Assembly: GCA_028287235.1 (NCBI GenBank)
Contig: JAQBQB010000020.1
Coordinates: forward strand, 1-64,000
Reading direction: 5' to 3'
Origin: Gemmatimonadota bacterium
Lineage (GTDB): Bacteria; Gemmatimonadota; Gemmatimonadetes; Gemmatimonadales; Gemmatimonadaceae
DNA: 64,000 nucleotides
The notes below the pieces were generated by a model. The model saw only the letters and a list, made by a program, of their open reading frames with translations, was not told the DNA's origin and did no database searches. The translations under genes and the position numbers were made by a program. Positions 1 through 64,000 of this stretch are shown here, in pieces. How positions within the stretch are numbered: the stretch's first letter is position 1; each line of letters starts with the position of its first letter.

Positions 1-529
1 CATCGAGCTCCATTGAGCCAGCCGTCGCAAGAATCGTCTCGAGCAGCGTCTCGTTGAGGAGCGACACGCTTTCGGCCGACCCGTGAAGGCGCTCTGCGCG
101 CAGCTTCACCTGCAGCGCCGATTCTTCCCCTGACACGTACAACGTCGAGTGACCTAGCTCCTCGAGCTTTCCCGCCACCTGTAGTAGAAGTGTGGACTTG
201 CCGATGCCCGGTTCTCCACCGACGAGAACCATCGAGCCCGGCACGATCCCACCGCCGAGGACGAAGTCGAATTCCTTGATCCCCGTCTTCAGCCGTCGGC
301 CCTGGGAGCTTTTTACGTCACGGAGTCGTACGGTCGGCGCGACGCTGCCACCCTCCGCCATCGACTTCTGCCCTGAGATGCGTCGGCCCGAGGCAGTCGT
401 CGAAGTGCGAGTTGCCATCTCTTCGACGAGAGAATTCCACTCGCCACACGTATCGCAGCGGCCAGCCCACTTGGGATGGTCTGCGCCGCAGCTGGTGCAA
501 CGATATACCGTTTTTGCCTTGGGGCTCAC
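1..529 (-). CDS. radA: DNA repair protein RadA/Sms, N-terminal part (cut by window edge)
   Basis: RadA is a RecA-like, DnaB-related helicase that promotes branch migration during recombinational repair. The 176 codons present show the N-terminal C4 zinc finger (CTSCG and later CDTCGEW) within the first 30 residues and a Walker A motif, GGEPGIGKST, near residue 115. The reading frame runs off the left edge, so the KNRFG motif and Lon-like domain are outside the window. The start is GTG at 529, inside a GTGA overlap with the dnaB stop codon, so translation is probably coupled to dnaB. No ATG lies nearby, and the zinc finger begins about 10 residues in, as expected for the family. Last visible gene of the yicC-to-radA string. 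Confidence 0.95.
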   Translation of the reverse strand, partial: MSPKAKTVYRCTSCGADHPKWAGRCDTCGEWNSLVEEMATRTSTTASGRRISGQKSMAEGGSVAPTVRLRDVKSSQGRRLKTGIKEFDFVLGGGIVPGSMVLVGGEPGIGKSTLLLQVAGKLEELGHSTLYVSGEESALQVKLRAERLHGSAESVSLLNETLLETILATAGSMELD

Positions 530-1932
530 TGCGTCAGACGGGGCGAGAGATTCTCGAAGCGCGTGTAGGTCTTGTTGAAGTAGAGATTCACGAATCCGGT
601 CGGTCCATTGCGCTGCTTGCCGACGATGATCTCGGCGCGGCCTTCGAGCGAGTTTCCATCTTTGTCGAGCGCGCCGGGTTGCTCGTACATCTCCTGCCGG
701 TATATGAACATGACCAGATCGGCATCCTGCTCGATTGCGCCAGACTCGCGAAGGTCGGAGAGCTGTGGGCGCTTGTTTTCGCCGGTGCGCTGTTCGGGCG
801 CGCGCGACAGCTGCGACAGCGCGACGACTGGAATACGCAGCTCTCTCGCGAGCGCCTTGAGAGAACGCGAGATATAGCTGATTTCCTGCTGCCTGCTCTC
901 GGTGTTGGTTGGACCCTGCATCAGCTGCAGGTAGTCGACCACGACCATACCGATGTTGTTCTCCATCTTGAGACGGCGGGCCTTGGAGCGCATCTCGAGC
1001 AGCGTCATCGCCGGCGTATCGTCGATCCAGATAGGGGCGTGACTCAGAATTCCGGCGGCCCGCCCGAGCCGAACGAATTCCTCGTCGTGCAGCTTGCCTT
1101 TGCGGAGTCTCTGCGCATCGACGCGGCCCTCGGAAGTAAGCAGGCGCTGGACGAGCTGCTCCTTACTCATTTCCAGAGAGAAAAAAGCGACCGGGACATT
1201 GTGATCGAGCGCGGCGTTCTGAGCGATGTTGAGCACGAAAGCGGTTTTTCCCATCGAGGGACGAGCGGCGACGATGATCAGATCGGACGGCTGGAAACCA
1301 GCCGTGAGCTCGTCGAGATCCTTGAACCCGCTCGCCACACCCGTAATCGATCCGCTTCCACGCTGGATCTCTTCGATGCGCTCCATCGTCGGCCACAAAA
1401 GCTCCTTGATGCGCATGAAGCCTTCGGACCCGCGACTCTGGTTGACCTCGAAGATCTTGTGCTCGGCCTCGTCCAGCAGCTCTGTCGCCGGGGCGGCCGA
1501 CTCGAATGCCTCGGCAACAATTGCCGTCGAAACTTCGATCAGGCGTCGGCGAAGTGCTTTCTCACGAACGATCTTGGCGTGGTACTCGACATTGGCGGCG
1601 GTGGGCACCGCGTCGACGAGAAATCCGATGTAATCCTTGCCGCCGCTCGATTCGAGGGAGCCCGCGCGCTGCAGCTCCTCGGAGAGCGTGAGCGGATCTA
1701 CTACATCACCGCGGTCGGACAGCGCGGCCATCGCGCGAAAGATGCGCCGGTGGCCCTCGCGGTAGAACATCGTGTCATCGAGGAACTCGGTCGCGCGCAT
1801 GATTGCGTCGGGATCCATGAGCATCGCCGACAACACCGCCTGCTCCGCATCTTCGGAGTACGGTGGCCGTCGATCCTTGTATGGGTCACGAGCGGGGGGC
1901 GCTATCGAGAATTCTACGGGCGAGCTTGACAT
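526..1932 (-). CDS. dnaB: replicative DNA helicase DnaB
   Basis: The hexameric 5'-3' helicase of the replication fork. The 468 residues fit the family. An N-terminal DnaB domain begins around residue 25 (PPYSEDAEQAVL), Walker A is ARPSMGKT at 223-230, Walker B is VVVDYLQL at about 329-336, and the C-terminal part carries the DLRESGAIEQDAD motif. No intein interrupts it. The start at 1932 lies 47 nt inside the upstream glycosylase gene; no later start would keep the whole N-terminal domain, so the long overlap is probably real. It overlaps radA by 4 nt. Function is certain; only the exact start is open. Confidence 0.97.
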   Translation of the reverse strand: MSSSPVEFSIAPPARDPYKDRRPPYSEDAEQAVLSAMLMDPDAIMRATEFLDDTMFYREGHRRIFRAMAALSDRGDVVDPLTLSEELQRAGSLESSGGKDYIGFLVDAVPTAANVEYHAKIVREKALRRRLIEVSTAIVAEAFESAAPATELLDEAEHKIFEVNQSRGSEGFMRIKELLWPTMERIEEIQRGSGSITGVASGFKDLDELTAGFQPSDLIIVAARPSMGKTAFVLNIAQNAALDHNVPVAFFSLEMSKEQLVQRLLTSEGRVDAQRLRKGKLHDEEFVRLGRAAGILSHAPIWIDDTPAMTLLEMRSKARRLKMENNIGMVVVDYLQLMQGPTNTESRQQEISYISRSLKALARELRIPVVALSQLSRAPEQRTGENKRPQLSDLRESGAIEQDADLVMFIYRQEMYEQPGALDKDGNSLEGRAEIIVGKQRNGPTGFVNLYFNKTYTRFENLSPRLTQ

Positions 1933-2836
1933 CTTCCCAAGTGGGGCGTTTCCAGGCCGGATTGCGTAACAGCGCGGCGGGGTGATAGGTGACGATCAGC
2001 GGTATGCCATGATACCGGTGGACGAGCCCACGAAGTTGTCCCAGAGGGGTCTTCGTTTGCAATAGTGTTTGTGCCGCAAAAGTCCCGAAGGCTACGATTA
2101 CTTTCGGTTTGATGAGCTCGAGCTGCCTGATCAGGTACGGACTGCAGGCCTCGACTTCCTCGGGCTGCGGATTCCGATTCCCCGGAGGCCGGTGCTTGAG
2201 GACGTTACAAATGAATACCTGTTCCCGCGTCATGTCGATCGCCGCGAGAATCTTGGTGAGCAGCTGACCGGCTTGGCCGACGAAAGGCCGTCCGGTCTCG
2301 TCCTCCTTTGCGCCGGGAGCCTCGCCCACGCATACGAGCTCGGCGTGGGGATCACCTTCGCCCGGCACCGCGTTGGTAGCCGTCTCATAGAGTGGGCAGC
2401 GTCTGCATTTCTTGACCTTCTCCGCGATCTCATCAAGCGAGCGAAGCTTGAGGATCGTGTCGGGTATCAGGTCCGCTTCATCGGATGCTACGACAATCCC
2501 TTTCTTGAATGCCATGTCGTCGGTCGTTGTGATTGCGGGCGGTTCTGGCTTCGGCGAAACGTCAACCGGTGGCGTGGCGGCGGTGATTGGGGTGTCAACA
2601 TTCACGCCAGCATCGCGGAGTGATGTTCGCCAGTCACGTGTATCCGCTGGATCAAACTCGCGGACGGTCGGCGATGCCGCCTGTGCGGCTCGCGCAGCGC
2701 GAGAAGGCCGCGACGCTCCAGCTGCGCCGATCACGCGGAGCACGTCCTCCACGTTCAGGCTGTCCAGCACCAGCTCCGACTCCCCAAGCTCGCGCCGCTG
2801 CTCGATGTAGCGGCGGAGAAGCTCCTTAGCGTCCAT
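1886..2836 (-). CDS. family 4 uracil-DNA glycosylase with a long N-terminal extension
   Basis: Removes uracil from DNA as the first step of base excision repair. The catalytic domain occupies about residues 135-316 of 316: motif A GEAPGAKEDETGRPFVG near 171-187 and motif B YHPAALL at 284-290. Family 4 enzymes hold a 4Fe-4S cluster with four Cys in the pattern CxxC ... KCRPP ... 16 residues ... C. Here C144, C147 and C231 are present, but the KCRPP position reads KHRPP (His215); an extra Cys lies five residues earlier (C210). Residues 1-130 are a low-complexity extension starting with a helical segment, as in many bacterial homologues. It overlaps coaBC by 11 nt and dnaB by 47 nt. Confidence 0.9.
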   Translation of the reverse strand: MDAKELLRRYIEQRRELGESELVLDSLNVEDVLRVIGAAGASRPSRAARAAQAASPTVREFDPADTRDWRTSLRDAGVNVDTPITAATPPVDVSPKPEPPAITTTDDMAFKKGIVVASDEADLIPDTILKLRSLDEIAEKVKKCRRCPLYETATNAVPGEGDPHAELVCVGEAPGAKEDETGRPFVGQAGQLLTKILAAIDMTREQVFICNVLKHRPPGNRNPQPEEVEACSPYLIRQLELIKPKVIVAFGTFAAQTLLQTKTPLGQLRGLVHRYHGIPLIVTYHPAALLRNPAWKRPTWEDVKLARRILDSAPRS

Positions 2837-4037
2837 TCAACTTCGCTTCTATTCGGTCGAGAATTATCTCGGCGAGGTCGATCTTCGACATCAGCTGCAA
2901 TTCTTCCTCTGTTCCGGAACGGTCGACGAGGGTCACTCGATTCGTGTCGACGCCGAAACCCGCGCCGGGCTCGGTCGCATCGTTGAGAACCACCATGTCC
3001 AGATCCTTGGACTCGAGCTTCTCTCGGGCATTCGTAAGGCCATTTCCTGTTTCCAGCGCAAAACCGACCACCAGACTTTTTTTCTTCCGCTTCGAGATGG
3101 TGGCCTTGAGAATGTCTTCGGTTTGCTCGAGATCGATCTTCGTCGCGCCACGACCCTTCTTGATCTTTGTGTTCGCCTTCTCCGCGGGACGAAAGTCAGC
3201 GGGCGCGGCCGCCATGATCAGGACGTCGGTCGATGGCAGCACCTTCGCTACGAGTTTCGACATCTCTTCAACCGTTTCCGCCTTAACTGTCGTGAGCTCG
3301 CCTGGCAGCGGGATATCGACATGCCCTGCAACGAGCGTTACATCAGCTCCCCTGCGCCACGCGGCTCGTGCGATTGCGACTCCCATCTTTCCGCTGCTGT
3401 GATTGGAAATGAATCGCACCGGATCAATGGGCTCGCGGGTCGCGCCAGCGGTGACCACGAACTTCTTGCCTGACAAAGACGACTTCGATTCGAGCAAGCG
3501 TCCGATCCGGCTCACGATCTCTTCAGGTTCCGGCATTCGGCCGGGCCCGCTTCCCTCTCCGACCGCCAAGGGACCTTCGGCGGGCTCGAGAATCTCGTAG
3601 CCCAGCGACCGTACGTGGGCCACGTTGCGCTGCGTCTGCGCGTGCGCCCACATGCGGTCGTTCATCGCGGGGACCAGCAGAACCTTCGATTGCGCGGCCA
3701 GGAGGCAGGCGGTGAGCAGATCGTCCGCCAGACCATGCGCGGCGCGACCGATAAAATCAGCGGTGGCCGGCGCGACGACGATGATCTTTGCTTCGCGCGC
3801 GAGTCTAATGTGATCCAGCGCGTGACCCGGACCGAAGATCTCCGTGTGGACTGGCCGCCCCGTAACGGCTTCGAACGTGATTGGTCCGACGAACTCGCGG
3901 GCACCGCGCGTCATCACGACGTCGACTTCAGCGCCCGCCTGCGTAAGCAAACGCGCCAGCCACACTGACTTGTAGCTGGCGATGCCCCCGGTAACACCGA
4001 GGAGGATGCGGTTGCCTGCGAAGGGGCGCGCGGTAAT
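2826..4037 (-). CDS. coaBC: bifunctional phosphopantothenoylcysteine decarboxylase / phosphopantothenate-cysteine ligase
   Basis: Makes 4'-phosphopantetheine for coenzyme A: the N-terminal CoaC flavoprotein decarboxylates and the C-terminal CoaB ligates cysteine. Visible motifs are the FMN-site stretch [13 protein letters not shown], the decarboxylase PAMNDRMW segment, and CoaB's [18 protein letters not shown] followed by AAAPADFRP. The only canonical start in frame is GTG at 3965, which would delete the conserved GGIASYK nucleotide-binding segment. The frame stays open upstream to a stop at 4077-4079 with no ATG, GTG or TTG. I place the start at ATT (4037-4035), overlapping the rpoZ TAA by one base (TAATT) just after GGAG. 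This gives 403 residues, the usual family size. The start is an inference; the function is secure. Confidence 0.85.
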
Positions 4038-4246
4038 TACTCCGTGCGGCGGCGCGGAATTACGCGGTACTCGACCTCACCCTCGGTGAGCTCCTCGAGA
4101 GCGCGAGTCGTCAGCTTCTTCTCGCCCGGGGCCGAGCGATCGCGGGGGAATTCATTGAGGACGCGCGCGTACTTGGCCGCGACCAGAACTCCCAGATACT
4201 TGTTGGTCGCGTGCTTCGCGACTTCGTTCGGGATGAAAACCTGCAT
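4037..4246 (-). CDS. rpoZ: DNA-directed RNA polymerase omega subunit
   Basis: Small subunit that helps fold the beta' subunit and assemble core RNA polymerase. The 69 residues contain the family pattern of an early helix (NEVAKHATNKYLGVLVAAKYARVLN), then a variable basic loop and an acidic C-terminal helix followed by VEYRVIPRRR. ATG at 4246 directly follows the gmk TAA (GTAAATG), so the two are contiguous. Position between gmk and coaBC is the common gmk-rpoZ-coaBC order of many bacteria, which supports the assignment despite the short length. Confidence 0.9.
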   Translation of the reverse strand: MQVFIPNEVAKHATNKYLGVLVAAKYARVLNEFPRDRSAPGEKKLTTRALEELTEGEVEYRVIPRRRTE

Positions 4247-4894
4247 TTACTTCCTCACTGAATAATGATCGATGGCGCGCTGGATCCCGTCCTCGAGCTT
4301 CTTGATGCGCGTAGCCAAGGTGCGGCGGTTGCGGGAGCGCTTGACGCCTTCCGCGTCGATTATGCTGGATATCGTAGCCACCGCCGAATCGATTCGATCG
4401 TTGACCACGACGTACGGATACAAATCTACCGCTTTCAGCTCGTCTTTGGCACTTCTCAATCGTCGAATCAGCGATTTGGGGTCTTCGGTCCCGCGTGCAG
4501 TAAGGCGCTCAACCAGCGCCTCAGCCGACGGGGGAAGGATGAAGATGAGCACTGACTCGGCAAATGCGGCGACGAACTGCTTCGTCCCCTGGACGTCGAT
4601 ATCCATGATCACGTGCCTGCCTTCCGAGAGAACGCGATCGACCTCTGCCCGGAGCGTCCCGTACAAGTGCCCGTGAACCTCAGCCGATTCCGCGAATTCG
4701 CCTGCCGCCTGACCTCTCCGAAAAGCCTCCGGAGTCCGGAAATGGTAGTCGCGGCCGTCGACCTCGCCGTCGCGCGGTGGACGCGTGGTGCACGACACCG
4801 AGTAGCCGACATCCTGCCTCTTCGCCAGGAGCTGATGGGCGATAGTGGTCTTGCCTCCTCCTGAGGGCGAGGAAAGAATGATCGGGAACGGCAC
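4247..4894 (-). CDS. gmk: guanylate kinase
   Basis: Phosphorylates GMP to GDP. The 215-residue protein opens with PFPIILSSPSGGGKTTIAHQ, whose P-loop is SGGGKT, followed by the GMP-binding SCTTRPPRDGEVDGRDYHF segment near residues 35-52 and the lid region VHGHLYGT. Length and motif order are normal. The start is GTG at 4894 in a TAGTG overlap with yicC. Neighbours yicC, rpoZ and coaBC form the usual nucleotide/RNA housekeeping string, probably driven by the promoter upstream of yicC. Confidence 0.97.
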   Translation of the reverse strand: MPFPIILSSPSGGGKTTIAHQLLAKRQDVGYSVSCTTRPPRDGEVDGRDYHFRTPEAFRRGQAAGEFAESAEVHGHLYGTLRAEVDRVLSEGRHVIMDIDVQGTKQFVAAFAESVLIFILPPSAEALVERLTARGTEDPKSLIRRLRSAKDELKAVDLYPYVVVNDRIDSAVATISSIIDAEGVKRSRNRRTLATRIKKLEDGIQRAIDHYSVRK

Positions 4895-5766
4895 TATTCG
4901 AGGTTCTCGACCTGTTCGCGGATCCGCTCCAGCTCTTCCTTGATCGCGATGACATCCTCGAGTATGGGCGCGTCATTGGCCTTGCTGCCAATCGTGTTGG
5001 CCTCGCGAACCATCTCCTGCAGGATGAATCCGAGCCTCTTGCCCACCGGGTCGCTGGTCTTCGACCGCGTCGTTTCTCGAAAAGTCGACAAATGCGCCCT
5101 GAACCTGTCCAGCTCCTCCGCGATGTCGAGCTTGTCGGCGAGGATCGCGATTTCCTGCGCGATGCGTTGAGGATCGGCACCCGCTCCCCCAATGAGCTCG
5201 CTCACCGTGCGCTTTACCCTGTCGTGCTGTTCCTTGAGCCGGATTGGAGCCCGTTTCTCCGTCCTGGCGAGTCTGGATTCGATCGCATCCAGTCGCTCGA
5301 GCAAAAAGCCGGACAGTTGTGCGCCCTCAACCTTGCGCATCGCCGTGAGGTTCTCGACCGCTTTCGCCACCAATTTCACCAGAGCATCGCCATCGCGGGG
5401 CTCGATCTCGTCGCTCGGAGCGGCGATCACATCCGGCAATCGCAGCAGCGTAGAGAGATCCAGCTCGCCGGCGAGCTTGTGCTTTTTCTGCAGCGCCTTC
5501 AGCGCGGTGAGATAGTGCGCCAGCCGCGTCTCATCGATCACCGGAGCCGTGGAGTCGCGATCGATTCGCGCCGTGAGAGTCACATGTCCCCGGGCGATCT
5601 TCTGCCGCAGCAGCTCCCTGATCTCCCCCTCCCAGCGGCCGAACGCCGAGGGCAGCTTGAGGTTGGGGCTGAAGAACCGATGGTTCACCGTCCTGATCTC
5701 GACGGTTGCGCGCGCGTCGCCAACCAACCCGTCCGCCGCGCCAAAACCAGTCATGCTGGATATCAT
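4894..5766 (-). CDS. yicC: YicC family endoribonuclease
   Basis: YicC/YloC proteins are ring-forming endoribonucleases linked to small-RNA turnover. The 290 residues start with the conserved ISSMTGFGAADG, contain EIRTVNHRFFSPNLKLP around residues 26-42, and end in the DUF1732 region with KRLGFILQEMVREANTIGSKAND, all characteristic. ATG at 5766 is preceded at 5779-5807 by a good promoter-like sequence, and no strong Shine-Dalgarno is seen. First gene of the yicC-gmk-rpoZ-coaBC-udg-dnaB-radA string. Confidence 0.93.
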   Translation of the reverse strand: MISSMTGFGAADGLVGDARATVEIRTVNHRFFSPNLKLPSAFGRWEGEIRELLRQKIARGHVTLTARIDRDSTAPVIDETRLAHYLTALKALQKKHKLAGELDLSTLLRLPDVIAAPSDEIEPRDGDALVKLVAKAVENLTAMRKVEGAQLSGFLLERLDAIESRLARTEKRAPIRLKEQHDRVKRTVSELIGGAGADPQRIAQEIAILADKLDIAEELDRFRAHLSTFRETTRSKTSDPVGKRLGFILQEMVREANTIGSKANDAPILEDVIAIKEELERIREQVENLE

Positions 5767-5778
5767 GTGAGGTGGGCT

Positions 5779-5807
5779 AACCTACGGAACGACAACAGGT
5801 TTGTCAA
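5779..5807 (-). promoter_or_regulatory. predicted promoter of the yicC string, TTGACA-17-TAGGTT
   Basis: On the minus strand TTGACA (5807-5802) is followed, after exactly 17 nt, by TAGGTT (5784-5779). The expected transcription start is about 5772, giving a leader of only a few bases before the yicC ATG at 5766. The TGA inside TTGACA is the stop codon of the upstream barrel gene. The hexamers match the other promoters read in this window. Confidence 0.6.
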
Positions 5808-7660
5808 TTCCAGAAATCCCATCTCACGCCATAGATGGCGAGCACTCGCGGCATGTCGAATCCCGGAATAACCGAGTACTGGTAGCCCAGAATATTTCGC
5901 TGCTGGTAACTGATCACCGCGCGCAGAATCCGAAATTCCAGCAGGGCCGAAATCGTCTTTGCCGTCGGCGTACGCACATCTCCCGCGGCGAGCGGAAAGA
6001 GCGTGCTCTCCCGATACTCGTACGCGGCAGCCGCGTGCATCTCGAAGTCCCCTCTCGGGAACCGCTTGATGAAATTATTGGTGAAGTTTATCTCGGAGCG
6101 GCTCTGGTATTTGGGCAGGTACCCGCGAGCCTGGTCCCAGCTGGCAAGCCAGGTATCGATTCCGAATCCCCGGCCGAGCGGACCGCGAATCGACACGGTG
6201 CGAGCGGTGGCGCGACCGGCGGGCGTGGGAAGAAGCAGCGTGTCGTACACGATCGGTGCCAAGCCCTGGGTCTTGTCGGTCGTGATCATTCCGGCCGAGA
6301 TCCATGGTCCCAGAATCCTGAGTCCGGCTTCGCCGCGGAAGGTCGTCGTGCTCGCCAGCGTGGACGCACCGCCATTAGGCTTCGACGTTGCGACCGACCC
6401 CGATAGGGCGAGGAATGACAGCGACTGGAGTCGAGCCCCCACGTCAGCGTTGGTTGTGCCGCGAAAGCCGTCGTGCTCCGCGAATCCACTGAGGGCGCCC
6501 AGTCGCGTCGCAAAATCGAGTCTGCCGGAGACCGCGTTCGTGCTGGTTCCGCCGCTCGCGCGCAGCCGATCATTGATCTCCAGTCGCGCGGGTCCCGCGG
6601 TGTAGCCCGCGCTCACATTGTACTGATTCTCCAGGATTTTCCGCTGGAGTGTGTCGGGTTGGCTCGTCGCAGCGACGTTCCGGTCGGGTCCGGTCGTCCC
6701 CTTGAATGCCAGCGATGCCGCTGTGAATTGTGCCCACGGTCCGCCACTCGCCGCTCCCACTGCGGCCCGCAGGTATGCGTTCGTTATCGTCTGGTCGAGC
6801 GACAGGATCGGGGGGCGTCCGAGTGCAGCACGCTCGATATCGCGTGTAGCGTGGTAGCGATTGACGAATCCGTCGATGCTCCAGCGTTTGCGCGCAATCC
6901 CGACTCTGCCAAGCAGGGACAAGGCGTCGCCGCTTCCGGAGAACCTCGGACTCGCTACCCCGTATTGTTGACCCCCCAGCTGGAACACAGCGCCGTTGTC
7001 GTATCGCTTGCCGTAGAAGCCGCGGTAGAGGTTGGTGTCTTCGTTGCCCGTCGCGACGTCGACGCGCGTGTACGGATCTGTATTGTCGACCCGCCAGCTA
7101 CGCATGTACAGTCTCAGCTCGTTTGCGCTTCTCTCGATAGTGAGGTGCTCCAGTGACCACATCTGGATCGTCGAGAGATCGAGCACCCCCCCGCTGGTGT
7201 TGTCGAGATTGTCGATCTCGATGCCGTCATAAAAAACTCTTACGCGGCGAAAATCGCCGTTGAACGCTGCCGTCTGCGGCGTCGAGAGCCATCCGGAGCG
7301 GAAGGTCGTGATCCCCGGAATTCGATCGAGCAGGTCGACGAGCGTGAGCGCACCGGTCGCGAAAAGCTGCGCGCGGTTCCAGTCGTATTGCGGGCCGATC
7401 TCATAAGTGAGCGGATCAGCAGACCTTCCGATGGGCGGCTTGATGGAGTCGGCCTTGATTGAATCGGCCTTCGCGCGAGCGCTGTCTGACTTCACTCGCG
7501 CGCTGTCTTTGCTGGAATCCGGCCTGGGCGGGATCGGCACCTGACTAACCGGCGGCGTCACCACCTGGGCGCCCGCGGAAGAAACGCCCGCGTACAAAAT
7601 CGCCCCGGCCAGAAGGCCGAGGCGGGCTGGGCAAAGCCTGCGCCCCGTGCACCTGTTCAG
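5804..7660 (-). CDS. secreted outer-membrane protein with TonB-receptor-like plug and beta-barrel
   Basis: Probably an outer-membrane barrel with a TonB-dependent-receptor-type plug; substrate unknown. A signal peptide (NRCTGRRLCPARLGLLAG ... SSAGA-Q) is followed by a proline-rich segment and a low-complexity DSARVKSDSARAKADSIK linker. A plug-like section then begins around LVDLLDRIPGITTF and FYDGIEIDNLDN, and the rest is beta-rich with an aromatic C-terminus ending WDFWN. No ATG, GTG or TTG gives a sensible signal peptide. CTG at 7660, overlapping the pepA stop (CTGA) and 5 nt after GGGAGAG, gives a clean one and 618 residues. A GTG at 7900 would add 80 residues encoded within pepA. No full TonB box was recognised. 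Confidence 0.75.
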   Translation of the reverse strand: MNRCTGRRLCPARLGLLAGAILYAGVSSAGAQVVTPPVSQVPIPPRPDSSKDSARVKSDSARAKADSIKADSIKPPIGRSADPLTYEIGPQYDWNRAQLFATGALTLVDLLDRIPGITTFRSGWLSTPQTAAFNGDFRRVRVFYDGIEIDNLDNTSGGVLDLSTIQMWSLEHLTIERSANELRLYMRSWRVDNTDPYTRVDVATGNEDTNLYRGFYGKRYDNGAVFQLGGQQYGVASPRFSGSGDALSLLGRVGIARKRWSIDGFVNRYHATRDIERAALGRPPILSLDQTITNAYLRAAVGAASGGPWAQFTAASLAFKGTTGPDRNVAATSQPDTLQRKILENQYNVSAGYTAGPARLEINDRLRASGGTSTNAVSGRLDFATRLGALSGFAEHDGFRGTTNADVGARLQSLSFLALSGSVATSKPNGGASTLASTTTFRGEAGLRILGPWISAGMITTDKTQGLAPIVYDTLLLPTPAGRATARTVSIRGPLGRGFGIDTWLASWDQARGYLPKYQSRSEINFTNNFIKRFPRGDFEMHAAAAYEYRESTLFPLAAGDVRTPTAKTISALLEFRILRAVISYQQRNILGYQYSVIPGFDMPRVLAIYGVRWDFWN

Positions 7661-9129
7661 CGTACTCTCCCGCGAATGAACTCGATGAACGTACCCGTTG
7701 GAACGCCCGTCGGTCCTTTCGGAATCGTCACGAGGTCCGTCTCCGAGTAGGCTGTTCCCGCAATATCCATGTGCGCCCAGGTGTATCCCTCGGCGAACTC
7801 CTTTAGAAACATCGCCGCCGTAGTCGCGCCGGCAGGCCGGCCGCCAGAGTTTTTTATGTCCGCAACATCCGACTTGATGAGATCCTTGTACTCGTCCCAC
7901 AGCGGCAACGGCCAGCCGGGCTCACCCGCGCGCTTACCGGCGGCGAGAAGCTCCGCGATGAGCGCGTCGTCCGTCGAGAAGACTCCGCTCGCACTGTGAC
8001 CGAGCGCGATGACGCACGCTCCGGTGAGCGTGGCGGCGTCGATCACGACGTCGGGCTGGAAGCGTTTCGCGTACGAGAGGCAGTCCGCGAGAACGAGCCG
8101 TCCTTCCGCGTCGGTGTTGATGATCTCGATGGACTTGCCGTTCTGCGCCCTGACCACGTCCCCGGGGTTCATGGCGGTGCCCGACGGCATGTTGGTCGTC
8201 GCGCCGATGATGCCGACGACGTTGACCTCGGGCTTCATCTGTCCGATCGCCTCGAACGTGCCGAGCACGCCGGCGGCCCCGCACATGTCGAACTTCATGA
8301 ACTCCATTCCCTGCGCGGGCTTGATGGAAATTCCGCCGCTGTCGAAGCAGAGTCCTTTCCCGACGAGTACCACAGGCTTCGCGTTGGGCTTGCCGCCCTT
8401 GTACTCGAGCGTGATCAACTTGGGGTCCTGGGGAGTTCCCTGCGCGACCGCGAGGAAGGATCCCATCTGCTCCGCTTCCATCTCTTTGCGCCCAAGAACA
8501 TTGATTCCCATGCCGTAGCGCTTCGCGATGTCAGTGGCGGTCTGAGCGAGGTACTCGGGCGTGCAGAGATTGCCGGGCATCATCGCGAGGGTGCGCGCCA
8601 GACTCTGGCCCGCGCCTATTGCCTGGCCGCTCGCGAGACCGCGCCGGCTGTCGTCGGTGTTGCTCGTGATGATGACCGCTTTCTCGAGAGGCTTCTTCCG
8701 TTCCGCCTCTGGTACCGGCGACTTGAGGTCCGGGTACTCCCACGCGCCGGCGATCAAGCCGCTGGTGATGGATTCGGTTTCATCGGGTGAGATCTGACCG
8801 GAGTACCACACCATTTCGCCAACACCGAGTCGGTGGGCATTGCGCGCGGCAAGCGTGGCGGCTCTCCGAAACGATGCCTTCCGATCGGTAACGTTCCCCA
8901 TTCCGACGAGGAACATGCGCCGCGGACCTTTCGCCACGCCGGTGAGGTGCAGCGTCTCGTCGCGCGATCCGCGAAAATCCTTGTTCTCGATGATCCGGGT
9001 CAGCGCGCCCTGCGTCGCCGCGTCGAGGCCAGCGATTCCGGCGAGCGTCGGATTCTCGGGGAGAGCGACTACAAGGAGTGCCGTGCCGACTTCCGCAGGG
9101 TTGACCGAGTTCAGGCTGACGGAGAGCAC
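7657..9129 (-). CDS. pepA: leucyl aminopeptidase (M17 family)
   Basis: Cytosolic dizinc or dimanganese aminopeptidase that trims N-terminal residues. In 490 residues the M17 metal-site motifs are intact: VGKGLCFDSGGISIKP at about 256-271 (with the metal-binding Lys and Asp) and NTDAEGRLVLAD at 338-349. The N-terminal domain is the usual 170-residue divergent one. GTG at 9129 follows the icd stop by 3 nt, so it is translated with icd. Its stop overlaps the proposed CTG start of the next gene. Confidence 0.95.
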   Translation of the reverse strand: MLSVSLNSVNPAEVGTALLVVALPENPTLAGIAGLDAATQGALTRIIENKDFRGSRDETLHLTGVAKGPRRMFLVGMGNVTDRKASFRRAATLAARNAHRLGVGEMVWYSGQISPDETESITSGLIAGAWEYPDLKSPVPEAERKKPLEKAVIITSNTDDSRRGLASGQAIGAGQSLARTLAMMPGNLCTPEYLAQTATDIAKRYGMGINVLGRKEMEAEQMGSFLAVAQGTPQDPKLITLEYKGGKPNAKPVVLVGKGLCFDSGGISIKPAQGMEFMKFDMCGAAGVLGTFEAIGQMKPEVNVVGIIGATTNMPSGTAMNPGDVVRAQNGKSIEIINTDAEGRLVLADCLSYAKRFQPDVVIDAATLTGACVIALGHSASGVFSTDDALIAELLAAGKRAGEPGWPLPLWDEYKDLIKSDVADIKNSGGRPAGATTAAMFLKEFAEGYTWAHMDIAGTAYSETDLVTIPKGPTGVPTGTFIEFIRGRVR

Positions 9130-9132
9130 TAT

Positions 9133-10380
<1,248 letters not shown>

Positions 10381-10404
10381 GACTCTGGGTGTGGAAGAGG
10401 CAAT

Positions 10405-10436
10405 AAGAAACACGGGCGCCCACTGCCCGGCGCCCG
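10405..10436 (-). terminator. candidate terminator after tRNA-Leu
   Basis: On the minus strand an 8-bp GC stem, CGGGCGCC / GGCGCCCG, around an 8-nt loop (10436-10413) is followed by TGTTTCTT. The U-tract is imperfect. It lies between tRNA-Leu and icd and would end the tRNA transcript; icd transcription would then need to start inside or below it, and I see no convincing icd promoter. Confidence 0.4.
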
Positions 10437-10508
10437 GAAACGTCAACGACGAAACGTACGGCGATCGTGTCTGGGGTGCGAACCCGACGCACCGACGCTC
10501 AGACCAAA

Positions 10509-10594
10509 TGCCCGGGGCGAGACTCGAACTCGCAAGACCCGCAAGGGTCGGAGGATTTTGAGTCCTCTGCGTCTACCAATTCCACCACCCGGGC
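10509..10594 (-). tRNA. tRNA-Leu (anticodon CAA)
   Basis: Class II tRNA of 86 nt. Acceptor arms GCCCGGG / CCCGGGC pair perfectly, the D arm begins TGGTGGAATTGGTAGAC, the anticodon stem-loop is GAGGA-CTCAAAA-TCCTC with anticodon CAA (reads UUG), a long variable arm with CGACCC/GGGTCT stem identifies Leu, and the T loop is GTTCGAGTC. The discriminator base is A; CCA is not encoded. Confidence 0.95.
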
Positions 10595-10650
10595 GCGCAG
10601 GAGGAATGTAGCCACTCTCCGCCGATGGCTCAACGCGTCGGCGGGGGAGT

Positions 10651-11220
10651 TTACGGCGTGGGAACCGGCCCCGCCGGAGCGGCCTTCTGCTGCAGCTGCT
10701 GCATTTGTTGCATCTGCTGGATGCGCTTGTTCAGCTGCTCGTGGAGCGCCTGGTATTGCGCGCGCTGCAACGGCGTCAGGTAGCCGGAGAGCTCCCGCTG
10801 CTCGGCCTCCAGGATATCCGCCCGCCGGTGCTGCGCCTGCACCAGCTGGTCCATGTACTGCCCGATCTTCGTCTGATCGGGCGCCACGGTGCTGTCCTCC
10901 ATGGCTGCCTTGAGACCAAGCCGTGCGGCCTTCTCGCTGCGCTGGACGTCGTTGCGCTGCTGCTGAAACCGTTGCTGCGTCGCTTGGAGCTGCCGCGCCT
11001 GATCGTCGTTCAGATTCAGCTTTCGACGTACGACACCGGCGAACGCCTGGCGAACCTGAATGGCCAAGGCCTGCTGATTCCCTCCTCGTCCGGCCGCGCC
11101 GCGCGCGGCGGCACGCTCGGCCTGCACCGAAGCGCGTTCGGCCTGTCGCGTCTGGGCGGGCAAGACCGCCGAGAGGGCCAATAACGTTCCGGTCGCGACC
11201 GACAGCGTTTTACCGATCAT
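10651..11220 (-). CDS. Spy/CpxP-like periplasmic stress protein
   Basis: Small secreted helical protein with a signal peptide (MIGKTLSVATGTLLALSAVLPAQ), an Arg/Ala/Gln-rich helical body, and an LTPLQRAQYQAL segment near residue 160 that resembles the LTxxQ motif of Spy/CpxP proteins. These act as periplasmic chaperones or negative regulators of envelope stress systems. The C-terminal 35 residues are Gln/Met-rich (QQMQQMQQLQQ). ATG at 11220 sits 11 nt inside the anti-sigma gene, so it is the third gene of a sigma / anti-sigma / effector cassette. Homology to Spy is inferred from the motif and context. Confidence 0.7.
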   Translation of the reverse strand: MIGKTLSVATGTLLALSAVLPAQTRQAERASVQAERAAARGAAGRGGNQQALAIQVRQAFAGVVRRKLNLNDDQARQLQATQQRFQQQRNDVQRSEKAARLGLKAAMEDSTVAPDQTKIGQYMDQLVQAQHRRADILEAEQRELSGYLTPLQRAQYQALHEQLNKRIQQMQQMQQLQQKAAPAGPVPTP

Positions 11221-11878
11221 GAGCTGCTCCTCCCCCTCCCGCATCCGGAGCGGCCGGGCTCTTGGCGTCGACGCGAATCGACACCGGCTCGGGCTCCGTC
11301 ACCGGCACGGCCTGAAGCTTGTCGATCTCACCGAGCAACGCCTTGAGCTGTCCCTCGTTCAAATCGGCGAAGCGGCCGCCCGGGCTCACGTCGGCCGCGG
11401 CCTGCTCGTTCGCCGACGCGACGACTTGCGCCGGACGAGCCTGCGAGTCGTTGGCCGGAGCGACATTGGCCGGAACGGCGTTCGCAGCGCTCGACGCGAG
11501 CGGAGTCGCCTGGCCAATCACCGGAGCGACGGGCGGCACCCCGTTTCCGACCGTGACGCCGGTAGTGCGATTGAGCAGCGCGACGGAGCTCCCGCCTACC
11601 GCCAGGAAGGTCACCGCCGCGGCAATGCGCCAGTCCATCTGACGCCGGCGACGTTGGGCCGGCGCCTTCGGCAGCGCGGCGACGACGTGCGTGATGTCGA
11701 TGCGCGGCGCCTGCGTCACGAGCACGGCACGTACGCCGCGCAACAGCTCGAGCTCCTCGCGACAGTCCACGCAGTCGGCCACGTGCGCCAGAACCGCCGC
11801 GCGCATGCTCACCTCGAGCCGCTCGTGGATCAGGTCCGGCAGTTGGTCGCGGATCTCCGCGTTTGGGCAGTCATTCAT
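11210..11878 (-). CDS. zinc-finger anti-sigma factor, membrane-anchored
   Basis: Likely binds and holds the ECF sigma factor encoded just upstream. The N-terminal 60 residues carry the zf-HC2/ZAS pattern HVADCVDC (HxxxCxxC) near residues 32-39. A single membrane segment follows basic QRRRRQM at about residues 84-100 (IAAAVTFLAVGGSSVALL). The rest is a low-complexity Ala/Pro/Val periplasmic region. ATG at 11878 overlaps the sigma gene by 8 nt. Release of the sigma factor by proteolysis or redox is family knowledge, not visible here. Confidence 0.85.
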   Translation of the reverse strand: MNDCPNAEIRDQLPDLIHERLEVSMRAAVLAHVADCVDCREELELLRGVRAVLVTQAPRIDITHVVAALPKAPAQRRRRQMDWRIAAAVTFLAVGGSSVALLNRTTGVTVGNGVPPVAPVIGQATPLASSAANAVPANVAPANDSQARPAQVVASANEQAAADVSPGGRFADLNEGQLKALLGEIDKLQAVPVTEPEPVSIRVDAKSPAAPDAGGGGAAHDR

Positions 11879-12443
11879 CGAGAAACTCCTTCACCGCGCG
11901 CATGGCGTTGTGGTAATGCACCCGGGCGGCACCCTCGGTCGTTCCCACCGCTTCGGCGATTTCCTTGTACGATAGCCCCTCGGCCACCCGGAGGCTGAAC
12001 ACCTCTCGCTGCGTGGGCGACAGCCGCTCCACCGCGTGCTTCAACTTGCGTTGCGTCTCGTCGGCGACCATGGAATCCAGCGCATCATATTCCGTGGCGG
12101 CGTCGTCTTCCTGAATCTCCGTCTTGTCGCGCCGGCGTTTTTCCGACCGGCGCCGGTCGAGCAGCAACCGGCGCTCGATGGTGAACAACCAGGTGCGAAA
12201 CGAGCTGTCTCCGCGAAAGCCGTCGAGCGAATTGAAGGCGCGAACGAAGGTGTCCTGCACCAGCTCGTCGACCTCGTTGCGCTCCCCGGAGCTGACGGCG
12301 AAGCGCGCGAGCGCCGCCGCGTGCCGCTCGACCAGCTCGGTCGCCGCACGTTCGTCCCCCGCCTTCCAGCGGGCGATGAGCTCCAGATCCTGCCGATCAT
12401 CGCTTCCCCCGCTTCCCCTCGCCGGATCAGTCATTCGGTCCAA
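11871..12443 (-). CDS. RNA polymerase ECF sigma factor (RpoE-like)
   Basis: About 190 residues with region 2 (ELVQDTFVRAFNSLDGFRGDSSFRTWLFTIERRLLLDRRR, residues 60-102) and region 4 (LSPTQREVFSLRVAEGLSYKEIAEAVGTTEGAARVHYHNAMRAVK), separated by an acidic linker. This is the standard ECF layout; no C-terminal extension. Start is at 12443 or 12434 (MTDPARG); both give the same domains. It heads the cassette with its anti-sigma and the Spy-like protein, divergent from the glycerophosphodiesterase gene. Which stress it answers cannot be read from sequence, but an envelope signal fits the partners. Confidence 0.92.
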   Translation of the reverse strand: MDRMTDPARGSGGSDDRQDLELIARWKAGDERAATELVERHAAALARFAVSSGERNEVDELVQDTFVRAFNSLDGFRGDSSFRTWLFTIERRLLLDRRRSEKRRRDKTEIQEDDAATEYDALDSMVADETQRKLKHAVERLSPTQREVFSLRVAEGLSYKEIAEAVGTTEGAARVHYHNAMRAVKEFLDE

Positions 12444-12487
12444 CAGGTAGACGCCACCGGCATCGGGCCGTTAAGGTCAATCGCTTG

Positions 12488-13240
12488 ATGATCATGCGCC
12501 GCGTTCGGACGCGACCGGGCGGTTCCTCCGCGGCGACAATATACATCCCACCGAGCGAGCACGTCCCTGTGGAGCGAATCGGACATCGCGGGGCCAAGCG
12601 GGAGCTTCCCGAGAACACACTGGCCGCCTTCCAGCGGGCCTTCGAGCACGGGGCGGATGCGATCGAGCTCGACGTTCACGCCACCCGCGACGGCGAGGTG
12701 GTGGTCCATCACGACCCGACCCTGGGCGGGTCGGCGGCCGGCCTGAGAGGCCATGCGATCGCCGGTCTGAGCTGGGCCGAGCTGTCCGCGGTAGAGCTCG
12801 CGAAGGGCGTCGGCATTCCGCGGCTGGCCGACGTGTTGACGGCCACGCCAGCGGGCCGAACCGTGTACGTCGAGATCAAGGGAGTCGGGATCGAGGCGCT
12901 CGTCGCGGCAGCACTCGTTGGGTCGCCCACGCGATGCGCGGTTCACGCCTTCGACCATGAGGCCGTGCGACGAATGCGTACGCTGGCGCCCGAGCTGCCG
13001 CGCGGAATTCTCCTCGACGAATCGCCCGCCGACATCGAGCAGTTGATGAGCGCCGCCGGAGCGAGAGACGTGTGGCCGGATTGGACGCTCATCGGCCGCG
13101 ACCTCGTCGACAGAGTACACGCGGCGGGTGGCCGCGTGATCGCCTGGACGGTGAACGATCGATACGCCGCCGAGCAGCTGATCGACCTCGGCGTCGATGG
13201 GCTGTGCACGGACGACGTTCGGCTGCTCGACGACCTATAG
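12488..13240 (+). CDS. glycerophosphodiester phosphodiesterase
   Basis: GDPD-type TIM-barrel enzyme hydrolysing glycerophosphodiesters to glycerol-3-phosphate. Catalytic signature RIGHRGAKRELPENTLAAF and IELDVHATRDGEVVVHHD (His, Glu, Asp, His set) lies at about residues 30-75, and the C-terminal VNDRYAAEQLIDLGVDGLCTDD closes the barrel. No signal peptide, so probably cytosolic. Start uncertain: ATG 12488 follows AAGG by 11 nt, but 27 unconserved residues precede the catalytic core, and GTG at 12569 (VERIGHRG) would be a family-length start. Convergent with the next gene, 16 nt apart. Confidence 0.9.
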   Translation: MIMRRVRTRPGGSSAATIYIPPSEHVPVERIGHRGAKRELPENTLAAFQRAFEHGADAIELDVHATRDGEVVVHHDPTLGGSAAGLRGHAIAGLSWAELSAVELAKGVGIPRLADVLTATPAGRTVYVEIKGVGIEALVAAALVGSPTRCAVHAFDHEAVRRMRTLAPELPRGILLDESPADIEQLMSAAGARDVWPDWTLIGRDLVDRVHAAGGRVIAWTVNDRYAAEQLIDLGVDGLCTDDVRLLDDL

Positions 13241-13256
13241 TCCTCGCGGTTGTCGA

Positions 13257-13577
13257 TCAACCGTTCGACGGCTTCTCGCGGTCGGGGAGCAGCGTGTCCT
13301 GCCGCTGCTTCGACGCCTCGGCGACGAGTGTCTCGAGGCGCGTCACTTCGGCTTCGGCGGCCGTGAGGTTGTTCATGTGCGAGGTCACCTCCTCGGGCGC
13401 GAGCTCGCCTCCCGCCTTCTTGGCGCGGAAGACCGCATAGCCGAAGCGCTGCGCGAAGCGGTCGACCGACTGGCGCGCCCGGTACAGGTCGAGACGCAGG
13501 CGGCCCTCGTCCAACGCACGCTGCGCGGTTTTTCCCGCGAGGTTCAACTCCTGACGCAATCGATCGAGTAAGGCCAT
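13257..13577 (-). CDS. small coiled-coil protein of unknown function
   Basis: A 106-residue charged, all-helical protein (MALLDRLRQELNLAGKTAQRALDEGRLRLDLYRARQ at the start, then RFGYAVFRAKKAGGELAPEEV, then a second helix rich in Glu/Ala). No cysteines, membrane segments or known motif. ATG at 13577 is chosen because GGAG stands 6 nt upstream; frames further upstream pass through non-coding sequence. I do not recognise a family; a structural or adaptor role is a guess. Confidence 0.65.
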   Translation of the reverse strand: MALLDRLRQELNLAGKTAQRALDEGRLRLDLYRARQSVDRFAQRFGYAVFRAKKAGGELAPEEVTSHMNNLTAAEAEVTRLETLVAEASKQRQDTLLPDREKPSNG

Positions 13578-13738
13578 GGGGCGCTCCGGCATGGTGGTCC
13601 GACAACAGTACGTCGGAGCCGGCAGCGTTGCACGGGTCGTTCCGGGCGAGAGGTTTCGTGCCGTTCGGGCGACGGCTCGCCGCCGTGGAGCAACGTGTTG
13701 CAACGTGTTCAAATCGTCCAAACCGCGATGGGGCGCAC

Positions 13739-13769
13739 AAAAAAAGAGGCCCCCATCTCTGGGAGCCTC
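13739..13769 (-). terminator. rho-independent terminator after rpmA
   Basis: Minus strand: GAGGCTCCC (13769-13761), loop AGAGAT, GGGGGCCTC, then seven T (13745-13739). A 9-bp stem with one G-T pair and a clean U-tract, 23 nt after the rpmA stop: a strong intrinsic terminator for the rplU-rpmA unit. Confidence 0.88.
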
Positions 13770-13791
13770 ATTCCGTGAACCCGACCCTGCG

Positions 13792-14079
13792 TTACGCGGC
13801 GCTCGTCGCTTCCGTCTGCGCAACCTGGCGCGGATAGACGCTGACCTTGTAGCGCGTCTTGCTCTTGTGCTCGAACTTCACCACGCCGTCGATCAGGGCG
13901 TAAATGGTGTAGTCCGTGCCGAGGCCGACGTTGTTGCCAGGGTGCCACTTCGTGCCGCACTGGCGAAGGATGATGTTGCCGGCGATGACCTGCTCGCCGC
14001 CGTACTTCTTGACGCCGCGGTACTTCGGATTCGAGTCGCGGCCGTTGCGTGAGGAACCGACGCCCTTTTTATGTGCCAT
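13792..14079 (-). CDS. rpmA: 50S ribosomal protein L27
   Basis: The N-terminus [26 protein letters not shown] is the L27 tail reaching the peptidyl-transferase centre; [22 protein letters not shown] follows. 95 residues, slightly longer at the C-terminus than E. coli. There is no N-terminal extension needing cleavage as in Firmicutes. It follows rplU by 12 nt and is closed by the terminator at 13739-13769. Confidence 0.97.
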
Positions 14080-14091
14080 TGGATACCTCGC

Positions 14092-14409
14092 TCAACCGAG
14101 GGAAATGTCGTTGATTCGGACTTCGGTGAAGCCCTGACGATGACCGCGCTTCCGCGCATAGTTCTTCCGGCGCTTCTGCTTGAAGACGATGATCTTGTCC
14201 CCGCGACCATGGCGGACGATTTCGCCCGTGACCTTGGCGCCGCTCAGCGTAGGAATGCCGGTCTTGACGTTGCTGCCGTCGTTGCCGAGGAGCACGTCGT
14301 TGAACTCGATTTTGCCGCCGGCGTCACCGACGATCGACGGGATCTTGTACGTGCGGCCGGATTCGACACGGAACTGCTTGCCGCCGGTTTTGATAATCGC
14401 GTAAGGCAT
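14092..14409 (-). CDS. rplU: 50S ribosomal protein L21
   Basis: 105 residues beginning [16 protein letters not shown] and ending with [22 protein letters not shown]-type basic tail, both characteristic of L21. Start ATG 14409. First gene of rplU-rpmA; a TTGACA-17-TAGCTT promoter lies at 14446-14474, giving a leader of about 30 nt. The usual obgE neighbour is absent. Confidence 0.97.
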
Positions 14410-14445
14410 TGGAAGGGCTCTGATTCGTAGTGCGGTTAGCCGCTA

Positions 14446-14474
14446 AAGCTAGGTAATACCGTGGGTTGTGTCAA
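14446..14474 (-). promoter_or_regulatory. predicted promoter of rplU-rpmA, TTGACA-17-TAGCTT
   Basis: Minus strand TTGACA (14474-14469), 17-nt spacer, TAGCTT (14451-14446). The -35 box contains the TGA stop of the upstream four-helix-bundle gene. The sequence agrees with the promoter read for yicC. Confidence 0.65.
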
Positions 14475-14893
14475 CTGGCTCTCTTGCTGTCAGCTCTCTG
14501 CTCACTGCCGTCTGAACCGGCAACCGAGCGAGAGGCAGACACCTTGGCGCTGAGACCGTACAGCATGCGCGCGATCTCGTCGGTTGCCGCGGCCAGCTCG
14601 TGAAACGTTTCGTCTTTGATGTAGCCGAGCCTGTTACCCAGGATCAGTTCTGTCTCGAGCTCGCGCAGCGATCCGCGAGAGATCGACAGGTGATGCAGGA
14701 ATACGGCGGGGCCGTTGCGACCGTGTCCTTCGGCGATGTTCGCTGCGATCGACACGGCGGCGCGCTGAATCTGGCTTGCCAACCCGTACCGTTCAGTCGC
14801 TGGAAAGCGCTTGGTCACGGCATAGCACTTCACGACGAGGTCCACCGCCTTCTGCCACACCACTAGGTCGCGAAACGACTTGATGACAGACAT
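14471..14893 (-). CDS. four helix bundle protein (23S rRNA intervening-sequence family)
   Basis: 140 residues with the IVS-protein/TIGR02436 pattern: FRDLVVWQKAVDLVVKCY at the N-terminus, SQIQRAAVSIAANIAEGHGR in the middle and GSLRELETELILGNRLGY after it. The family was named from genes inside 23S rRNA intervening sequences but is widespread alone; function unknown, perhaps nucleic-acid binding. AGGAG sits 5 nt before ATG 14893. The last 20 residues are a polar tail. Its stop codon lies inside the rplU promoter. Confidence 0.88.
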   Translation of the reverse strand: MSVIKSFRDLVVWQKAVDLVVKCYAVTKRFPATERYGLASQIQRAAVSIAANIAEGHGRNGPAVFLHHLSISRGSLRELETELILGNRLGYIKDETFHELAAATDEIARMLYGLSAKVSASRSVAGSDGSEQRADSKRAS

Positions 14894-14996
14894 CTGAACT
14901 CCTGATCGAGGTTACTCCTATCCTGATCCCGGAGTGCAGAGAGCTAGTCATCATTCCACCGCTCTCCTCGCCATTAACGCGCAAGGAGTCGTGAGC

Positions 14997-16556
14997 TCAT
15001 GCAACAGCGTACTGCTGCGTAACGTCTCTCCCCGCCGACTTCACCACCAACTTGAACTCGTCCGGCTTCAAGAGCGGATCGTCGCGCAGCTCGAGCCCGA
15101 AGCCCACGGCCTTTTCGAGCTTCTTGAGAAGATCCTTCTCGTTCTCGAGCACGTACATCGCCACGTCGGGATGCACGCGCACCACCATCGGATCCTTCTT
15201 CCCTTCCAAGCCCGCCTTGCGCACCGAGCGCTCCACGCGGCGGGCGATGGTTTCGGCGGTGAAGACGCGGCCGGTGCCGTGACAGGTGGGGCACGCCTCG
15301 GTCATGTTCTGCAAATGGCTCTGCCGCACGCGCTGGCGCGTCATCTCGATCAGCCCGAGCTCGCTCACGGCGAACGCCTTGGTACGGGCGCGGTCGCGGC
15401 CCAGGTGCGTGCGCAGCTCCTGCAGCACCTTGTCGCGGTTCGCCTTCGTCTCCATGTCGATGAAGTCGCAAACGATGATGCCGCCGAGATCGCGTAAACG
15501 CGCCTGGCGCGCCACTTCGCGCGCGGCCTCGACGTTCGTCTTGAAGATCGTCTTCTCCGGGTCCTTCTTGCCCGTGTAGCGCCCGGAGTTCACGTCGACG
15601 GAGACCAGCGCTTCCGTCGGCTCGATGATCAGGTAGCCGCCCGACGGCAGATCGCAGCGGCGCTTGAACAGGTCGCGCAGCTCCTGCTCGATGTTCGCCT
15701 GATCGAACAGCGGGATCTCCGCCTCGTACAGCTTGATCCGGTCGATCAGCTCCGGCGCGATGCCCTTCAGGTACTCGATGATCTCGTTGTAGACCTGCTT
15801 CGAGTCCACCGTGACCTGCTCCACCTTCGTGCTGAACACGTCGCGAATGAGGCCGCGCGTAAGGCTCGTCTCGCGATGGATCAGCGCCGGCGCGCGCACG
15901 AAGTGCGTCTTCCGCTTGATGCGCTTCCACTGGCCGATCAGCGTGGTCAGCTCGCGCTCGAGCGTCTCCTGCGTGACGTCCTCGCCCACGGTGCGGACGA
16001 TGACGCCGCCCGAATCCTTGGGCAGCACCTCTTCGACCTGAGCACGCAAGCGCTTCCGCGCTTCGCGGTCGCCGATCTTCCGGCTCACGCCCACGCGCTC
16101 GGCGAAGGGCATGTAGACGAGAAAGCGGCCGGCCATGGAGACCTGCGCGGTGACGCGCGGTCCCTTGGTGGAGATGGGCTCCTTCGAGACCTGAACGATC
16201 AGGTCCTGCCCGCGCTTCAGAACATCCTGAATCTGCGGCGCTTCGGCGCGGCGACGACGTCCGCCGGAGCCATGTTCGCTCTCGTCGTCGTCCTCGTCGT
16301 CGTCATGATCGCCGTCACCCTCGTCTTCGGGGTAGACGAGATCCGACGAGTGCAGAAACGCGCTCTTCTCGGTTCCGATGTCGACGAACGCGGCCTGAAT
16401 GCCGGGGAGCACTGCTTCGACGCGTCCGAGGTAGATGTCGCCGACCATGCGGCGCGCCTCGGGGCGGTCGACCAGAAGTTCAACGAGCTGGTCGTCCTCG
16501 ATGATGGCGACCCGCGTCTCGCGCGGGTTCGCGTTGATCAAAATCTCTCGTTTCAT
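14997..16556 (-). CDS. rng: ribonuclease G/E
   Basis: Endoribonuclease of the RNase E/G family, acting in rRNA maturation and mRNA decay. 519 residues: N-terminal S1 domain (IYLGRVEAVLPGIQAAFVDIG), catalytic DNase I-like part with SVDVNSGRYTG and GGIIVCDFIDM, and the zinc-link CPTCHGTG at 422-429. A long C-terminal scaffold as in RNase E is missing, so RNase G-like. An acidic insertion (DHDDDEDDDESE, residues 83-94) followed by a basic RRRR patch interrupts the S1 domain; RNase E/G sequences of several phyla have variable inserts there. ATG 16556 is preceded by a long untranslated region. Confidence 0.93.
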   Translation of the reverse strand: MKREILINANPRETRVAIIEDDQLVELLVDRPEARRMVGDIYLGRVEAVLPGIQAAFVDIGTEKSAFLHSSDLVYPEDEGDGDHDDDEDDDESEHGSGGRRRRAEAPQIQDVLKRGQDLIVQVSKEPISTKGPRVTAQVSMAGRFLVYMPFAERVGVSRKIGDREARKRLRAQVEEVLPKDSGGVIVRTVGEDVTQETLERELTTLIGQWKRIKRKTHFVRAPALIHRETSLTRGLIRDVFSTKVEQVTVDSKQVYNEIIEYLKGIAPELIDRIKLYEAEIPLFDQANIEQELRDLFKRRCDLPSGGYLIIEPTEALVSVDVNSGRYTGKKDPEKTIFKTNVEAAREVARQARLRDLGGIIVCDFIDMETKANRDKVLQELRTHLGRDRARTKAFAVSELGLIEMTRQRVRQSHLQNMTEACPTCHGTGRVFTAETIARRVERSVRKAGLEGKKDPMVVRVHPDVAMYVLENEKDLLKKLEKAVGFGLELRDDPLLKPDEFKLVVKSAGRDVTQQYAVA

Positions 16557-17005
16557 CGTTGACCGGCACGACCCCAGATCCCGGCGACTCGACAGGATGG
16601 GCGTGGCGGAATTCCAGAGGGTGAGAAGCGAGCCGTGTCAGACGCACGTCGTTCACGGCAACTCGCGAAATGGATGTCCGAAGCGCCGGTGTGATCGTCC
16701 ACGTCGACCCCGGCTGAAATGCGCTGCGGCGCGCAAGCACGGACCCTTGGGCCCGAGCCGATTCCAGCATGGCACGGAGTGACGTGCGATCGGCCCGTGA
16801 GAACAGGCCGTGCACCGGGAGCAGGACAAGCGCGCGAAAAACGGCCAAGACAGCGTTGACCGAGAAGGCGCGCACAGCGCTCATGGGCCGCTTCGAGTCG
16901 CGAAGCGGGAACCGAGCGGAAGAAAACGTTGGAGCAGTAGGAGCAGTAAGAGCAGTCACTGGTTAGTAATTAACCGGCGAACTGGCGTTTTGGCAATGAG
17001 TTAGC
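16557..17005 (-). other. long upstream region of rng with 9-bp tandem repeats and a possible distal promoter
   Basis: No convincing gene in 449 bp. Near its far end TTGCCA (16996-16991) and TTAATT (16973-16968) are 17 nt apart on the minus strand, which would give a leader of about 400 nt. At 16931-16957 the plus strand holds three tandem 9-mers, ggagcagta, ggagcagta, agagcagtc. E. coli rne has a long autoregulatory leader; whether this one acts likewise is inference. A 159-residue minus-strand reading frame covers it but looks non-coding. Confidence 0.4.
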
Positions 17006-18223
17006 TCAGTCGACCAGATCCTTCAGGAGCTGTCGGGCAATCACGATCCTCTGAATCTCCGACGTTCCCTCGCCGATCTCGCAGATCTTGGCGTCGCGCA
17101 TGTACCGCTCCACGGGATAGTCCTTCGTGTACCCGTACCCGCCGTGGAGTTGGACGGCCGTGATCGTCGCGCGCATGGCGAGCTCGGAACAGTAGAGCTT
17201 GGCCATCGCCGCTTCCTTCGTGAAGGTGCGGCCGTTCTGCGCCAGCCACGCTGCGTGAAACATGAGGTGCTTGCCGGCCTCGATCTCCGTGGCCATGTCC
17301 GAGAGCTGGAACTGCACGCCCTGGAAGTGCGCCACGGGCTGCCCGAACTGCTTGCGGACACTCGTGTACTTCAGCGCCTGCTCGAATGCGCCTTCGGCGA
17401 TTCCGAGCGACAATGCCGCGATGCCGATGCGTCCGTTGTCGAGGGTTTTCATGAAGTTGATGAAGCCCTTGCCCTCGGCGCCGAGCAGATTCTCGGCGGG
17501 GACTTCGACGTCTTCCATGATCAGCTCGGCGGTATCCGACGCCCGCCAGCCGAGCTTGTCTTCTTTCTTGCCGGAGCGAAAGCCGGCCATCGCCGGCAGC
17601 GAAGGCTCGTGTCCAACGCCGGCCGCTCTGGCCCCGGCGGGATCGTCGGTCGGCTTGGTGAGGATGAACGAGCTGATGCCTTTCGTGCCCTGCGACTTGT
17701 CGGTCACCGCGGTGACGACGAAGATCTCGCCCACGCTGCCGTGGGTGATGAAGCGCTTCGTGCCGTTCAGCACGTAGCGGTCGCCTTTGCGCACCGCGGT
17801 GGTGCGCGTTCCGCCGGCATCGCTGCCCGCCTCGGGCTCGGTGAGGCCGAAGCCGCCCATCACGCGCCCGCTCGCGAGGAACGGCACGAACCGCTGCTGC
17901 TGCTCGGCGGTGCCGAACTTCACGATCGGCGAGGTGCCGAGCGTGGTGTGCGCGGAGATCGTGAGACCGTGCGACGCGTCGACTTTCGCGAGCTCGTGGA
18001 TCGCGATCATGAAGCTGATGAGATCGAGTCCCGCACCGCCCAGCTCTTCCGGCCAGGGAACGCCGAGGAGCCCGAGCTCGCCCATCTTGCGAACGTTCTC
18101 CCAGGGGAACTTCGATTCGGCATCGAGCTTCGCGGCAACCGGCGCGACTTCGTCGCGGGCAAAGGCGCGGACCATCTCGCGGATGGCGAGGTGCTGCTCG
18201 GAAAAGTAGAGGGCGTCGTCCAT
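17006..18223 (-). CDS. acyl-CoA dehydrogenase
   Basis: FAD enzyme introducing the 2,3 double bond into acyl-CoA. 405 residues with the full family layout: [20 protein letters not shown] near 125-145 (FAD/substrate), the [14 protein letters not shown] beta domain, the helical C-terminal domain with [18 protein letters not shown], and [19 protein letters not shown] holding the probable catalytic Glu. Short- or branched-chain specificity is likely from length but not proven. ATG 18223 is in frame with a longer open stretch that runs into recQ; the ATG gives the standard N-terminus. 26 nt downstream of recQ. Linkage to the acyl-CoA cluster at 23-27 kb is inferred. Confidence 0.93.
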
Positions 18224-18249
18224 GGCTATCTCGTCGGCTATCTCGCCGC

Positions 18250-20328
18250 TTACGCGGCTTCGGTTTCGTCGGCGGAGCGCAACACATCCAGGAATCGCTC
18301 GCCGTATTTTTCGAGCTTGACGGGTCCTACCCCGCGAATCTCGCCAAGCGCATTCTCGCTGGTCGGACGGCGAATTGCCATCTCGGCGAGCGTGCGATCG
18401 GGAAACACCACATAGGCCGGAACCGACTCGGCTTTCGAGATGGTCCGGCGGAGATCGCGCAGGCGCGCGAGCATCGCCTCGTCGGCGCCGGAGAGCGTCG
18501 GCGCGTCTTCGGCGGCGGCCACGCGGTCGGACTCGCTCGTGGCGCGACGCTTCGGCTTTCCGCGCGCGGCGGGGCCGCGCATCGACGGCGCGCCTCCCTG
18601 CTCTACGTCGACTCGGGTGCCGAGGCAGTTGTCGCAGCCGGCGCACGACGTGCGCGCGGCGGGATCGCCGAAGTAACGCAGCACGAATCCACGCCGGCAG
18701 CCCTTCGTGTATGCGTACTGCTGCATCGAGTCGAGCTTCTGAAGATCGTTCTTCCGGCGGCGGTCGATCACTGCCCAGTCGATGTGAAACGCCGTGAGCG
18801 GTTTCTTCGCCGACGTGAGCGACGCACCCGACCCGGCGCGGCGCCACTCGAGGAACTGGCGCGACTGCAAGGCGTCGAGCAGCGGCATGCCGCCGGACGA
18901 ACCGCCTAACCCCGGAGGAAGTCCGTCGAGATCGATCGTCGCGCCGTCGCTGAGCGCGGCGCCCGCAACGCGCCACATGGCGCGGAGAATGCCGAGCTCC
19001 ATGGAGTCGTTGCTGCCGAGCTCCCGCTTGATGCGCTCGGGCGTGGCGAGCAGCCGCACGAGGACGCGCGCGCTGCCCTCCTGGGCGACACCGTAGGCGC
19101 CGGCCTGAGTCAGGATGCGCAGGGCCGATTCGACGTCGCGGCCGCTTGCCTTCGCTTTCACCCGCGAAGCAATCTCGTCGGGCGACAGATCGACACCGCC
19201 CGACTGGTCGGCGTTGCGGCGCAGCACGTCGTACACCTCTTCGACCAACGCCTTGTCCGGATAGGCGCCCTTGATGAAAAACTCATGGGTGAACCGGTCG
19301 GGAAAAGCGTGCAGCAGATAACACGCGGCCGGCTTGGCGTCGCGTCCCGCGCGGCCCGCCTCCTGGTAGTACGCCTCGAGCGTCCCGGGCATGGCGTAGT
19401 GAATCACGAGGCGAACGTTCGCCTTGTCGATGCCCATGCCGAACGCGTTGGTGGCGACGATGGCACGCACCTGCTCGGTCATGAACGCGTCCTGCACGCC
19501 GTGCCGGCGCTCGTCATCCAGGCCGGCATGGTACGCCGCGGCCGAGATGCGCGCCCGCTCGAGCAGCAGCGCGATGCGCTCCACCGCTTTCCGCGTCGAC
19601 GCGTAGATCACCGCGAGCCCGTCGGTCGAGCGCAGGAGATGGACGAGCGCGTCGTCCTTGTCCGAGTCGGTCTTCGTGGGGAGCACGTGGTACGACAGGT
19701 TCGTGCGGTCGAACCCGGTGATGATCGTCGTTGGCGACTCGAGCTTGAGCTGCGCGACGATGTCGGTGCGGACGTGCGGCGTCGCGGTCGCCGTGAGCGC
19801 CACGGTCGGCGGCCACCCGAGCTTTTCGCGGAGCTGCGCGATGCGCAGGTAGCTCGGCCGGAAGTCGTGGCCCCACTCGCTGATGCAGTGCGCCTCGTCG
19901 ATCGCCAGAAGCGAGACGCCCGCGTCGCGCAGGCGTTCGGCGGTCGTACCGACGTCGAACCGCTCGGGCGCGACGTAGAGCATCTTCACGTCGCCGCGCA
20001 CGGCGCGGGCCAGGCGATCAGAGATCTGTGATGACGACAGCGTGCTGTTGACGAACGTCGCCGGCAGCCCGCGCGCCTCGAGGGCGTCGACCTGGTCCTT
20101 CATCAGCGAGATGAGGGGCGAGATTACGACCGTCAGCTTCGGCAGCATCAGCGCCGGCACCTGATAGCACAGGGACTTGCCGCCGCCGGTCGGCAACACG
20201 ACGAGCGTGTCACGTCCCGCGAGCACGGACTGCACCGCGGCCTCCTGGCCCGGGCGAAAGGCCGCGTAGCCGAAATGCTCGTGCAGCGCGGCGCGCGCGT
20301 CTTCGAGGGTGTGCGGAGAGCTTGTCAT
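18250..20328 (-). CDS. recQ: ATP-dependent DNA helicase RecQ
   Basis: 3'-5' helicase for recombination and fork repair. 692 residues: Walker [13 protein letters not shown] near 46-57, DEAH box [16 protein letters not shown], motif VI GRAGRD, the RQC zinc site ([13 protein letters not shown] ... CAGCDNCLG), a basic linker, and a C-terminal HRDC domain. The ATG at 20328 lies in the outer end of a dispersed palindromic repeat (…GGGATGAC). In-frame sequence further upstream is repeat-encoded and unconserved, while the helicase domain begins about 10 residues after this ATG. So the repeat appears to supply the start codon. Confidence 0.94.
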
Positions 20329-20421
20329 CCCGAGCGCAGCGAGGGATCTATTCGAACGTGATTGTCGCCGGCATCGCGGCAAGGAAAGCAGATCCCTCCT
20401 CGCGTCGCCCGTCGGGACGAC
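20324..20421. repeat. dispersed palindromic repeat, copy A (rlhA-recQ gap)
   Basis: Plus strand begins gtcatcccgagcgcagcgag and ggatct; the right arm at 20390-20421 is the reverse complement with a small insertion (agatccctcc ... gtcgggacgac). The centre ttcgaacgtgattgt-gccggc also matches copy B at 53434-53526. It occupies most of the 147-bp gap between rlhA and recQ and overlaps the recQ start codon. Confidence 0.8.
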
Positions 20422-20475
20422 AACGTGGTTGCCCACTCGCATGAGCCCCTCATACTTCCCCCGCAGCCGACACCG

Positions 20476-22965
20476 TTACACCGCGCGGGCGAAATGACCG
20501 CGAGTATACTCCGGCCCCACGGCGCGCCGAACCGCTTCCACGTCGGGACGCGCGCCGGCGGCCAGCGCGTCGAGCGCGTCACGATAGCCGCGAACGATGG
20601 CGCGCACGTCGTCGCCCGGCACGTTGAACACCGCGTGGAAGCCGCGGATTCCGGCGCGCCACAGCTTCGGCAAATACTCCGAGCCGTCCACGGGACGCGA
20701 GTGCAGCAGGCGATTTCGGCACGCCGAGTCGGTGGCCACCGGGAACGTGTAGCCCGTGGGATCGGTCAGCTCGACGTTCGTGTGCTTCTGCACGCACAGA
20801 TCGCGGCACGTTGTCGGCTCGCGGTCGAACGCCGCCGAGAGGACGCAGTGCTCGATCGTCATTCCCTCGGGCCGTCCGTACAGGAAGACGTCGAAGCCCT
20901 CGCCGTCCCAGGGCGCGGTGAGCTGGGTCAGCTCGTCGGTCGTCAGCTCCACGGACGTCACGATGCGGCGCGCGCCGAGCCGGAACACTTCGGCCGCGGT
21001 GTGCGCGTTGAACACGTTCAGTGCGTAGTCCGCGACCACGTCGCGGCCGCCGCGCGCCAACTCGGCCACGAGGCCAAGGTGGCCGCTGAGCATCGGAAGT
21101 CCGAGATCGAGCCACTTCTGAATGCTCTTCCGATCTTCCGGACGCACGATCGTTGGCGTGCGCAGTCGCAGAGCGACGCCGCGCGCGGTGAGCCGCTCCT
21201 GCAACGCGCGAACGCGAGCGAGCGGCGGCGACGGATGCCGGATGAACGGATCGAAGCAGATCTCCGTGGCGCCGGATTCCGCCGCGGCGTCGGCATCGTC
21301 GATCGAGAAGACCTGCACCGAAAGATCGAAGGGCTTGTCGCCCACCGCGTGTCGCTCGACGCGCGGCACGGCACCGACGGCGTGATCGACCTGTGACCGC
21401 AGCTCGGCGAGCTTGGCGTCGCGCGCCCAGTCGCGCTGCAGCATCAACTGCTCGACCGCCTGCTGGCGCAGATGATTCTGTTCGCTCTGCGGAAGGAACA
21501 ACCCGCTCGCCAGCGCGGTGACGTCCACGTTGCCGAGGACGAACGGCGTGTCGCCGACACGGCCGAGCTGCTCGCGCAAACTCGTCATGTCGAGCGGCCG
21601 CTTGGAGGCGAGCGAGAGGGTCATCTCCGAGCGCACCGTCACCGTTTCGCCGTTGGCGGAGAACACGGCCTTGAGCGGCGTGCCGGCCGCCCCGAACAGG
21701 CGCACGTCGAGCCGTGCCTTCTTGATGCGAATCTCCGGCGACAACGCGGCGTAGCTCGCACGCGCGCGCTCGAGCAGCTTCGCTTCGGACGTGCGCACGA
21801 CGCGCCATCCGGCGTCGATGTGCGAGCGCGTCTCGATGGCCTGGCGCGTGCTGCCGCGCGTCTGCAGCGTGCGGATCTTCTCGACGCTGAAGCCCGTGGT
21901 TGGCCCGCCGACGTTGTCGGGTGCCTCGAAGCCAAGTCCGTCGCCGACTTGAATTGGTGACGACACGTCGACGATCAGCTCGCCGCGCTCGTAGCCCACG
22001 ACGGTGCCCAATACCATGCCGCGATTGTCCGGCTGCGTGCGCGTGACGTAGTGCCGCCCGTCGCGGCCGCCGTACATGCCGCCGGTAAAGCCGCGGCTGA
22101 AGATCTGCACGAGCGGCTGCACTTCTTCCACGGTCGGCGGCGTGGTGTCGCCTTGCTCCACGCGATCGAGGAATTCACGATAGGATTTCGTGACGGTGGC
22201 GACGTACTCGGGCTTCTTCTTCCGCCCTTCGACTTTGAGACATCCCACGCCGGCGTCGGCGATCGCCGCGAGGTGGTCGTAGGCGCCGAGGTCCTTGGCG
22301 GAGATGAGAAATCCGCGATCGAGCTCCGCCTTGCTGTCGAGATCGGTCAGCACGTAGTCCTTGCGGCAGGACTGCGCGCACGATCCGCGGTTGGCGCTGC
22401 GCTCGGAGATCATGCCGGACATGTAGCACTGTCCGGAGTACGAGATACAGAGCGCGCCGTGCACGAAGGTCTCGAGCCCGAGCGACGGAACGGCCGCGTG
22501 GATCTCGCGAATGTCCTCGATCGTGTTTTCGCGCGCGAGCACCACACGTTCGACGCCCAGCTCCTGGATGACCGCCGCGCCGCTGGCGTCGTGGACGGTC
22601 ATCTGCGTGGAGCCGTGGATCTCGAGATTCGGATAGACTTTCTGGATCAGTCGGACGAGCCCGATGTCCTGGACGATGACGGCGTCGATCCCGAGCGCCA
22701 CACACTCGCCGAGGAACATCAGCGCGTCGACGAGCTCGCTCGGCTTGATGAGGATGTTGAGTGTGAGGTAGATGCGGCGACCACGCTCGTGCGCGATGCG
22801 GCAGGCCTCGCCGAGCTCTTCAAGGGAGAGCTGCGCTCCCTCGTCACGGGCATTGAAGCGGGACGCGCCCATGTAAACGGCGTCGGCCCCGTTGGCGACA
22901 GCGGCGCGAACGGCCTCGAGAGAACCGGCAGGAGCGAGGAGTTCTGGAATGCGATGCGCTGTCAT
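20476..22965 (-). CDS. rlhA: U32 family peptidase-like protein, double-module RlhA type
   Basis: Probably the 23S rRNA C2501 hydroxylase type of U32 protein. 829 residues. The first U32 module starts IPELLAPAGSLEAVRAAVANG and has the cysteine set C-ISYSGQC, SANRGSCAQSCRKDY (residues 172-202) expected to bind an Fe-S cluster. A middle DUF3656-like region follows. A second U32-like module (from about residue 560, KPFDLSVQVFSIDDADAA) has its own cysteines (CVLSAAFDREPTTCRDLC, and CRNRLLH). The double-module length matches RlhA rather than YegQ/TrhP. ATG 22965. It stands alone between the 311-bp palindrome and copy A of the dispersed repeat. Confidence 0.82.
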   Translation of the reverse strand: MTAHRIPELLAPAGSLEAVRAAVANGADAVYMGASRFNARDEGAQLSLEELGEACRIAHERGRRIYLTLNILIKPSELVDALMFLGECVALGIDAVIVQDIGLVRLIQKVYPNLEIHGSTQMTVHDASGAAVIQELGVERVVLARENTIEDIREIHAAVPSLGLETFVHGALCISYSGQCYMSGMISERSANRGSCAQSCRKDYVLTDLDSKAELDRGFLISAKDLGAYDHLAAIADAGVGCLKVEGRKKKPEYVATVTKSYREFLDRVEQGDTTPPTVEEVQPLVQIFSRGFTGGMYGGRDGRHYVTRTQPDNRGMVLGTVVGYERGELIVDVSSPIQVGDGLGFEAPDNVGGPTTGFSVEKIRTLQTRGSTRQAIETRSHIDAGWRVVRTSEAKLLERARASYAALSPEIRIKKARLDVRLFGAAGTPLKAVFSANGETVTVRSEMTLSLASKRPLDMTSLREQLGRVGDTPFVLGNVDVTALASGLFLPQSEQNHLRQQAVEQLMLQRDWARDAKLAELRSQVDHAVGAVPRVERHAVGDKPFDLSVQVFSIDDADAAAESGATEICFDPFIRHPSPPLARVRALQERLTARGVALRLRTPTIVRPEDRKSIQKWLDLGLPMLSGHLGLVAELARGGRDVVADYALNVFNAHTAAEVFRLGARRIVTSVELTTDELTQLTAPWDGEGFDVFLYGRPEGMTIEHCVLSAAFDREPTTCRDLCVQKHTNVELTDPTGYTFPVATDSACRNRLLHSRPVDGSEYLPKLWRAGIRGFHAVFNVPGDDVRAIVRGYRDALDALAAGARPDVEAVRRAVGPEYTRGHFARAV

Positions 22966-23010
22966 AAGTCATGAAATCTAACAGCGTTACTCGTCTATCG
23001 GGGCGGGAAA

Positions 23011-23321
23011 ACTGGCCGCTACGCCGGGACGATTCCGTCGTTTTTTTGTTCACGGATTCCGCGGATCGTGCGGAAAGGGCCGGATCGCTCCGTGATGAGC
23101 GATGGATTCTCTCGCAACGAGCCCGGACGACTTTTTCTTTGGAATAGACGCTCGGGACGCTTCGATTGGCTTCCTGAGCGTCTGTTCCAAAGAAAAAATG
23201 TTCGTCCGGGCTCGTTGGGCATGGAGCTGTCAATGCACTCGGAGCGATCCGGCAGTTTTCGCGGCTGTTTCCGCGGAATCCGTGAACAACACGACGGAAT
23301 CGTCCCGACAGAGCGGCCAGT
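23011..23321. repeat. 311-bp imperfect palindrome
   Basis: Arms start actggccgct (23011-23020) and end agcggccagt (23312-23321). Matching blocks read inward include cgggacgattccgtcgt, ttgttcacggattccgcgg, gccggatcgctccg, caacgagcccggacga and tttctttggaa-agacgctc, with a short centre near 23163-23172. Both strands therefore read nearly the same and give similar spurious peptides. No transposase. It fills the 355-bp gap upstream of rlhA, so it could act as a terminator for the upstream operon or be a MITE-like element. Confidence 0.85.
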
Positions 23322-23485
23322 CACTCCTCGGGCGGTTGCTTTTTCTTGAAGAATCGCGCGACAAACGCAGCCGCAAAAAATGCCAGACCGATCAGAGTGA
23401 GCCGCGAATCCTCGACCCTCTGTCCATACCCCCACACGATGAGTCCAATCGCCAGCAGCGCGAGTTGAATCTGTGTTCGGGACAC
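23321..23485 (-). CDS. small membrane protein, two transmembrane segments
   Basis: 54 residues: SRTQIQLALLAIGLIVWGYG (membrane segment 1), a charged turn RVEDSR, LTLIGLAFFAAAFVARFF (segment 2) and a KKKQPPEE tail, so both ends likely lie in the cytoplasm. GTG 23485 is preceded by AAAGGAG, a good Shine-Dalgarno; the longer open frame upstream is not protein-like. It follows the AtuA-C gene by 4 nt and ends exactly at the palindrome edge. Family not recognised. Confidence 0.7.
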   Translation of the reverse strand: MSRTQIQLALLAIGLIVWGYGQRVEDSRLTLIGLAFFAAAFVARFFKKKQPPEE

Positions 23486-23489
23486 GAGC

Positions 23490-23876
23490 TCACTCCTTTG
23501 GCGACCTGGCGTACGCCGGCCGCTGCTTCGCGCCGGGCATGCCGACGTTCTTGGCTTCGTCGTCCGGCACTTCAATTTCCATGCGGAGCATCGCCGTCGA
23601 GAAGACCTTTCCTTGGGCGTCGGTCTTCAACGACAACGTGCCGCCGCCGTCGAGCGCGCCATGCAGCAGGAAATTGAGCGCCTTGAGATTCGGCAGCTCG
23701 AAACGCTCCACCGGACCGGTGATCACGTCCCGGAAATGTTCCTGGACGCGCTCGAGTGTGACGTAGCGCTGGATGATTGGGTACCACCGCGGCTCGAGCG
23801 CGATCAGGCCGACGTTGGCCGTGTCGCCCTTGTCGCCGGAGCGAGCGTGCGCGATGTCGAGGAGACGGACGTTCAT
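23490..23876 (-). CDS. AtuA-associated C-terminal-domain protein (ferredoxin-like fold)
   Basis: 128-residue protein starting VRLLDIAHARSGDKGDTANVG, the recognisable opening of the small domain that follows AtuA in acyclic-terpene and related acyl-CoA catabolic clusters. In some species it is fused to AtuA; here it is a separate gene in a TGATG overlap with it. Biochemical role unknown. ATG 23876. Confidence 0.85.
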   Translation of the reverse strand: MNVRLLDIAHARSGDKGDTANVGLIALEPRWYPIIQRYVTLERVQEHFRDVITGPVERFELPNLKALNFLLHGALDGGGTLSLKTDAQGKVFSTAMLRMEIEVPDDEAKNVGMPGAKQRPAYARSPKE

Positions 23877-25252
23877 CAGACCACCTCCACTTTCGTCTGC
23901 ACAACGGTCTTGTCGACGAGCGCCGGCCAGTAGGCCACGATCTCTTCGACTTTTGGACGTCCGCCGGCGAATCCGGTGACGCTCGGCGGGCCGTTCAGCA
24001 CGAGCGGCGCGATCTCGCGCGTGAAGCGCTCGAGCTTCGCCTTGTCGGTGCCACGGACGCCGATGCGGAACTGCACCTCGGGCGGATCGTGCGGAGGTCC
24101 GGCGAGCGGACCGTGCGTTGCGCTCACGCCAACGAACTCCGTGAGCACATGATCGAACTGCAGGCCGAGCCGGTCGAGCCGCTCGCGCAGCACGCGGTCG
24201 GCGAGCTGCGCCTTCTCGTACGCGTCCGGCCACGAGTAGACGAGCGTACCAACGGCCTTGTAGCCCGCCCGGTACGCGATCGACACCTTGAGCTTGTCGG
24301 TCGGCGGCCGTCCTTTGATGCCGAACAACCACACTCGATTCTCGCCCGCCGCTTCCACCTGAATCGACGTGAAGTCGGCGATCACGTCGGGCGTGATGTA
24401 GGAGTTCGGATCACCCATCTCGTAGACGAGCTGCTCGGTCACCGAGGGCACCGAGATGCGTCCGCCCGTATTCGGATGCTTGTAGATGACGAAGCTGCCG
24501 TCGGCATGCCCTTCGACGATCGGATAGCCGACGTTCGCGAGATCGGGAATGGTCTGCCAATCGTACAGGCAGTTTCCACCCGAGCACTGCGCGCCGCATT
24601 CGATCGTGTGTCCCGCGACGATACCCGCCGCGAGCTTGTCCCAGTCGTCGTCGGCCCAGCGGAATTCGTGGCGCAGCGGCGCCATGGTGAGCGCGGTGTC
24701 CGTCGAGCGGCCGGTGATGACGATGTTCGCGTTCCGCTGGAGCGCTTCGATGATCGGCGTCGAGCCGATGTAGGCGTTCGCCGACAGCACGCGGTCGCGC
24801 ACGGTGGACAAGGGCTCGCCCGTCTCCATGTTCGCCAGCGCATGTCCGCCCGCAATGAGCTCGTCGATGCGCGGCAGCAAGTCGTCGCCCGTGACGACGC
24901 CGATGCGGATCGCATCCGACACGCCGTGCTTCTGCGCAACGGCGCGAATCGCCGCGGCGCAGGCCGGCGGATTCACGCCGCCGGCGTTGGCGATCACGCG
25001 CACGCCGCGCGTGGCCACCGCCGGCAGCACGCTCTCGATGGCGCCCACGAAGTCGCGCGCGTATCCCATGTTCGGGTCGCGCTCCTTCTGCTTTTGCAGA
25101 ATGCTCATCGTGACTTCGGCGAGGTAGTCGAGCATCAGGTAGTCGACGTCGCCGCCTTCCACCTGGCGCTTCGGCGCCTCCAGCCAATCGCCCCAGAAGC
25201 CCTGTCCCGACGCGACGCGCACCACGCGGTCGCCAGTGTCTCGCTTGCTCAT
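23876..25252 (-). CDS. atuA: AtuA family protein (DUF1446)
   Basis: 458 residues of the AtuA/DUF1446 family: [17 protein letters not shown] at the N-terminus, [37 protein letters not shown] and [14 protein letters not shown]. First described in Pseudomonas citronellol/geranyl-CoA catabolism, but the family is widespread beside acyl-CoA carboxylases and its reaction is unknown. ATG 25252 overlaps the carboxyltransferase stop (ATGA). Context suggests service to the same acyl-CoA carboxylase, not necessarily terpenes. The gene name reflects family only. Confidence 0.85.
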
Positions 25253-26871
25253 ACGTCGTCGAAGTGTGCGGGGAGAACGAAGGGGCCCAAGTGCGGTCCG
25301 GGATTCTGCAACGAGGCGCGCAGCGCGAGGCCTAGCGTCTCGCGGGTGTCTTCAGGGTACACGATGGCGTCGATGAAGCCGCGCGCGCCGGCGTAGCGCG
25401 CGTCGAGCTGGTGCTCGTAGTCCGCGCGCATCTCGTTCACCGACGCGGACACCTCGGCCGAGAGCGGCTGCTTCTTCGCCTTCGCCGCTTCCATCGACGG
25501 GCCGTGCACCGCCTGCACCGCCGACTCGCCTTCCATCACGGCCATGCGGCCGGTGGGCCAGCTGAAGATGAAGTCGGGGTCGAAGCCCTGCCCCGCCATG
25601 GCGTAGTAGCCGGCGCCCGACGCGTGATTCACCGTCAGCACGAGCTTTGGCACACGGGCGGTGGCCATCGCCTCGACGAAGCGCGCGCCGGCGCGAATGA
25701 TCCCCTCGTGCTCGGCTTCCGGACCGACCATGAAGCCCGACACGTCCTGCACGAACAGCAGCGGAATCTTTTCCCGGTCGCAGCGGTCGATGAAGTACGC
25801 CACTTTCTCGGCGCTCTCGGCGTAGAGAATCCCGCCGAAGCGCGGCTTTTCGCCGGCGCGGCCTTTGATCAACCCGCGCTGGTTGGCGATGACGCCGATG
25901 GGCATGCCCATGATGCGCGCGTCGCCGCAGATCATCTCTTTCGCCAGCTGCCCCTGGAACTCGTCGAGCGCGCCGTCGTCGACGATCAGCTCGAGGAGGG
26001 CGTGCATGTCGTAGGGCATCCGGTGGTCGGCGGGGAGGATGCCGTACAGCGGGTGATCGGCGTTGTCGCCGGACCGGAGCTCCCTCGACGCACTTCGTTC
26101 GCTCGGGACGACTTGGGCAGGCAGGCGCGACACCAGATCGCGCAATTTGGCGAGACACGCCTCGTCGTCGTCGACCGCATAGTGCGCGACGCCGCTGATC
26201 TCGGTGTGCGTCACCGCGCCGCCGAGCGTCTCGCCGTCGATCGTCTGGCCGGTGGCACCCTTCACGAGGTTCGGTCCGCCGAGTCCCATGAACGACGTGC
26301 CTTTGACCATGACGATCAGGTCGCTCAACGCCGGCAGATACGCGCCGCCGGCGATGCACGGTCCCATGACGGCCGCGATCTGTGGAATGCGTAAGTATTT
26401 ACGCATTATAGAATTGTAATAAAACAGCCGGGCGGCGCCGTACTGGCCGGGAAACACGCCGCCCTGATACGGCAGGTTCACGCCCGACGAATCGACCAGA
26501 TAGAGGATGGGGATCCGGCAGCGCATCGCCGCTTCCTGCGCGCGGAGCATCTTCTTGATCGTCTCGGGCCACCACGCGCCGGCCTTCACCGTCGCGTCGT
26601 TGGCGATGATCACCACCTGCCGGCCGCTCACCGTGCCGATACCCGTCACCACGCCGGCGCCCGGCGCCTGGCCTTCGTACTCGTCGTAGGCGACGAGCAG
26701 CCCGATCTCGATGAACCGAGTCTCCGGGTCGCAGAGTCGCGCGATGCGCTCGCGAGCCGTCAGCTTTCCCTGTTTGTGCTGCCGCGCAATCTTGTCCGGT
26801 CCGCCGCCTTCCCTGAGCCGCGCCTCGAGCTCACGAACCTCGGCGCTCAGCTCGCGTAGCCGATTGGTCAC
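25249..26871 (-). CDS. acyl-CoA carboxylase carboxyltransferase (beta) subunit
   Basis: Biotin-dependent carboxyltransferase of the MccB/PccB/AtuC group. 540 residues with two crotonase-like halves: [19 protein letters not shown] and [16 protein letters not shown] (N half), [23 protein letters not shown] and [15 protein letters not shown] (C half). The SGVNLP motif points to methylcrotonyl- or geranyl-CoA-like enzymes more than propionyl-CoA. No biotin carboxylase subunit is in the window. GTG 26871 lies in a GTGA overlap with the B12 subunit gene. Two oddities: an inserted SERSASREL peptide around residue 255 encoded by a repeat fragment, and an AT-rich patch at 26391-26425. Confidence 0.92.
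26079..26112. repeat. fragment of the dispersed repeat inside the carboxyltransferase gene (copy D)
   Basis: Minus strand reads GTCGTCCCGAGCGAACG then AAGTGCGTCGAGGGAGC, a close variant of the GTCATCCCGAGCG...CGAGGGATC arm of copies A and B. It keeps the frame and encodes [12 protein letters not shown] in the linker between the two halves of the enzyme. Confidence 0.55.
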
Positions 26872-27278
26872 GCTTCCTGCCGTTCGCGCTCGGCGAACCA
26901 CTCGCGGATGTAGTCGATCAGCGCGGACGTGGGCGTGCCGGGACCGAACAGCTTGCCGACACCCAGCGCTCGCAGCGCTTCCATGTCTTCCTTCGGGATG
27001 ATGCCCCCACCGGTGATCAGGATGTCGTCACGTCCCTGTTCGGCCATCAGCTCGCGCACGCGCGGAAAGAGCGTCATGTGCGCGCCGCTCAGGATCGACA
27101 GGCCCACGACGTCGACGTCTTCCTGCACGGCGGCCGTGGCGATCATCTCCGGCGTTTGGTGCAGACCTGTATAGATGACTTCCATTCCGGCATCGCGAAG
27201 CGCCGCGGCGACGACCTTCGCCCCGCGGTCGTGTCCGTCGAGGCCAGGCTTGGCAACCAATACACGAATCGGACGCAT
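26868..27278 (-). CDS. cobalamin-binding small subunit of methylmalonyl-CoA-type mutase
   Basis: 136 residues of stand-alone B12 domain. The DxHxxG cobalamin motif is intact in [16 protein letters not shown] near residue 10-25, followed by [14 protein letters not shown] and [16 protein letters not shown]. It is the partner type for 'split' mutases whose catalytic subunit lacks this domain, and such a subunit is encoded 4.4 kb away at 31673-33367. Position upstream of the carboxyltransferase joins carboxylation and rearrangement. ATG 27278; an upstream in-frame start adds unconserved residues. Confidence 0.92.
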
Positions 27279-27344
27279 TAAGGCAGGATATAGGATGTAG
27301 GACGATGGGATGGAGCGGTTGCCATCCAATTCCCCCGGGCAAAC

Positions 27345-28145
27345 CTAGCGGTTTCGACCGCGCCGGGGCAGCGGTATACCACCGCTCGCTTTTCGCGCGA
27401 CGAGAAGCATCTGGCTCGAGCGCCGGGTCAGCTCGCGCGGCGAAAAGCCGTCGTACGCCTCCTCCACGATCAGGCCCACGTCGGCGCACAGCTCGGCCAG
27501 GCGCGTCGGCGTATAGAGGCGAATCTTGTGCTCGCGTGTGCCGCTGCCCGAGGGCCCGGACCAGGTGGATTGGACGTGCAGCAAACCGGAGAGCGCATCG
27601 AAGCTGCGCTCGTGCGCCACCATCGTGCCGTCCTCGGTCTGCCACCAGTCGCGATCGAGGAAGCGCGCCATGACCCCGTCGCGGTCGCCGCCATGCCAGA
27701 CGAGTGCGCCGCCGGGACCGAGCACGCGCGCGAACTCCGCGAGCGCGCGCCGGTCGTCGGCCGGTTCGGTGAAAAAGCCGAACGAGGTGAACAGGTTGAG
27801 CACGGCGTCGAATCGTCCCGTCCAGCGGGCCGGTAGCTTCCGCATGTCGCCGCGCGTGTAGCGAAGGCGCTTCCCCGTTCCACGCTTCCGCGCGATCGCG
27901 AGCAATTCCGGCGAGTAGTCGAGTCCATCCACGTCGTAGCCCGCCTCGGCCAGCAGATGCGCGTGGCGGCCCTGGCCGCAGGGAACGTCGAGCACCCGCG
28001 CGCCCGAGGGCAGTCCGAGAATGTCCGTGAGCCGCGCAACCTCGTGGCGGTCGCGCTCGAGGGAGAAGAGCGGCTCGTATTCGAGCAGATATTGGCTGTC
28101 GAAGTGGCTCTGCCACCACTCCGCGGATTTTTTTCGACGAGGCAT
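27345..28145 (-). CDS. class I SAM-dependent methyltransferase
   Basis: 266 residues with motif I VLDVPCGQGRHAHLLAEAG near residue 49, motif II VDGLDYSPELLAIAR, and LPARWTGRFDAVLNLFTSFGFF for motif IV. Substrate cannot be read; the ubiE/tellurite-like core and short C-terminal barrel suggest a small-molecule methyltransferase. ATG 28145 (MPRRKKSAEWW). Divergent from the aldo/keto reductase gene with a 98-bp gap. Confidence 0.85.
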   Translation of the reverse strand: MPRRKKSAEWWQSHFDSQYLLEYEPLFSLERDRHEVARLTDILGLPSGARVLDVPCGQGRHAHLLAEAGYDVDGLDYSPELLAIARKRGTGKRLRYTRGDMRKLPARWTGRFDAVLNLFTSFGFFTEPADDRRALAEFARVLGPGGALVWHGGDRDGVMARFLDRDWWQTEDGTMVAHERSFDALSGLLHVQSTWSGPSGSGTREHKIRLYTPTRLAELCADVGLIVEEAYDGFSPRELTRRSSQMLLVARKASGGIPLPRRGRNR

Positions 28146-28243
28146 GCGAGGAAGATCGATGGTTGCGGCGCGAACGGCTACCGCGTTTTCTTGAATGGGT
28201 CTGCCCCTCGCACTTGGCTTCCCACCACGTGAGGCATCGTTTC

Positions 28244-29206
28244 ATGACTGGCGATCGTCCCTGCACTCGTCGCGACGCGCTCAAGCTCGGACTGGGTGCC
28301 GGCGTACTGCTCACGCTCGACGGGCTCCCCACGTTCGCGCTGCCGCCCGATCGGCGCCCCGGCGCGGCGGCGCTGATCGAGCGTGCGATCCCATCGTCCG
28401 GCGAGAAAGTCCCGGTCGTGGGCATCGGAACGGCGCGCAGTTACGATCACGTGTCCACGCCCGAGGAGATGAGCGTCCTTCGCGACGTGCTGCGCGAGTT
28501 CCCGCGCCTGGGCGGACGTGTCATCGACACCGCGCCGTCGTACGGCCAGGCAGAAACGATCGTCGGCGATCTGCTCCAGGAGCTCAAGAATCGCGATCAG
28601 TACTTCGTCGCCACCAAGGTGAACGTTGGCCGCAGCGGCACGCGCGAGGCGGCAGTTCAGCAGATGGAAGCGTCGATGCGCACGCTGCGCACCGATCGCA
28701 TCGACCTGGTCCAGGTGCACAACCTCGCCAGCCCCGCCGTGGTGCTGCCCGTGCTCGACGAATGGAAGGCGGCGAAGCGCATTCGCTACCTGGGACTCAC
28801 GACACAGTCGGACGCGCAGTACGCCGAGCTCGAGTCGATCATCAAGTCGCGGCCGGTGGATTTCATCCAGGTCGACCTGGCGATCGACAACCGTGCGTCA
28901 CAGGATCGGCTGATCCCGGCCGCTGCGGACAAAGGCGTCGCGGTGCTGGTCAACCTGCCGTTCGGCCGGCAGCGCGTTTTTCAGAAGGTGCAGGGCAAGC
29001 CGCTGCCCGACTGGGCCAAGGACATCGACGCGACCAGCTGGGCGCAGATCTTCCTCAAATACATCGTGTCGAATCCCGCGGTGACCGCGGTGATTCCGGG
29101 CACGGCGACGATGCCGTTTCTCGTCGACAACATCGGTGCGGCGAAGGGCCGGCTGCCCGATGTGGTGATGCGGAAGCGGATCGAAGTGTATTTCGACGCG
29201 TTGTGA
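28244..29206 (+). CDS. aldo/keto reductase with Tat signal
   Basis: 320 residues. A twin-arginine leader, CTRRDALKLGLGAGVLLTL, implies export of the folded enzyme. The barrel contains VVGIGTARSYDH, the catalytic-type VIDTAPSYGQAE (Asp, Tyr), FVATKVNVG, and C-terminal AVIPGTATMPFLVDNI. Start ATG 28244 with GAGG 9 nt upstream; earlier in-frame sequence is not conserved. A periplasmic reductase of unknown substrate. Convergent with the following gene, 5 nt apart. Confidence 0.88.
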   Translation: MTGDRPCTRRDALKLGLGAGVLLTLDGLPTFALPPDRRPGAAALIERAIPSSGEKVPVVGIGTARSYDHVSTPEEMSVLRDVLREFPRLGGRVIDTAPSYGQAETIVGDLLQELKNRDQYFVATKVNVGRSGTREAAVQQMEASMRTLRTDRIDLVQVHNLASPAVVLPVLDEWKAAKRIRYLGLTTQSDAQYAELESIIKSRPVDFIQVDLAIDNRASQDRLIPAAADKGVAVLVNLPFGRQRVFQKVQGKPLPDWAKDIDATSWAQIFLKYIVSNPAVTAVIPGTATMPFLVDNIGAAKGRLPDVVMRKRIEVYFDAL

Positions 29207-29211
29207 GGCCT

Positions 29212-31620
29212 TTAGTCGCGCGTCCAGAGGAGCAAGAGTCCGCAGCCGCTGCCCGTCATCTCCAGCGATGCGGGAATCTCCGCTGCTGACGCGTAGTACT
29301 CCGCGGCGGCGTAGTCACCGGCTCGAAGTGAACTGAAATCGACGGGCGGTACATGCGCTGCAAAGTCCGACGGTTTTCGGTAGTACATCACACCGTCGAC
29401 GTACACCGTGACGGGACAGGGCGCGCCCGAGTGGCCACCGACGAAGGTCGTCGTGCCTTTGTAAGTCGCGCGTTGCATTCCCAACTTCCCGAGAAGCTCG
29501 CTGAGCGGCTGATTCTCGCCCTTCGTGAAGTCGTCCGAGGCCATGAAATGCCCTTGGCCGCGGCGCTGCCGGTCGTTGAGCCCGTTCAACATCGCGCGCC
29601 GGCTGTCGGTGGCCGTGACTGTGACCGTCGCGAGCTGCGCGGCAGCACTCAATGTCGTCGTGATGGGTAGCGTGTCAGGCGGCACCACGTTCACCACGAT
29701 CAACCGTTGCGGGAAGCCCAGCTTTCGAATGCGCACCAGCGACCGGCCTCGCTCGAGCGCGGCGAGGCTCACCGTTCCGGTGACCGACGTGCGCCCGAGC
29801 AAGCGATCGGTCGACGCGTCGAGCACCTCCGCGCCCTCGATGGGCTCTCCGGATGCGTCGTCGAAGACACCGAGTACGCGGCGGCGGTATGCCGGAATCG
29901 TCGGCGATCCGGGGCCGAGGAGCTCCAGCGTAATGGAACCCACCGCCGCGCCGGCGGCCAGCGTGACCGTCGTTTCAGGACTCCGTAAGGAATCGCGCAA
30001 CGCCATCGCCACGATCGGAACGCCGGATGGAACGCCGCAGACCTGAAACGCGCCGGTTGAATCGGTTTGACCGCTGAGTGCGACCGGAGGCGAATCGACT
30101 GATCCGGACGGACGGCGCCATGCGACACGAAACCCCGCGTTCTTCGCTGGCCGCGCGTCGGTCAGCACGACCTGTCCAAGCAGAATACGGCTGCTGTCGG
30201 CGGCGTCGAATGAGCTCGACCGCTTCTGCGCTCTGCACAGGCGCGCGATCGCCGCCGAACGCGATGGAAGCTCGACGGCGACTTCGCTCGCCAATCCGCG
30301 CTCCGCGATCACAGCCGCGCCCTTAGACTGTGCGAGACCGAACTCCGCGAGCACGGTGTCCGCCGCCTCGACGGTGTACGGCCCAGGCAGGACGTCCTCG
30401 AACAGGAAATGACCGGTGCTGTCGGAACGAGTCGACCGGTTCGTTCCGTCGAGGCGGACGGCCGCGCCATCGAGCGGACGCCCGTCGGCCGCTGCGATCA
30501 CGCGACCGCCGACCGTCGCGAGCGTCGCTCGCCACGTCGTGCCGTCGGGCCATGACGCGCCAACCAGCTCGCCGCCGATGTCGCGCATCGCGGTCGCACG
30601 CACACGTTGGCCAAGCGGAATCCCGCCGCCTCTCGCAATTACGATCGGTCGAGCGTCGAACAGCGGCACGTGAAGCTTCCATCGCTCGGTGACGATCACG
30701 CCATTGGGCATCGCACGAAACGTCAATCCGCCGCCGGCGTGCGCGTTCAGCACCTCGGATTCGAGCCCGGTAAAGGTGAACTCGAGCGTCCGGAGGGCGG
30801 GATGCGCGCGGTCGAGCCAGAGCACGCCGGCGATGTCGGTTGGTGCTACGTTCGTCGGCGTTGGTGAAAAGGCGAGCCCGATCTCGTTCGCGTGTGCCGC
30901 CGCGTCCTCGCGCAGCTCGAAGCAGTGGCTCGAGACGAACGCGGAATCGAGCAGCGCGTCGGCGTCGGGTGCGTAATACCGTCGGCCTTGCGCGCGGTCC
31001 TCGACGTAACCGCGTTCGGCAAACTCGCTGGTCGACCGGCCCGAGGTCAGCGGCCGATCAGCGACGAATGCCGTGTCCGTCACCACCTGTGACTGGATTC
31101 GGTTGCCAGAGGCATCGAGTAGGCGGTCGTATAACAGCACGTGCATCGTCCCGCGGCTCGATTCGCGCGCCACGACGCTGGCGAGGAGCGCGGCGCGCGC
31201 TTGTTCCCAGAGTGCGAAGGCGGTGGCGCGATCCGGTCGCTTGGAGCAGCGTGGCTGGTCGACGACCGACACCGCCTCGAGCATCGTGGGCAGTGCGGTC
31301 ATCGCGAAGTCGACCGTCGTGTCCGCGGCGCCGGCCACGGCGAGGGTGCGCGTGATCGGACGAAAGCCGATGCGAATTACCTGCAAGCGAACGGCGCCTT
31401 CCGGCATTGGAACGCGGAACCGGCCAGCCGCGTCCGTGATACCGCGGCTCGACGCGCGGCCGGTTGCGTCGAGCACCGAGACGACGGCACCGGGAATCGG
31501 CTGGTTGGACGCGCTGTCGCGCACCGATCCACCGATGTGCTGCGCGCGCGCGTCGCGGAAACCGACTGCGACGAGCAGCGCAGCGAAGACTAATTGGTAT
31601 TCAAGAATGCGCACCGGCAT
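29212..31620 (-). CDS. secreted protein with repeated carboxypeptidase-regulatory-like domains and a plug-like C-terminus
   Basis: 802 residues, signal peptide PVRILEYQLVFAALLVAVGF-DARAQ. The first domain HIGGSVRDSASNQPIPGAVVSV is a carboxypeptidase-regulatory-like fold. Further copies start at VGGRVIAAADGRPLDGAAVRL, LGQVVLTDARPAKNAGFRV and RVLGVFDDASGEPIEGAEVL. A last section, CPVTVYVDGVMYYRKPSDFA, resembles the start of a TonB plug but no barrel follows. A surface or outer-membrane-associated role is likely; ligand unknown. ATG 31620. 52 nt downstream of mcmA, so possibly in the same transcript. Confidence 0.75.
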   Translation of the reverse strand: MPVRILEYQLVFAALLVAVGFRDARAQHIGGSVRDSASNQPIPGAVVSVLDATGRASSRGITDAAGRFRVPMPEGAVRLQVIRIGFRPITRTLAVAGAADTTVDFAMTALPTMLEAVSVVDQPRCSKRPDRATAFALWEQARAALLASVVARESSRGTMHVLLYDRLLDASGNRIQSQVVTDTAFVADRPLTSGRSTSEFAERGYVEDRAQGRRYYAPDADALLDSAFVSSHCFELREDAAAHANEIGLAFSPTPTNVAPTDIAGVLWLDRAHPALRTLEFTFTGLESEVLNAHAGGGLTFRAMPNGVIVTERWKLHVPLFDARPIVIARGGGIPLGQRVRATAMRDIGGELVGASWPDGTTWRATLATVGGRVIAAADGRPLDGAAVRLDGTNRSTRSDSTGHFLFEDVLPGPYTVEAADTVLAEFGLAQSKGAAVIAERGLASEVAVELPSRSAAIARLCRAQKRSSSFDAADSSRILLGQVVLTDARPAKNAGFRVAWRRPSGSVDSPPVALSGQTDSTGAFQVCGVPSGVPIVAMALRDSLRSPETTVTLAAGAAVGSITLELLGPGSPTIPAYRRRVLGVFDDASGEPIEGAEVLDASTDRLLGRTSVTGTVSLAALERGRSLVRIRKLGFPQRLIVVNVVPPDTLPITTTLSAAAQLATVTVTATDSRRAMLNGLNDRQRRGQGHFMASDDFTKGENQPLSELLGKLGMQRATYKGTTTFVGGHSGAPCPVTVYVDGVMYYRKPSDFAAHVPPVDFSSLRAGDYAAAEYYASAAEIPASLEMTGSGCGLLLLWTRD

Positions 31621-31672
31621 ATGGTACTGATACGGCGCACGGGCGCAAGCGTTTGTCAGGCCACGCGGCGGC

Positions 31673-33363
<1,691 letters not shown>

Positions 33364-33367
<4 letters not shown>

Positions 33368-34473
33368 CGATCGGTCCGCGTCAGGAGGGTTCCACTGCGC
33401 GCGAGCAGCGCGTCAGCCACATCGAACGGGTTGGTTGCGCCCGCTTCGAGCACGCCGACCTGCTCGGCCAGCCACTCGTTCGTTCCGGCGTCGCGCCAGA
33501 GCCGCGCGCGCACCCGTGCTTCAACGACGTCCACGACTCGCTCGCGCAACCGCGCGCGCCGGCGGTCGCGGAGCGTGCCGCTCATCTCAAGATAACCGAA
33601 GTGCCGATCGAGCGCGGCGGCCACCTCGGTCACGCCCTCGTTCTTGGCGGCCACGGTGCGCAGCACCGGCGGCGTCCACGAGTCGGGCTGCGCGGCCTTG
33701 GCGGCGGCGCGCGCGGCACGGCCTGGATTCATCGCCAGCTGTTCGTCACTCGTCATCGCGCGACCGAGATCGACGCCGTGGTGCGCCGGCACGTTCTTCA
33801 TCGTGGCGCCGCTGCGCAGCCCGAGCATGAGCTCGAGCTCGTTGCGCAGACGATCGGCGCCGGGCCGGTCCGCCTTGTTGACGACGAAGATGTCGGCGAT
33901 CTCCATCAGGCCAGCCTTCAGCGTCTGGATGGAGTCGCCCGATTCGGGGACCAACACCACCACGCTCGTGTCCGCCGTGCGCGCGATGTCGAGTTCACTC
34001 TGGCCGACGCCCACCGTCTCGATGAGGATTCTGTCAAGTCCGAATGCGTCGAGCACGTCGGCGACTTCGCGCGTCGCCGCGGCGAGACCGCCGAGCGAGC
34101 CGCGGGTTGCCATGGAGCGAATGAACACGCCAGGATCGAGCGCGACGGCTTCCATGCGGATTCGATCGCCGAGCAGTGCGCCGCCGGTAAACGGCGAGGT
34201 GGGATCCACCGCGAGCACGCCCACCGTGAGGCCGGCCTCGCGATACGCGCTTGCCAGCTGCGTCGTGAGCGTGCTCTTACCGGCCCCCGGTGGTCCGGTG
34301 ATGCCGATGCGCCGCGCCTTCCCGATGCGGGGCTGCATGCGCGCCAGCAGGCGATCGAAGCCGCGGCGATGATTCTCGACGATGCTCACGGCGCGCGCCA
34401 ACGCCGCCTTCTTGCCGGCGTCGAAGTCGGAAAACAGTTGGGCTTCGCGATCGAGTGTCGGCGTGGCGGTCAT
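33364..34473 (-). CDS. meaB: MeaB/ArgK GTPase, mutase chaperone
   Basis: G3E GTPase that gates cofactor loading into methylmalonyl-CoA mutase and protects it from inactivation. 369 residues: P-loop [16 protein letters not shown] near 55-70, [40 protein letters not shown], and NKADRPGAD for base recognition. The adjacent mcmA overlap (4 nt) agrees with the partnership. ATG 34473. Confidence 0.95.
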
Positions 34474-35441
34474 TTCGGTAGTATGCGCGGCGGATCCGGT
34501 TCGTCGTGCTCGTCCCGGATGTCGCCGACCAGTTCTTCGAGCAAATCCTCGAGCGTGACGAGACCCAGTGTGCGGCCGCTCTCGTCGCGCACGACGGCCA
34601 AGTGCAATCGCTCCCGTAGCATGCGAAAGAGTAGCTCGTTACAGGGAGCGCCGGGAGTCGAGAAGGCGACAGGGCGCAGCGCCGGCGTTTCGCCGCGCGC
34701 CTTGATGACGTCGAACGCGTGCACCATCCCCGCAATGGTGTCGAGCGTGCCGCGATAGATCGGCACGCGGCTGTAGCGCGACTGCGAGATCTGCATCGCC
34801 AGCGAATGCGGATCGGTCCCTTCGGGAAGCGCGAAGATGTCCGACCGCGGCGTCATGACCTGGCTCACCACCTTCGCGCTGAAGTCCACGACGCCGCTGA
34901 TGATCGCGATCTCCTCGTGCTCTCCGACGCCCTCGAGCTCTCCTTCGCGGAGCAGGTCCTGAATCGCATCGCGATCGCTCGGCAGCGGCGCTTCGGCACG
35001 CTCGCTCACGAACACGCCGGCAATGGCGCGGCCCGTGGCGATGATCGGGATCGTCACCAGATCGGTGAGGCGCAGCACGGGCAGCGCGATCGGCGCGATG
35101 GCCGCGGGCCAGCGGCGCGCGAAGGCGCGCGGCACCAACTGGCCGATCACGATGACGCAGCCGGCGAACGCCAACGACTCCCACATGACGTCGATGCCCT
35201 GCCCCGCGATACCCACGAGCATTCCCGAGACGAGCAGCGTCAACGCTACGCCGACGTTCGCCGCGGTGAGCATCCGATGCGGACGCTCCAGATACGTGAC
35301 TGCCGCCGCCGAGCCGCGAAGCTGCCGTTCCGCCCAATGGCGCAGCCAGATGCGGCTCACCGATCGCACGGCCATACCGCCGGCGGTGAGCCACGCCACG
35401 ATGACCAGCGCGACGACCAGCGGAAGACTGAGAAGGCTCAT
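34470..35441 (-). CDS. CNNM/CBS domain transporter-associated protein (shorter paralogue)
   Basis: 323 residues: an N-terminal membrane domain with about four hydrophobic segments (LPLVVALVIVAWLTAGGMAV, VGVALTLLVSGMLVGIAG, and others), then a CBS pair (VMTPRSDIFALPEGTD ... LGLVTLEDLLEELVGDIRDEHD). The C-terminal CorC_HlyC domain of the larger paralogue is missing. Family members bind nucleotides in the CBS pair and are linked to magnesium or cobalt handling. ATG 35441, overlapping its paralogue by 4 nt. Confidence 0.85.
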   Translation of the reverse strand: MSLLSLPLVVALVIVAWLTAGGMAVRSVSRIWLRHWAERQLRGSAAAVTYLERPHRMLTAANVGVALTLLVSGMLVGIAGQGIDVMWESLAFAGCVIVIGQLVPRAFARRWPAAIAPIALPVLRLTDLVTIPIIATGRAIAGVFVSERAEAPLPSDRDAIQDLLREGELEGVGEHEEIAIISGVVDFSAKVVSQVMTPRSDIFALPEGTDPHSLAMQISQSRYSRVPIYRGTLDTIAGMVHAFDVIKARGETPALRPVAFSTPGAPCNELLFRMLRERLHLAVVRDESGRTLGLVTLEDLLEELVGDIRDEHDEPDPPRILPK

Positions 35442-36682
35442 CGGCGCTCGGGTGCTCCCACCGGATCGAGCCGCTCGAAGTAGACGCGCTCGATGCGCCG
35501 CCCGCGCACGCGTTCCACGACGATGCGGAATCCCGAATGCGCCAACGACTCGCCCGACTTCGGCACGCGGCCGAACAGCGCATAGACCAATCCGCCAACG
35601 GTCGTCACGTCGTCGACGCCGAAGTCGATGCCGAGCCGCTCCGACAGCTCGTCGAGCGGCACGCGGCCCGCCACCCACCAGGATTTGGGCGAGCCGTGCT
35701 GCTCGATCTCCGCCTCCTCCACGTCGTACTCGTCGCGGATCTCGCCGACGATCTCCTCGAGGATGTCTTCGATCGTCACCAGCCCTGCCGTGCCGCCGTA
35801 CTCGTCGCTGACGATCGCAATGTGCGTGCGGCTCGCCTGGAACTCCCGGAGCTGATCGTCGATCCGCTTGGAGATCGGGATGAACGCGGGCGGCCGCACC
35901 AGGGAGAGCCAGGCCGGCTCCGGCTCCTCGTCGGCGATGATCGCCGGAAGGACGTCCTTGGCGTACAGGATGCCGATCACTTCGTCGAGCGTCTCGCGGT
36001 ACACCGGAAAGCGCGCGTGCTCGGAGCTGCGTATCCGGTCGAGCACTTCGGACCAGGGCGTGTCGGCATCGATGCCCACGATGTCCACGCGCGGCACCAT
36101 GATCTCCTGCACCTCGGTCTCACCCAGCGAGAAGACGCCGTGGATCAGCTCCTCCTCGGCGAGCGGCAGGTCCGCCTCGGCGGCGACCACTTCGCGGAAC
36201 TGCTCGGCCGACGTCTCACGCTCGCTCGCGTTCGACGGCGTCTGGGGAATGATCGCGTTGATCGCGCGGTCGATCGCCGCGCCGAGCGCCACGGCGGGGC
36301 TGAGAACCACCCCCACGGCGTGAGTCACCGGCAGCAGCCGTGCATACGTGGCGCCCGGGGTCGCGTAGCCCATCGCGCGTCCCACCCCTTCGGCAATGGT
36401 GCAGACGACGAGCGCGGCGAGCGCCGTGACGACGATGCGCGGCGCGAGCGCCATCGAGCCGAGATGCAGCGCTTGCGCGAACGACGCACCCGCCGCGATG
36501 TAGGCGAGCACGCGAGCCATCGAGAGCGCTCGGTGAAGACGTTCGCGCTCGGAGAACGCATGCACCGAAGCGGTCGACGACTCCGACGCATGGAACGCCA
36601 ACAGCGCGCTGTCGGCGGTGGCGAACAACGTTGCCAACGCCGCCGCGATCAGTCCGACGGCCCACGCCCAGAGCTCGATCAT
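35438..36682 (-). CDS. CNNM/CBS/CorC domain protein (hemolysin C family)
   Basis: 414 residues with an N-terminal CNNM membrane domain, a CBS pair (EIMVPRVDIVGIDADTPW, DEYGGTAGLVTIEDILEEIVGEIRDEYD) and a complete C-terminal CorC_HlyC domain (SWWVAGRVPLDELSERLGIDF). Likely Mg2+/Co2+ efflux or its regulation. The pair with the shorter paralogue just downstream looks like a tandem duplication with loss of the last domain. ybeY next to a corC-like gene is a common arrangement. ATG 36682. Confidence 0.9.
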   Translation of the reverse strand: MIELWAWAVGLIAAALATLFATADSALLAFHASESSTASVHAFSERERLHRALSMARVLAYIAAGASFAQALHLGSMALAPRIVVTALAALVVCTIAEGVGRAMGYATPGATYARLLPVTHAVGVVLSPAVALGAAIDRAINAIIPQTPSNASERETSAEQFREVVAAEADLPLAEEELIHGVFSLGETEVQEIMVPRVDIVGIDADTPWSEVLDRIRSSEHARFPVYRETLDEVIGILYAKDVLPAIIADEEPEPAWLSLVRPPAFIPISKRIDDQLREFQASRTHIAIVSDEYGGTAGLVTIEDILEEIVGEIRDEYDVEEAEIEQHGSPKSWWVAGRVPLDELSERLGIDFGVDDVTTVGGLVYALFGRVPKSGESLAHSGFRIVVERVRGRRIERVYFERLDPVGAPERR

Positions 36683-37128
36683 CGCGCGCTCCGGCCGGTG
36701 AGTCGAGCGAGCAGCCGTTCCTGGCGCTTCCACATGGCCGACGTCTCGCGGCCGTCGTCCACCGGGTGCTCGTAGCCGAGCACATGCAGTACGCCGTGGA
36801 TCACGAGGCGCGCCAGCTCGTCGCGCACGCCGGTGCCGCGCGCCTTGGCGTTGTCGCGCGCCACGTCGGGGCAGATGTAGATGTCCCCGACCACCGGATC
36901 CGCAGGTGTCGCGCGCGTGAAGCCGAATGAGATGACGTCCGTGGGACCTGCATGGCCGAGGTGGGTTTTGTTGATGCGCGCGATGCCGCGGCGGTCGAGC
37001 AGCGCGATCGACAGCAGCGCATTCCGTACTCGCTCGGCGCGCAATGCGCCGCGGGCGATCTCGGCGATGGCGTTTCGCCCGAGCGGCGCACGCGTTCCGT
37101 CTGCGCTCACATCCACGTCGAGGCTCAC
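36679..37128 (-). CDS. ybeY: endoribonuclease YbeY (16S rRNA 3'-end maturation)
   Basis: 149 residues with the zinc motif HGVLHVLGYEH (HxxxHxxGxxH) at about residues 112-122 and the upstream TDVISFGFTRATP. It helps 16S processing and 70S quality control. ATG 37128, 4-nt overlaps on both sides with the HDIG and CorC-like genes. phoH-HDIG-ybeY-corC is a recurring conserved order in bacteria. Confidence 0.95.
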   Translation of the reverse strand: MSLDVDVSADGTRAPLGRNAIAEIARGALRAERVRNALLSIALLDRRGIARINKTHLGHAGPTDVISFGFTRATPADPVVGDIYICPDVARDNAKARGTGVRDELARLVIHGVLHVLGYEHPVDDGRETSAMWKRQERLLARLTGRSAR

Positions 37129-39329
37129 GCGGAGGCGAACCCCGAAGTCACGCCGCCGGCTGAGGCGGGGTACTCGATGCGATTGTGGTACATGCCCACG
37201 AGCACGCGCGTGAACTCGTCCTTGACGACCTTGAGCTGGCGAAGGGTGAGCGGCGCGTCGATGAGCTGCCCTTGTTCCATACGCTGCCGCACGATGTGCT
37301 CGATCACGTCGCGGATTTTCTGCGGCGTCGGATCCTGCAGCGCGCGTGTGGCGGCTTCGATGCCGTCGGCCAGCATCACCACCGCCGTTTCAGCGGTCTG
37401 CGGCAGCGGGCCGGGATACGCGAACTCGTCGGCGTTCGGCTTGGCTTCGCGCTGGCGCGCCTTGTCGAGGAAGTAGCTGATCGTACCCGTTCCGTGATGT
37501 TCGGTGATGAATGCCCGCAGCGCGCGCGGCAGCTTGTATTCTTCCGCCAGCTCCAGGCCCTCGCGAACATGGTTGCGAATGATCAGCGCACTGGCGTTCG
37601 GCTTGAGCGCGTCGTGCGGGTTCCGTCCCTTCGCCTGGTTCTCCACGAAGTATTGCGGCTTGGCGATCTTGCCGATGTCGTGATAGTACGCCCCCACCCG
37701 CGCGAGCAGCGCGTTCGCGCCGATGGCGCGGCACGCCGCTTCAGCAAGATTGGCGATCGCGATGGTGTGCGCGTAGGTCCCCGGCGCTTCGAGACTCAAC
37801 CGTTGCATGAGCGGCCGGTTCAAATCCGACCACTCGAGCAGTGTGAGGTCGGTCTCGATGCCGGTAAACGCCTCCGCCATGGGGAGCAGCAGCACGGCGA
37901 GCAGGACGCAGCCGAGCGCGTTGAGCGCGCCGAAGCCGGCGGAGACAAGAATTTCTCTCCACGGCAGGTCGAGCGTGAGCCCGATCGCCAGGGCGGTCAC
38001 GAGATACGCGCCGCCGATCGTGACGATCCACTGGTACGACTGATTGCGGCGGCGAATCTCACCCACTGATAGCGCGGCGACCGCGGCGGCGACGAGGTTG
38101 ATGTACAGCGCGTTCGTTCCGCGGTACACACTCTGTCCCGCGACGAGCGCGGCGAGCACCATGGCGGTCACGACGCTCACGCGGCGGTCGAACAGGGCGC
38201 TCAACAGCACCGCGGCCAACGCGACGGGCACGAGCTCGGGATGGACCGGGCGCACGAGCGCTACCACAGCACCTCCCAGCAACACGAGCGCCGCCGCGAC
38301 GGCGACCATGACCAACCAGCGGAAATTCGTGTAAATGGCGGGCCGAACACGCAGGAGCGTGAGCCCGATCAGCGCGGTCAGCAGAAAGTCGAACAATACG
38401 GATCCGACGACCCTGCGGATGCCGCGCTGCGACCCGCGGTATTTGTCGACCGCATCGTGCAGCGCGCGGAGCTTGGCGTTCTGTTCCCGGCCGACCACCT
38501 CGTTGGCGCCGATGATCTTCTCGCCCGCCTGCACCTCGTACTTCGCGAGCGGAATGGACCGCCGTACTTCGTCACGGCGGAGCTCCGTCGTAGCGCGATC
38601 CGGCACGATGGTCGGATGGAAGAACGTGGCGAGCAGGCGCATGTACAGCGAATCGCCCACCGGCGACGCCGGGTCGGGATGGATCAAGCGCGCGCGACTC
38701 ACGAGCATGTTGAACGTCGCCACGCTGTCGGACGGAACTCGGTGGTCTTCCCCGCCCGACCGAACGACGATCGCACCGCGCACCGAGTCGAGCGTGCCGC
38801 CACTCGCCACGCCCGCGCTGAGCCAGCGGTCGATCGCGCGTGAGAGCGACAGGTCGAGCGCCGACCGGCGCCGCTCGTTCGCGAGGTAGAGCGCCTGCGC
38901 CGCGCTCAGCGGAATACCCCAACTCTGCGCGGCGCGTTGCACCGCGGGCGCCGCGAGCTGCGGATTCGGAGCCGCGGCCTGCGCGACCGCGGCCATGAAT
39001 CCTCGGAGCGACTGCCGCGCCGTATCGAGCGCGGCGGGCACGAAGTCGTACACCGGTTCCACACCGCGCACCACCGCGTCGCGCTCAGACTGCAGCTCGG
39101 CGTTTGTCTTGAGCACGCGAAACGCCACCGGCGCGATGACGTTGTCGCTGGCGACCGAGCCGACCTCGTAGATCGGAAGGTCGATCGCGGGAGAGGCGGG
39201 AAAAAGCACGTACGTGAGCACGGCGAGACCGACGGCGAGACCCACCCGGGGCGCGTGAAACGATATCGGCGAGCGCGATCGCGTCGCGTCGGCCGATGAT
39301 GCGCTCGGAGGGTGGTCGTCGGCGGTCAC
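37125..39329 (-). CDS. 7TM receptor with intracellular HD (HDIG) hydrolase, PgpH-like
   Basis: 734 residues. One N-terminal membrane segment (28-45), a large extracytoplasmic 7TMR-HDED domain to about 300, six or more membrane helices from 305 to 490, then an HD domain with YYHDIGKI at 548-555, HGTGTISYF and the ILNH-type metal ligands. PgpH of Listeria and relatives hydrolyse c-di-AMP; that activity is inferred by layout. GTG 39329, 6 nt after phoH, 4-nt overlap with ybeY. Confidence 0.88.
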   Translation of the reverse strand: MTADDHPPSASSADATRSRSPISFHAPRVGLAVGLAVLTYVLFPASPAIDLPIYEVGSVASDNVIAPVAFRVLKTNAELQSERDAVVRGVEPVYDFVPAALDTARQSLRGFMAAVAQAAAPNPQLAAPAVQRAAQSWGIPLSAAQALYLANERRRSALDLSLSRAIDRWLSAGVASGGTLDSVRGAIVVRSGGEDHRVPSDSVATFNMLVSRARLIHPDPASPVGDSLYMRLLATFFHPTIVPDRATTELRRDEVRRSIPLAKYEVQAGEKIIGANEVVGREQNAKLRALHDAVDKYRGSQRGIRRVVGSVLFDFLLTALIGLTLLRVRPAIYTNFRWLVMVAVAAALVLLGGAVVALVRPVHPELVPVALAAVLLSALFDRRVSVVTAMVLAALVAGQSVYRGTNALYINLVAAAVAALSVGEIRRRNQSYQWIVTIGGAYLVTALAIGLTLDLPWREILVSAGFGALNALGCVLLAVLLLPMAEAFTGIETDLTLLEWSDLNRPLMQRLSLEAPGTYAHTIAIANLAEAACRAIGANALLARVGAYYHDIGKIAKPQYFVENQAKGRNPHDALKPNASALIIRNHVREGLELAEEYKLPRALRAFITEHHGTGTISYFLDKARQREAKPNADEFAYPGPLPQTAETAVVMLADGIEAATRALQDPTPQKIRDVIEHIVRQRMEQGQLIDAPLTLRQLKVVKDEFTRVLVGMYHNRIEYPASAGGVTSGFASA

Positions 39330-39335
39330 GGGAGA

Positions 39336-40318
39336 TCACTCGCCGGAGTCGACGGCGTAGGCGCGCACGATGTCGCGGACCAGCCGGTGTCGAACGACGT
39401 CGGTCTCGTTGAAGTAGTGGAACCCGATGCCGTCGATCCCCGGCAGGATCCGCTCGATCTGCGTGAGCCCGGAGTCTTCTTTCCTCGGCAGATCGATCTG
39501 CGTCTTGTCGCCGGTGATGACCATCTGCGAATTCACGCCGAGGCGCGTCAACAGCATCTTCATCTGCATGGTCGTGGCGTTCTGCGCTTCGTCGACGATC
39601 ACGAATGCATCGCCGAGTGTGCGGCCGCGCATGAAGGCGAGTGGCGCGACTTCGATGACTCGTTGCTCGAGCGCGCGCTGGATGCGCTCGAACGGCATCA
39701 TCTCGTCGAGCGCGTCGTACAGCGGGCGCAGGTACGGGTCGATCTTCGCCTGCATGTCGCCGGGCAGGAATCCGAGATTCTCTCCCGCTTCCACGGCCGG
39801 CCGCGCGAGCACGATACGGCGCACCTTCTTTCGCGTGAGCGCGTCGACCGCGGCCGCCACGGCGAGGTACGTTTTGCCCGTGCCCGCCGGCCCGATGCCC
39901 ACCACGATGTCGTTCTCCTGCATCTTCTGCAGGTACTCCGCCTGGCCGGGCGTCTTCGGCTGAATGACCTTTCGGACACCGGGCAGCGCGATGCGAATGC
40001 CGCTGCCCACGCCGTTCCCGCTGGCGTGGTTGCCGTTGTCGTCGTCGGGCTCGCCCCGGTCGACGACGTCGCCCATGCGCAGGACGTCGTCGGGCGTGAG
40101 GTCACGACGCTGGCGTGCCGCCTCCACCATGCGGTTCGCGATCCCCGACGCGCGGTCCACGAAGTCCGCGGGTCCGGAGATCGTCAACGTGTCGCCGCGC
40201 AGCGCCACCTTCACGCCGCCCAGCCGCGAGAGCTCCACAAGGTTCGCGTCGTTTACGCCGGCGAGGGTCAGCGGATCTGCACCCTCGGTCGAAATCTTCT
40301 GTGTGACGTTCTCGTCAC

Positions 40319-40322
<4 letters not shown>
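39336..40322 (-). CDS. phoH: PhoH family ATPase
   Basis: 328 residues: an N-terminal KH-like RNA-binding region (LVELSRLGGVKVALRGDTLTISG), Walker A GIGPAGTGKTYLA near 143-155, AVEAGENLGFLPGDMQAK, and Walker B FVIVDEAQNATTMQMKM. PhoH-like (YbeZ) ATPases work with YbeY in rRNA maturation, and ybeY is two genes down. GTG 40322 in a GTGA overlap with aspS. Confidence 0.94.
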
Positions 40323-42127
<1,805 letters not shown>

Positions 42128-42351
42128 TCAGAGAATTGAGAGTCGGGGCGCTCAGCTCACCATACAGCGCGAAGCGGACCAGCTTGCGTGTTGGGCTGAG
42201 TCAAAGGGCCGACGGCGCGTCCGGTCGATCCGACGAACAGTGGGCCAAGTGTCCGGCCGAGGCCGGATGGGAAGCATTTTTCAGCTTCGAAAAGTGGTTC
42301 ATTCCAGTCTCGTAATGTACCGTCGGCGGGGCGCTGATGGTAGTGATTCGC

Positions 42352-42380
42352 TTGACCGGCGGCGCGCATCCGGGTAACGT
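42352..42380 (+). promoter_or_regulatory. predicted leaderless promoter TTGACC-17-TAACGT
   Basis: TTGACC (42352-42357), 17-nt spacer, TAACGT (42375-42380). The ATG at 42388 is 7 nt after the -10 box, exactly where transcription should start, so the mRNA would have no leader. No Shine-Dalgarno is seen before that ATG. The remaining 42128-42351 gap holds no gene; it must also contain the aspS promoter, which I could not identify. Confidence 0.6.
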
Positions 42381-42387
42381 CAAGTAT

Positions 42388-43281
42388 ATGTCCCGCTTGA
42401 TCTTCGCCGCGCTGGCCTCAGCCGTTCTCACCACTGCCGCCGCGGCCCAACAGGTGCCCGGGCGGGACTTGCTCGAGTTTCCCCTTGGGCTCCTCGCCGA
42501 AGCTCCTCCCCTCAGTACGCAGATGACCGGCGGACTGTGGAATCCGGCGACGTCGGCCCTCGGACCATCGCGGAGTGCCCAGTTCGGGTTCGCCGGGTTG
42601 ACGACTCCGCAGGAGCAGGGAGTGCGGCTCGAGATGGTCGGCGGCGCGTACAAGCTGCGCCATGGCATCACCGGAACCCTGTCGTTCACACAGGCGTCGG
42701 TTGCCGACATCCTCAGGACCGAGTTCGATCCACAGTCGGTCGGCGGCGAGATTCCGTACGGGACGATGGTGCTGTCGGGGGGCGCCGCGACCAAGCGTGG
42801 AAATACCTCCGTGGGCATCGCGGCCCGGTATCGCTGGGGCTCGCTCGACACCGAGCACTCCGGCGCGTTCTCGTTGGACGGCGGCGCGATCGTCGACAGC
42901 GTGGCCGGGACGCCGCTTCGCGTCGCGCTCTCCACCTTTCTGCTCAGCCCGTCGCGGAAGAAGGAAGACGCCACCTTTCTCGGCGCCGTCGACCTGCCGG
43001 TCGTGCACCGCGATTCGACGCTGCTCGTCCGCGGCGGCTACTCGCGAAGCCAAACCGAATCGCGCGGCCACGAGGACTATCTGTTCGCCACCTCGGCCTA
43101 TCGGCAGCTCGATCTCAGCGCGGGGCTGGCACAGACAACGATCTTTGGTCATGTGAATCGCCGAATGCGCCTTGGTTTTGGTCTGCACTATGCCGGGTAT
43201 ACGGTCGCGATCGGTCGGGACGACGGCGCGGCGGGCTTCCCTGCGAGCTACCAGTTTCTCTTTACCCGAGTGTTCCCGTGA
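42388..43281 (+). CDS. secreted beta-barrel-like protein of unknown function
   Basis: 297 residues. Signal peptide SRLIFAALASAVLTTAAAA-Q, then alternating beta strands with many Gly, Ser and aromatic residues, ending LFTRVFP with a C-terminal aromatic of outer-membrane type. WNPATSALGPSRSAQFGFAG resembles the opening of outer-membrane porin-like (PorV/FadL-type) barrels but this is weak. ATG 42388 fits the promoter 7 nt upstream. The stop codon overlaps rlmN (GTGA). Confidence 0.7.
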   Translation: MSRLIFAALASAVLTTAAAAQQVPGRDLLEFPLGLLAEAPPLSTQMTGGLWNPATSALGPSRSAQFGFAGLTTPQEQGVRLEMVGGAYKLRHGITGTLSFTQASVADILRTEFDPQSVGGEIPYGTMVLSGGAATKRGNTSVGIAARYRWGSLDTEHSGAFSLDGGAIVDSVAGTPLRVALSTFLLSPSRKKEDATFLGAVDLPVVHRDSTLLVRGGYSRSQTESRGHEDYLFATSAYRQLDLSAGLAQTTIFGHVNRRMRLGFGLHYAGYTVAIGRDDGAAGFPASYQFLFTRVFP

Positions 43282-44372
43282 GTACGGCCGCTGCAACGAA
43301 AACGAACATCCTGAATTTCACTCCGGCCGTGGCACGCGACCGCCTCGCGGCGTTCCTCAAGCGCATCGGCCAACCGGCCTATCGCGCCAACCAGGTCATG
43401 CAGCACCTCTGGCAGAAGCCGGCCGCCAGCTTCGAGGCGATGTCGAATCTGCCGAAAGCGCTGCGTGAGGCGCTCGCCGAAGAGTTCGAGCTGCCGCGCC
43501 TGGAGCTGGCCGCTCGCCAGAAGTCGAAGGACGGCACGGAGAAGTTCCTGTTTCGCCTCGCCGACAATGAATCGATCGAGACGGTCGCCATCCCCGACGG
43601 CGATCGCATGACGTTGTGCATCTCGTCGCAGGCCGGATGCGCGCTCCAGTGCGCCTTCTGCGCAACGGGCGCGATGGGCTTCCGGCGCAACCTCAGCGTG
43701 TCGGAGATCGCCGGTCAGGTGCGCGAGATGCGCCTGCTCGATCCGCCGATCAACATCACGAACGTGGTGTTCATGGGAATGGGCGAGCCGCTCATGAACT
43801 GGAAGGCGGTCGATCCGTCGCTCACGATTCTCAACGATCCCGACGGCCTCGGCATCGGCGCACGGCACATCACCGTCTCCACTGTCGGCGTGCTGCCCGG
43901 CATCATCGCGCTCGGCGAGCGTCCGGAGCAGTTCCGGCTCGCCATCTCCGTGCACGCGCCGAGCGACGGACTGCGCCGCGAGCTGATGCCGATCAACACG
44001 AAGTATCCGCTGGCTGACGTGATCGAGGCGGCCAAGGCCTTCGACCGCCGCGTGACGTTCGAGTACGTGATGCTCGGCGGCGTGAACGACGGCGAGGAGC
44101 ATGCGATCCAGCTCGCGCAGCTCGCGAACGAGTGCCGCGCTTTCGTCAATCTGATTCCGCTGCACCCGGGCGGCGCGCAGGGCTTCACGCCGTCGTCGTC
44201 GAACCGCATTCACGACTTCGCCCGCCAGCTCAAGGCGAAGAAAGTCGAGGTCGCGATTCGGAAGAGCCGCGGCGTGGACATCGCCGCGGCGTGCGGGCAG
44301 CTACGGGTAGAACGGGACGGCGGGCGGCCGCCAGCTGGAGCCAAGGATCACGGAGATGTCCAGGTAGCGTGA
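43278..44372 (+). CDS. rlmN: 23S rRNA (A2503-C2) / tRNA (A37-C2) methyltransferase RlmN
   Basis: Radical SAM enzyme methylating A2503 of 23S rRNA and A37 of some tRNAs. 364 residues with CALQCAFCATG (CxxxCxxC), TNVVFMGMGEPLMNW, FVNLIPLHPGG and the C-terminal SRGVDIAAACGQL holding the methyl-carrying Cys. GTG 43278 overlaps the barrel gene stop. The last 24 residues after CGQL are unconserved and overlap the convergent LytR_C gene by 72 nt. Confidence 0.95.
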   Translation: MSTAAATKTNILNFTPAVARDRLAAFLKRIGQPAYRANQVMQHLWQKPAASFEAMSNLPKALREALAEEFELPRLELAARQKSKDGTEKFLFRLADNESIETVAIPDGDRMTLCISSQAGCALQCAFCATGAMGFRRNLSVSEIAGQVREMRLLDPPINITNVVFMGMGEPLMNWKAVDPSLTILNDPDGLGIGARHITVSTVGVLPGIIALGERPEQFRLAISVHAPSDGLRRELMPINTKYPLADVIEAAKAFDRRVTFEYVMLGGVNDGEEHAIQLAQLANECRAFVNLIPLHPGGAQGFTPSSSNRIHDFARQLKAKKVEVAIRKSRGVDIAAACGQLRVERDGGRPPAGAKDHGDVQVA

Positions 44373-44729
44373 GCTGTCGGGTCGCGACTCGACGCGAGCC
44401 GACCCCAGCACCTTCGCCACGCGGTTCGCCCATTCGGGATGTCCCGAGAGATCGAGCACCACGCTGCTGTCGCGTGCGTCCCCGACCGTTCCTGTCTCGA
44501 CCACGTCGAAGCCGCGATCGCGCAGCAGCATCGTGGCTCGGCGCGCGAGGCCGCGCGTCTTCGTGGAGTTGAGCACCTGCACACGAATGCGAACGCTGTC
44601 CGGCGCGCGAAGCTCCGGCCGGCCGGACCCGCCGCCAGAGGTGCGGTGCCGCCGTGCTCCCACCACCGCGCCCGCGCTGAGCAGCACGACCGCGATGAGC
44701 GCGACGACGATGAGCCGGGCGCGCTTCAT
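44301..44729 (-). CDS. LytR_C-domain protein, membrane-anchored
   Basis: 142 residues: basic start KRARLIVV, one membrane helix (VVALIAVVLLSAGAVVGA), then a LytR C-terminal-like domain VRIRVQVLNSTKTRGLARRATMLLRDRGFDVVETG. Such domains occur alone in Gram-negative bacteria and their role is unclear. ATG 44729 overlaps the HD-domain gene (ATGA). Last gene of the trp-fol string, overlapping convergent rlmN. Confidence 0.75.
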   Translation of the reverse strand: MKRARLIVVALIAVVLLSAGAVVGARRHRTSGGGSGRPELRAPDSVRIRVQVLNSTKTRGLARRATMLLRDRGFDVVETGTVGDARDSSVVLDLSGHPEWANRVAKVLGSARVESRPDSSRYLDISVILGSSWRPPAVPFYP

Positions 44730-45286
44730 CGGACGGCGTTCCACAGCGACACCGTCTCGGGAAAGAGCGAGTGTCCCTCGTGCAACGACCACTCCAGGCG
44801 CGCTCGCACGACCTGCCGGAACACGCCGTCGAAATCGTGTGGCACCTGCGCCGCGAGGAAGGCGCGGTCGCGCCGCGAGAATTTTCGGCCGGGCTCGAGG
44901 AAGTCGGCCATGTACAGCGCGTGGCCGGTGCGATCCCAGTCGAGGTAGCCCACGGTGTGAAAGCGCACGGCGTCGAGGACGCCGCGCCGCGTCTCCCCGT
45001 CCTGCAACATGCGCGCGGCGGCCGCGGGGCCGTGCAGCATCTCCGGCTCGAACGCCACGTCGCCCGCCAACGCGCGCTGCTCGGCTTCGGGCGCGTCCTT
45101 GAGCGCGTCGTGGTAGCGGCCGGCGTCGATCCACGCGCGCGTCTCGTCGGACGGAATCTTCATCGCGGCGGCCCACGCGGCGAGCAAGGCGGTGACGCGC
45201 GCGACGTGGGCGCGGCGCTTCTCCGACACCTGCGCCCAGGACGGCAGCTCGAGAGTCGCGGCTCCGTCTCGCGCGACGTTCGTCAT
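44726..45286 (-). CDS. HD domain phosphohydrolase, YqeK-like
   Basis: 186 residues. HD-domain residues are visible as KRRAHVARVTALLA (first His), GRYHDALKD (HD pair) and LHGPAAAARML with a later RFHTVGYLDW, the order seen in YqeK-type symmetrical Ap4A hydrolases. In many genomes yqeK precedes a LytR-CpsA-Psr or rsfS gene; here a LytR_C gene follows, which fits. ATG 45286. Substrate assignment is by family only. Confidence 0.75.
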   Translation of the reverse strand: MTNVARDGAATLELPSWAQVSEKRRAHVARVTALLAAWAAAMKIPSDETRAWIDAGRYHDALKDAPEAEQRALAGDVAFEPEMLHGPAAAARMLQDGETRRGVLDAVRFHTVGYLDWDRTGHALYMADFLEPGRKFSRRDRAFLAAQVPHDFDGVFRQVVRARLEWSLHEGHSLFPETVSLWNAVR

Positions 45287-45693
45287 GCGAAGCCCCGAAG
45301 CTCGACGAGCTCGCGCTGCCAGAAGTCGCGGTTGGCGATCTCCGGATGCGGCACCTGCAAGTCCGGCTCGTCGGCCGTCTGTGCACCGAAGGCGACGATG
45401 TCCAGGTCGAGCGTGCGCGGCCCCCAGCGAACGCCGCGCGTGCGGCCCGCGTGCGTTTCCACCTGCTGCAAACCGACGAGCAGCTCGCGCGGCGACAGCG
45501 TGGTCTCCACGGCGATCATCTGGTTGAGAAAAGGCCCCTGCGCCACCGGTCCGAGAGGTGACGTTTCCTCGATCGACGACTCGCCCACGATGCGCACGCT
45601 CGGAATCACGCCAATCGCCGCGCGCGCGCGTGCGAGATGCTCGTGGCGATCGCCCACGTTGGAGCCGAGCGCGATGTACGCCACGTCAGTCAT
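45283..45693 (-). CDS. folK: 2-amino-4-hydroxy-6-hydroxymethyldihydropteridine pyrophosphokinase
   Basis: 136 residues, folate synthesis step after FolB. AYIALGSNVGDRHEHL at the N-terminus and GPRTLDLDIVAFG plus VPHPEIANRDF are the HPPK signatures. It overlaps folB by 8 nt. The neighbouring genes supply the preceding step only; folP is not in the window. Confidence 0.95.
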   Translation of the reverse strand: MTDVAYIALGSNVGDRHEHLARARAAIGVIPSVRIVGESSIEETSPLGPVAQGPFLNQMIAVETTLSPRELLVGLQQVETHAGRTRGVRWGPRTLDLDIVAFGAQTADEPDLQVPHPEIANRDFWQRELVELRGFA

Positions 45694-46036
45694 CCGCGGA
45701 GCGCTCGGTGACGACTTCGGCGTAGGCGAGCGGCCCCGCGAGCGCCACGTGCGGCTTCCGCACCGCGACGCGCACCGAGCGAATGAGAGAACTGTGATCG
45801 AGCGTGCGCTGCGCGATGTGGTCGCCGACCTGCTCGAGAAAATCGATCGGACCGGAGAGGAACGTCTGCGCGACGATCTCGTACAGCGCGCGGTAGTCGA
45901 TCACCGCGTCGCCTTCGCCGAGGCGAACGCGGAGATCGATCTCGATGGGCTGCGGCACGGTACGCTCGTGCGGCACGATGCCGACGAGCGCGTGAAAGCG
46001 CATGGCGCTAAGGGTGATCTCCCGTTGATTACTCAT
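45686..46036 (-). CDS. folB: dihydroneopterin aldolase
   Basis: 116 residues of tunnelling-fold protein: MRFHALVGIVPHERTVPQPIEIDL, then VIDYRALYEIVAQTFL and FLEQVGDHIAQ, with the active-site Glu and the VAVRKPHV C-terminal strand. ATG 46036, 54 nt after trpA; folK follows with an 8-nt overlap. Confidence 0.93.
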   Translation of the reverse strand: MSNQREITLSAMRFHALVGIVPHERTVPQPIEIDLRVRLGEGDAVIDYRALYEIVAQTFLSGPIDFLEQVGDHIAQRTLDHSSLIRSVRVAVRKPHVALAGPLAYAEVVTERSADD

Positions 46037-46090
46037 TCAGTCGAACAATATCCCGTGTGACGCCCGTCGAATGTCCAGGGAGTGCCGGCG

Positions 46091-46891
46091 TCAGGCGGCG
46101 TCGATGGCCGCGCGGAGTGCGGACGTCAGCTTCGCCGCGGCCTCGACGCTCTCGCCCGCGGCGCGAACGATGGCGCTGCCGACGACCACGCCGTCGGCGA
46201 TCCGGGCCACGGCCGCCGCCTGCTCCGGCCCGGACACGCCGAATCCGACGCACACGGGCAACGCGGTCGCTTCGCGCAAGCGCTTCACCGTCGCCGGCAG
46301 GTCGGCGGACATCGTGTCCTGCATGCCCGTCACGCCCAAGCGGCTGATGAGATAGACGAACCCGCTGCCGTGCGCGGAGATCTCTCTCATGCGCGCCGCG
46401 GGCGTCGTCGGCGCGACGAGCCGAATGAACGACAGCGGCCCCTCGCCGATCCACGCTTCGCGCTCGGGGTCCGAGCCGACGGGCAGATCGGTGATCAACA
46501 GCCCGCTGAAACCCGCGTCGGCCGCCTGGACGAGCGCATTCTGGCCTGCCGCAATGATCGGATTCAGATAACTGAACAGGACCAGCGGAACGCGCATCTT
46601 GGCGCGCGCCACGATCTCGAGCAGCCGGGTGAAGTTCATCCCCAGCTCGAGCGCGCGCTGCGAGCTCGCCTGGATGACCGGTCCGTCGGCCATCGGGTCC
46701 GAGAACGGCAGCCCGAGCTCGATGACGTCCGCGCCGGACTCCTGCAGCGCCAGCAGGAGCTCCGCGGTGCGTTCGATGTCGGGATGACCGGCCGTGATGT
46801 AGGGAACCAGCGCGCGCTTGCCCGCGGCCTTCAGCTCGGCGAAGCGCCGCTCGATCGTGTCAGACGAAATAGTCACCGACCCGGATGCCAT
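46091..46891 (-). CDS. trpA: tryptophan synthase alpha chain
   Basis: Cleaves indole-3-glycerol phosphate to indole. 266 residues with ALVPYITAGHPDIE, the catalytic VIELGLPFSDPMADGPVIQ (Glu and Asp) near 55-73, and GFGVSGPEQAAAV. The start ATG 46891 lies 32 nt inside the HD-GYP gene; GTG 46876 is an alternative. Unusually it is separated from trpB by two signalling-type genes. Confidence 0.96.
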   Translation of the reverse strand: MASGSVTISSDTIERRFAELKAAGKRALVPYITAGHPDIERTAELLLALQESGADVIELGLPFSDPMADGPVIQASSQRALELGMNFTRLLEIVARAKMRVPLVLFSYLNPIIAAGQNALVQAADAGFSGLLITDLPVGSDPEREAWIGEGPLSFIRLVAPTTPAARMREISAHGSGFVYLISRLGVTGMQDTMSADLPATVKRLREATALPVCVGFGVSGPEQAAAVARIADGVVVGSAIVRAAGESVEAAAKLTSALRAAIDAA

Positions 46892-48344
46892 ATCGATCAG
46901 GATTCTCAGTCTTGATGATGGTACGAAGGAACACGCCGTCGGCGTTGCGGTCGGCCAGATCGACGAGCGTTCCGGGATAGACCACGTTGCCCTGCTGATC
47001 GCTGACGATCCGCACGACGGGACGCGAAAGCATCTCCTGCAGCGGATTCACCGCGTGCACGATGCCCAACTCGAATGTATCGAGAATGACGAGCGTGCCA
47101 ACTGGGTAAATGCCCGTGAGGTTGATGAACGCCTTCACGATGACCGGATCCATGCCGCGGCGCGGATTGTCGCGCATCTCGAGCATGACCTGCGCGGGCG
47201 TGAACGGCACGGTCTGATAGGCGCGGCGCGACGTCGCGGCGTCGAAGCCGTCGGCGATCGCCACGATCTTGCTGAACATGCTCAGCTGGCGGTCGCGAAT
47301 GGGCCGCGGATAGCCGGTGAGGTCGCGCTTCATGTGGTGCTCGTGCGCCACGATCATCGAGCGGTACGGCAGGTCCTGCGCGCCGCGCACCTGGAAGAGC
47401 GCCAGCACGCCGAGCCACGGGTGCGACGCGATGAGCCGCCACTCTTCGTCGGTGAGCCCGCCGGACTTGTTGAGGATCGACTGCGGCACCCGCGACTTCC
47501 CGATGTCGTGGAAGAGCGCGGCCATTCCGAGATCGTACAACTGGAGCTTGGTCAACCCCAACCGCTTGCCGAGCGCCACGGAGAAGATGCAGACGTTCAC
47601 GCTGTGCGTGAACGTGTACTCGTCGTAGTCGCGGATCGTCGTGAGCCCGATGAGCGAGGTTTCCTCGTTCAGGATCTGATCGACGATACCCTGCACCACG
47701 CGCTTCATCTTCTTGATGTTCGGACTGCCGCCCATGCGCACCGACGACATCAGCTCGCGCGTCGCGGCCACCGACTGGGCGTACGTCCGCTTGGCGCGCT
47801 CCCTGGCCTTCTCCTTGTTCCCGGATCCCTGCTCGGCCGGCGGCGCCAGCGTGAACGCGGTGACGCCCGCGCTGTCCAACTTCTCGGTCAGCACGGCGAG
47901 TCGCTCCGAAGCCTCGTCCGAGCTCGGCGCCTGCAGGAGTGAGAGAAAGATCAGCCAATCCTTCGCCGCGATTTCCTCGCCGACGCTCACGCTGCCGATG
48001 CCCGCCGCGCGGAAGAGCGACAGCAGGTGGCTGAAGCTGGCGAAGTTGTCGAGGTCGAGCCGGAGTCGCGTCTGGTTGATGAAGATGAACTCGCCCGACA
48101 TGCGCAGCTCCAGCTCGCCCTCGGCGGCGATGAGCTCCTTGCAGTGCGCCGCCACGTCGGCGAGTGCTTTCTGCACCGCCGCGTTCTCCACGGGATAGAG
48201 CTTCACGGCCCGTAACGCGCCGTAGGCGCTGAAGATCAGCTGGCGTCCGGTGCGCCGAACGCGCGAATCTTCGGACGCGTCGGCGCCTGTTCCGTGCGGC
48301 GCCGACGAGCGCGCGGGCGTGACTGGCGTGCGCGGGGCCGTCAT
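46860..48344 (-). CDS. HD-GYP domain protein with an N-terminal domain shared with its neighbour
   Basis: 494 residues. An N-terminal region (about 35-140: GALRAVKLYPVENAAVQKAL ... FLSLLQ) resembles that of the HEAT gene next door. The HD domain has FTHSVNVCIFSVALGKRLG, ALFHDIGKSRVP and SHPWLG. The GYP part reads HHMKRDLTGYP where active enzymes usually have HHExxDGxGYP, so a metal-ligand Glu and a Gly are replaced. No signal peptide. Members normally hydrolyse c-di-GMP; activity here is doubtful. ATG 48344 overlaps the HEAT gene stop (ATGA). Confidence 0.85.
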   Translation of the reverse strand: MTAPRTPVTPARSSAPHGTGADASEDSRVRRTGRQLIFSAYGALRAVKLYPVENAAVQKALADVAAHCKELIAAEGELELRMSGEFIFINQTRLRLDLDNFASFSHLLSLFRAAGIGSVSVGEEIAAKDWLIFLSLLQAPSSDEASERLAVLTEKLDSAGVTAFTLAPPAEQGSGNKEKARERAKRTYAQSVAATRELMSSVRMGGSPNIKKMKRVVQGIVDQILNEETSLIGLTTIRDYDEYTFTHSVNVCIFSVALGKRLGLTKLQLYDLGMAALFHDIGKSRVPQSILNKSGGLTDEEWRLIASHPWLGVLALFQVRGAQDLPYRSMIVAHEHHMKRDLTGYPRPIRDRQLSMFSKIVAIADGFDAATSRRAYQTVPFTPAQVMLEMRDNPRRGMDPVIVKAFINLTGIYPVGTLVILDTFELGIVHAVNPLQEMLSRPVVRIVSDQQGNVVYPGTLVDLADRNADGVFLRTIIKTENPDRYGIRVGDYFV

Positions 48345-50071
48345 GTCGCCGCTCCGCCGCGCAACGCGCGGGTGACGGCATTGCGCACGACGATGTCCTT
48401 CTCGGCCGCCGCTTTTCGCAACGCCGCCTGCGCCTTCGGCGTGCCCACGCGCCCGAGCGCGATGGCGGCACAGGCGCGAATCTCCGGATCCTCCCGGCGG
48501 CCGAGGAATCCCTTGCCGTTCAGGATGGAATCGAGATGCGCCACGCCGCCGTCGCCGCACAGCGCGCCGTAGCCTTCGAAGAACGCCATCTTCTCGGTGA
48601 GATCGGCGTCGCGCACGCCCTTGCCCTTCACCGCCGACTCGAGGCGCGGAAGCACGGGCCGATACGCGCGCGCCGTGAGCGCGCGAACCGCGGTGATGCG
48701 CACGTCGCGGTCGGCATCCTCGATCGCGCGCTCGAGCGACTGCAGCGCGCCCGGTGAAGCGATCTCGGTGAGCGCCTGCACCGCGGTCTGCCGGCGCGAC
48801 ACGTCAGGCTCGTTCAGAATTTTTCCGAGCGCCAGTACCGCGGCCTGCGCCTTGAGCGCGCCGGCGCGGCGAATGGCTTCCGTCGATACCTCGCGCTCCG
48901 GCGCTTGAATGAGCCGCACGAGCTCCGCGGTGTTCGCGCCGGCCAGCCGTCCCGCGGCCGCTTCGAGCAAGGGGCGCAGCTGCTCGTTCTGAATTCTCGA
49001 CAGCCACAGAAAGACCGTGGCCAGTGCCGCGGGACGGAGCTGGTCGAACAGCTCCACGAGCTCGTCCTGCGGCGGCAGCGTCGGCGAGCCGTCGAGTGCC
49101 TGGAGCAGCTGCGTCAGCGCGTCGGCGCCGCTCAGCCGCTCCGGGAGATCGGTCAGCTTCTGCCCTTGATCGGCCGTGATCTCCGAGGCCCGCTGCAGCG
49201 CGACCTGCGCCTCGCGCAGCAGGTTCGCCACGCCGCGGAAATGGCCCGTGGTGAGCAGATACACCATGAGCGTATGGATATTGTCCAGCACCTCGGAGCG
49301 GATCTCCGGATCCGCCTGCGCCTCGAAGATGTCGAGCAGTACGCCCACGATGTTGCTGCGCAGGTCCTGCTGGTACTCGCGCTTGATCTCTTCCTGCAGA
49401 TACTCGATCTCACGATCGTCGAGGAAGTAGAGCGTGGCGTCGAAGTCCGCCATGTTGACGATGCCGCCGGCGCGCGACTCTTCGACCGCTTCCTGCGTGG
49501 CGCGTTGCACGTCGCCGGCGTTCGCCGGTGTGGTGGGCTCGCCCCCGTCCGCGAGCTCGCTGCCCCCGCCTCCCTCCTGCAGGAGATCGACGAACTTGTA
49601 CGTCAAATACGCGAAGTCGGCCTCCCAGAGCATCGTGACGAGGTCGTCCTCATCGGCCGAGCCCTTCCGCGCGCGTTGGATGATCTCGAGGAACTTGATG
49701 ACTTCCTGCTCCTCGAAGCCCTTGACCATCTTGAGCTCGCGCACGCCGTCCTTGTAGAACAGCCAGGCGAGATTCTCCGCCGACTTCCCCACCCCCGCTT
49801 CCCCCGCGACGGTCGCGCCGTACCACCGAATCTCGCTCTCGGTGACGACGAGACACAGCTCGTCGATCTGCGCCCAGATGCCCGCGTACCCGCTGCGAAG
49901 CGAGTCGATGGCACCCCGGTACACAGGATTGTTCGGGAGGTACATCTGGTGCGCCCGGGCTGCCTTCACGATGAGCCGAAGCAGCTCCTCCACCGGCGCT
50001 GGCGAAAACGGCGGCTCCTGAGGCTCCGGCTCCCGCGCCGGCCCGGGTGCAATGGGGGACGGGGAGGTCAC
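48341..50071 (-). CDS. HEAT-repeat protein with the same N-terminal domain
   Basis: 576 residues. A proline-rich first 25 residues, then about 30-135 with [20 protein letters not shown] ... ELKMVKG ... [10 protein letters not shown], parallel in pattern to the HD-GYP protein's N-terminus. The C-terminal 250 residues are HEAT-like helical pairs ([52 protein letters not shown]). No enzyme motif. Likely a scaffold or adaptor for the HD-GYP partner. GTG 50071, 4-nt overlaps with trpB and the HD-GYP gene. Confidence 0.82.
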
Positions 50072-51252
50072 GTGCCCAAGATATTCATTTCACTTACTTG
50101 CGCCACATCCTTGTCGCCCCGGCCGCTCACGCAGAGGAGCACGGGCTCGTCGCGTGTCCAGCGCCCCTTTTGCGACGCGATCCAGCTCACGGCATGCGCC
50201 GTCTCCAACGCCGGGATGATGCCCTCGAGTCGGCTCAGCAACTGGAACCCCTCGAGCGCATCGCGATCGCCCACCGACACGTACTCGGCGCGGCCGGTGT
50301 CCTTGAGATACGAGTGCTCGGGTCCCACCCCGGGATAGTCGAGCCCCGCCGAGATGGAGTGCGCGGGGTGCACCTGCCCGTTCTCGTCCTGGAGCAGATA
50401 GCTCAGCGAGCCGTGCAACACCCCGGGACGACCGCGCGTCAGCGACGCCGAGTGATGGCCTGAGTCGAGCCCTTCACCGGCCGCCTCGACGCCCACGAGC
50501 TCCACGTCCTTGTCGCCGACGAACGCGTGGAACGCGCCCATCGCGTTCGAGCCGCCGCCGACGCACGCAACCACGGTCTTCGGCAGCCGGCCGGCCCGGT
50601 CGAGCATCTGGGCCCGCGCTTCGTTGCCGATGATCGCCTGGAAGTCGCGCACCATGCGCGGATAGGGCGCGGGCCCAACCACCGACCCGATGATGTAGTA
50701 CGTGTCGTTGACGTTCGTGACCCAGTCGCGGATCGCTTCCGTCGTCGCGTCTTTGAGCGTGCGCGTACCGCTCGTCACGCTGACCACCTTCGCGCCCATC
50801 AGCCGCATGCGAAAGACGTTCAGCGACTGGCGGCGCATGTCCTCTTCGCCCATGTACACGATGCACTCGAGGCCGAAGCGCGCGCACACCGTTGCCGTTG
50901 CCACGCCGTGCTGGCCGGCGCCCGTTTCGGCGATGATGCGCTTCTTCCCCATGCGGCGCGCCAGCAACACCTGGCCGACCGTGTTGTTGATCTTGTGCGC
51001 GCCCGTGTGATTGAGGTCTTCGCGCTTGAGCCACACCTGCGCGCCGACGTGCTCGGAGAAGCGCGGAGCGTCGCTCAACGCCGACGGCCGACCCACGTAC
51101 GTCGTGAGCATTTGCTCGAGCTCGTGCCTGAACGCCGGATCGACGCGTGCGGCGTCGTAGGCGCGTTCGAGCTCGTCGATCGCCGGAATGAGCGTTTCGG
51201 GAACGTAGCGGCCGCCGAAGGCGCCGAATCTATCCTGCTGTGCCGTCGTCAT
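50068..51252 (-). CDS. trpB: tryptophan synthase beta chain
   Basis: PLP enzyme joining indole and serine. 394 residues. The cofactor Lys is K87 in [35 protein letters not shown] and the phosphate loop are all present. ATG 51252 overlaps trpF (ATGA). Confidence 0.98.
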
Positions 51253-51902
51253 GTGGGAATGGAAGCGTGCGTGACTGCGTCGCGAAAGGCGCGCATACGA
51301 TGGTGATCTTTGATGCCCGGTGCGGATTCGACACCGGACGAGACGTCGACGACGTCGGGGGCGAGCGCGGCGATGGCCTGACCCACGTTCTCGGGACGAA
51401 GTCCGCCCGCGAGAATGATCCGCCGCTCACCGCGCAGACCCTGAAGCTCCGTCGCCAACTGCGCCCAATCCAGGGCGACTCCCGTGCCGCCGAGTGCCCC
51501 GGGCACGAAGGCGTCGAGGAGAACGCCGTCCCCCGCCGCGAGGGCGTCCGCGAACGACGTGGGCAGCTTGCCTCCCGTCACGCGAACGACCGGCCAGATC
51601 TCCCCGTGAAAAACGCGGCGAAGTGCCGCAATTCGCACGGCGCCGCTCGCACCATGGAGCTGCACTACGCCGAGCGCCAAGGTGTCCGCGGCGCGCGCGA
51701 TCTCATCGGTGCTCTGTTCCGCGAACACGCCCACGCGGCGGACGGTTCGCGGCACGTCGCGAAGCACCTCTGCCGCGCGCTCCACCGTGAGATTCCGCGG
51801 TCCGCCGGCGAAGATCACGCCGACAAACGCCGCGCCCAACTCCGCGGCTTGCGCCGCATCGTCGGGGCGCGTGAGCCCGCAGAATTTGATCTCAGCGCTC
51901 AC
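51249..51902 (-). CDS. trpF: phosphoribosylanthranilate isomerase
   Basis: 217 residues from [21 protein letters not shown], with [13 protein letters not shown] and [14 protein letters not shown] of the TIM barrel. GTG 51902 (VSAEIKFCG) is chosen; it overlaps the trpC stop by 11 nt, and the frame further upstream is only trpC read out of phase. Confidence 0.95.
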
Positions 51903-52713
51903 GGCGAATCCTGCGCACACCGGACAGCGTACGCACCGCGGCCGCCGGATCTTCGGCCGCGGAGATGACCGATCCAACGAGCACCGCGTCGGCGCCACGA
52001 TCGGCGACGCGCTCCACGTCGGCCCGGCTGCTCACGCCGCTCTCGGCGATCGCCACCAGCGGGGCGGGAATCAACTCCAGCAACCGAGCCGACGTGGCCG
52101 GGTCGATCACCAGCGTTTCGAGATTGCGGTTGTTGATGCCGATCACGGTCGCGCCGGCGTCGAGCGCGCGTTGGAGCTCGTCCTCGTCGCGAATCTCGAC
52201 GAGCACCTCCAAGTCGAGGCTGCGCGCCACCTGCATCATTCGGCCGAGGTCGTCCGGCGACAGCGCGCGGGCAATGAGCAGCGCCGCCGACGCGCCGAGC
52301 GCCTTGGCCTCGACGAGCTGAATGGGATCGACGTGAAAGTCCTTCTTGAGCACGGGAACCTTCAAGGCGGCAACGGCGGCGACGAGGTCGTCGGTCGACC
52401 CGCCGAAATGGGCCGGCTCGGTGAGGATCGAGATCGCCGCGGCGCCGCCGCGCTCGTACGCCAGCGCCTGGTCGACCGCGGCGAGGTCGGCATTGATCCA
52501 CCCTTTCGAGGGGGACCGGCGCTTCACCTCGGCGATCACACCCACGGAATCGGTCCGGAGCGCGTCCTCGAATCTTGCCGGCGTCGGTACCCGGGCCGCC
52601 GCGTGCACGAGCTCCCGCTCACGCCCGCGCAACGCCTCGGCGCGGGTCCGGGCCTCGGCGACAATACCCCCCAAGGTGCCCCCAGGTGGATTCCATGCAG
52701 GAGAAGCTTGCAC
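51892..52713 (-). CDS. trpC: indole-3-glycerol phosphate synthase
   Basis: 273 residues from GTG 52713: GVIAEVKRRSPSKGWI, VPVLKKDFHVD, ALLIARALS, IGINNRNLETL, AESGVSS, VLVGSVI are all IGPS landmarks. Two ATG at 52782 and 52779 would place the lexA-facing repeat array inside the gene. GTG 52713, with AGGGA 5 nt upstream, gives a family-like N-terminus instead. Start choice is inference. First gene of trpC-F-B-HEAT-HD-GYP-trpA-fol. Confidence 0.93.
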   Translation of the reverse strand: MQASPAWNPPGGTLGGIVAEARTRAEALRGRERELVHAAARVPTPARFEDALRTDSVGVIAEVKRRSPSKGWINADLAAVDQALAYERGGAAAISILTEPAHFGGSTDDLVAAVAALKVPVLKKDFHVDPIQLVEAKALGASAALLIARALSPDDLGRMMQVARSLDLEVLVEIRDEDELQRALDAGATVIGINNRNLETLVIDPATSARLLELIPAPLVAIAESGVSSRADVERVADRGADAVLVGSVISAAEDPAAAVRTLSGVRRIRRER

Positions 52714-52736
52714 TTCGGTCCCTATTCGGATATCGT
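52708..52736 (+). promoter_or_regulatory. candidate lexA promoter TTGCAC-17-TATCGT
   Basis: TTGCAC (52708-52713), 17-nt spacer, TATCGT (52731-52736). Two TTCGG copies fill the spacer and two more straddle the expected start near 52743. A TATAAG at 52782-52787 is a second -10 candidate without a good -35. Confidence 0.4.
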
Positions 52737-52755
52737 GTATTCGGGGCTTATTCGG
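52714..52755. promoter_or_regulatory. direct-repeat array TTCGG x4 (TATTCGG x3), possible LexA operator
   Basis: TTCGG occurs at 52714, 52725, 52740 and 52751; the last three are exact TATTCGG. Spacings are 11, 15 and 11, so there are two pairs of TTCGG-N6-TTCGG. They fill the gap between divergent trpC and lexA and overlap the candidate lexA promoter. No palindromic CGAAC-N4-GTTC or CTGT-N8-ACAG box was seen. Confidence 0.5.
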
Positions 52756-52805
52756 GAACTCTACCCCCGTCGCTTCCATCATATAAGCTGAACAGGTGTC
52801 AGCCT

Positions 52806-53414
52806 ATGCCGCTCACTAAGCGTCAGCGCGAAATACTAACCTATCTCACGTCGTACTCCGAGCAAAACGGCTTTGCGCCGAGCTTCGAGGAGATCGCTGA
52901 GAACTTCGACTACAACTCGCTGGCGACGGTGCACGAGCACCTCACCAATCTCGAGCGCAAAGGCTACATCAAGCGGAACTACAACGAGAGCCGCGCGATC
53001 GAGATCCTGCCGAGCGAGGCCACGCCGCGGTCCATCGAGCTGCCACTGCTCGGTAGCGTCGCGGCCGGCATGCCCATCGAGGCATTGGAGTCAGGCGAGA
53101 CCTTCTGCGTGCCGGACACGATGGTCGGCCGCGGCGGGAACCACTACGTCCTGCGGGTCCGCGGAAACTCGATGGTCGACGAGCAGATCAAGGACGGCGA
53201 TTTCGTCGTGGTCAACCAGCGCGAGCGGGCCGACAACGGCGAAATGGTCATCGCCCTCGTGAACGGCTCATCGGCTACGGTGAAGAAGTACTACCGCGAG
53301 CGCGACGGACGCATTCGGCTGCAGCCGGCGAACGACACGATGCAGCCGATCTACGTCCACGAGGATGACATCTCCATCCAGGGGATCGTGGTCGGCGTGA
53401 TGCGGCGGTATTAG
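52806..53414 (+). CDS. lexA: LexA repressor
   Basis: 202 residues. Winged helix-turn-helix (LTKRQREILTYLTSY ... GFAPSFEEIAENFDYNSLATVHEHL), cleavage site Ala87-Gly88 in VAAGMPIE, catalytic Ser122 (RGNSMVDE) and Lys160 (SATVKKYY), the expected 38-residue spacing. The HTH recognition helix differs from E. coli, fitting a non-standard operator. ATG 52806 has AGGTG 9 nt upstream. Divergent from trpC and convergent with trpD across a palindromic repeat. Confidence 0.97.
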   Translation: MPLTKRQREILTYLTSYSEQNGFAPSFEEIAENFDYNSLATVHEHLTNLERKGYIKRNYNESRAIEILPSEATPRSIELPLLGSVAAGMPIEALESGETFCVPDTMVGRGGNHYVLRVRGNSMVDEQIKDGDFVVVNQRERADNGEMVIALVNGSSATVKKYYRERDGRIRLQPANDTMQPIYVHEDDISIQGIVVGVMRRY

Positions 53415-53433
53415 CGCTGGGTTGTGCAAGGTG

Positions 53434-53526
53434 TCATTCCGAGCGTATGCGAGGGATCCACTTCAACGTGATGATGGCCGGCTACAATCACGTTCGAGTA
53501 GATCCCTCGCTGCGCTCGGGATGAGC
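53434..53526. repeat. dispersed palindromic repeat, copy B (lexA-trpD junction)
   Basis: Left arm gtcattccgagcgtatgcga then gggatcc; right arm, read back, GCTCATCCCGAGCGCAGCGA then GGGATCTACTCGAACGTG. Its centre holds acgtgat...atcacgt. The whole 93 bp can fold as one hairpin between convergent lexA and trpD, so it may end both transcripts. Its right arm encodes the last residues of TrpD. Confidence 0.85.
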
Positions 53527-54558
53527 TGAAGCGAACGCCTGTCGCAGTCGGTCCAACGCCTCGAGCCCCAAGCCGGCGTCAATGGCATCGCGTGCGGCGT
53601 CCACGCCGTCGTCGAACGTGGGCACCGCACCGCCCACGTACAGCGCCGCGGCGGCATTGAGTGCCACGGCCGCGACCGAGGCGGCGTTTCCCTCCCCCGA
53701 CAGCACGCGAAGAATCACCGCGGCGTTCTCCGCCGGCGAACCGCCCGCGATGTCGTCAGCCGAGCCGCCGCTGAAGCCATAGCGCGACGGATCGATCATC
53801 CATCCGGTGACCTCGCCGCGGTTGATCTCGACCACCTGCGTGTCGCCGAACGGCGAGACTTCGTCCATGCCCGAGCCGTGGACGACGAGCGCGTGCGTCG
53901 TGTTGAGCTCGCGCAGCGCGCCGGCGATGAGCGACAGCCTGCGCGCATCGGATACGCCGACCACCTGACGCCCGGCGTGGGCGGGATTCGCGAGCGGGCC
54001 TACCATGTTCATCACGGTTTGCACGCCGAGCTCGCGGCGCACCGGGCCCACGTGGCGCATGGCGGGGTGCATGAGCGGCGCGAACATGAACACGATGCCG
54101 GCGTCGCGCAGCGCCGCGGCCATTACGTGCACCGGCGCCTCGATCACGATGCCGAGCGCTTCGAGCACGTCGGCGCTGCCACATTGCGTGGTGAACGACC
54201 GGTTGCCATGCTTCGCTACCCGTACGCCGGCGCCCGCCACGAGCAGCGCTGCCGCCGTCGAGATGTTGAACGTGCTGACCGTGCCACCGCCGGTGCCGCA
54301 CGTATCGACCAGCTCTTCGGGGCGCTCCGCTGGGAGAACGACCATCGCGTGGTGAAAGGCCCGAACCACCGCCGCGAGCTCGACTGGCGTTTCGCCCTTC
54401 ACGCGCAATCCCACGAGGAGACCGGCGATCTGCGCGGGTGTCGCGTCGCCGGCGAGGACGACGTTGAACGCCGCGGTGAGCTCGTCGGAATCGGGTGCTT
54501 CGCCCGCCGTGAGACGGCGGATCGTTCCGAGCAACGCGTTGGGTGGACTAACGGACAC
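53488..54558 (-). CDS. trpD: anthranilate phosphoribosyltransferase
   Basis: 356 residues: ELVDTCGTGGGTVSTFNIST (GTGG and substrate loops), KHGNRSFTTQCGSADVLEALG and GMDEVSPFGDT. The last twelve residues, [12 protein letters not shown], are read from the dispersed repeat and replace the natural end. GTG 54558 overlaps the GAF gene by 11 nt. It is separated from trpC by lexA. Confidence 0.95.
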   Translation of the reverse strand: MSVSPPNALLGTIRRLTAGEAPDSDELTAAFNVVLAGDATPAQIAGLLVGLRVKGETPVELAAVVRAFHHAMVVLPAERPEELVDTCGTGGGTVSTFNISTAAALLVAGAGVRVAKHGNRSFTTQCGSADVLEALGIVIEAPVHVMAAALRDAGIVFMFAPLMHPAMRHVGPVRRELGVQTVMNMVGPLANPAHAGRQVVGVSDARRLSLIAGALRELNTTHALVVHGSGMDEVSPFGDTQVVEINRGEVTGWMIDPSRYGFSGGSADDIAGGSPAENAAVILRVLSGEGNAASVAAVALNAAAALYVGGAVPTFDDGVDAARDAIDAGLGLEALDRLRQAFASAHPERSEGSTRT

Positions 54559-55849
54559 TGAGCGCTTCGACGAGGCGTTCGGGAAGGCGGGCGTGAGATG
54601 CGACGAGGGCGATCACGAGACCAAGGAGCCGCACGCGATCCACGTCCTCATCGAGGAAGACGCCCTGCATGGCGCGGTTCGCGAGGTTCACCACGCCCAC
54701 CAGCTCGTCGTGGTACACGAGCGGGAAGCTGATGAAGGAACCGGTCGTGAAATACTGGTCTTGCAGTAGCGGGTGGCTCTTCGCCTCCAACACATCCCTT
54801 ACGAGCAGCGGCTCGCGGCTCACCGCCACGCGACCGGCCACGCCCTGCCCCATCGCCACGCGTGTTCCTTCCATCACGCCGGGCGCAATGCCGCGCGCCG
54901 CCGCGATGTAGAGCGACTCGCCGTCGGGCGTGCGCAGCATGAGCGAGCACCGATGCGCGTGCATGTCGTCGCCGACGAGCGCCATGAGACCGTCGGCGAG
55001 CTGGCGCGGGTCGTCGGTCGATGCGTCGAGCGTCAGCACGCGGTCGATGAGATAGATGGTGCGTGTCTTCTGGCGCAGCGACTCGCTCCGGCGATGCAGC
55101 TCGACGTGCGCCTTCTCGAGCTGTTCGACCGCCGATCCCACCGTGGCTTCCACGGCGTCGGCGCGTCGCAGGGCGCGGCGCGCGTCCTCGGTGGCCTGCG
55201 CGACCTCACGCTCGAGCGCGACCACGCGCGCCGAATTCGCCTCGGCCATGCTGTTGCTCGCGTCCGTCAGCCGCGCTTCGAGCTCGGCGAGCCGGCGCTC
55301 GTAGTCGCCGTGCACGTGCTGCGTGACGTCTTCGAGCGTCTTCACCGCTTCTTCGCGCGCTTCGCGTTCGAGAAAGCGCAGGTGTGCGAGCTCGAACAGC
55401 GCGATGGCCGGCAGGAACCGCTCGGCCGTGCGCGCGCCGAACATCTTCCGCGACTCGTTGAGGATGAGCAGCGCGCTCAGCGTGCCGTCGAAGCGGAGGC
55501 CGCGCACGCTCAACCATCCCGGTTCGCCGAGAATGGGGAGCTGGAAGAGACGCGCGAATTCGTCGCCGTTGTCGCCGAAATCCACGAACTGCCCGCCGGC
55601 CGAGATCGCGACGCGCTCGCGCGTCGGGAGGTGGTCGAAGGTCGTGTCGAGGGCAATTCGCTCGATGCGCGGGCCGGATACCAGCAGACGGTCGCGCAGC
55701 ATGCCGCGGCGTTCGTCGAAGCGAACGAGCGCGAGCTGGGCGAACCGATCGACCTCAGCGAGCGCCTCGCCGAGCGCTTGCAGCGCGGCATCCGGGCTGG
55801 CTGAGACCGTCAGCGCATGGGCGAGTGACGCGAGGGTGCGCGGGGGCAT
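54548..55849 (-). CDS. GAF domain protein with central coiled coil
   Basis: 433 residues. An N-terminal GAF-like region (FAQLALVRFDERRGMLRDRLL ... LSALLILNESRKMFG), a coiled coil (about 180-280: ERRLAELEARLTDASNSMAE ... RADAVEATVG), and a C-terminal GAF domain (CSLMLRTPDGESLYIAAARG, VAGRVAVSREPLLVRDVL, FISFPLVYHDELVGVVNL). No output domain, so probably a sensor subunit. ATG 55849 (MPPRTL); a GTG at 55927 would add 26 residues. Upstream of trpD with 11-nt overlap, and divergent from truA. A TTGACT at 55937-55932 could be its -35 box but no -10 is convincing. Confidence 0.8.
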   Translation of the reverse strand: MPPRTLASLAHALTVSASPDAALQALGEALAEVDRFAQLALVRFDERRGMLRDRLLVSGPRIERIALDTTFDHLPTRERVAISAGGQFVDFGDNGDEFARLFQLPILGEPGWLSVRGLRFDGTLSALLILNESRKMFGARTAERFLPAIALFELAHLRFLEREAREEAVKTLEDVTQHVHGDYERRLAELEARLTDASNSMAEANSARVVALEREVAQATEDARRALRRADAVEATVGSAVEQLEKAHVELHRRSESLRQKTRTIYLIDRVLTLDASTDDPRQLADGLMALVGDDMHAHRCSLMLRTPDGESLYIAAARGIAPGVMEGTRVAMGQGVAGRVAVSREPLLVRDVLEAKSHPLLQDQYFTTGSFISFPLVYHDELVGVVNLANRAMQGVFLDEDVDRVRLLGLVIALVASHARLPERLVEALSVR

Positions 55850-55970
55850 CGGAGAGGCAACGTGGCGCAACGCGAACGGCGCGCGGCGCAAGCAGAGTTG
55901 CGTGCGAAATGTGCGCGCCTGCGTCACGCAAAGTCAATCGTCTGCGTAACTTCGGCATCGTTCACGTTGC

Positions 55971-55998
55971 TTGACACTCCCCTCTGCACTGGTAGTTT
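55971..55998 (+). promoter_or_regulatory. predicted leaderless promoter of truA, TTGACA-16-TAGTTT
   Basis: TTGACA (55971-55976), 16-nt spacer, TAGTTT (55993-55998). The truA ATG at 56006 is 7 nt after the -10 box, so the predicted transcript starts at or within a base of the start codon. Confidence 0.6.
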
Positions 55999-56005
55999 TC
56001 GAGCA

Positions 56006-56785
56006 ATGGCCGAGCGCACCGTGCAGCTCGTATTGCACTATGATGGCGCCGGATTCAGCGGCTGGCAGCGCCAGCCGGCGCAACGAACCGTTCAGGGGGT
56101 CTTGGAAGAGGCGCTCGAACGGTTGTGCAGCGCGCCGACCGGCGCGTTGGGGTCGGGCCGCACCGACGCCGGCGTGCATGCGCGGGGACAGGCGGTCGGC
56201 GTTCGGGTGTCCGAACGCTGGAAGGACGTTCAGAAGTTGCGGCGCGCGCTGAACTCGGTGTTGCCATCCGACGTGTGGGTTGCGGCCGCCGTCGAGATGC
56301 GAGACGAGTTTCACGCGCGGTACAGTGCAGTGAGCCGGCGGTACAGCTATTACGTCGGCACGGATGAGGAGGCGCACTCGCCGTTTCGTGGTCGGTACGA
56401 GCTCGCATTCGGGCAGCCCTTGGACCGGGGCGCTCTGGATGCGGCGGCCGCCCACCTCGCGGGTGAACACTGCTTCCTGGGCTTCGCCGTACAGGGTACG
56501 GCGCCCGCGCACGACGATCATCGCTGTCGCGTTCTCGAAGCGCGGTGGCGGGAACGGCCGGGCGGGCTCGTGTTCGAAATTGAAGCCAACCGGTTCCTCC
56601 ATCACATGGTGAGATTTCTTGTCGGTACGATGCTCGACATCGCGACTGGTCGCCGACCGCTCGCGGACCTATCACGCCTGCTTCAGGCGACCGACAACGA
56701 CGACGTCTCGCCACCCGCGCCTCCGCACGCGCTCTTCCTCGACCGCGTGACCTATCCGCGCGAGTTGTACGCCGAGGGCGTATGA
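56006..56785 (+). CDS. truA: tRNA pseudouridine(38-40) synthase TruA
   Basis: 259 residues: LVLHYDGAGFSGWQRQP, the catalytic GSGRTDAGVHARGQAV (Asp near residue 51), RRYSYYVG and NRFLHHMVRFLVGTMLDIATGRR. ATG 56006 fits the leaderless promoter; the open frame upstream is not conserved. Head of the truA-htrA-pur-psd-pss string; overlaps htrA (ATGA). Confidence 0.96.
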   Translation: MAERTVQLVLHYDGAGFSGWQRQPAQRTVQGVLEEALERLCSAPTGALGSGRTDAGVHARGQAVGVRVSERWKDVQKLRRALNSVLPSDVWVAAAVEMRDEFHARYSAVSRRYSYYVGTDEEAHSPFRGRYELAFGQPLDRGALDAAAAHLAGEHCFLGFAVQGTAPAHDDHRCRVLEARWRERPGGLVFEIEANRFLHHMVRFLVGTMLDIATGRRPLADLSRLLQATDNDDVSPPAPPHALFLDRVTYPRELYAEGV

Positions 56786-58296
56786 ACATCATGACCCGTG
56801 TCATCCCGAGCGCCGCGCTTGTCATCCTGAGCGAAGCGAAGGATCGCTTCGCCAGCGACACGATCCTTCGGTCGCTGCGCTCCTTCAGGATGACACTGTC
56901 GCTGCGCTCCTTCAGGATGACACTGTTGCTGGCCTTCGCCATCGGCTGCTCCCGCGAGCCTCGCCAGTCGGCGGCGCAAGCGTCGGGCGTGGTCGTGCCG
57001 ACCACCGATCAGGTCTCGCAAGGCAGGCGCAATGCGATCACGAACGCTGTCGCCAAAGTCGCGCCGTCGGTCGTCACCGTGCAGACCGAAGCCGTGGAAC
57101 AGTCGCGACAGGATCCGTTCGACATGTTCTTCGGCCGCTCGCAGCAGCCGCGCACGCAGGCGGGACTCGGCACCGGATTTATCGTGCGGCAGGATGGTGT
57201 GATCGTTACCAATGCCCACGTCGTCGCCGGAGCAACCAAAGTGTCGGTGATGATGCGCGACGGCACCGTCTATCCCGCCAGGCTGCTCGGCGCCGACGAG
57301 ACCAACGACCTCGCCGTCGTGAAGATCGACGCGAAAGGATTGCCCGAGGTGAAGCTCGGCAACTCGAACAGTCTCGTCATCGGTGAATGGGCGGTGGCGA
57401 TCGGCAATCCGTTCGGCTTCTACCTCGGCAACAGTGAGCCGAGCGTGAGCGTGGGCGTCATCAGCGCGACGCAGCGAAACCTCGTCGCGCCCGCCGAAGG
57501 CCAGGCGTCGTACTTCGACATGATTCAGACCGACGCGGCGATCAACCCGGGCAACTCCGGCGGTCCGCTCGTCGACGCCGACGGCGAAGTGATCGGCGTG
57601 AACAGCAGCATCTTCTCGCCGAGCGGCGGCTCAGTGGGACTCGGCTTCGCCATTCCGATCAACCGCGCGGCGCGCGTCGTCGACGATCTGCTCAGCCACG
57701 GCTCGCTGCGCAGCCCGTGGATCGGCGTTCGCCTCCAGCAGAAGCAATCGAACAATCCGCGCGACGTGCTCGCGCAGGGTGCAGTCGTCGCCACGGTGAC
57801 GCCGGGCTCCCCCGCCGCCAGCGCGGGCTTGCAGCCGGGCGACGTGATTCTCCGCGAGGGCAGCCGGCCCGTTCGCAATCCGTTCGACTGGAACGCCGCG
57901 CTGCTCGACCTTCGCGTCGGCTCGCCCGCGCACCTGCACGTGAAGCGCGGCTCGCGGGAGTTCGACGTCGACGTCAACGTGGCCGACCTGCCGGAGGTGA
58001 ACGCGCCCAAGGTGCAGGTCCTGCGCGATCTCGAGCTGGTCACGGTCACGCCGGCGATCGCCGCCGAGCGCGGACTGCGCCGGCAGTTCGGCGCGCTGAT
58101 CTACAACGTGAGCCAACAGATCGGCGATCAAACGGGCCTGCAGAAGGGCGACGTGATCCTCCAGATCAACAATGCCGCAATTCATTCCGCGCAGGACGTG
58201 TCGAAGCTCATCGAGGCGTACGGCGGCCGCACTTATCTCCGCTTGGTGGTCGAGCGGCAGGGACAGCTCTACATGACCGAGTTCGCCGTACGATGA
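56782..58296 (+). CDS. HtrA/DegP-type serine protease, two PDZ domains, probable lipoprotein
   Basis: Periplasmic protein quality-control protease. In 504 residues: S1C protease with His146 (TNAHVVAG), Asp176 (TNDLAVV) and Ser259 (NPGNSGGP), a PDZ domain (SPAASAGLQPGDVILREG) and a second PDZ (GLQKGDVILQINNAAIH). Residues 47-56 (MTLLLAFAIGC) look like a lipoprotein signal with Cys56. The first 46 residues (ILSEAKDRFASDTILRSLRS) come from repeat copy C. ATG 56782 couples to truA; ATG 56917 is the likely ancestral start. Overlaps purB by 4 nt. Confidence 0.9.
   Translation: MNIMTRVIPSAALVILSEAKDRFASDTILRSLRSFRMTLSLRSFRMTLLLAFAIGCSREPRQSAAQASGVVVPTTDQVSQGRRNAITNAVAKVAPSVVTVQTEAVEQSRQDPFDMFFGRSQQPRTQAGLGTGFIVRQDGVIVTNAHVVAGATKVSVMMRDGTVYPARLLGADETNDLAVVKIDAKGLPEVKLGNSNSLVIGEWAVAIGNPFGFYLGNSEPSVSVGVISATQRNLVAPAEGQASYFDMIQTDAAINPGNSGGPLVDADGEVIGVNSSIFSPSGGSVGLGFAIPINRAARVVDDLLSHGSLRSPWIGVRLQQKQSNNPRDVLAQGAVVATVTPGSPAASAGLQPGDVILREGSRPVRNPFDWNAALLDLRVGSPAHLHVKRGSREFDVDVNVADLPEVNAPKVQVLRDLELVTVTPAIAAERGLRRQFGALIYNVSQQIGDQTGLQKGDVILQINNAAIHSAQDVSKLIEAYGGRTYLRLVVERQGQLYMTEFAVR
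56798..56922. repeat. dispersed palindromic repeat, copy C (in the 5' end of htrA)
   Basis: gtcatcccgagcgccgcg, then gtcatcctgagcgaagcgaa with ggatcg, an inverted arm at 56862-56896, and a tandem copy of tgtcgctgcgctcc/ttcaggatgacac at 56896-56922. A diverged member of the copy A/B family (cctgagcgaagcgaaggat instead of cccgagcgcagcgagggat). Its outer ends read AGGATGACAC, containing an ATG. Confidence 0.8.
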
Positions 58297-59726
58297 CGTC
58301 TCACGATCGCTACTCCTCGCCGCTCGCCGAGCGCTATGCATCAAAAGCGATGCTCGAGCTCTGGTCGCCAAGGGTGCGCCACGGTCTCTGGCGGCAACTC
58401 TGGCTCGCCTTGGCCGAAGCGGAAAAAGAGCTCGGCGTCCCGATTCCCGACGAGGCCATCGCGCAGATGCGCGAGCATCTCGACGACATCGACTTCGAGA
58501 AGGTCGCGGACTACGAGCGGCGCTTCCGTCACGACGTGATGGCGCACGTTCACGCATTCGGCGAGGTCGCGCCGGCGGCGCGCGGTTTCATCCACTACGG
58601 CGCCACGAGCGCCTACGTCACTGACAACGCCGACCTGATCATGATGCGCCGCGCCATGGAGCTGTTGCGCGGCAAGATCGTGCGCGTGTTGCGCGCGCTC
58701 TCCGAGTTCGCGCGGGAATGGCGCGCTGAGCCGACGCTCGGCTCCACGCACCTGCAACCCGCGCAGCCCACGACCGTGGGCAAGCGCGCCACGCTCTGGA
58801 TGCAGGATCTGCTGCTCGATCTCGCGGACCTCGATTACCGCATCGCTACGCTGCCCGCTCGCGGCGTGAAGGGCACGACGGGAACGCAAGCGAGCTTCCT
58901 CGAGATCTTCGGCGGCGACCACGCGAAGGTGCGAGAGCTCGACGCGCGCGTCACGACGAAGATCGGCTTCGCGTCGTCGATCCCGGTGTCGGGACAGACC
59001 TACTCGCGCAAGCTCGACGCGCAGGTGCTCGGCGTGGTCGCGGGCATTTCGTCGAGCGCGATGAAGTTCAGCGGCGACCTGCGCGTACTGCAGTCGGTGG
59101 GTGAGATCGAGGAGCCGTTCGAGAAGGAGCAGATCGGCTCGTCGGCCATGGCGTACAAGCGCAACCCGATGCGCGCCGAGCGCATCGCGTCGCTCGCGCG
59201 CTTCGTGATCACGCTCGAGCCGAACGCGAATCTCACGCACGGCGTCCAATTCTTCGAGCGGACGCTCGACGACAGCGCGAATCGTCGGCTCGTGATTCCC
59301 GAGAGCTTCCTGGCGACCGATGCGATTCTGGTGCTGATGGAAAACGTGGTGAGCGGTCTCGAGGTGCATCCGGCGCGCATTCGCAGGCGGCTGAACGACG
59401 AGCTGCCGTTCATGGCGACCGAAGAGCTGATCGTGCGCGCCGTGCGCGCCGGCGGCGACCGGCAGGTGGCGCACGAGCGGATCCGCCAGCACAGCATCGA
59501 GGCGGCGCGCGCCATGAAGGACGGCGCGCCGCGGAACGACATGCTCGAGCGGCTCGCGGCCGATCCCGAGTTCGGCATTTCGGTGGGCGACATGAAGTCG
59601 GCGCTCGATCCCAACCGCTTCGTTGGACGCGCACCCGAGCAGGTGGACGAGTTCCTCGATACCCTCGCGCCGATTCTGGCCGGCCACTCGCGCGGCGAAG
59701 ATGCACGCGAGGAGATCCGCGTATGA
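58293..59726 (+). CDS. purB: adenylosuccinate lyase
   Basis: 477 residues acting in both IMP and AMP synthesis. [18 protein letters not shown] at the start, [36 protein letters not shown] and the signature [20 protein letters not shown] 58293 overlaps htrA (ATGA), and purC follows by the same overlap. The long form resembles eukaryotic and some bacterial ADSLs. Confidence 0.96.
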
Positions 59727-60679
59727 CGCGTGCAACGCCGGCAACGCCGGCAACGCCGCTCGCGCAGCTCGAGCCGCTTCCCCTGCAGCACCTGCGGCGC
59801 GGAAAGGTTCGCGAGGTCTACGTCGTCGACGACGACCGCCTGCTGCTCGTGGCGACCGACCGTGTAAGCGCGTTCGACGTCGTGATGACGGAGCCGATTC
59901 CGTACAAGGGTGCCGTGCTCACGCAGATCACCGCATGGTGGCTGCGGCAGCTCGAGAACGATCTCCATCATCACATGCTCTCGTCGAACGTCGACGAGAT
60001 CATCGGCATGGTGCCCGCGCTGCGCGCTCATCGCGCGGCACTCGCCGGCCGGGCGATGCTGTGCCGGCGCACCGACGTGTTTCCAATCGAGTGCGTGATC
60101 CGCGGCTATTTGTCGGGTTCGGCGTGGAAGGAGTACACGGCGGCGGGAACGCTCGCCGGCGAATCGCTGGCGCCGGATCTGCGCGAGAGCGACCGCCTCG
60201 ATCCGCCCTTGTTCAGTCCCGCCACGAAAGCGGAGACGGGCCATGACGAAAACATCACGATCGCGCGGATGGCGGAGACCGTCGGCCCGGACATCGCGCG
60301 CGAGCTGGAGCGGTTGAGCCGGCTCGTCTACGAGCGCGGACGGTCGATTGCCGCGGAACGCGGAATCATCATTGCGGATACCAAGTTCGAGTTTGGCCGC
60401 GACCGCGAGGGGCGCATCACGCTGATCGACGAAGTGCTCACACCCGACAGCTCGCGCTTCTGGCCGGCCGAGCACTATCAGCCGGGCCGGTCGCAGCCGA
60501 GCTTCGACAAGCAGCCGCTGCGCGATTATCTCGACGCCGAGCGCAAGGCGGGCCGCTGGAACGGCGATGCCCCGCCGCCGCCGCTGCCCGAGTCGGTCGT
60601 TCAGGCGACCAGCACCCGCTACCTCGACGCCTTCAGCCGCATCACCGGCGCCGACCTCGATCTCAGGGAGCCAACGTGA
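59723..60679 (+). CDS. purC: phosphoribosylaminoimidazole-succinocarboxamide synthase
   Basis: 318 residues: [23 protein letters not shown] (ATP grip), [41 protein letters not shown] and [16 protein letters not shown]-terminus has a short ATPATPATP repeat of no known meaning (acaacgccggcaacgccgg-type). Overlaps purB and psd. Confidence 0.97.
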
Positions 60680-61329
60680 ACTTTGCCCGTGAAGGCCTGA
60701 CCTTCATCACCATCTCGGCGCTCATCGCGCTGGGCGCGTTCGGCGTGGCGCTCAACCGCCGCTCCTGGCCGCTCTGGCTGCTCGCCTTCGCGCTGACGCT
60801 CGTCGCGCTGTGGGTCGCGTATTTCTTCCGCGATCCCGTGCGCAGCGGCGAGCGCGGCGACCGCGTCGTGATCTCGCCGGCCGACGGCAAGGTCGTCATG
60901 ATCACCGAGGTGGACGAGCCGACGTTCATGAAGAGCCGCGCCGTGCGCATCTCGGTCTTCATGAACGTGTTCAACGTGCACGTGAACCGGTATCCGGTGA
61001 GCGGCGTCGTTCGCTACGTCGAACGGAAGGCCGGCAAGTTCCTCAACGCGGCGAGCGAGAGCTCGAGCATGGAGAACGAGCAGTCGTCGATCGGGATCGA
61101 GACCGGGTCGAACAAGATTCTCGTGAAGCAGATCGCCGGACTGATCGCGCGCCGCATCATCACCGACTCGAAGGAAGGCGAGCAGGTTCGCCAAGGTGAC
61201 CGCATGGGGCTCATCCGCTTCGGCTCGCGCGTCGACGTGTACGTGCCCATCGGTTCGGTGATCAAGGTGAAAGTCGGAGACGTCGCCTTCGCCGGCGTGA
61301 CGGTCCTGGCGGAGCTCAAGAATCCATGA
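60676..61329 (+). CDS. psd: phosphatidylserine decarboxylase proenzyme, short form
   Basis: 217 residues, membrane-anchored by two N-terminal helices ([38 protein letters not shown]). [24 protein letters not shown] and the self-cleavage site [12 protein letters not shown] (Gly-Ser giving pyruvoyl) are intact. Makes phosphatidylethanolamine from PssA's product; pssA is next with a 4-nt overlap. GTG 60676. Confidence 0.95.
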
Positions 61330-62429
61330 AAGCCTCTCTGAACGCCGCTCACCGTCCGCCGCCACGCCGGCAGGGCGTGCGTCGCGCCGTGGTGCTGATG
61401 CCCAATGGGCTGACGCTGTTCAACCTCTTCTGCGGCATCTACGCGATCATTCTCGCCATCCGCGGCGACTACGCCGCCGCGCCGGCATTCATCGTCCTCG
61501 GCGGAATCGCCGATACGCTCGACGGCCGCGTGGCGCGCGCCACGGGCACGGGCAGCCGCTTCGGCGAAGAGCTCGACTCGCTGGTCGACGCCATCTCGTT
61601 CGGCTTCGCGCCGGCGTTGATCATGTATCTCGCGCTGCCCAACCGCGGCACGTGGGAGTGGCTGCTGGTCTTCATCTTCACGTCGTGTGCCGTGATGCGG
61701 CTGGCGCGCTTCAACGTCGAGCAGGCCGGTCGCTCGAAGACGCACTTCCACGGGCTTCCGAGTCCGGCCGCGGGGCTCACGCTCGCGTCGTACTACTGGT
61801 TCCGCGAGACGCCGCTCTACAATCAGGCGATCATCCTGTTCACCGACAGCAAGACGCTCGCGGATCTCCCGTGGCCCACGTTGCTGCGCGGACTGATGGC
61901 GATTCTCGCCGCGCTGATGATCAGCGACGTGCCCTACCCCGCCGTGCCGTCGATCGGCATCAGCAGTGTAAAGAAGGTCATCGGCTCGCTCGTCGTCACG
62001 GCGTGCGTCGTCCTGCTGTTGGTGCGGAGAGAAGAATTTATCTTCCCCGCGCTGCTCGCCTACGTGCTCTACGGCGCGATCAAGTGGGTGATCATCGGCT
62101 TCGTGGGACGCGTGAGCACGCCCGACGAAATCTTCTGGGACGACGACGGCAACGGCGGCGCGGAGCTGGTGCCGTTGCCGCGAGCCGAGCGCAGGCCGGC
62201 GCCGGCGCGCCAGCCAGTCATCGGCACCGCGGCAACGCCAGACGTACGTGAACCGCGCACCGCCGAGCTAATTCCCGGTGAGCCGCGCGGTGAACGCGCT
62301 GAACGCGGCGACGACGCCGAGCGCGCGCGTCGCAAGCGCCGGCGTCGCGGCAATCGCGGCACCCGCCCGCCCGGATCCACGCCCCCCGGACCCACTCTTC
62401 CCGATACGCCGACAGGATCTTCCGAATGA
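61326..62429 (+). CDS. pssA: CDP-diacylglycerol-serine O-phosphatidyltransferase
   Basis: 367 residues. CDP-alcohol phosphotransferase motif spread over DTLDGRVARATG..FGEELDSLVD (residues about 60-86), several membrane helices, and AYVLYGAIKWVIIGF near 240. The last 100 residues are a hydrophilic Arg/Pro/Glu tail with RKRRRRGNRG, which is beyond the family core and likely cytoplasmic. ATG 61326; overlaps psd and purS by 4 nt each. Confidence 0.93.
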   Translation: MKASLNAAHRPPPRRQGVRRAVVLMPNGLTLFNLFCGIYAIILAIRGDYAAAPAFIVLGGIADTLDGRVARATGTGSRFGEELDSLVDAISFGFAPALIMYLALPNRGTWEWLLVFIFTSCAVMRLARFNVEQAGRSKTHFHGLPSPAAGLTLASYYWFRETPLYNQAIILFTDSKTLADLPWPTLLRGLMAILAALMISDVPYPAVPSIGISSVKKVIGSLVVTACVVLLLVRREEFIFPALLAYVLYGAIKWVIIGFVGRVSTPDEIFWDDDGNGGAELVPLPRAERRPAPARQPVIGTAATPDVREPRTAELIPGEPRGERAERGDDAERARRKRRRRGNRGTRPPGSTPPGPTLPDTPTGSSE

Positions 62430-62683
62430 GCCGATTTCGTATTGCCGTACATATCACGCCCCGCCGCGGGATTCTCGATCCGCAGGGAAAGACCGTTGCC
62501 GACGCGCTGCACACGCTCGGCTTCAGCACCGTGCGCGACGTCCACGTTGGGCGCCACGTGATCGTCGAGGTGGACGCCGGCACCGCGGACTCGGCTACGG
62601 CGCTCACGCGAGAGATGTGTGAGAAGCTCCTGGCGAACCCGGTCACCGAAGACTACGAGATCGCGAGCGTGGAGGGAGCATGA
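62426..62683 (+). CDS. purS: phosphoribosylformylglycinamidine synthase subunit PurS
   Basis: 85 residues: [40 protein letters not shown], and [17 protein letters not shown], the PurS pattern. With PurQ and PurL it forms the three-part FGAM synthase of Gram-positive type. ATG 62426. Confidence 0.96.
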
Positions 62684-63372
62684 GATTCGGCATCGTGACC
62701 TTTCCCGGATCGAACTGCGACTACGACGCGTACCAGGCCGTGGTCGAGACGATCGGCGAGGAGGCCGTGTACCTCTGGCACAAGGATCACGACCTGAAGC
62801 AGAGCGACGTGATCATTCTGCCCGGCGGATTCAGCTACGGCGACTATCTCCGCGCCGGCGCGATCGCGCGCTTCAGCCCCGTGATGCAGGACGTCATCGC
62901 CTTCGCCAAGCGCGGCGGACCGGTGCTCGCGATCTGCAACGGCTTTCAGATCGCCTGTGAAGCGGGACTGCTGCCCGGCGCCCTGCTGCGAAACGCGAGC
63001 CTCAAGTACATCTGCGAGTTCGTGCGCATTCGCGTAGAGTCGAACGACACCACCTTCACGAATCGATACGCGGTCGGTGACATCATGCGCGTGCCGATCG
63101 CCCATGGCGACGGACGGTACACCGCCGACGACGAGACGCTGAACCGCCTCGAGGGCGACGGACGCGTGGTGTTCCGCTACGCCGGCGGGCCGGCCGACGC
63201 CGACGAGTGGTGGAGCCCGAACGGTGCCATGCGCGCCATCGCCGGAATCGTCAACGAGACCGGCAACGTGCTGGGCATGATGCCGCATCCGGAACGCGCC
63301 GTCGATTCGCTGCTGGGCTCCGATGACGGGCTCCGCGTTTTCGAGTCGATGTTGGCGCGCATTGGGGTTTAG
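62680..63372 (+). CDS. purQ: phosphoribosylformylglycinamidine synthase glutaminase PurQ
   Basis: 230-residue class I glutaminase. [11 protein letters not shown] at the start, [15 protein letters not shown], the nucleophile Cys in [19 protein letters not shown], and the His/Glu of [12 protein letters not shown] 62680, overlapping purS. Confidence 0.97.
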
Positions 63373-63381
63373 GAGATTGTC

Positions 63382-63759
63382 ATGAGTACTCTGTTTGTCA
63401 CCCTCTTCGCGGCGCTGCTCGTCGCCTCGCCGGTCGCCGCGCAGCAGCCTGCCACGATCGATCCCGGCATGACCCGCGCGCAAGTCGTCGCCAGGCTCGG
63501 CGAGCCGCTCTCGTCCCGGGCGTTCGACGGCTTCACGTACCTGCTCTACAAGAACGGCTGTGAAAAGAAGTGCGGCATGAACGACCTCGTGGTGCTCGAC
63601 AGCGGGAAAGTGGTGGACGCGGTGTTTCGCGCACCCGGCCGCCGATACACCGGCACCAGCAGCTCGCCCCGCATGATCTCCATGGCCGACGCCAAGCGCG
63701 ATGCCAATCGCGACGCCAAGCACGCGCCTCCTGCTCCCTTGAAAAAGCCAAATCCCTGA
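63382..63759 (+). CDS. small secreted BamE/SmpA-like domain protein
   Basis: 125 residues with signal peptide [20 protein letters not shown], then [32 protein letters not shown], a BamE/OmlA-like GMTxxQVxxxLGxP pattern, and two cysteines (CEKKCG). The C-terminal third is polar ([16 protein letters not shown]). It lacks a lipobox. Located between purQ and purL, with AGGAG before ATG 63382. Function unknown; insertion in the pur genes is odd. Confidence 0.7.
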
Positions 63760-64000
63760 TGCAACGACTACACAGCGTCGAGCCGCGCCCCGGCGATCCG
63801 GCGATCACGCCGGCGCTCATCGCCGAACACGGGTTGACGGTTGACGAGTTCGATAAGCTCCTCGCCATGCTCGGCCGTGAGCCCACGTTCACCGAGCTCG
63901 GGATCGTCAGCGCGCTCTGGAGCGAGCACTGCTCGTACAAGCATTCGCGTCCTCTGCTCCGTACGCTGCCCACCGATGCGCCGTACGTGCTGCAAGGCCC
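63759..64000 (+). CDS. purL: phosphoribosylformylglycinamidine synthase PurL, N-terminal part (cut by window edge)
   Basis: 80 codons present. [20 protein letters not shown] and SYKHSRPLL are the unmistakable N-terminal signature of the PurL catalytic subunit. ATG 63759 overlaps the previous stop (TGATG). The rest lies beyond the window. Confidence 0.95.

Follow-up and report, generated by a model that had tools for sequence, protein, structure and literature searches.

The question raised by this locus is what kind of element occupies the intergenic region upstream of rlhA in a Gemmatimonadaceae genome (assembly GCA_028287235.1, hereafter G000), where a long palindrome is found in the 64,000-nucleotide window, i.e. 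the whole stretch of contig JAQBQB010000020.1 that was analysed. The initial annotation had described an imperfect palindrome of 311 bp, devoid of coding capacity, that could be a MITE, a large transcription terminator or a regulatory site of rlhA.

The palindrome and its coordinates, 23011-23321, were borne out by both inverted pairs and predicted fold. An inverted-repeat search returned the pairs 23011-23047/23285-23321 (86% identity), 23039-23065/23270-23296 (89%), 23070-23139/23193-23262 (70%) and 23132-23160/23169-23197 (90%), and the sequence blocks originally named in the left arm have their mirror copies in the right one. The region 23000-23330 is predicted to fold into one continuous hairpin of about 130 pairs at -230.7 kcal/mol, compared with a mean of -125.1 (sd 5.8) kcal/mol for 100 dinucleotide shuffles, none of which matched the real fold (z -18). 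At a stricter setting, four long palindromes were detected in the 335,737-bp contig, this one being the strongest, and none in two Markov-3 control sequences. The shuffle z, the empty controls and the dispersed copies described below rule out chance or a local artefact. The element is also non-coding according to a codon-usage gene caller: ORFs of 93-191 aa span it in several frames and none scores as coding, which eliminates a coding sequence. Its parts and immediate neighbours, with the evidence on which each rests, are as follows.

23011-23321, no strand: the complete giant hairpin, made up of the core and type A arms (inverted pairs, fold, copies in the own genome, copy alignment).
23011-23091, plus strand: left outer arm, ACTGGCCGCT..CGGGACGATTCCGTC..CACGGAT..CGCGGA..CCGGATCGCTCC (alignments of 27 copies and of 50 arms).
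23092-23114, plus strand: left side of a variable internal loop, where a local mini-hairpin with GATCGCTC is possible (within- versus between-copy arm comparison).
23112-23220, no strand: core hairpin common to several species, here CAACGAGCCCGGACGA .. GACGCTCGGGA .. TCCTGAGCG .. TCGTCCGGGCTCGTTG, model R1 (core-model searches).
About 23161-23168, no strand: apical loop, centre of the palindrome (fold and arm alignment).
23218-23240, minus strand: right side of the variable internal loop (within- versus between-copy arm comparison).
23241-23321, minus strand: right outer arm, mirror image of 23011-23091 (inverted pairs and arm alignment).
20476-22965, minus strand: rlhA-like gene (Peptidase_U32), starting 45 bp past the element's other end (ORF, gene caller, Pfam).
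23321-23575, minus strand: 84-aa ORF without Pfam match, whose stop codon (23321-23323) overlaps the element's right end.

The element does lie upstream of rlhA, as annotated, its closer neighbour being the 3' end of the preceding gene. The gene order recQ-rlhA-84-aa ORF-atuA is conserved in all six genomes of the genus, with a homologue of the 84-aa ORF at the same place in 5/5 congeners. The gap before rlhA measures 355 bp in G000; in the five congeners, which lack the palindrome at this place, it is roughly 40-90 bp long. Because the site is empty in all five congeners with the same gene order, the element is to be read as an insertion at the rlhA site of G000, which this comparison of gaps establishes at the level of sequence. 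Just before the rlhA start, positions 22966-22995 hold TTAGATTTCA, represented by TTATATTTCA in three of the five congeners and by a close variant in the other two; this conserved stretch is possibly a promoter that was spared by the insertion.

A cis-regulatory or riboswitch-like RNA of rlhA could be expected at such a place, 45 bp upstream of the start, and the predicted hairpin is highly stable; however, the element is missing before rlhA in every congener, its other copies stand behind unrelated genes such as dnaB, the cores of relatives stand behind RND pumps, and no match reached the gathering score in an Rfam search. We regard this explanation as very improbable, a leader or riboswitch proper being ruled out by the empty orthologous sites, and the proposed regulatory site of rlhA is left unsupported. 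The Rfam 15 search of the element returned four matches (E up to 1), none of which came close to its gathering score; the weak matches to microRNA families merely reflect the long hairpin, and a known RNA family is excluded.

The genome-wide search for further copies that had been put forward as a check was run on the host genome (5.73 Mb, 31 contigs) and established that the palindrome is multi-copy. The 79 BLAST matches were grouped by hand into 38 loci, to be read as at least 38 because only 40 of the 57 candidates were scored. Near-full-length copies, 72-83% identical, occupy 25 of these loci. Copies can be aligned end to end (27 copies and 50 arms, the partial arms of L032 and L033 being left out of the latter) and display subfamilies and chimeras, such as L018, which combines a right arm of the main subfamily with a left arm of the GATCGCCGG subfamily. 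In a few host copies, the same core is framed by arms that look quite unlike these, namely of AGCGTTAGCACGGAC..ACGGCACGGACACG type. Other palindromes coexist with this family on contig C26 of the same genome. A second family, GTCATCCTGAGCGAAGCGAAGGATC .. GATCCTTCG..CTCAGGATGAC, is found at about 104671, 134870, 197801 and 264427 (L054, L055, L058 and L062), as well as at orthologous gaps in G001 and G003, and a perfect palindrome of about 50 bp, at about 80748 (L052), consists of TAGTTCACTGGTCCCTGTTCTGAGT back to back with its own reverse complement.

The location of the copies relative to genes was determined from the calls of a purpose-built codon-usage gene caller, used in place of a curated annotation. 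Neighbours were clear at 37 of the 38 host loci, of which 20 are convergent, 17 tandem and none divergent; the corresponding background counts on C26 are 18, 153 and 19 (190 gaps). The convergent excess is significant against these gaps (20/37 versus 18/190, Fisher 5e-9) and against the 18% of gap bases (1e-6), and so is the divergent deficit (p 0.006 to 0.02). At the tandem host loci, the upstream stop (median distance 23 bp) is closer to the element than the following start (median 85 bp) in 15/17 cases (p 0.001). Among 31 loci of relatives, the context is convergent at 10, tandem at 18, divergent at 2 and unclear at 1, a count leaving out the 8 loci of G068 and G069, and 16 of the 18 tandem loci are nearer the stop (p 0.0007). 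The element family thus sits at gene 3' ends, a bias that could reflect mere avoidance of promoters and genes.

Comparison of the two arms informs on the origin and maintenance of the palindrome. Left and right arm consensuses are 0.914 identical, single arms deviating by 16.6% from the consensus. Among the 25 near-full copies, outer arms resemble each other within a copy more than when shuffled (0.83 vs 0.76-0.79, z about 5), a signal for which subfamily structure may account in part. Conversely, similarity between the two sides of the internal loop is lower inside a copy (0.466) than across copies (0.531, z about -3), and core halves match within copies no better than shuffled ones (z -2.0 over all 25 copies, -1.0 in subfamily A). 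Arms kept complementary copy by copy are therefore suggested by the outer arms only, the core lending no support and the inner loop pointing in the opposite direction. Core stem pairing, evaluated over ten genomes (51 rows, 48 pairs), amounts to 0.764 against 0.731 when 3' halves are permuted over the full set of loci (z 5.3), and against 0.762 when permuted inside each genome (z 0.3). Because shuffling within genomes leaves the pairing unchanged, there is no sign of upkeep of individual hairpins; core pairing beats the first shuffle and not the second, and the palindrome is therefore kept between species without visible copy-by-copy repair.

The dispersed copies and empty sites bring the MITE idea to the fore, and the kind of element that it proposes was largely recovered: short, non-coding, in tens of dispersed copies, with inverted repeats that are terminal and in fact extend over the entire element, and with empty orthologous sites in relatives (the rlhA, L024 and L019 gaps). 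The defining mark of a MITE was not. A target-site duplication was not found in 21 of the 25 near-full copies, the other four being without both anchors (lengths 2-12, offsets 0-25; best z 2.1 among 286 combinations), and the ends of the element fade out gradually, across some 20 bp at CCTCGACTGGCC. Since no duplication appears in these 21 copies and no mobilising enzyme was identified, we do not file the element as a MITE. A classical MITE would be a deletion derivative mobilised by a DDE transposase recognising the ACTGGCCGCT terminal inverted repeats; small size, lack of genes, subfamilies and chimeras would all fit, but no autonomous relative with these ends was seen, palindromy covers the whole element and not its ends alone, and the arms, ends included, vary between species while the core is common. 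This origin appears improbable to us. The search for a mobilising enzyme covered the Y1 transposase family PF01797, which has no match in G000, listed as 100% complete, and occurs in two of the eight core-positive genomes of the set searched (G001 and G032); dispersal by a RAYT/Y1 enzyme was discarded, the host genome having no Y1_Tnp.

The account that we favour, and hold to be rather probable, is that the palindrome is a copy of a giant-hairpin repeat, non-coding and dispersed, that was inserted here, settles at gene 3' ends, spread from a palindromic source and has a weak two-way transcript-end effect as a by-product. Copies would have spread from a nearly perfect palindromic source, as the 91% identity of the arm consensuses suggests, through a transposition-like process acting on a folded single strand and leaving no target duplication. 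The mobilising enzyme would be supplied in trans or now lost, and most copies would decay after insertion. Because the element stands directly behind a stop codon and forms the same hairpin on both strands, it may constitute a weak bidirectional transcript-end structure separating the upstream gene from rlhA, possibly by polymerase stalling, by blocking 3' exonucleases or as the target of an RNase III cut. Such an effect would be a by-product making the 3' end a safe landing place, and not a control specific to rlhA. In its most economical form, this account describes a non-autonomous hairpin repeat landing behind stop codons and tolerated there, which may act as a two-way transcript-end structure.

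The large terminator proposed initially is compatible with part of this picture, since copies sit at gene 3' ends. The long stem has no T-run behind it, and a terminator scan gave 2 short stem-plus-T sites in the arms for 1.0 expected, i.e. chance level. Short terminators of ordinary look are also present in the same contig.

The occurrence of the core beyond the host was followed with R1, a model derived from 31 hand-chosen cores. Because it was built on a sequence alignment and itself contains only 10 base pairs, R1 is mainly a sequence profile, and the counts obtained with it may miss diverged cores. It detected the core in 8 of the 59 genomes (G000 included), comprising all six members of the genus and representatives of two other genera, and in none of the 24 genomes of this set that belong to other families of the order. 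Within the family, the 107-bp core was present in 10/179 genomes and 3/35 genera; in a sample of the phylum, it was present in 8/395 genomes, all eight being Gemmatimonadaceae. A pattern scan of 84,980 named genomes matched one contig, JAICJQ010000095.1, from a Gemmatimonadaceae bacterium. Phages, plasmids and viral contigs gave no match to the element, so that spread by phage or plasmid receives no support.

At the level of sequence, these searches establish a 107-bp core hairpin common to three genera, surrounded by palindromic arms that vary by species and subfamily. In G001 and at most loci of G004, the arms enclosing the core are built from ACGCAGAGG-type units; they consist of CACGG-type units in G003 and of ACGGATT/ACGGAC units in G024, G068 and G069. 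Arrays of elements were observed in G005, with three consecutive cores at L097 (C6:6698-7224) and two at L100 (C47:172082-172480), each array confined to a few hundred bases.

Of all the loci collected, two cross-species pairs are flanked by orthologous genes on either side, and each pair shares a recognisable core set in unrelated arms. The dnaB|radA pair joins L025 (G000) and L091 (G001); at this gap, G003 has a hairpin with a core-like centre and G004 another hairpin, so that four different hairpins occur across congeners, the gap being gene-sized (915 bp) in G005 and 9 bp long in G002. The RND|RND pair joins L096 (G004, type C arms) and L099 (G005, GC-rich arms); at this gap, G001 has a GTCATCCTGAGCG-type hairpin and G003 a palindrome of GAGCGAATGGAAA units, G002 has 4 bp, and the 209 bp of G000 contain no more than a short stem-loop. 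Two further gaps, chosen by hand and not at random, are mostly without the element. The L024 gap is without the element in G003 (46 bp) and G004 (63 bp), G001 and G005 not being resolved; in G002 (L148), it contains a hairpin at the stop codon, one arm being a run of the 8-mer CTGGAACG and the opposite arm a run of CGTTCCAC, as if tandem duplication were extending the palindrome on both sides. The L019 gap measures 6 bp in G002 and 8 bp in G005 and has a GTCATCCTGAGCG hairpin in G003 (G001 and G004 not resolved).

These gaps lend themselves to another explanation, in which selection acts on the very presence of a long hairpin at certain gene ends, as a two-way terminator or insulator. The sequence supplying it, be it this repeat family, some other repeat or tandem-repeat arms grown locally, would be kept and replaced over time. 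The unrelated hairpins of RND|RND and dnaB|radA fit this explanation, as do the 8-mer-repeat hairpin of G002 at the L024 gap, the GTCATCCTGAGCG hairpin of G003 at the L019 gap and the distribution of strong hairpins (z below -4) on C26, in 5/12 convergent, 13/91 tandem and 0/17 divergent gaps. Against it stand the gaps without hairpin, at rlhA in 5/5 congeners, at L024 in G003 and G004, at L019 in G002 and G005, and at RND|RND and dnaB|radA in G002. Moreover, both shared sites were ascertained because two species already had the core, and core pairing is not compensatory within genomes. Selection of the structure first is in our view unlikely. A bolder reading of the same gaps is that some gene ends of these bacteria inherit a shape and not a sequence: a small core would seed a giant palindrome whose arms are regrown and replaced in place via the growth of mirrored tandem units of 8-12 bp, leaving orthologous ends with unrelated hairpins. 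Its basis is the two ascertained gaps plus a few more, and the many empty orthologous gaps weaken it; we advance it as a doubtful but conceivable scenario. Finding one core in different arms, at two orthologous gaps, provides a concrete test case for the origin, survival and rebuilding of long chromosomal palindromes, and for the selection of a gene-end hairpin regardless of its sequence.

The dispersed repeat that we favour can be situated among known systems. It resembles bidirectional intrinsic terminators in being a hairpin readable on both strands and often located between convergent genes, and differs from them by its size, about 130 pairs against stems of roughly ten, and by the lack of a T-run after the long stem. 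ERIC elements are 127 bp long; the giant hairpin is much longer, the two being compared by description and not by sequence. ERIC, Correia and BOX/RUP/SPRITE repeats are presented in PMC10969869 as MITE-like imperfect prokaryotic palindromes with stable RNA hairpins and reported effects on mRNA decay; the giant hairpin shares with them its non-coding nature, imperfect palindromy, tens of copies and intergenic location, some of them also being at gene 3' ends. It departs from them by a core nested in species-varying arms, by the absence of a visible target duplication and by its occurrence here in only three genera of one family. REP, BIME and REPIN elements and GTAG/CGTC-tagged repeats (PMC3733652; PMC3116915) are likewise palindromes near stop codons; REPs are 20-40 bp long with a GTAG or CGTC tag, the GTAG type being associated with RAYT transposases. 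The giant hairpin is 311 bp long, has no such tag at its aligned ends, and PF01797 is absent from its host. The loop mismatch interrupts an otherwise long perfect palindrome, and a protection from SbcCD would be an attractive role for it by analogy with REP heterodimers, whose mismatched paired repeats are suggested in PMC3733652 to escape SbcCD; the mismatched inner loop of the giant hairpin is alike. Among the best matches in the open-licence PMC literature, no description of this family was found, nor of any such palindromic repeat in Gemmatimonadota. The best reading is that the element belongs to the dispersed palindromes of the REP/ERIC/MITE-like kind and is not an rlhA-specific regulator, and the giant hairpin represents a large and unusual addition to the bacterial palindromic repeats.
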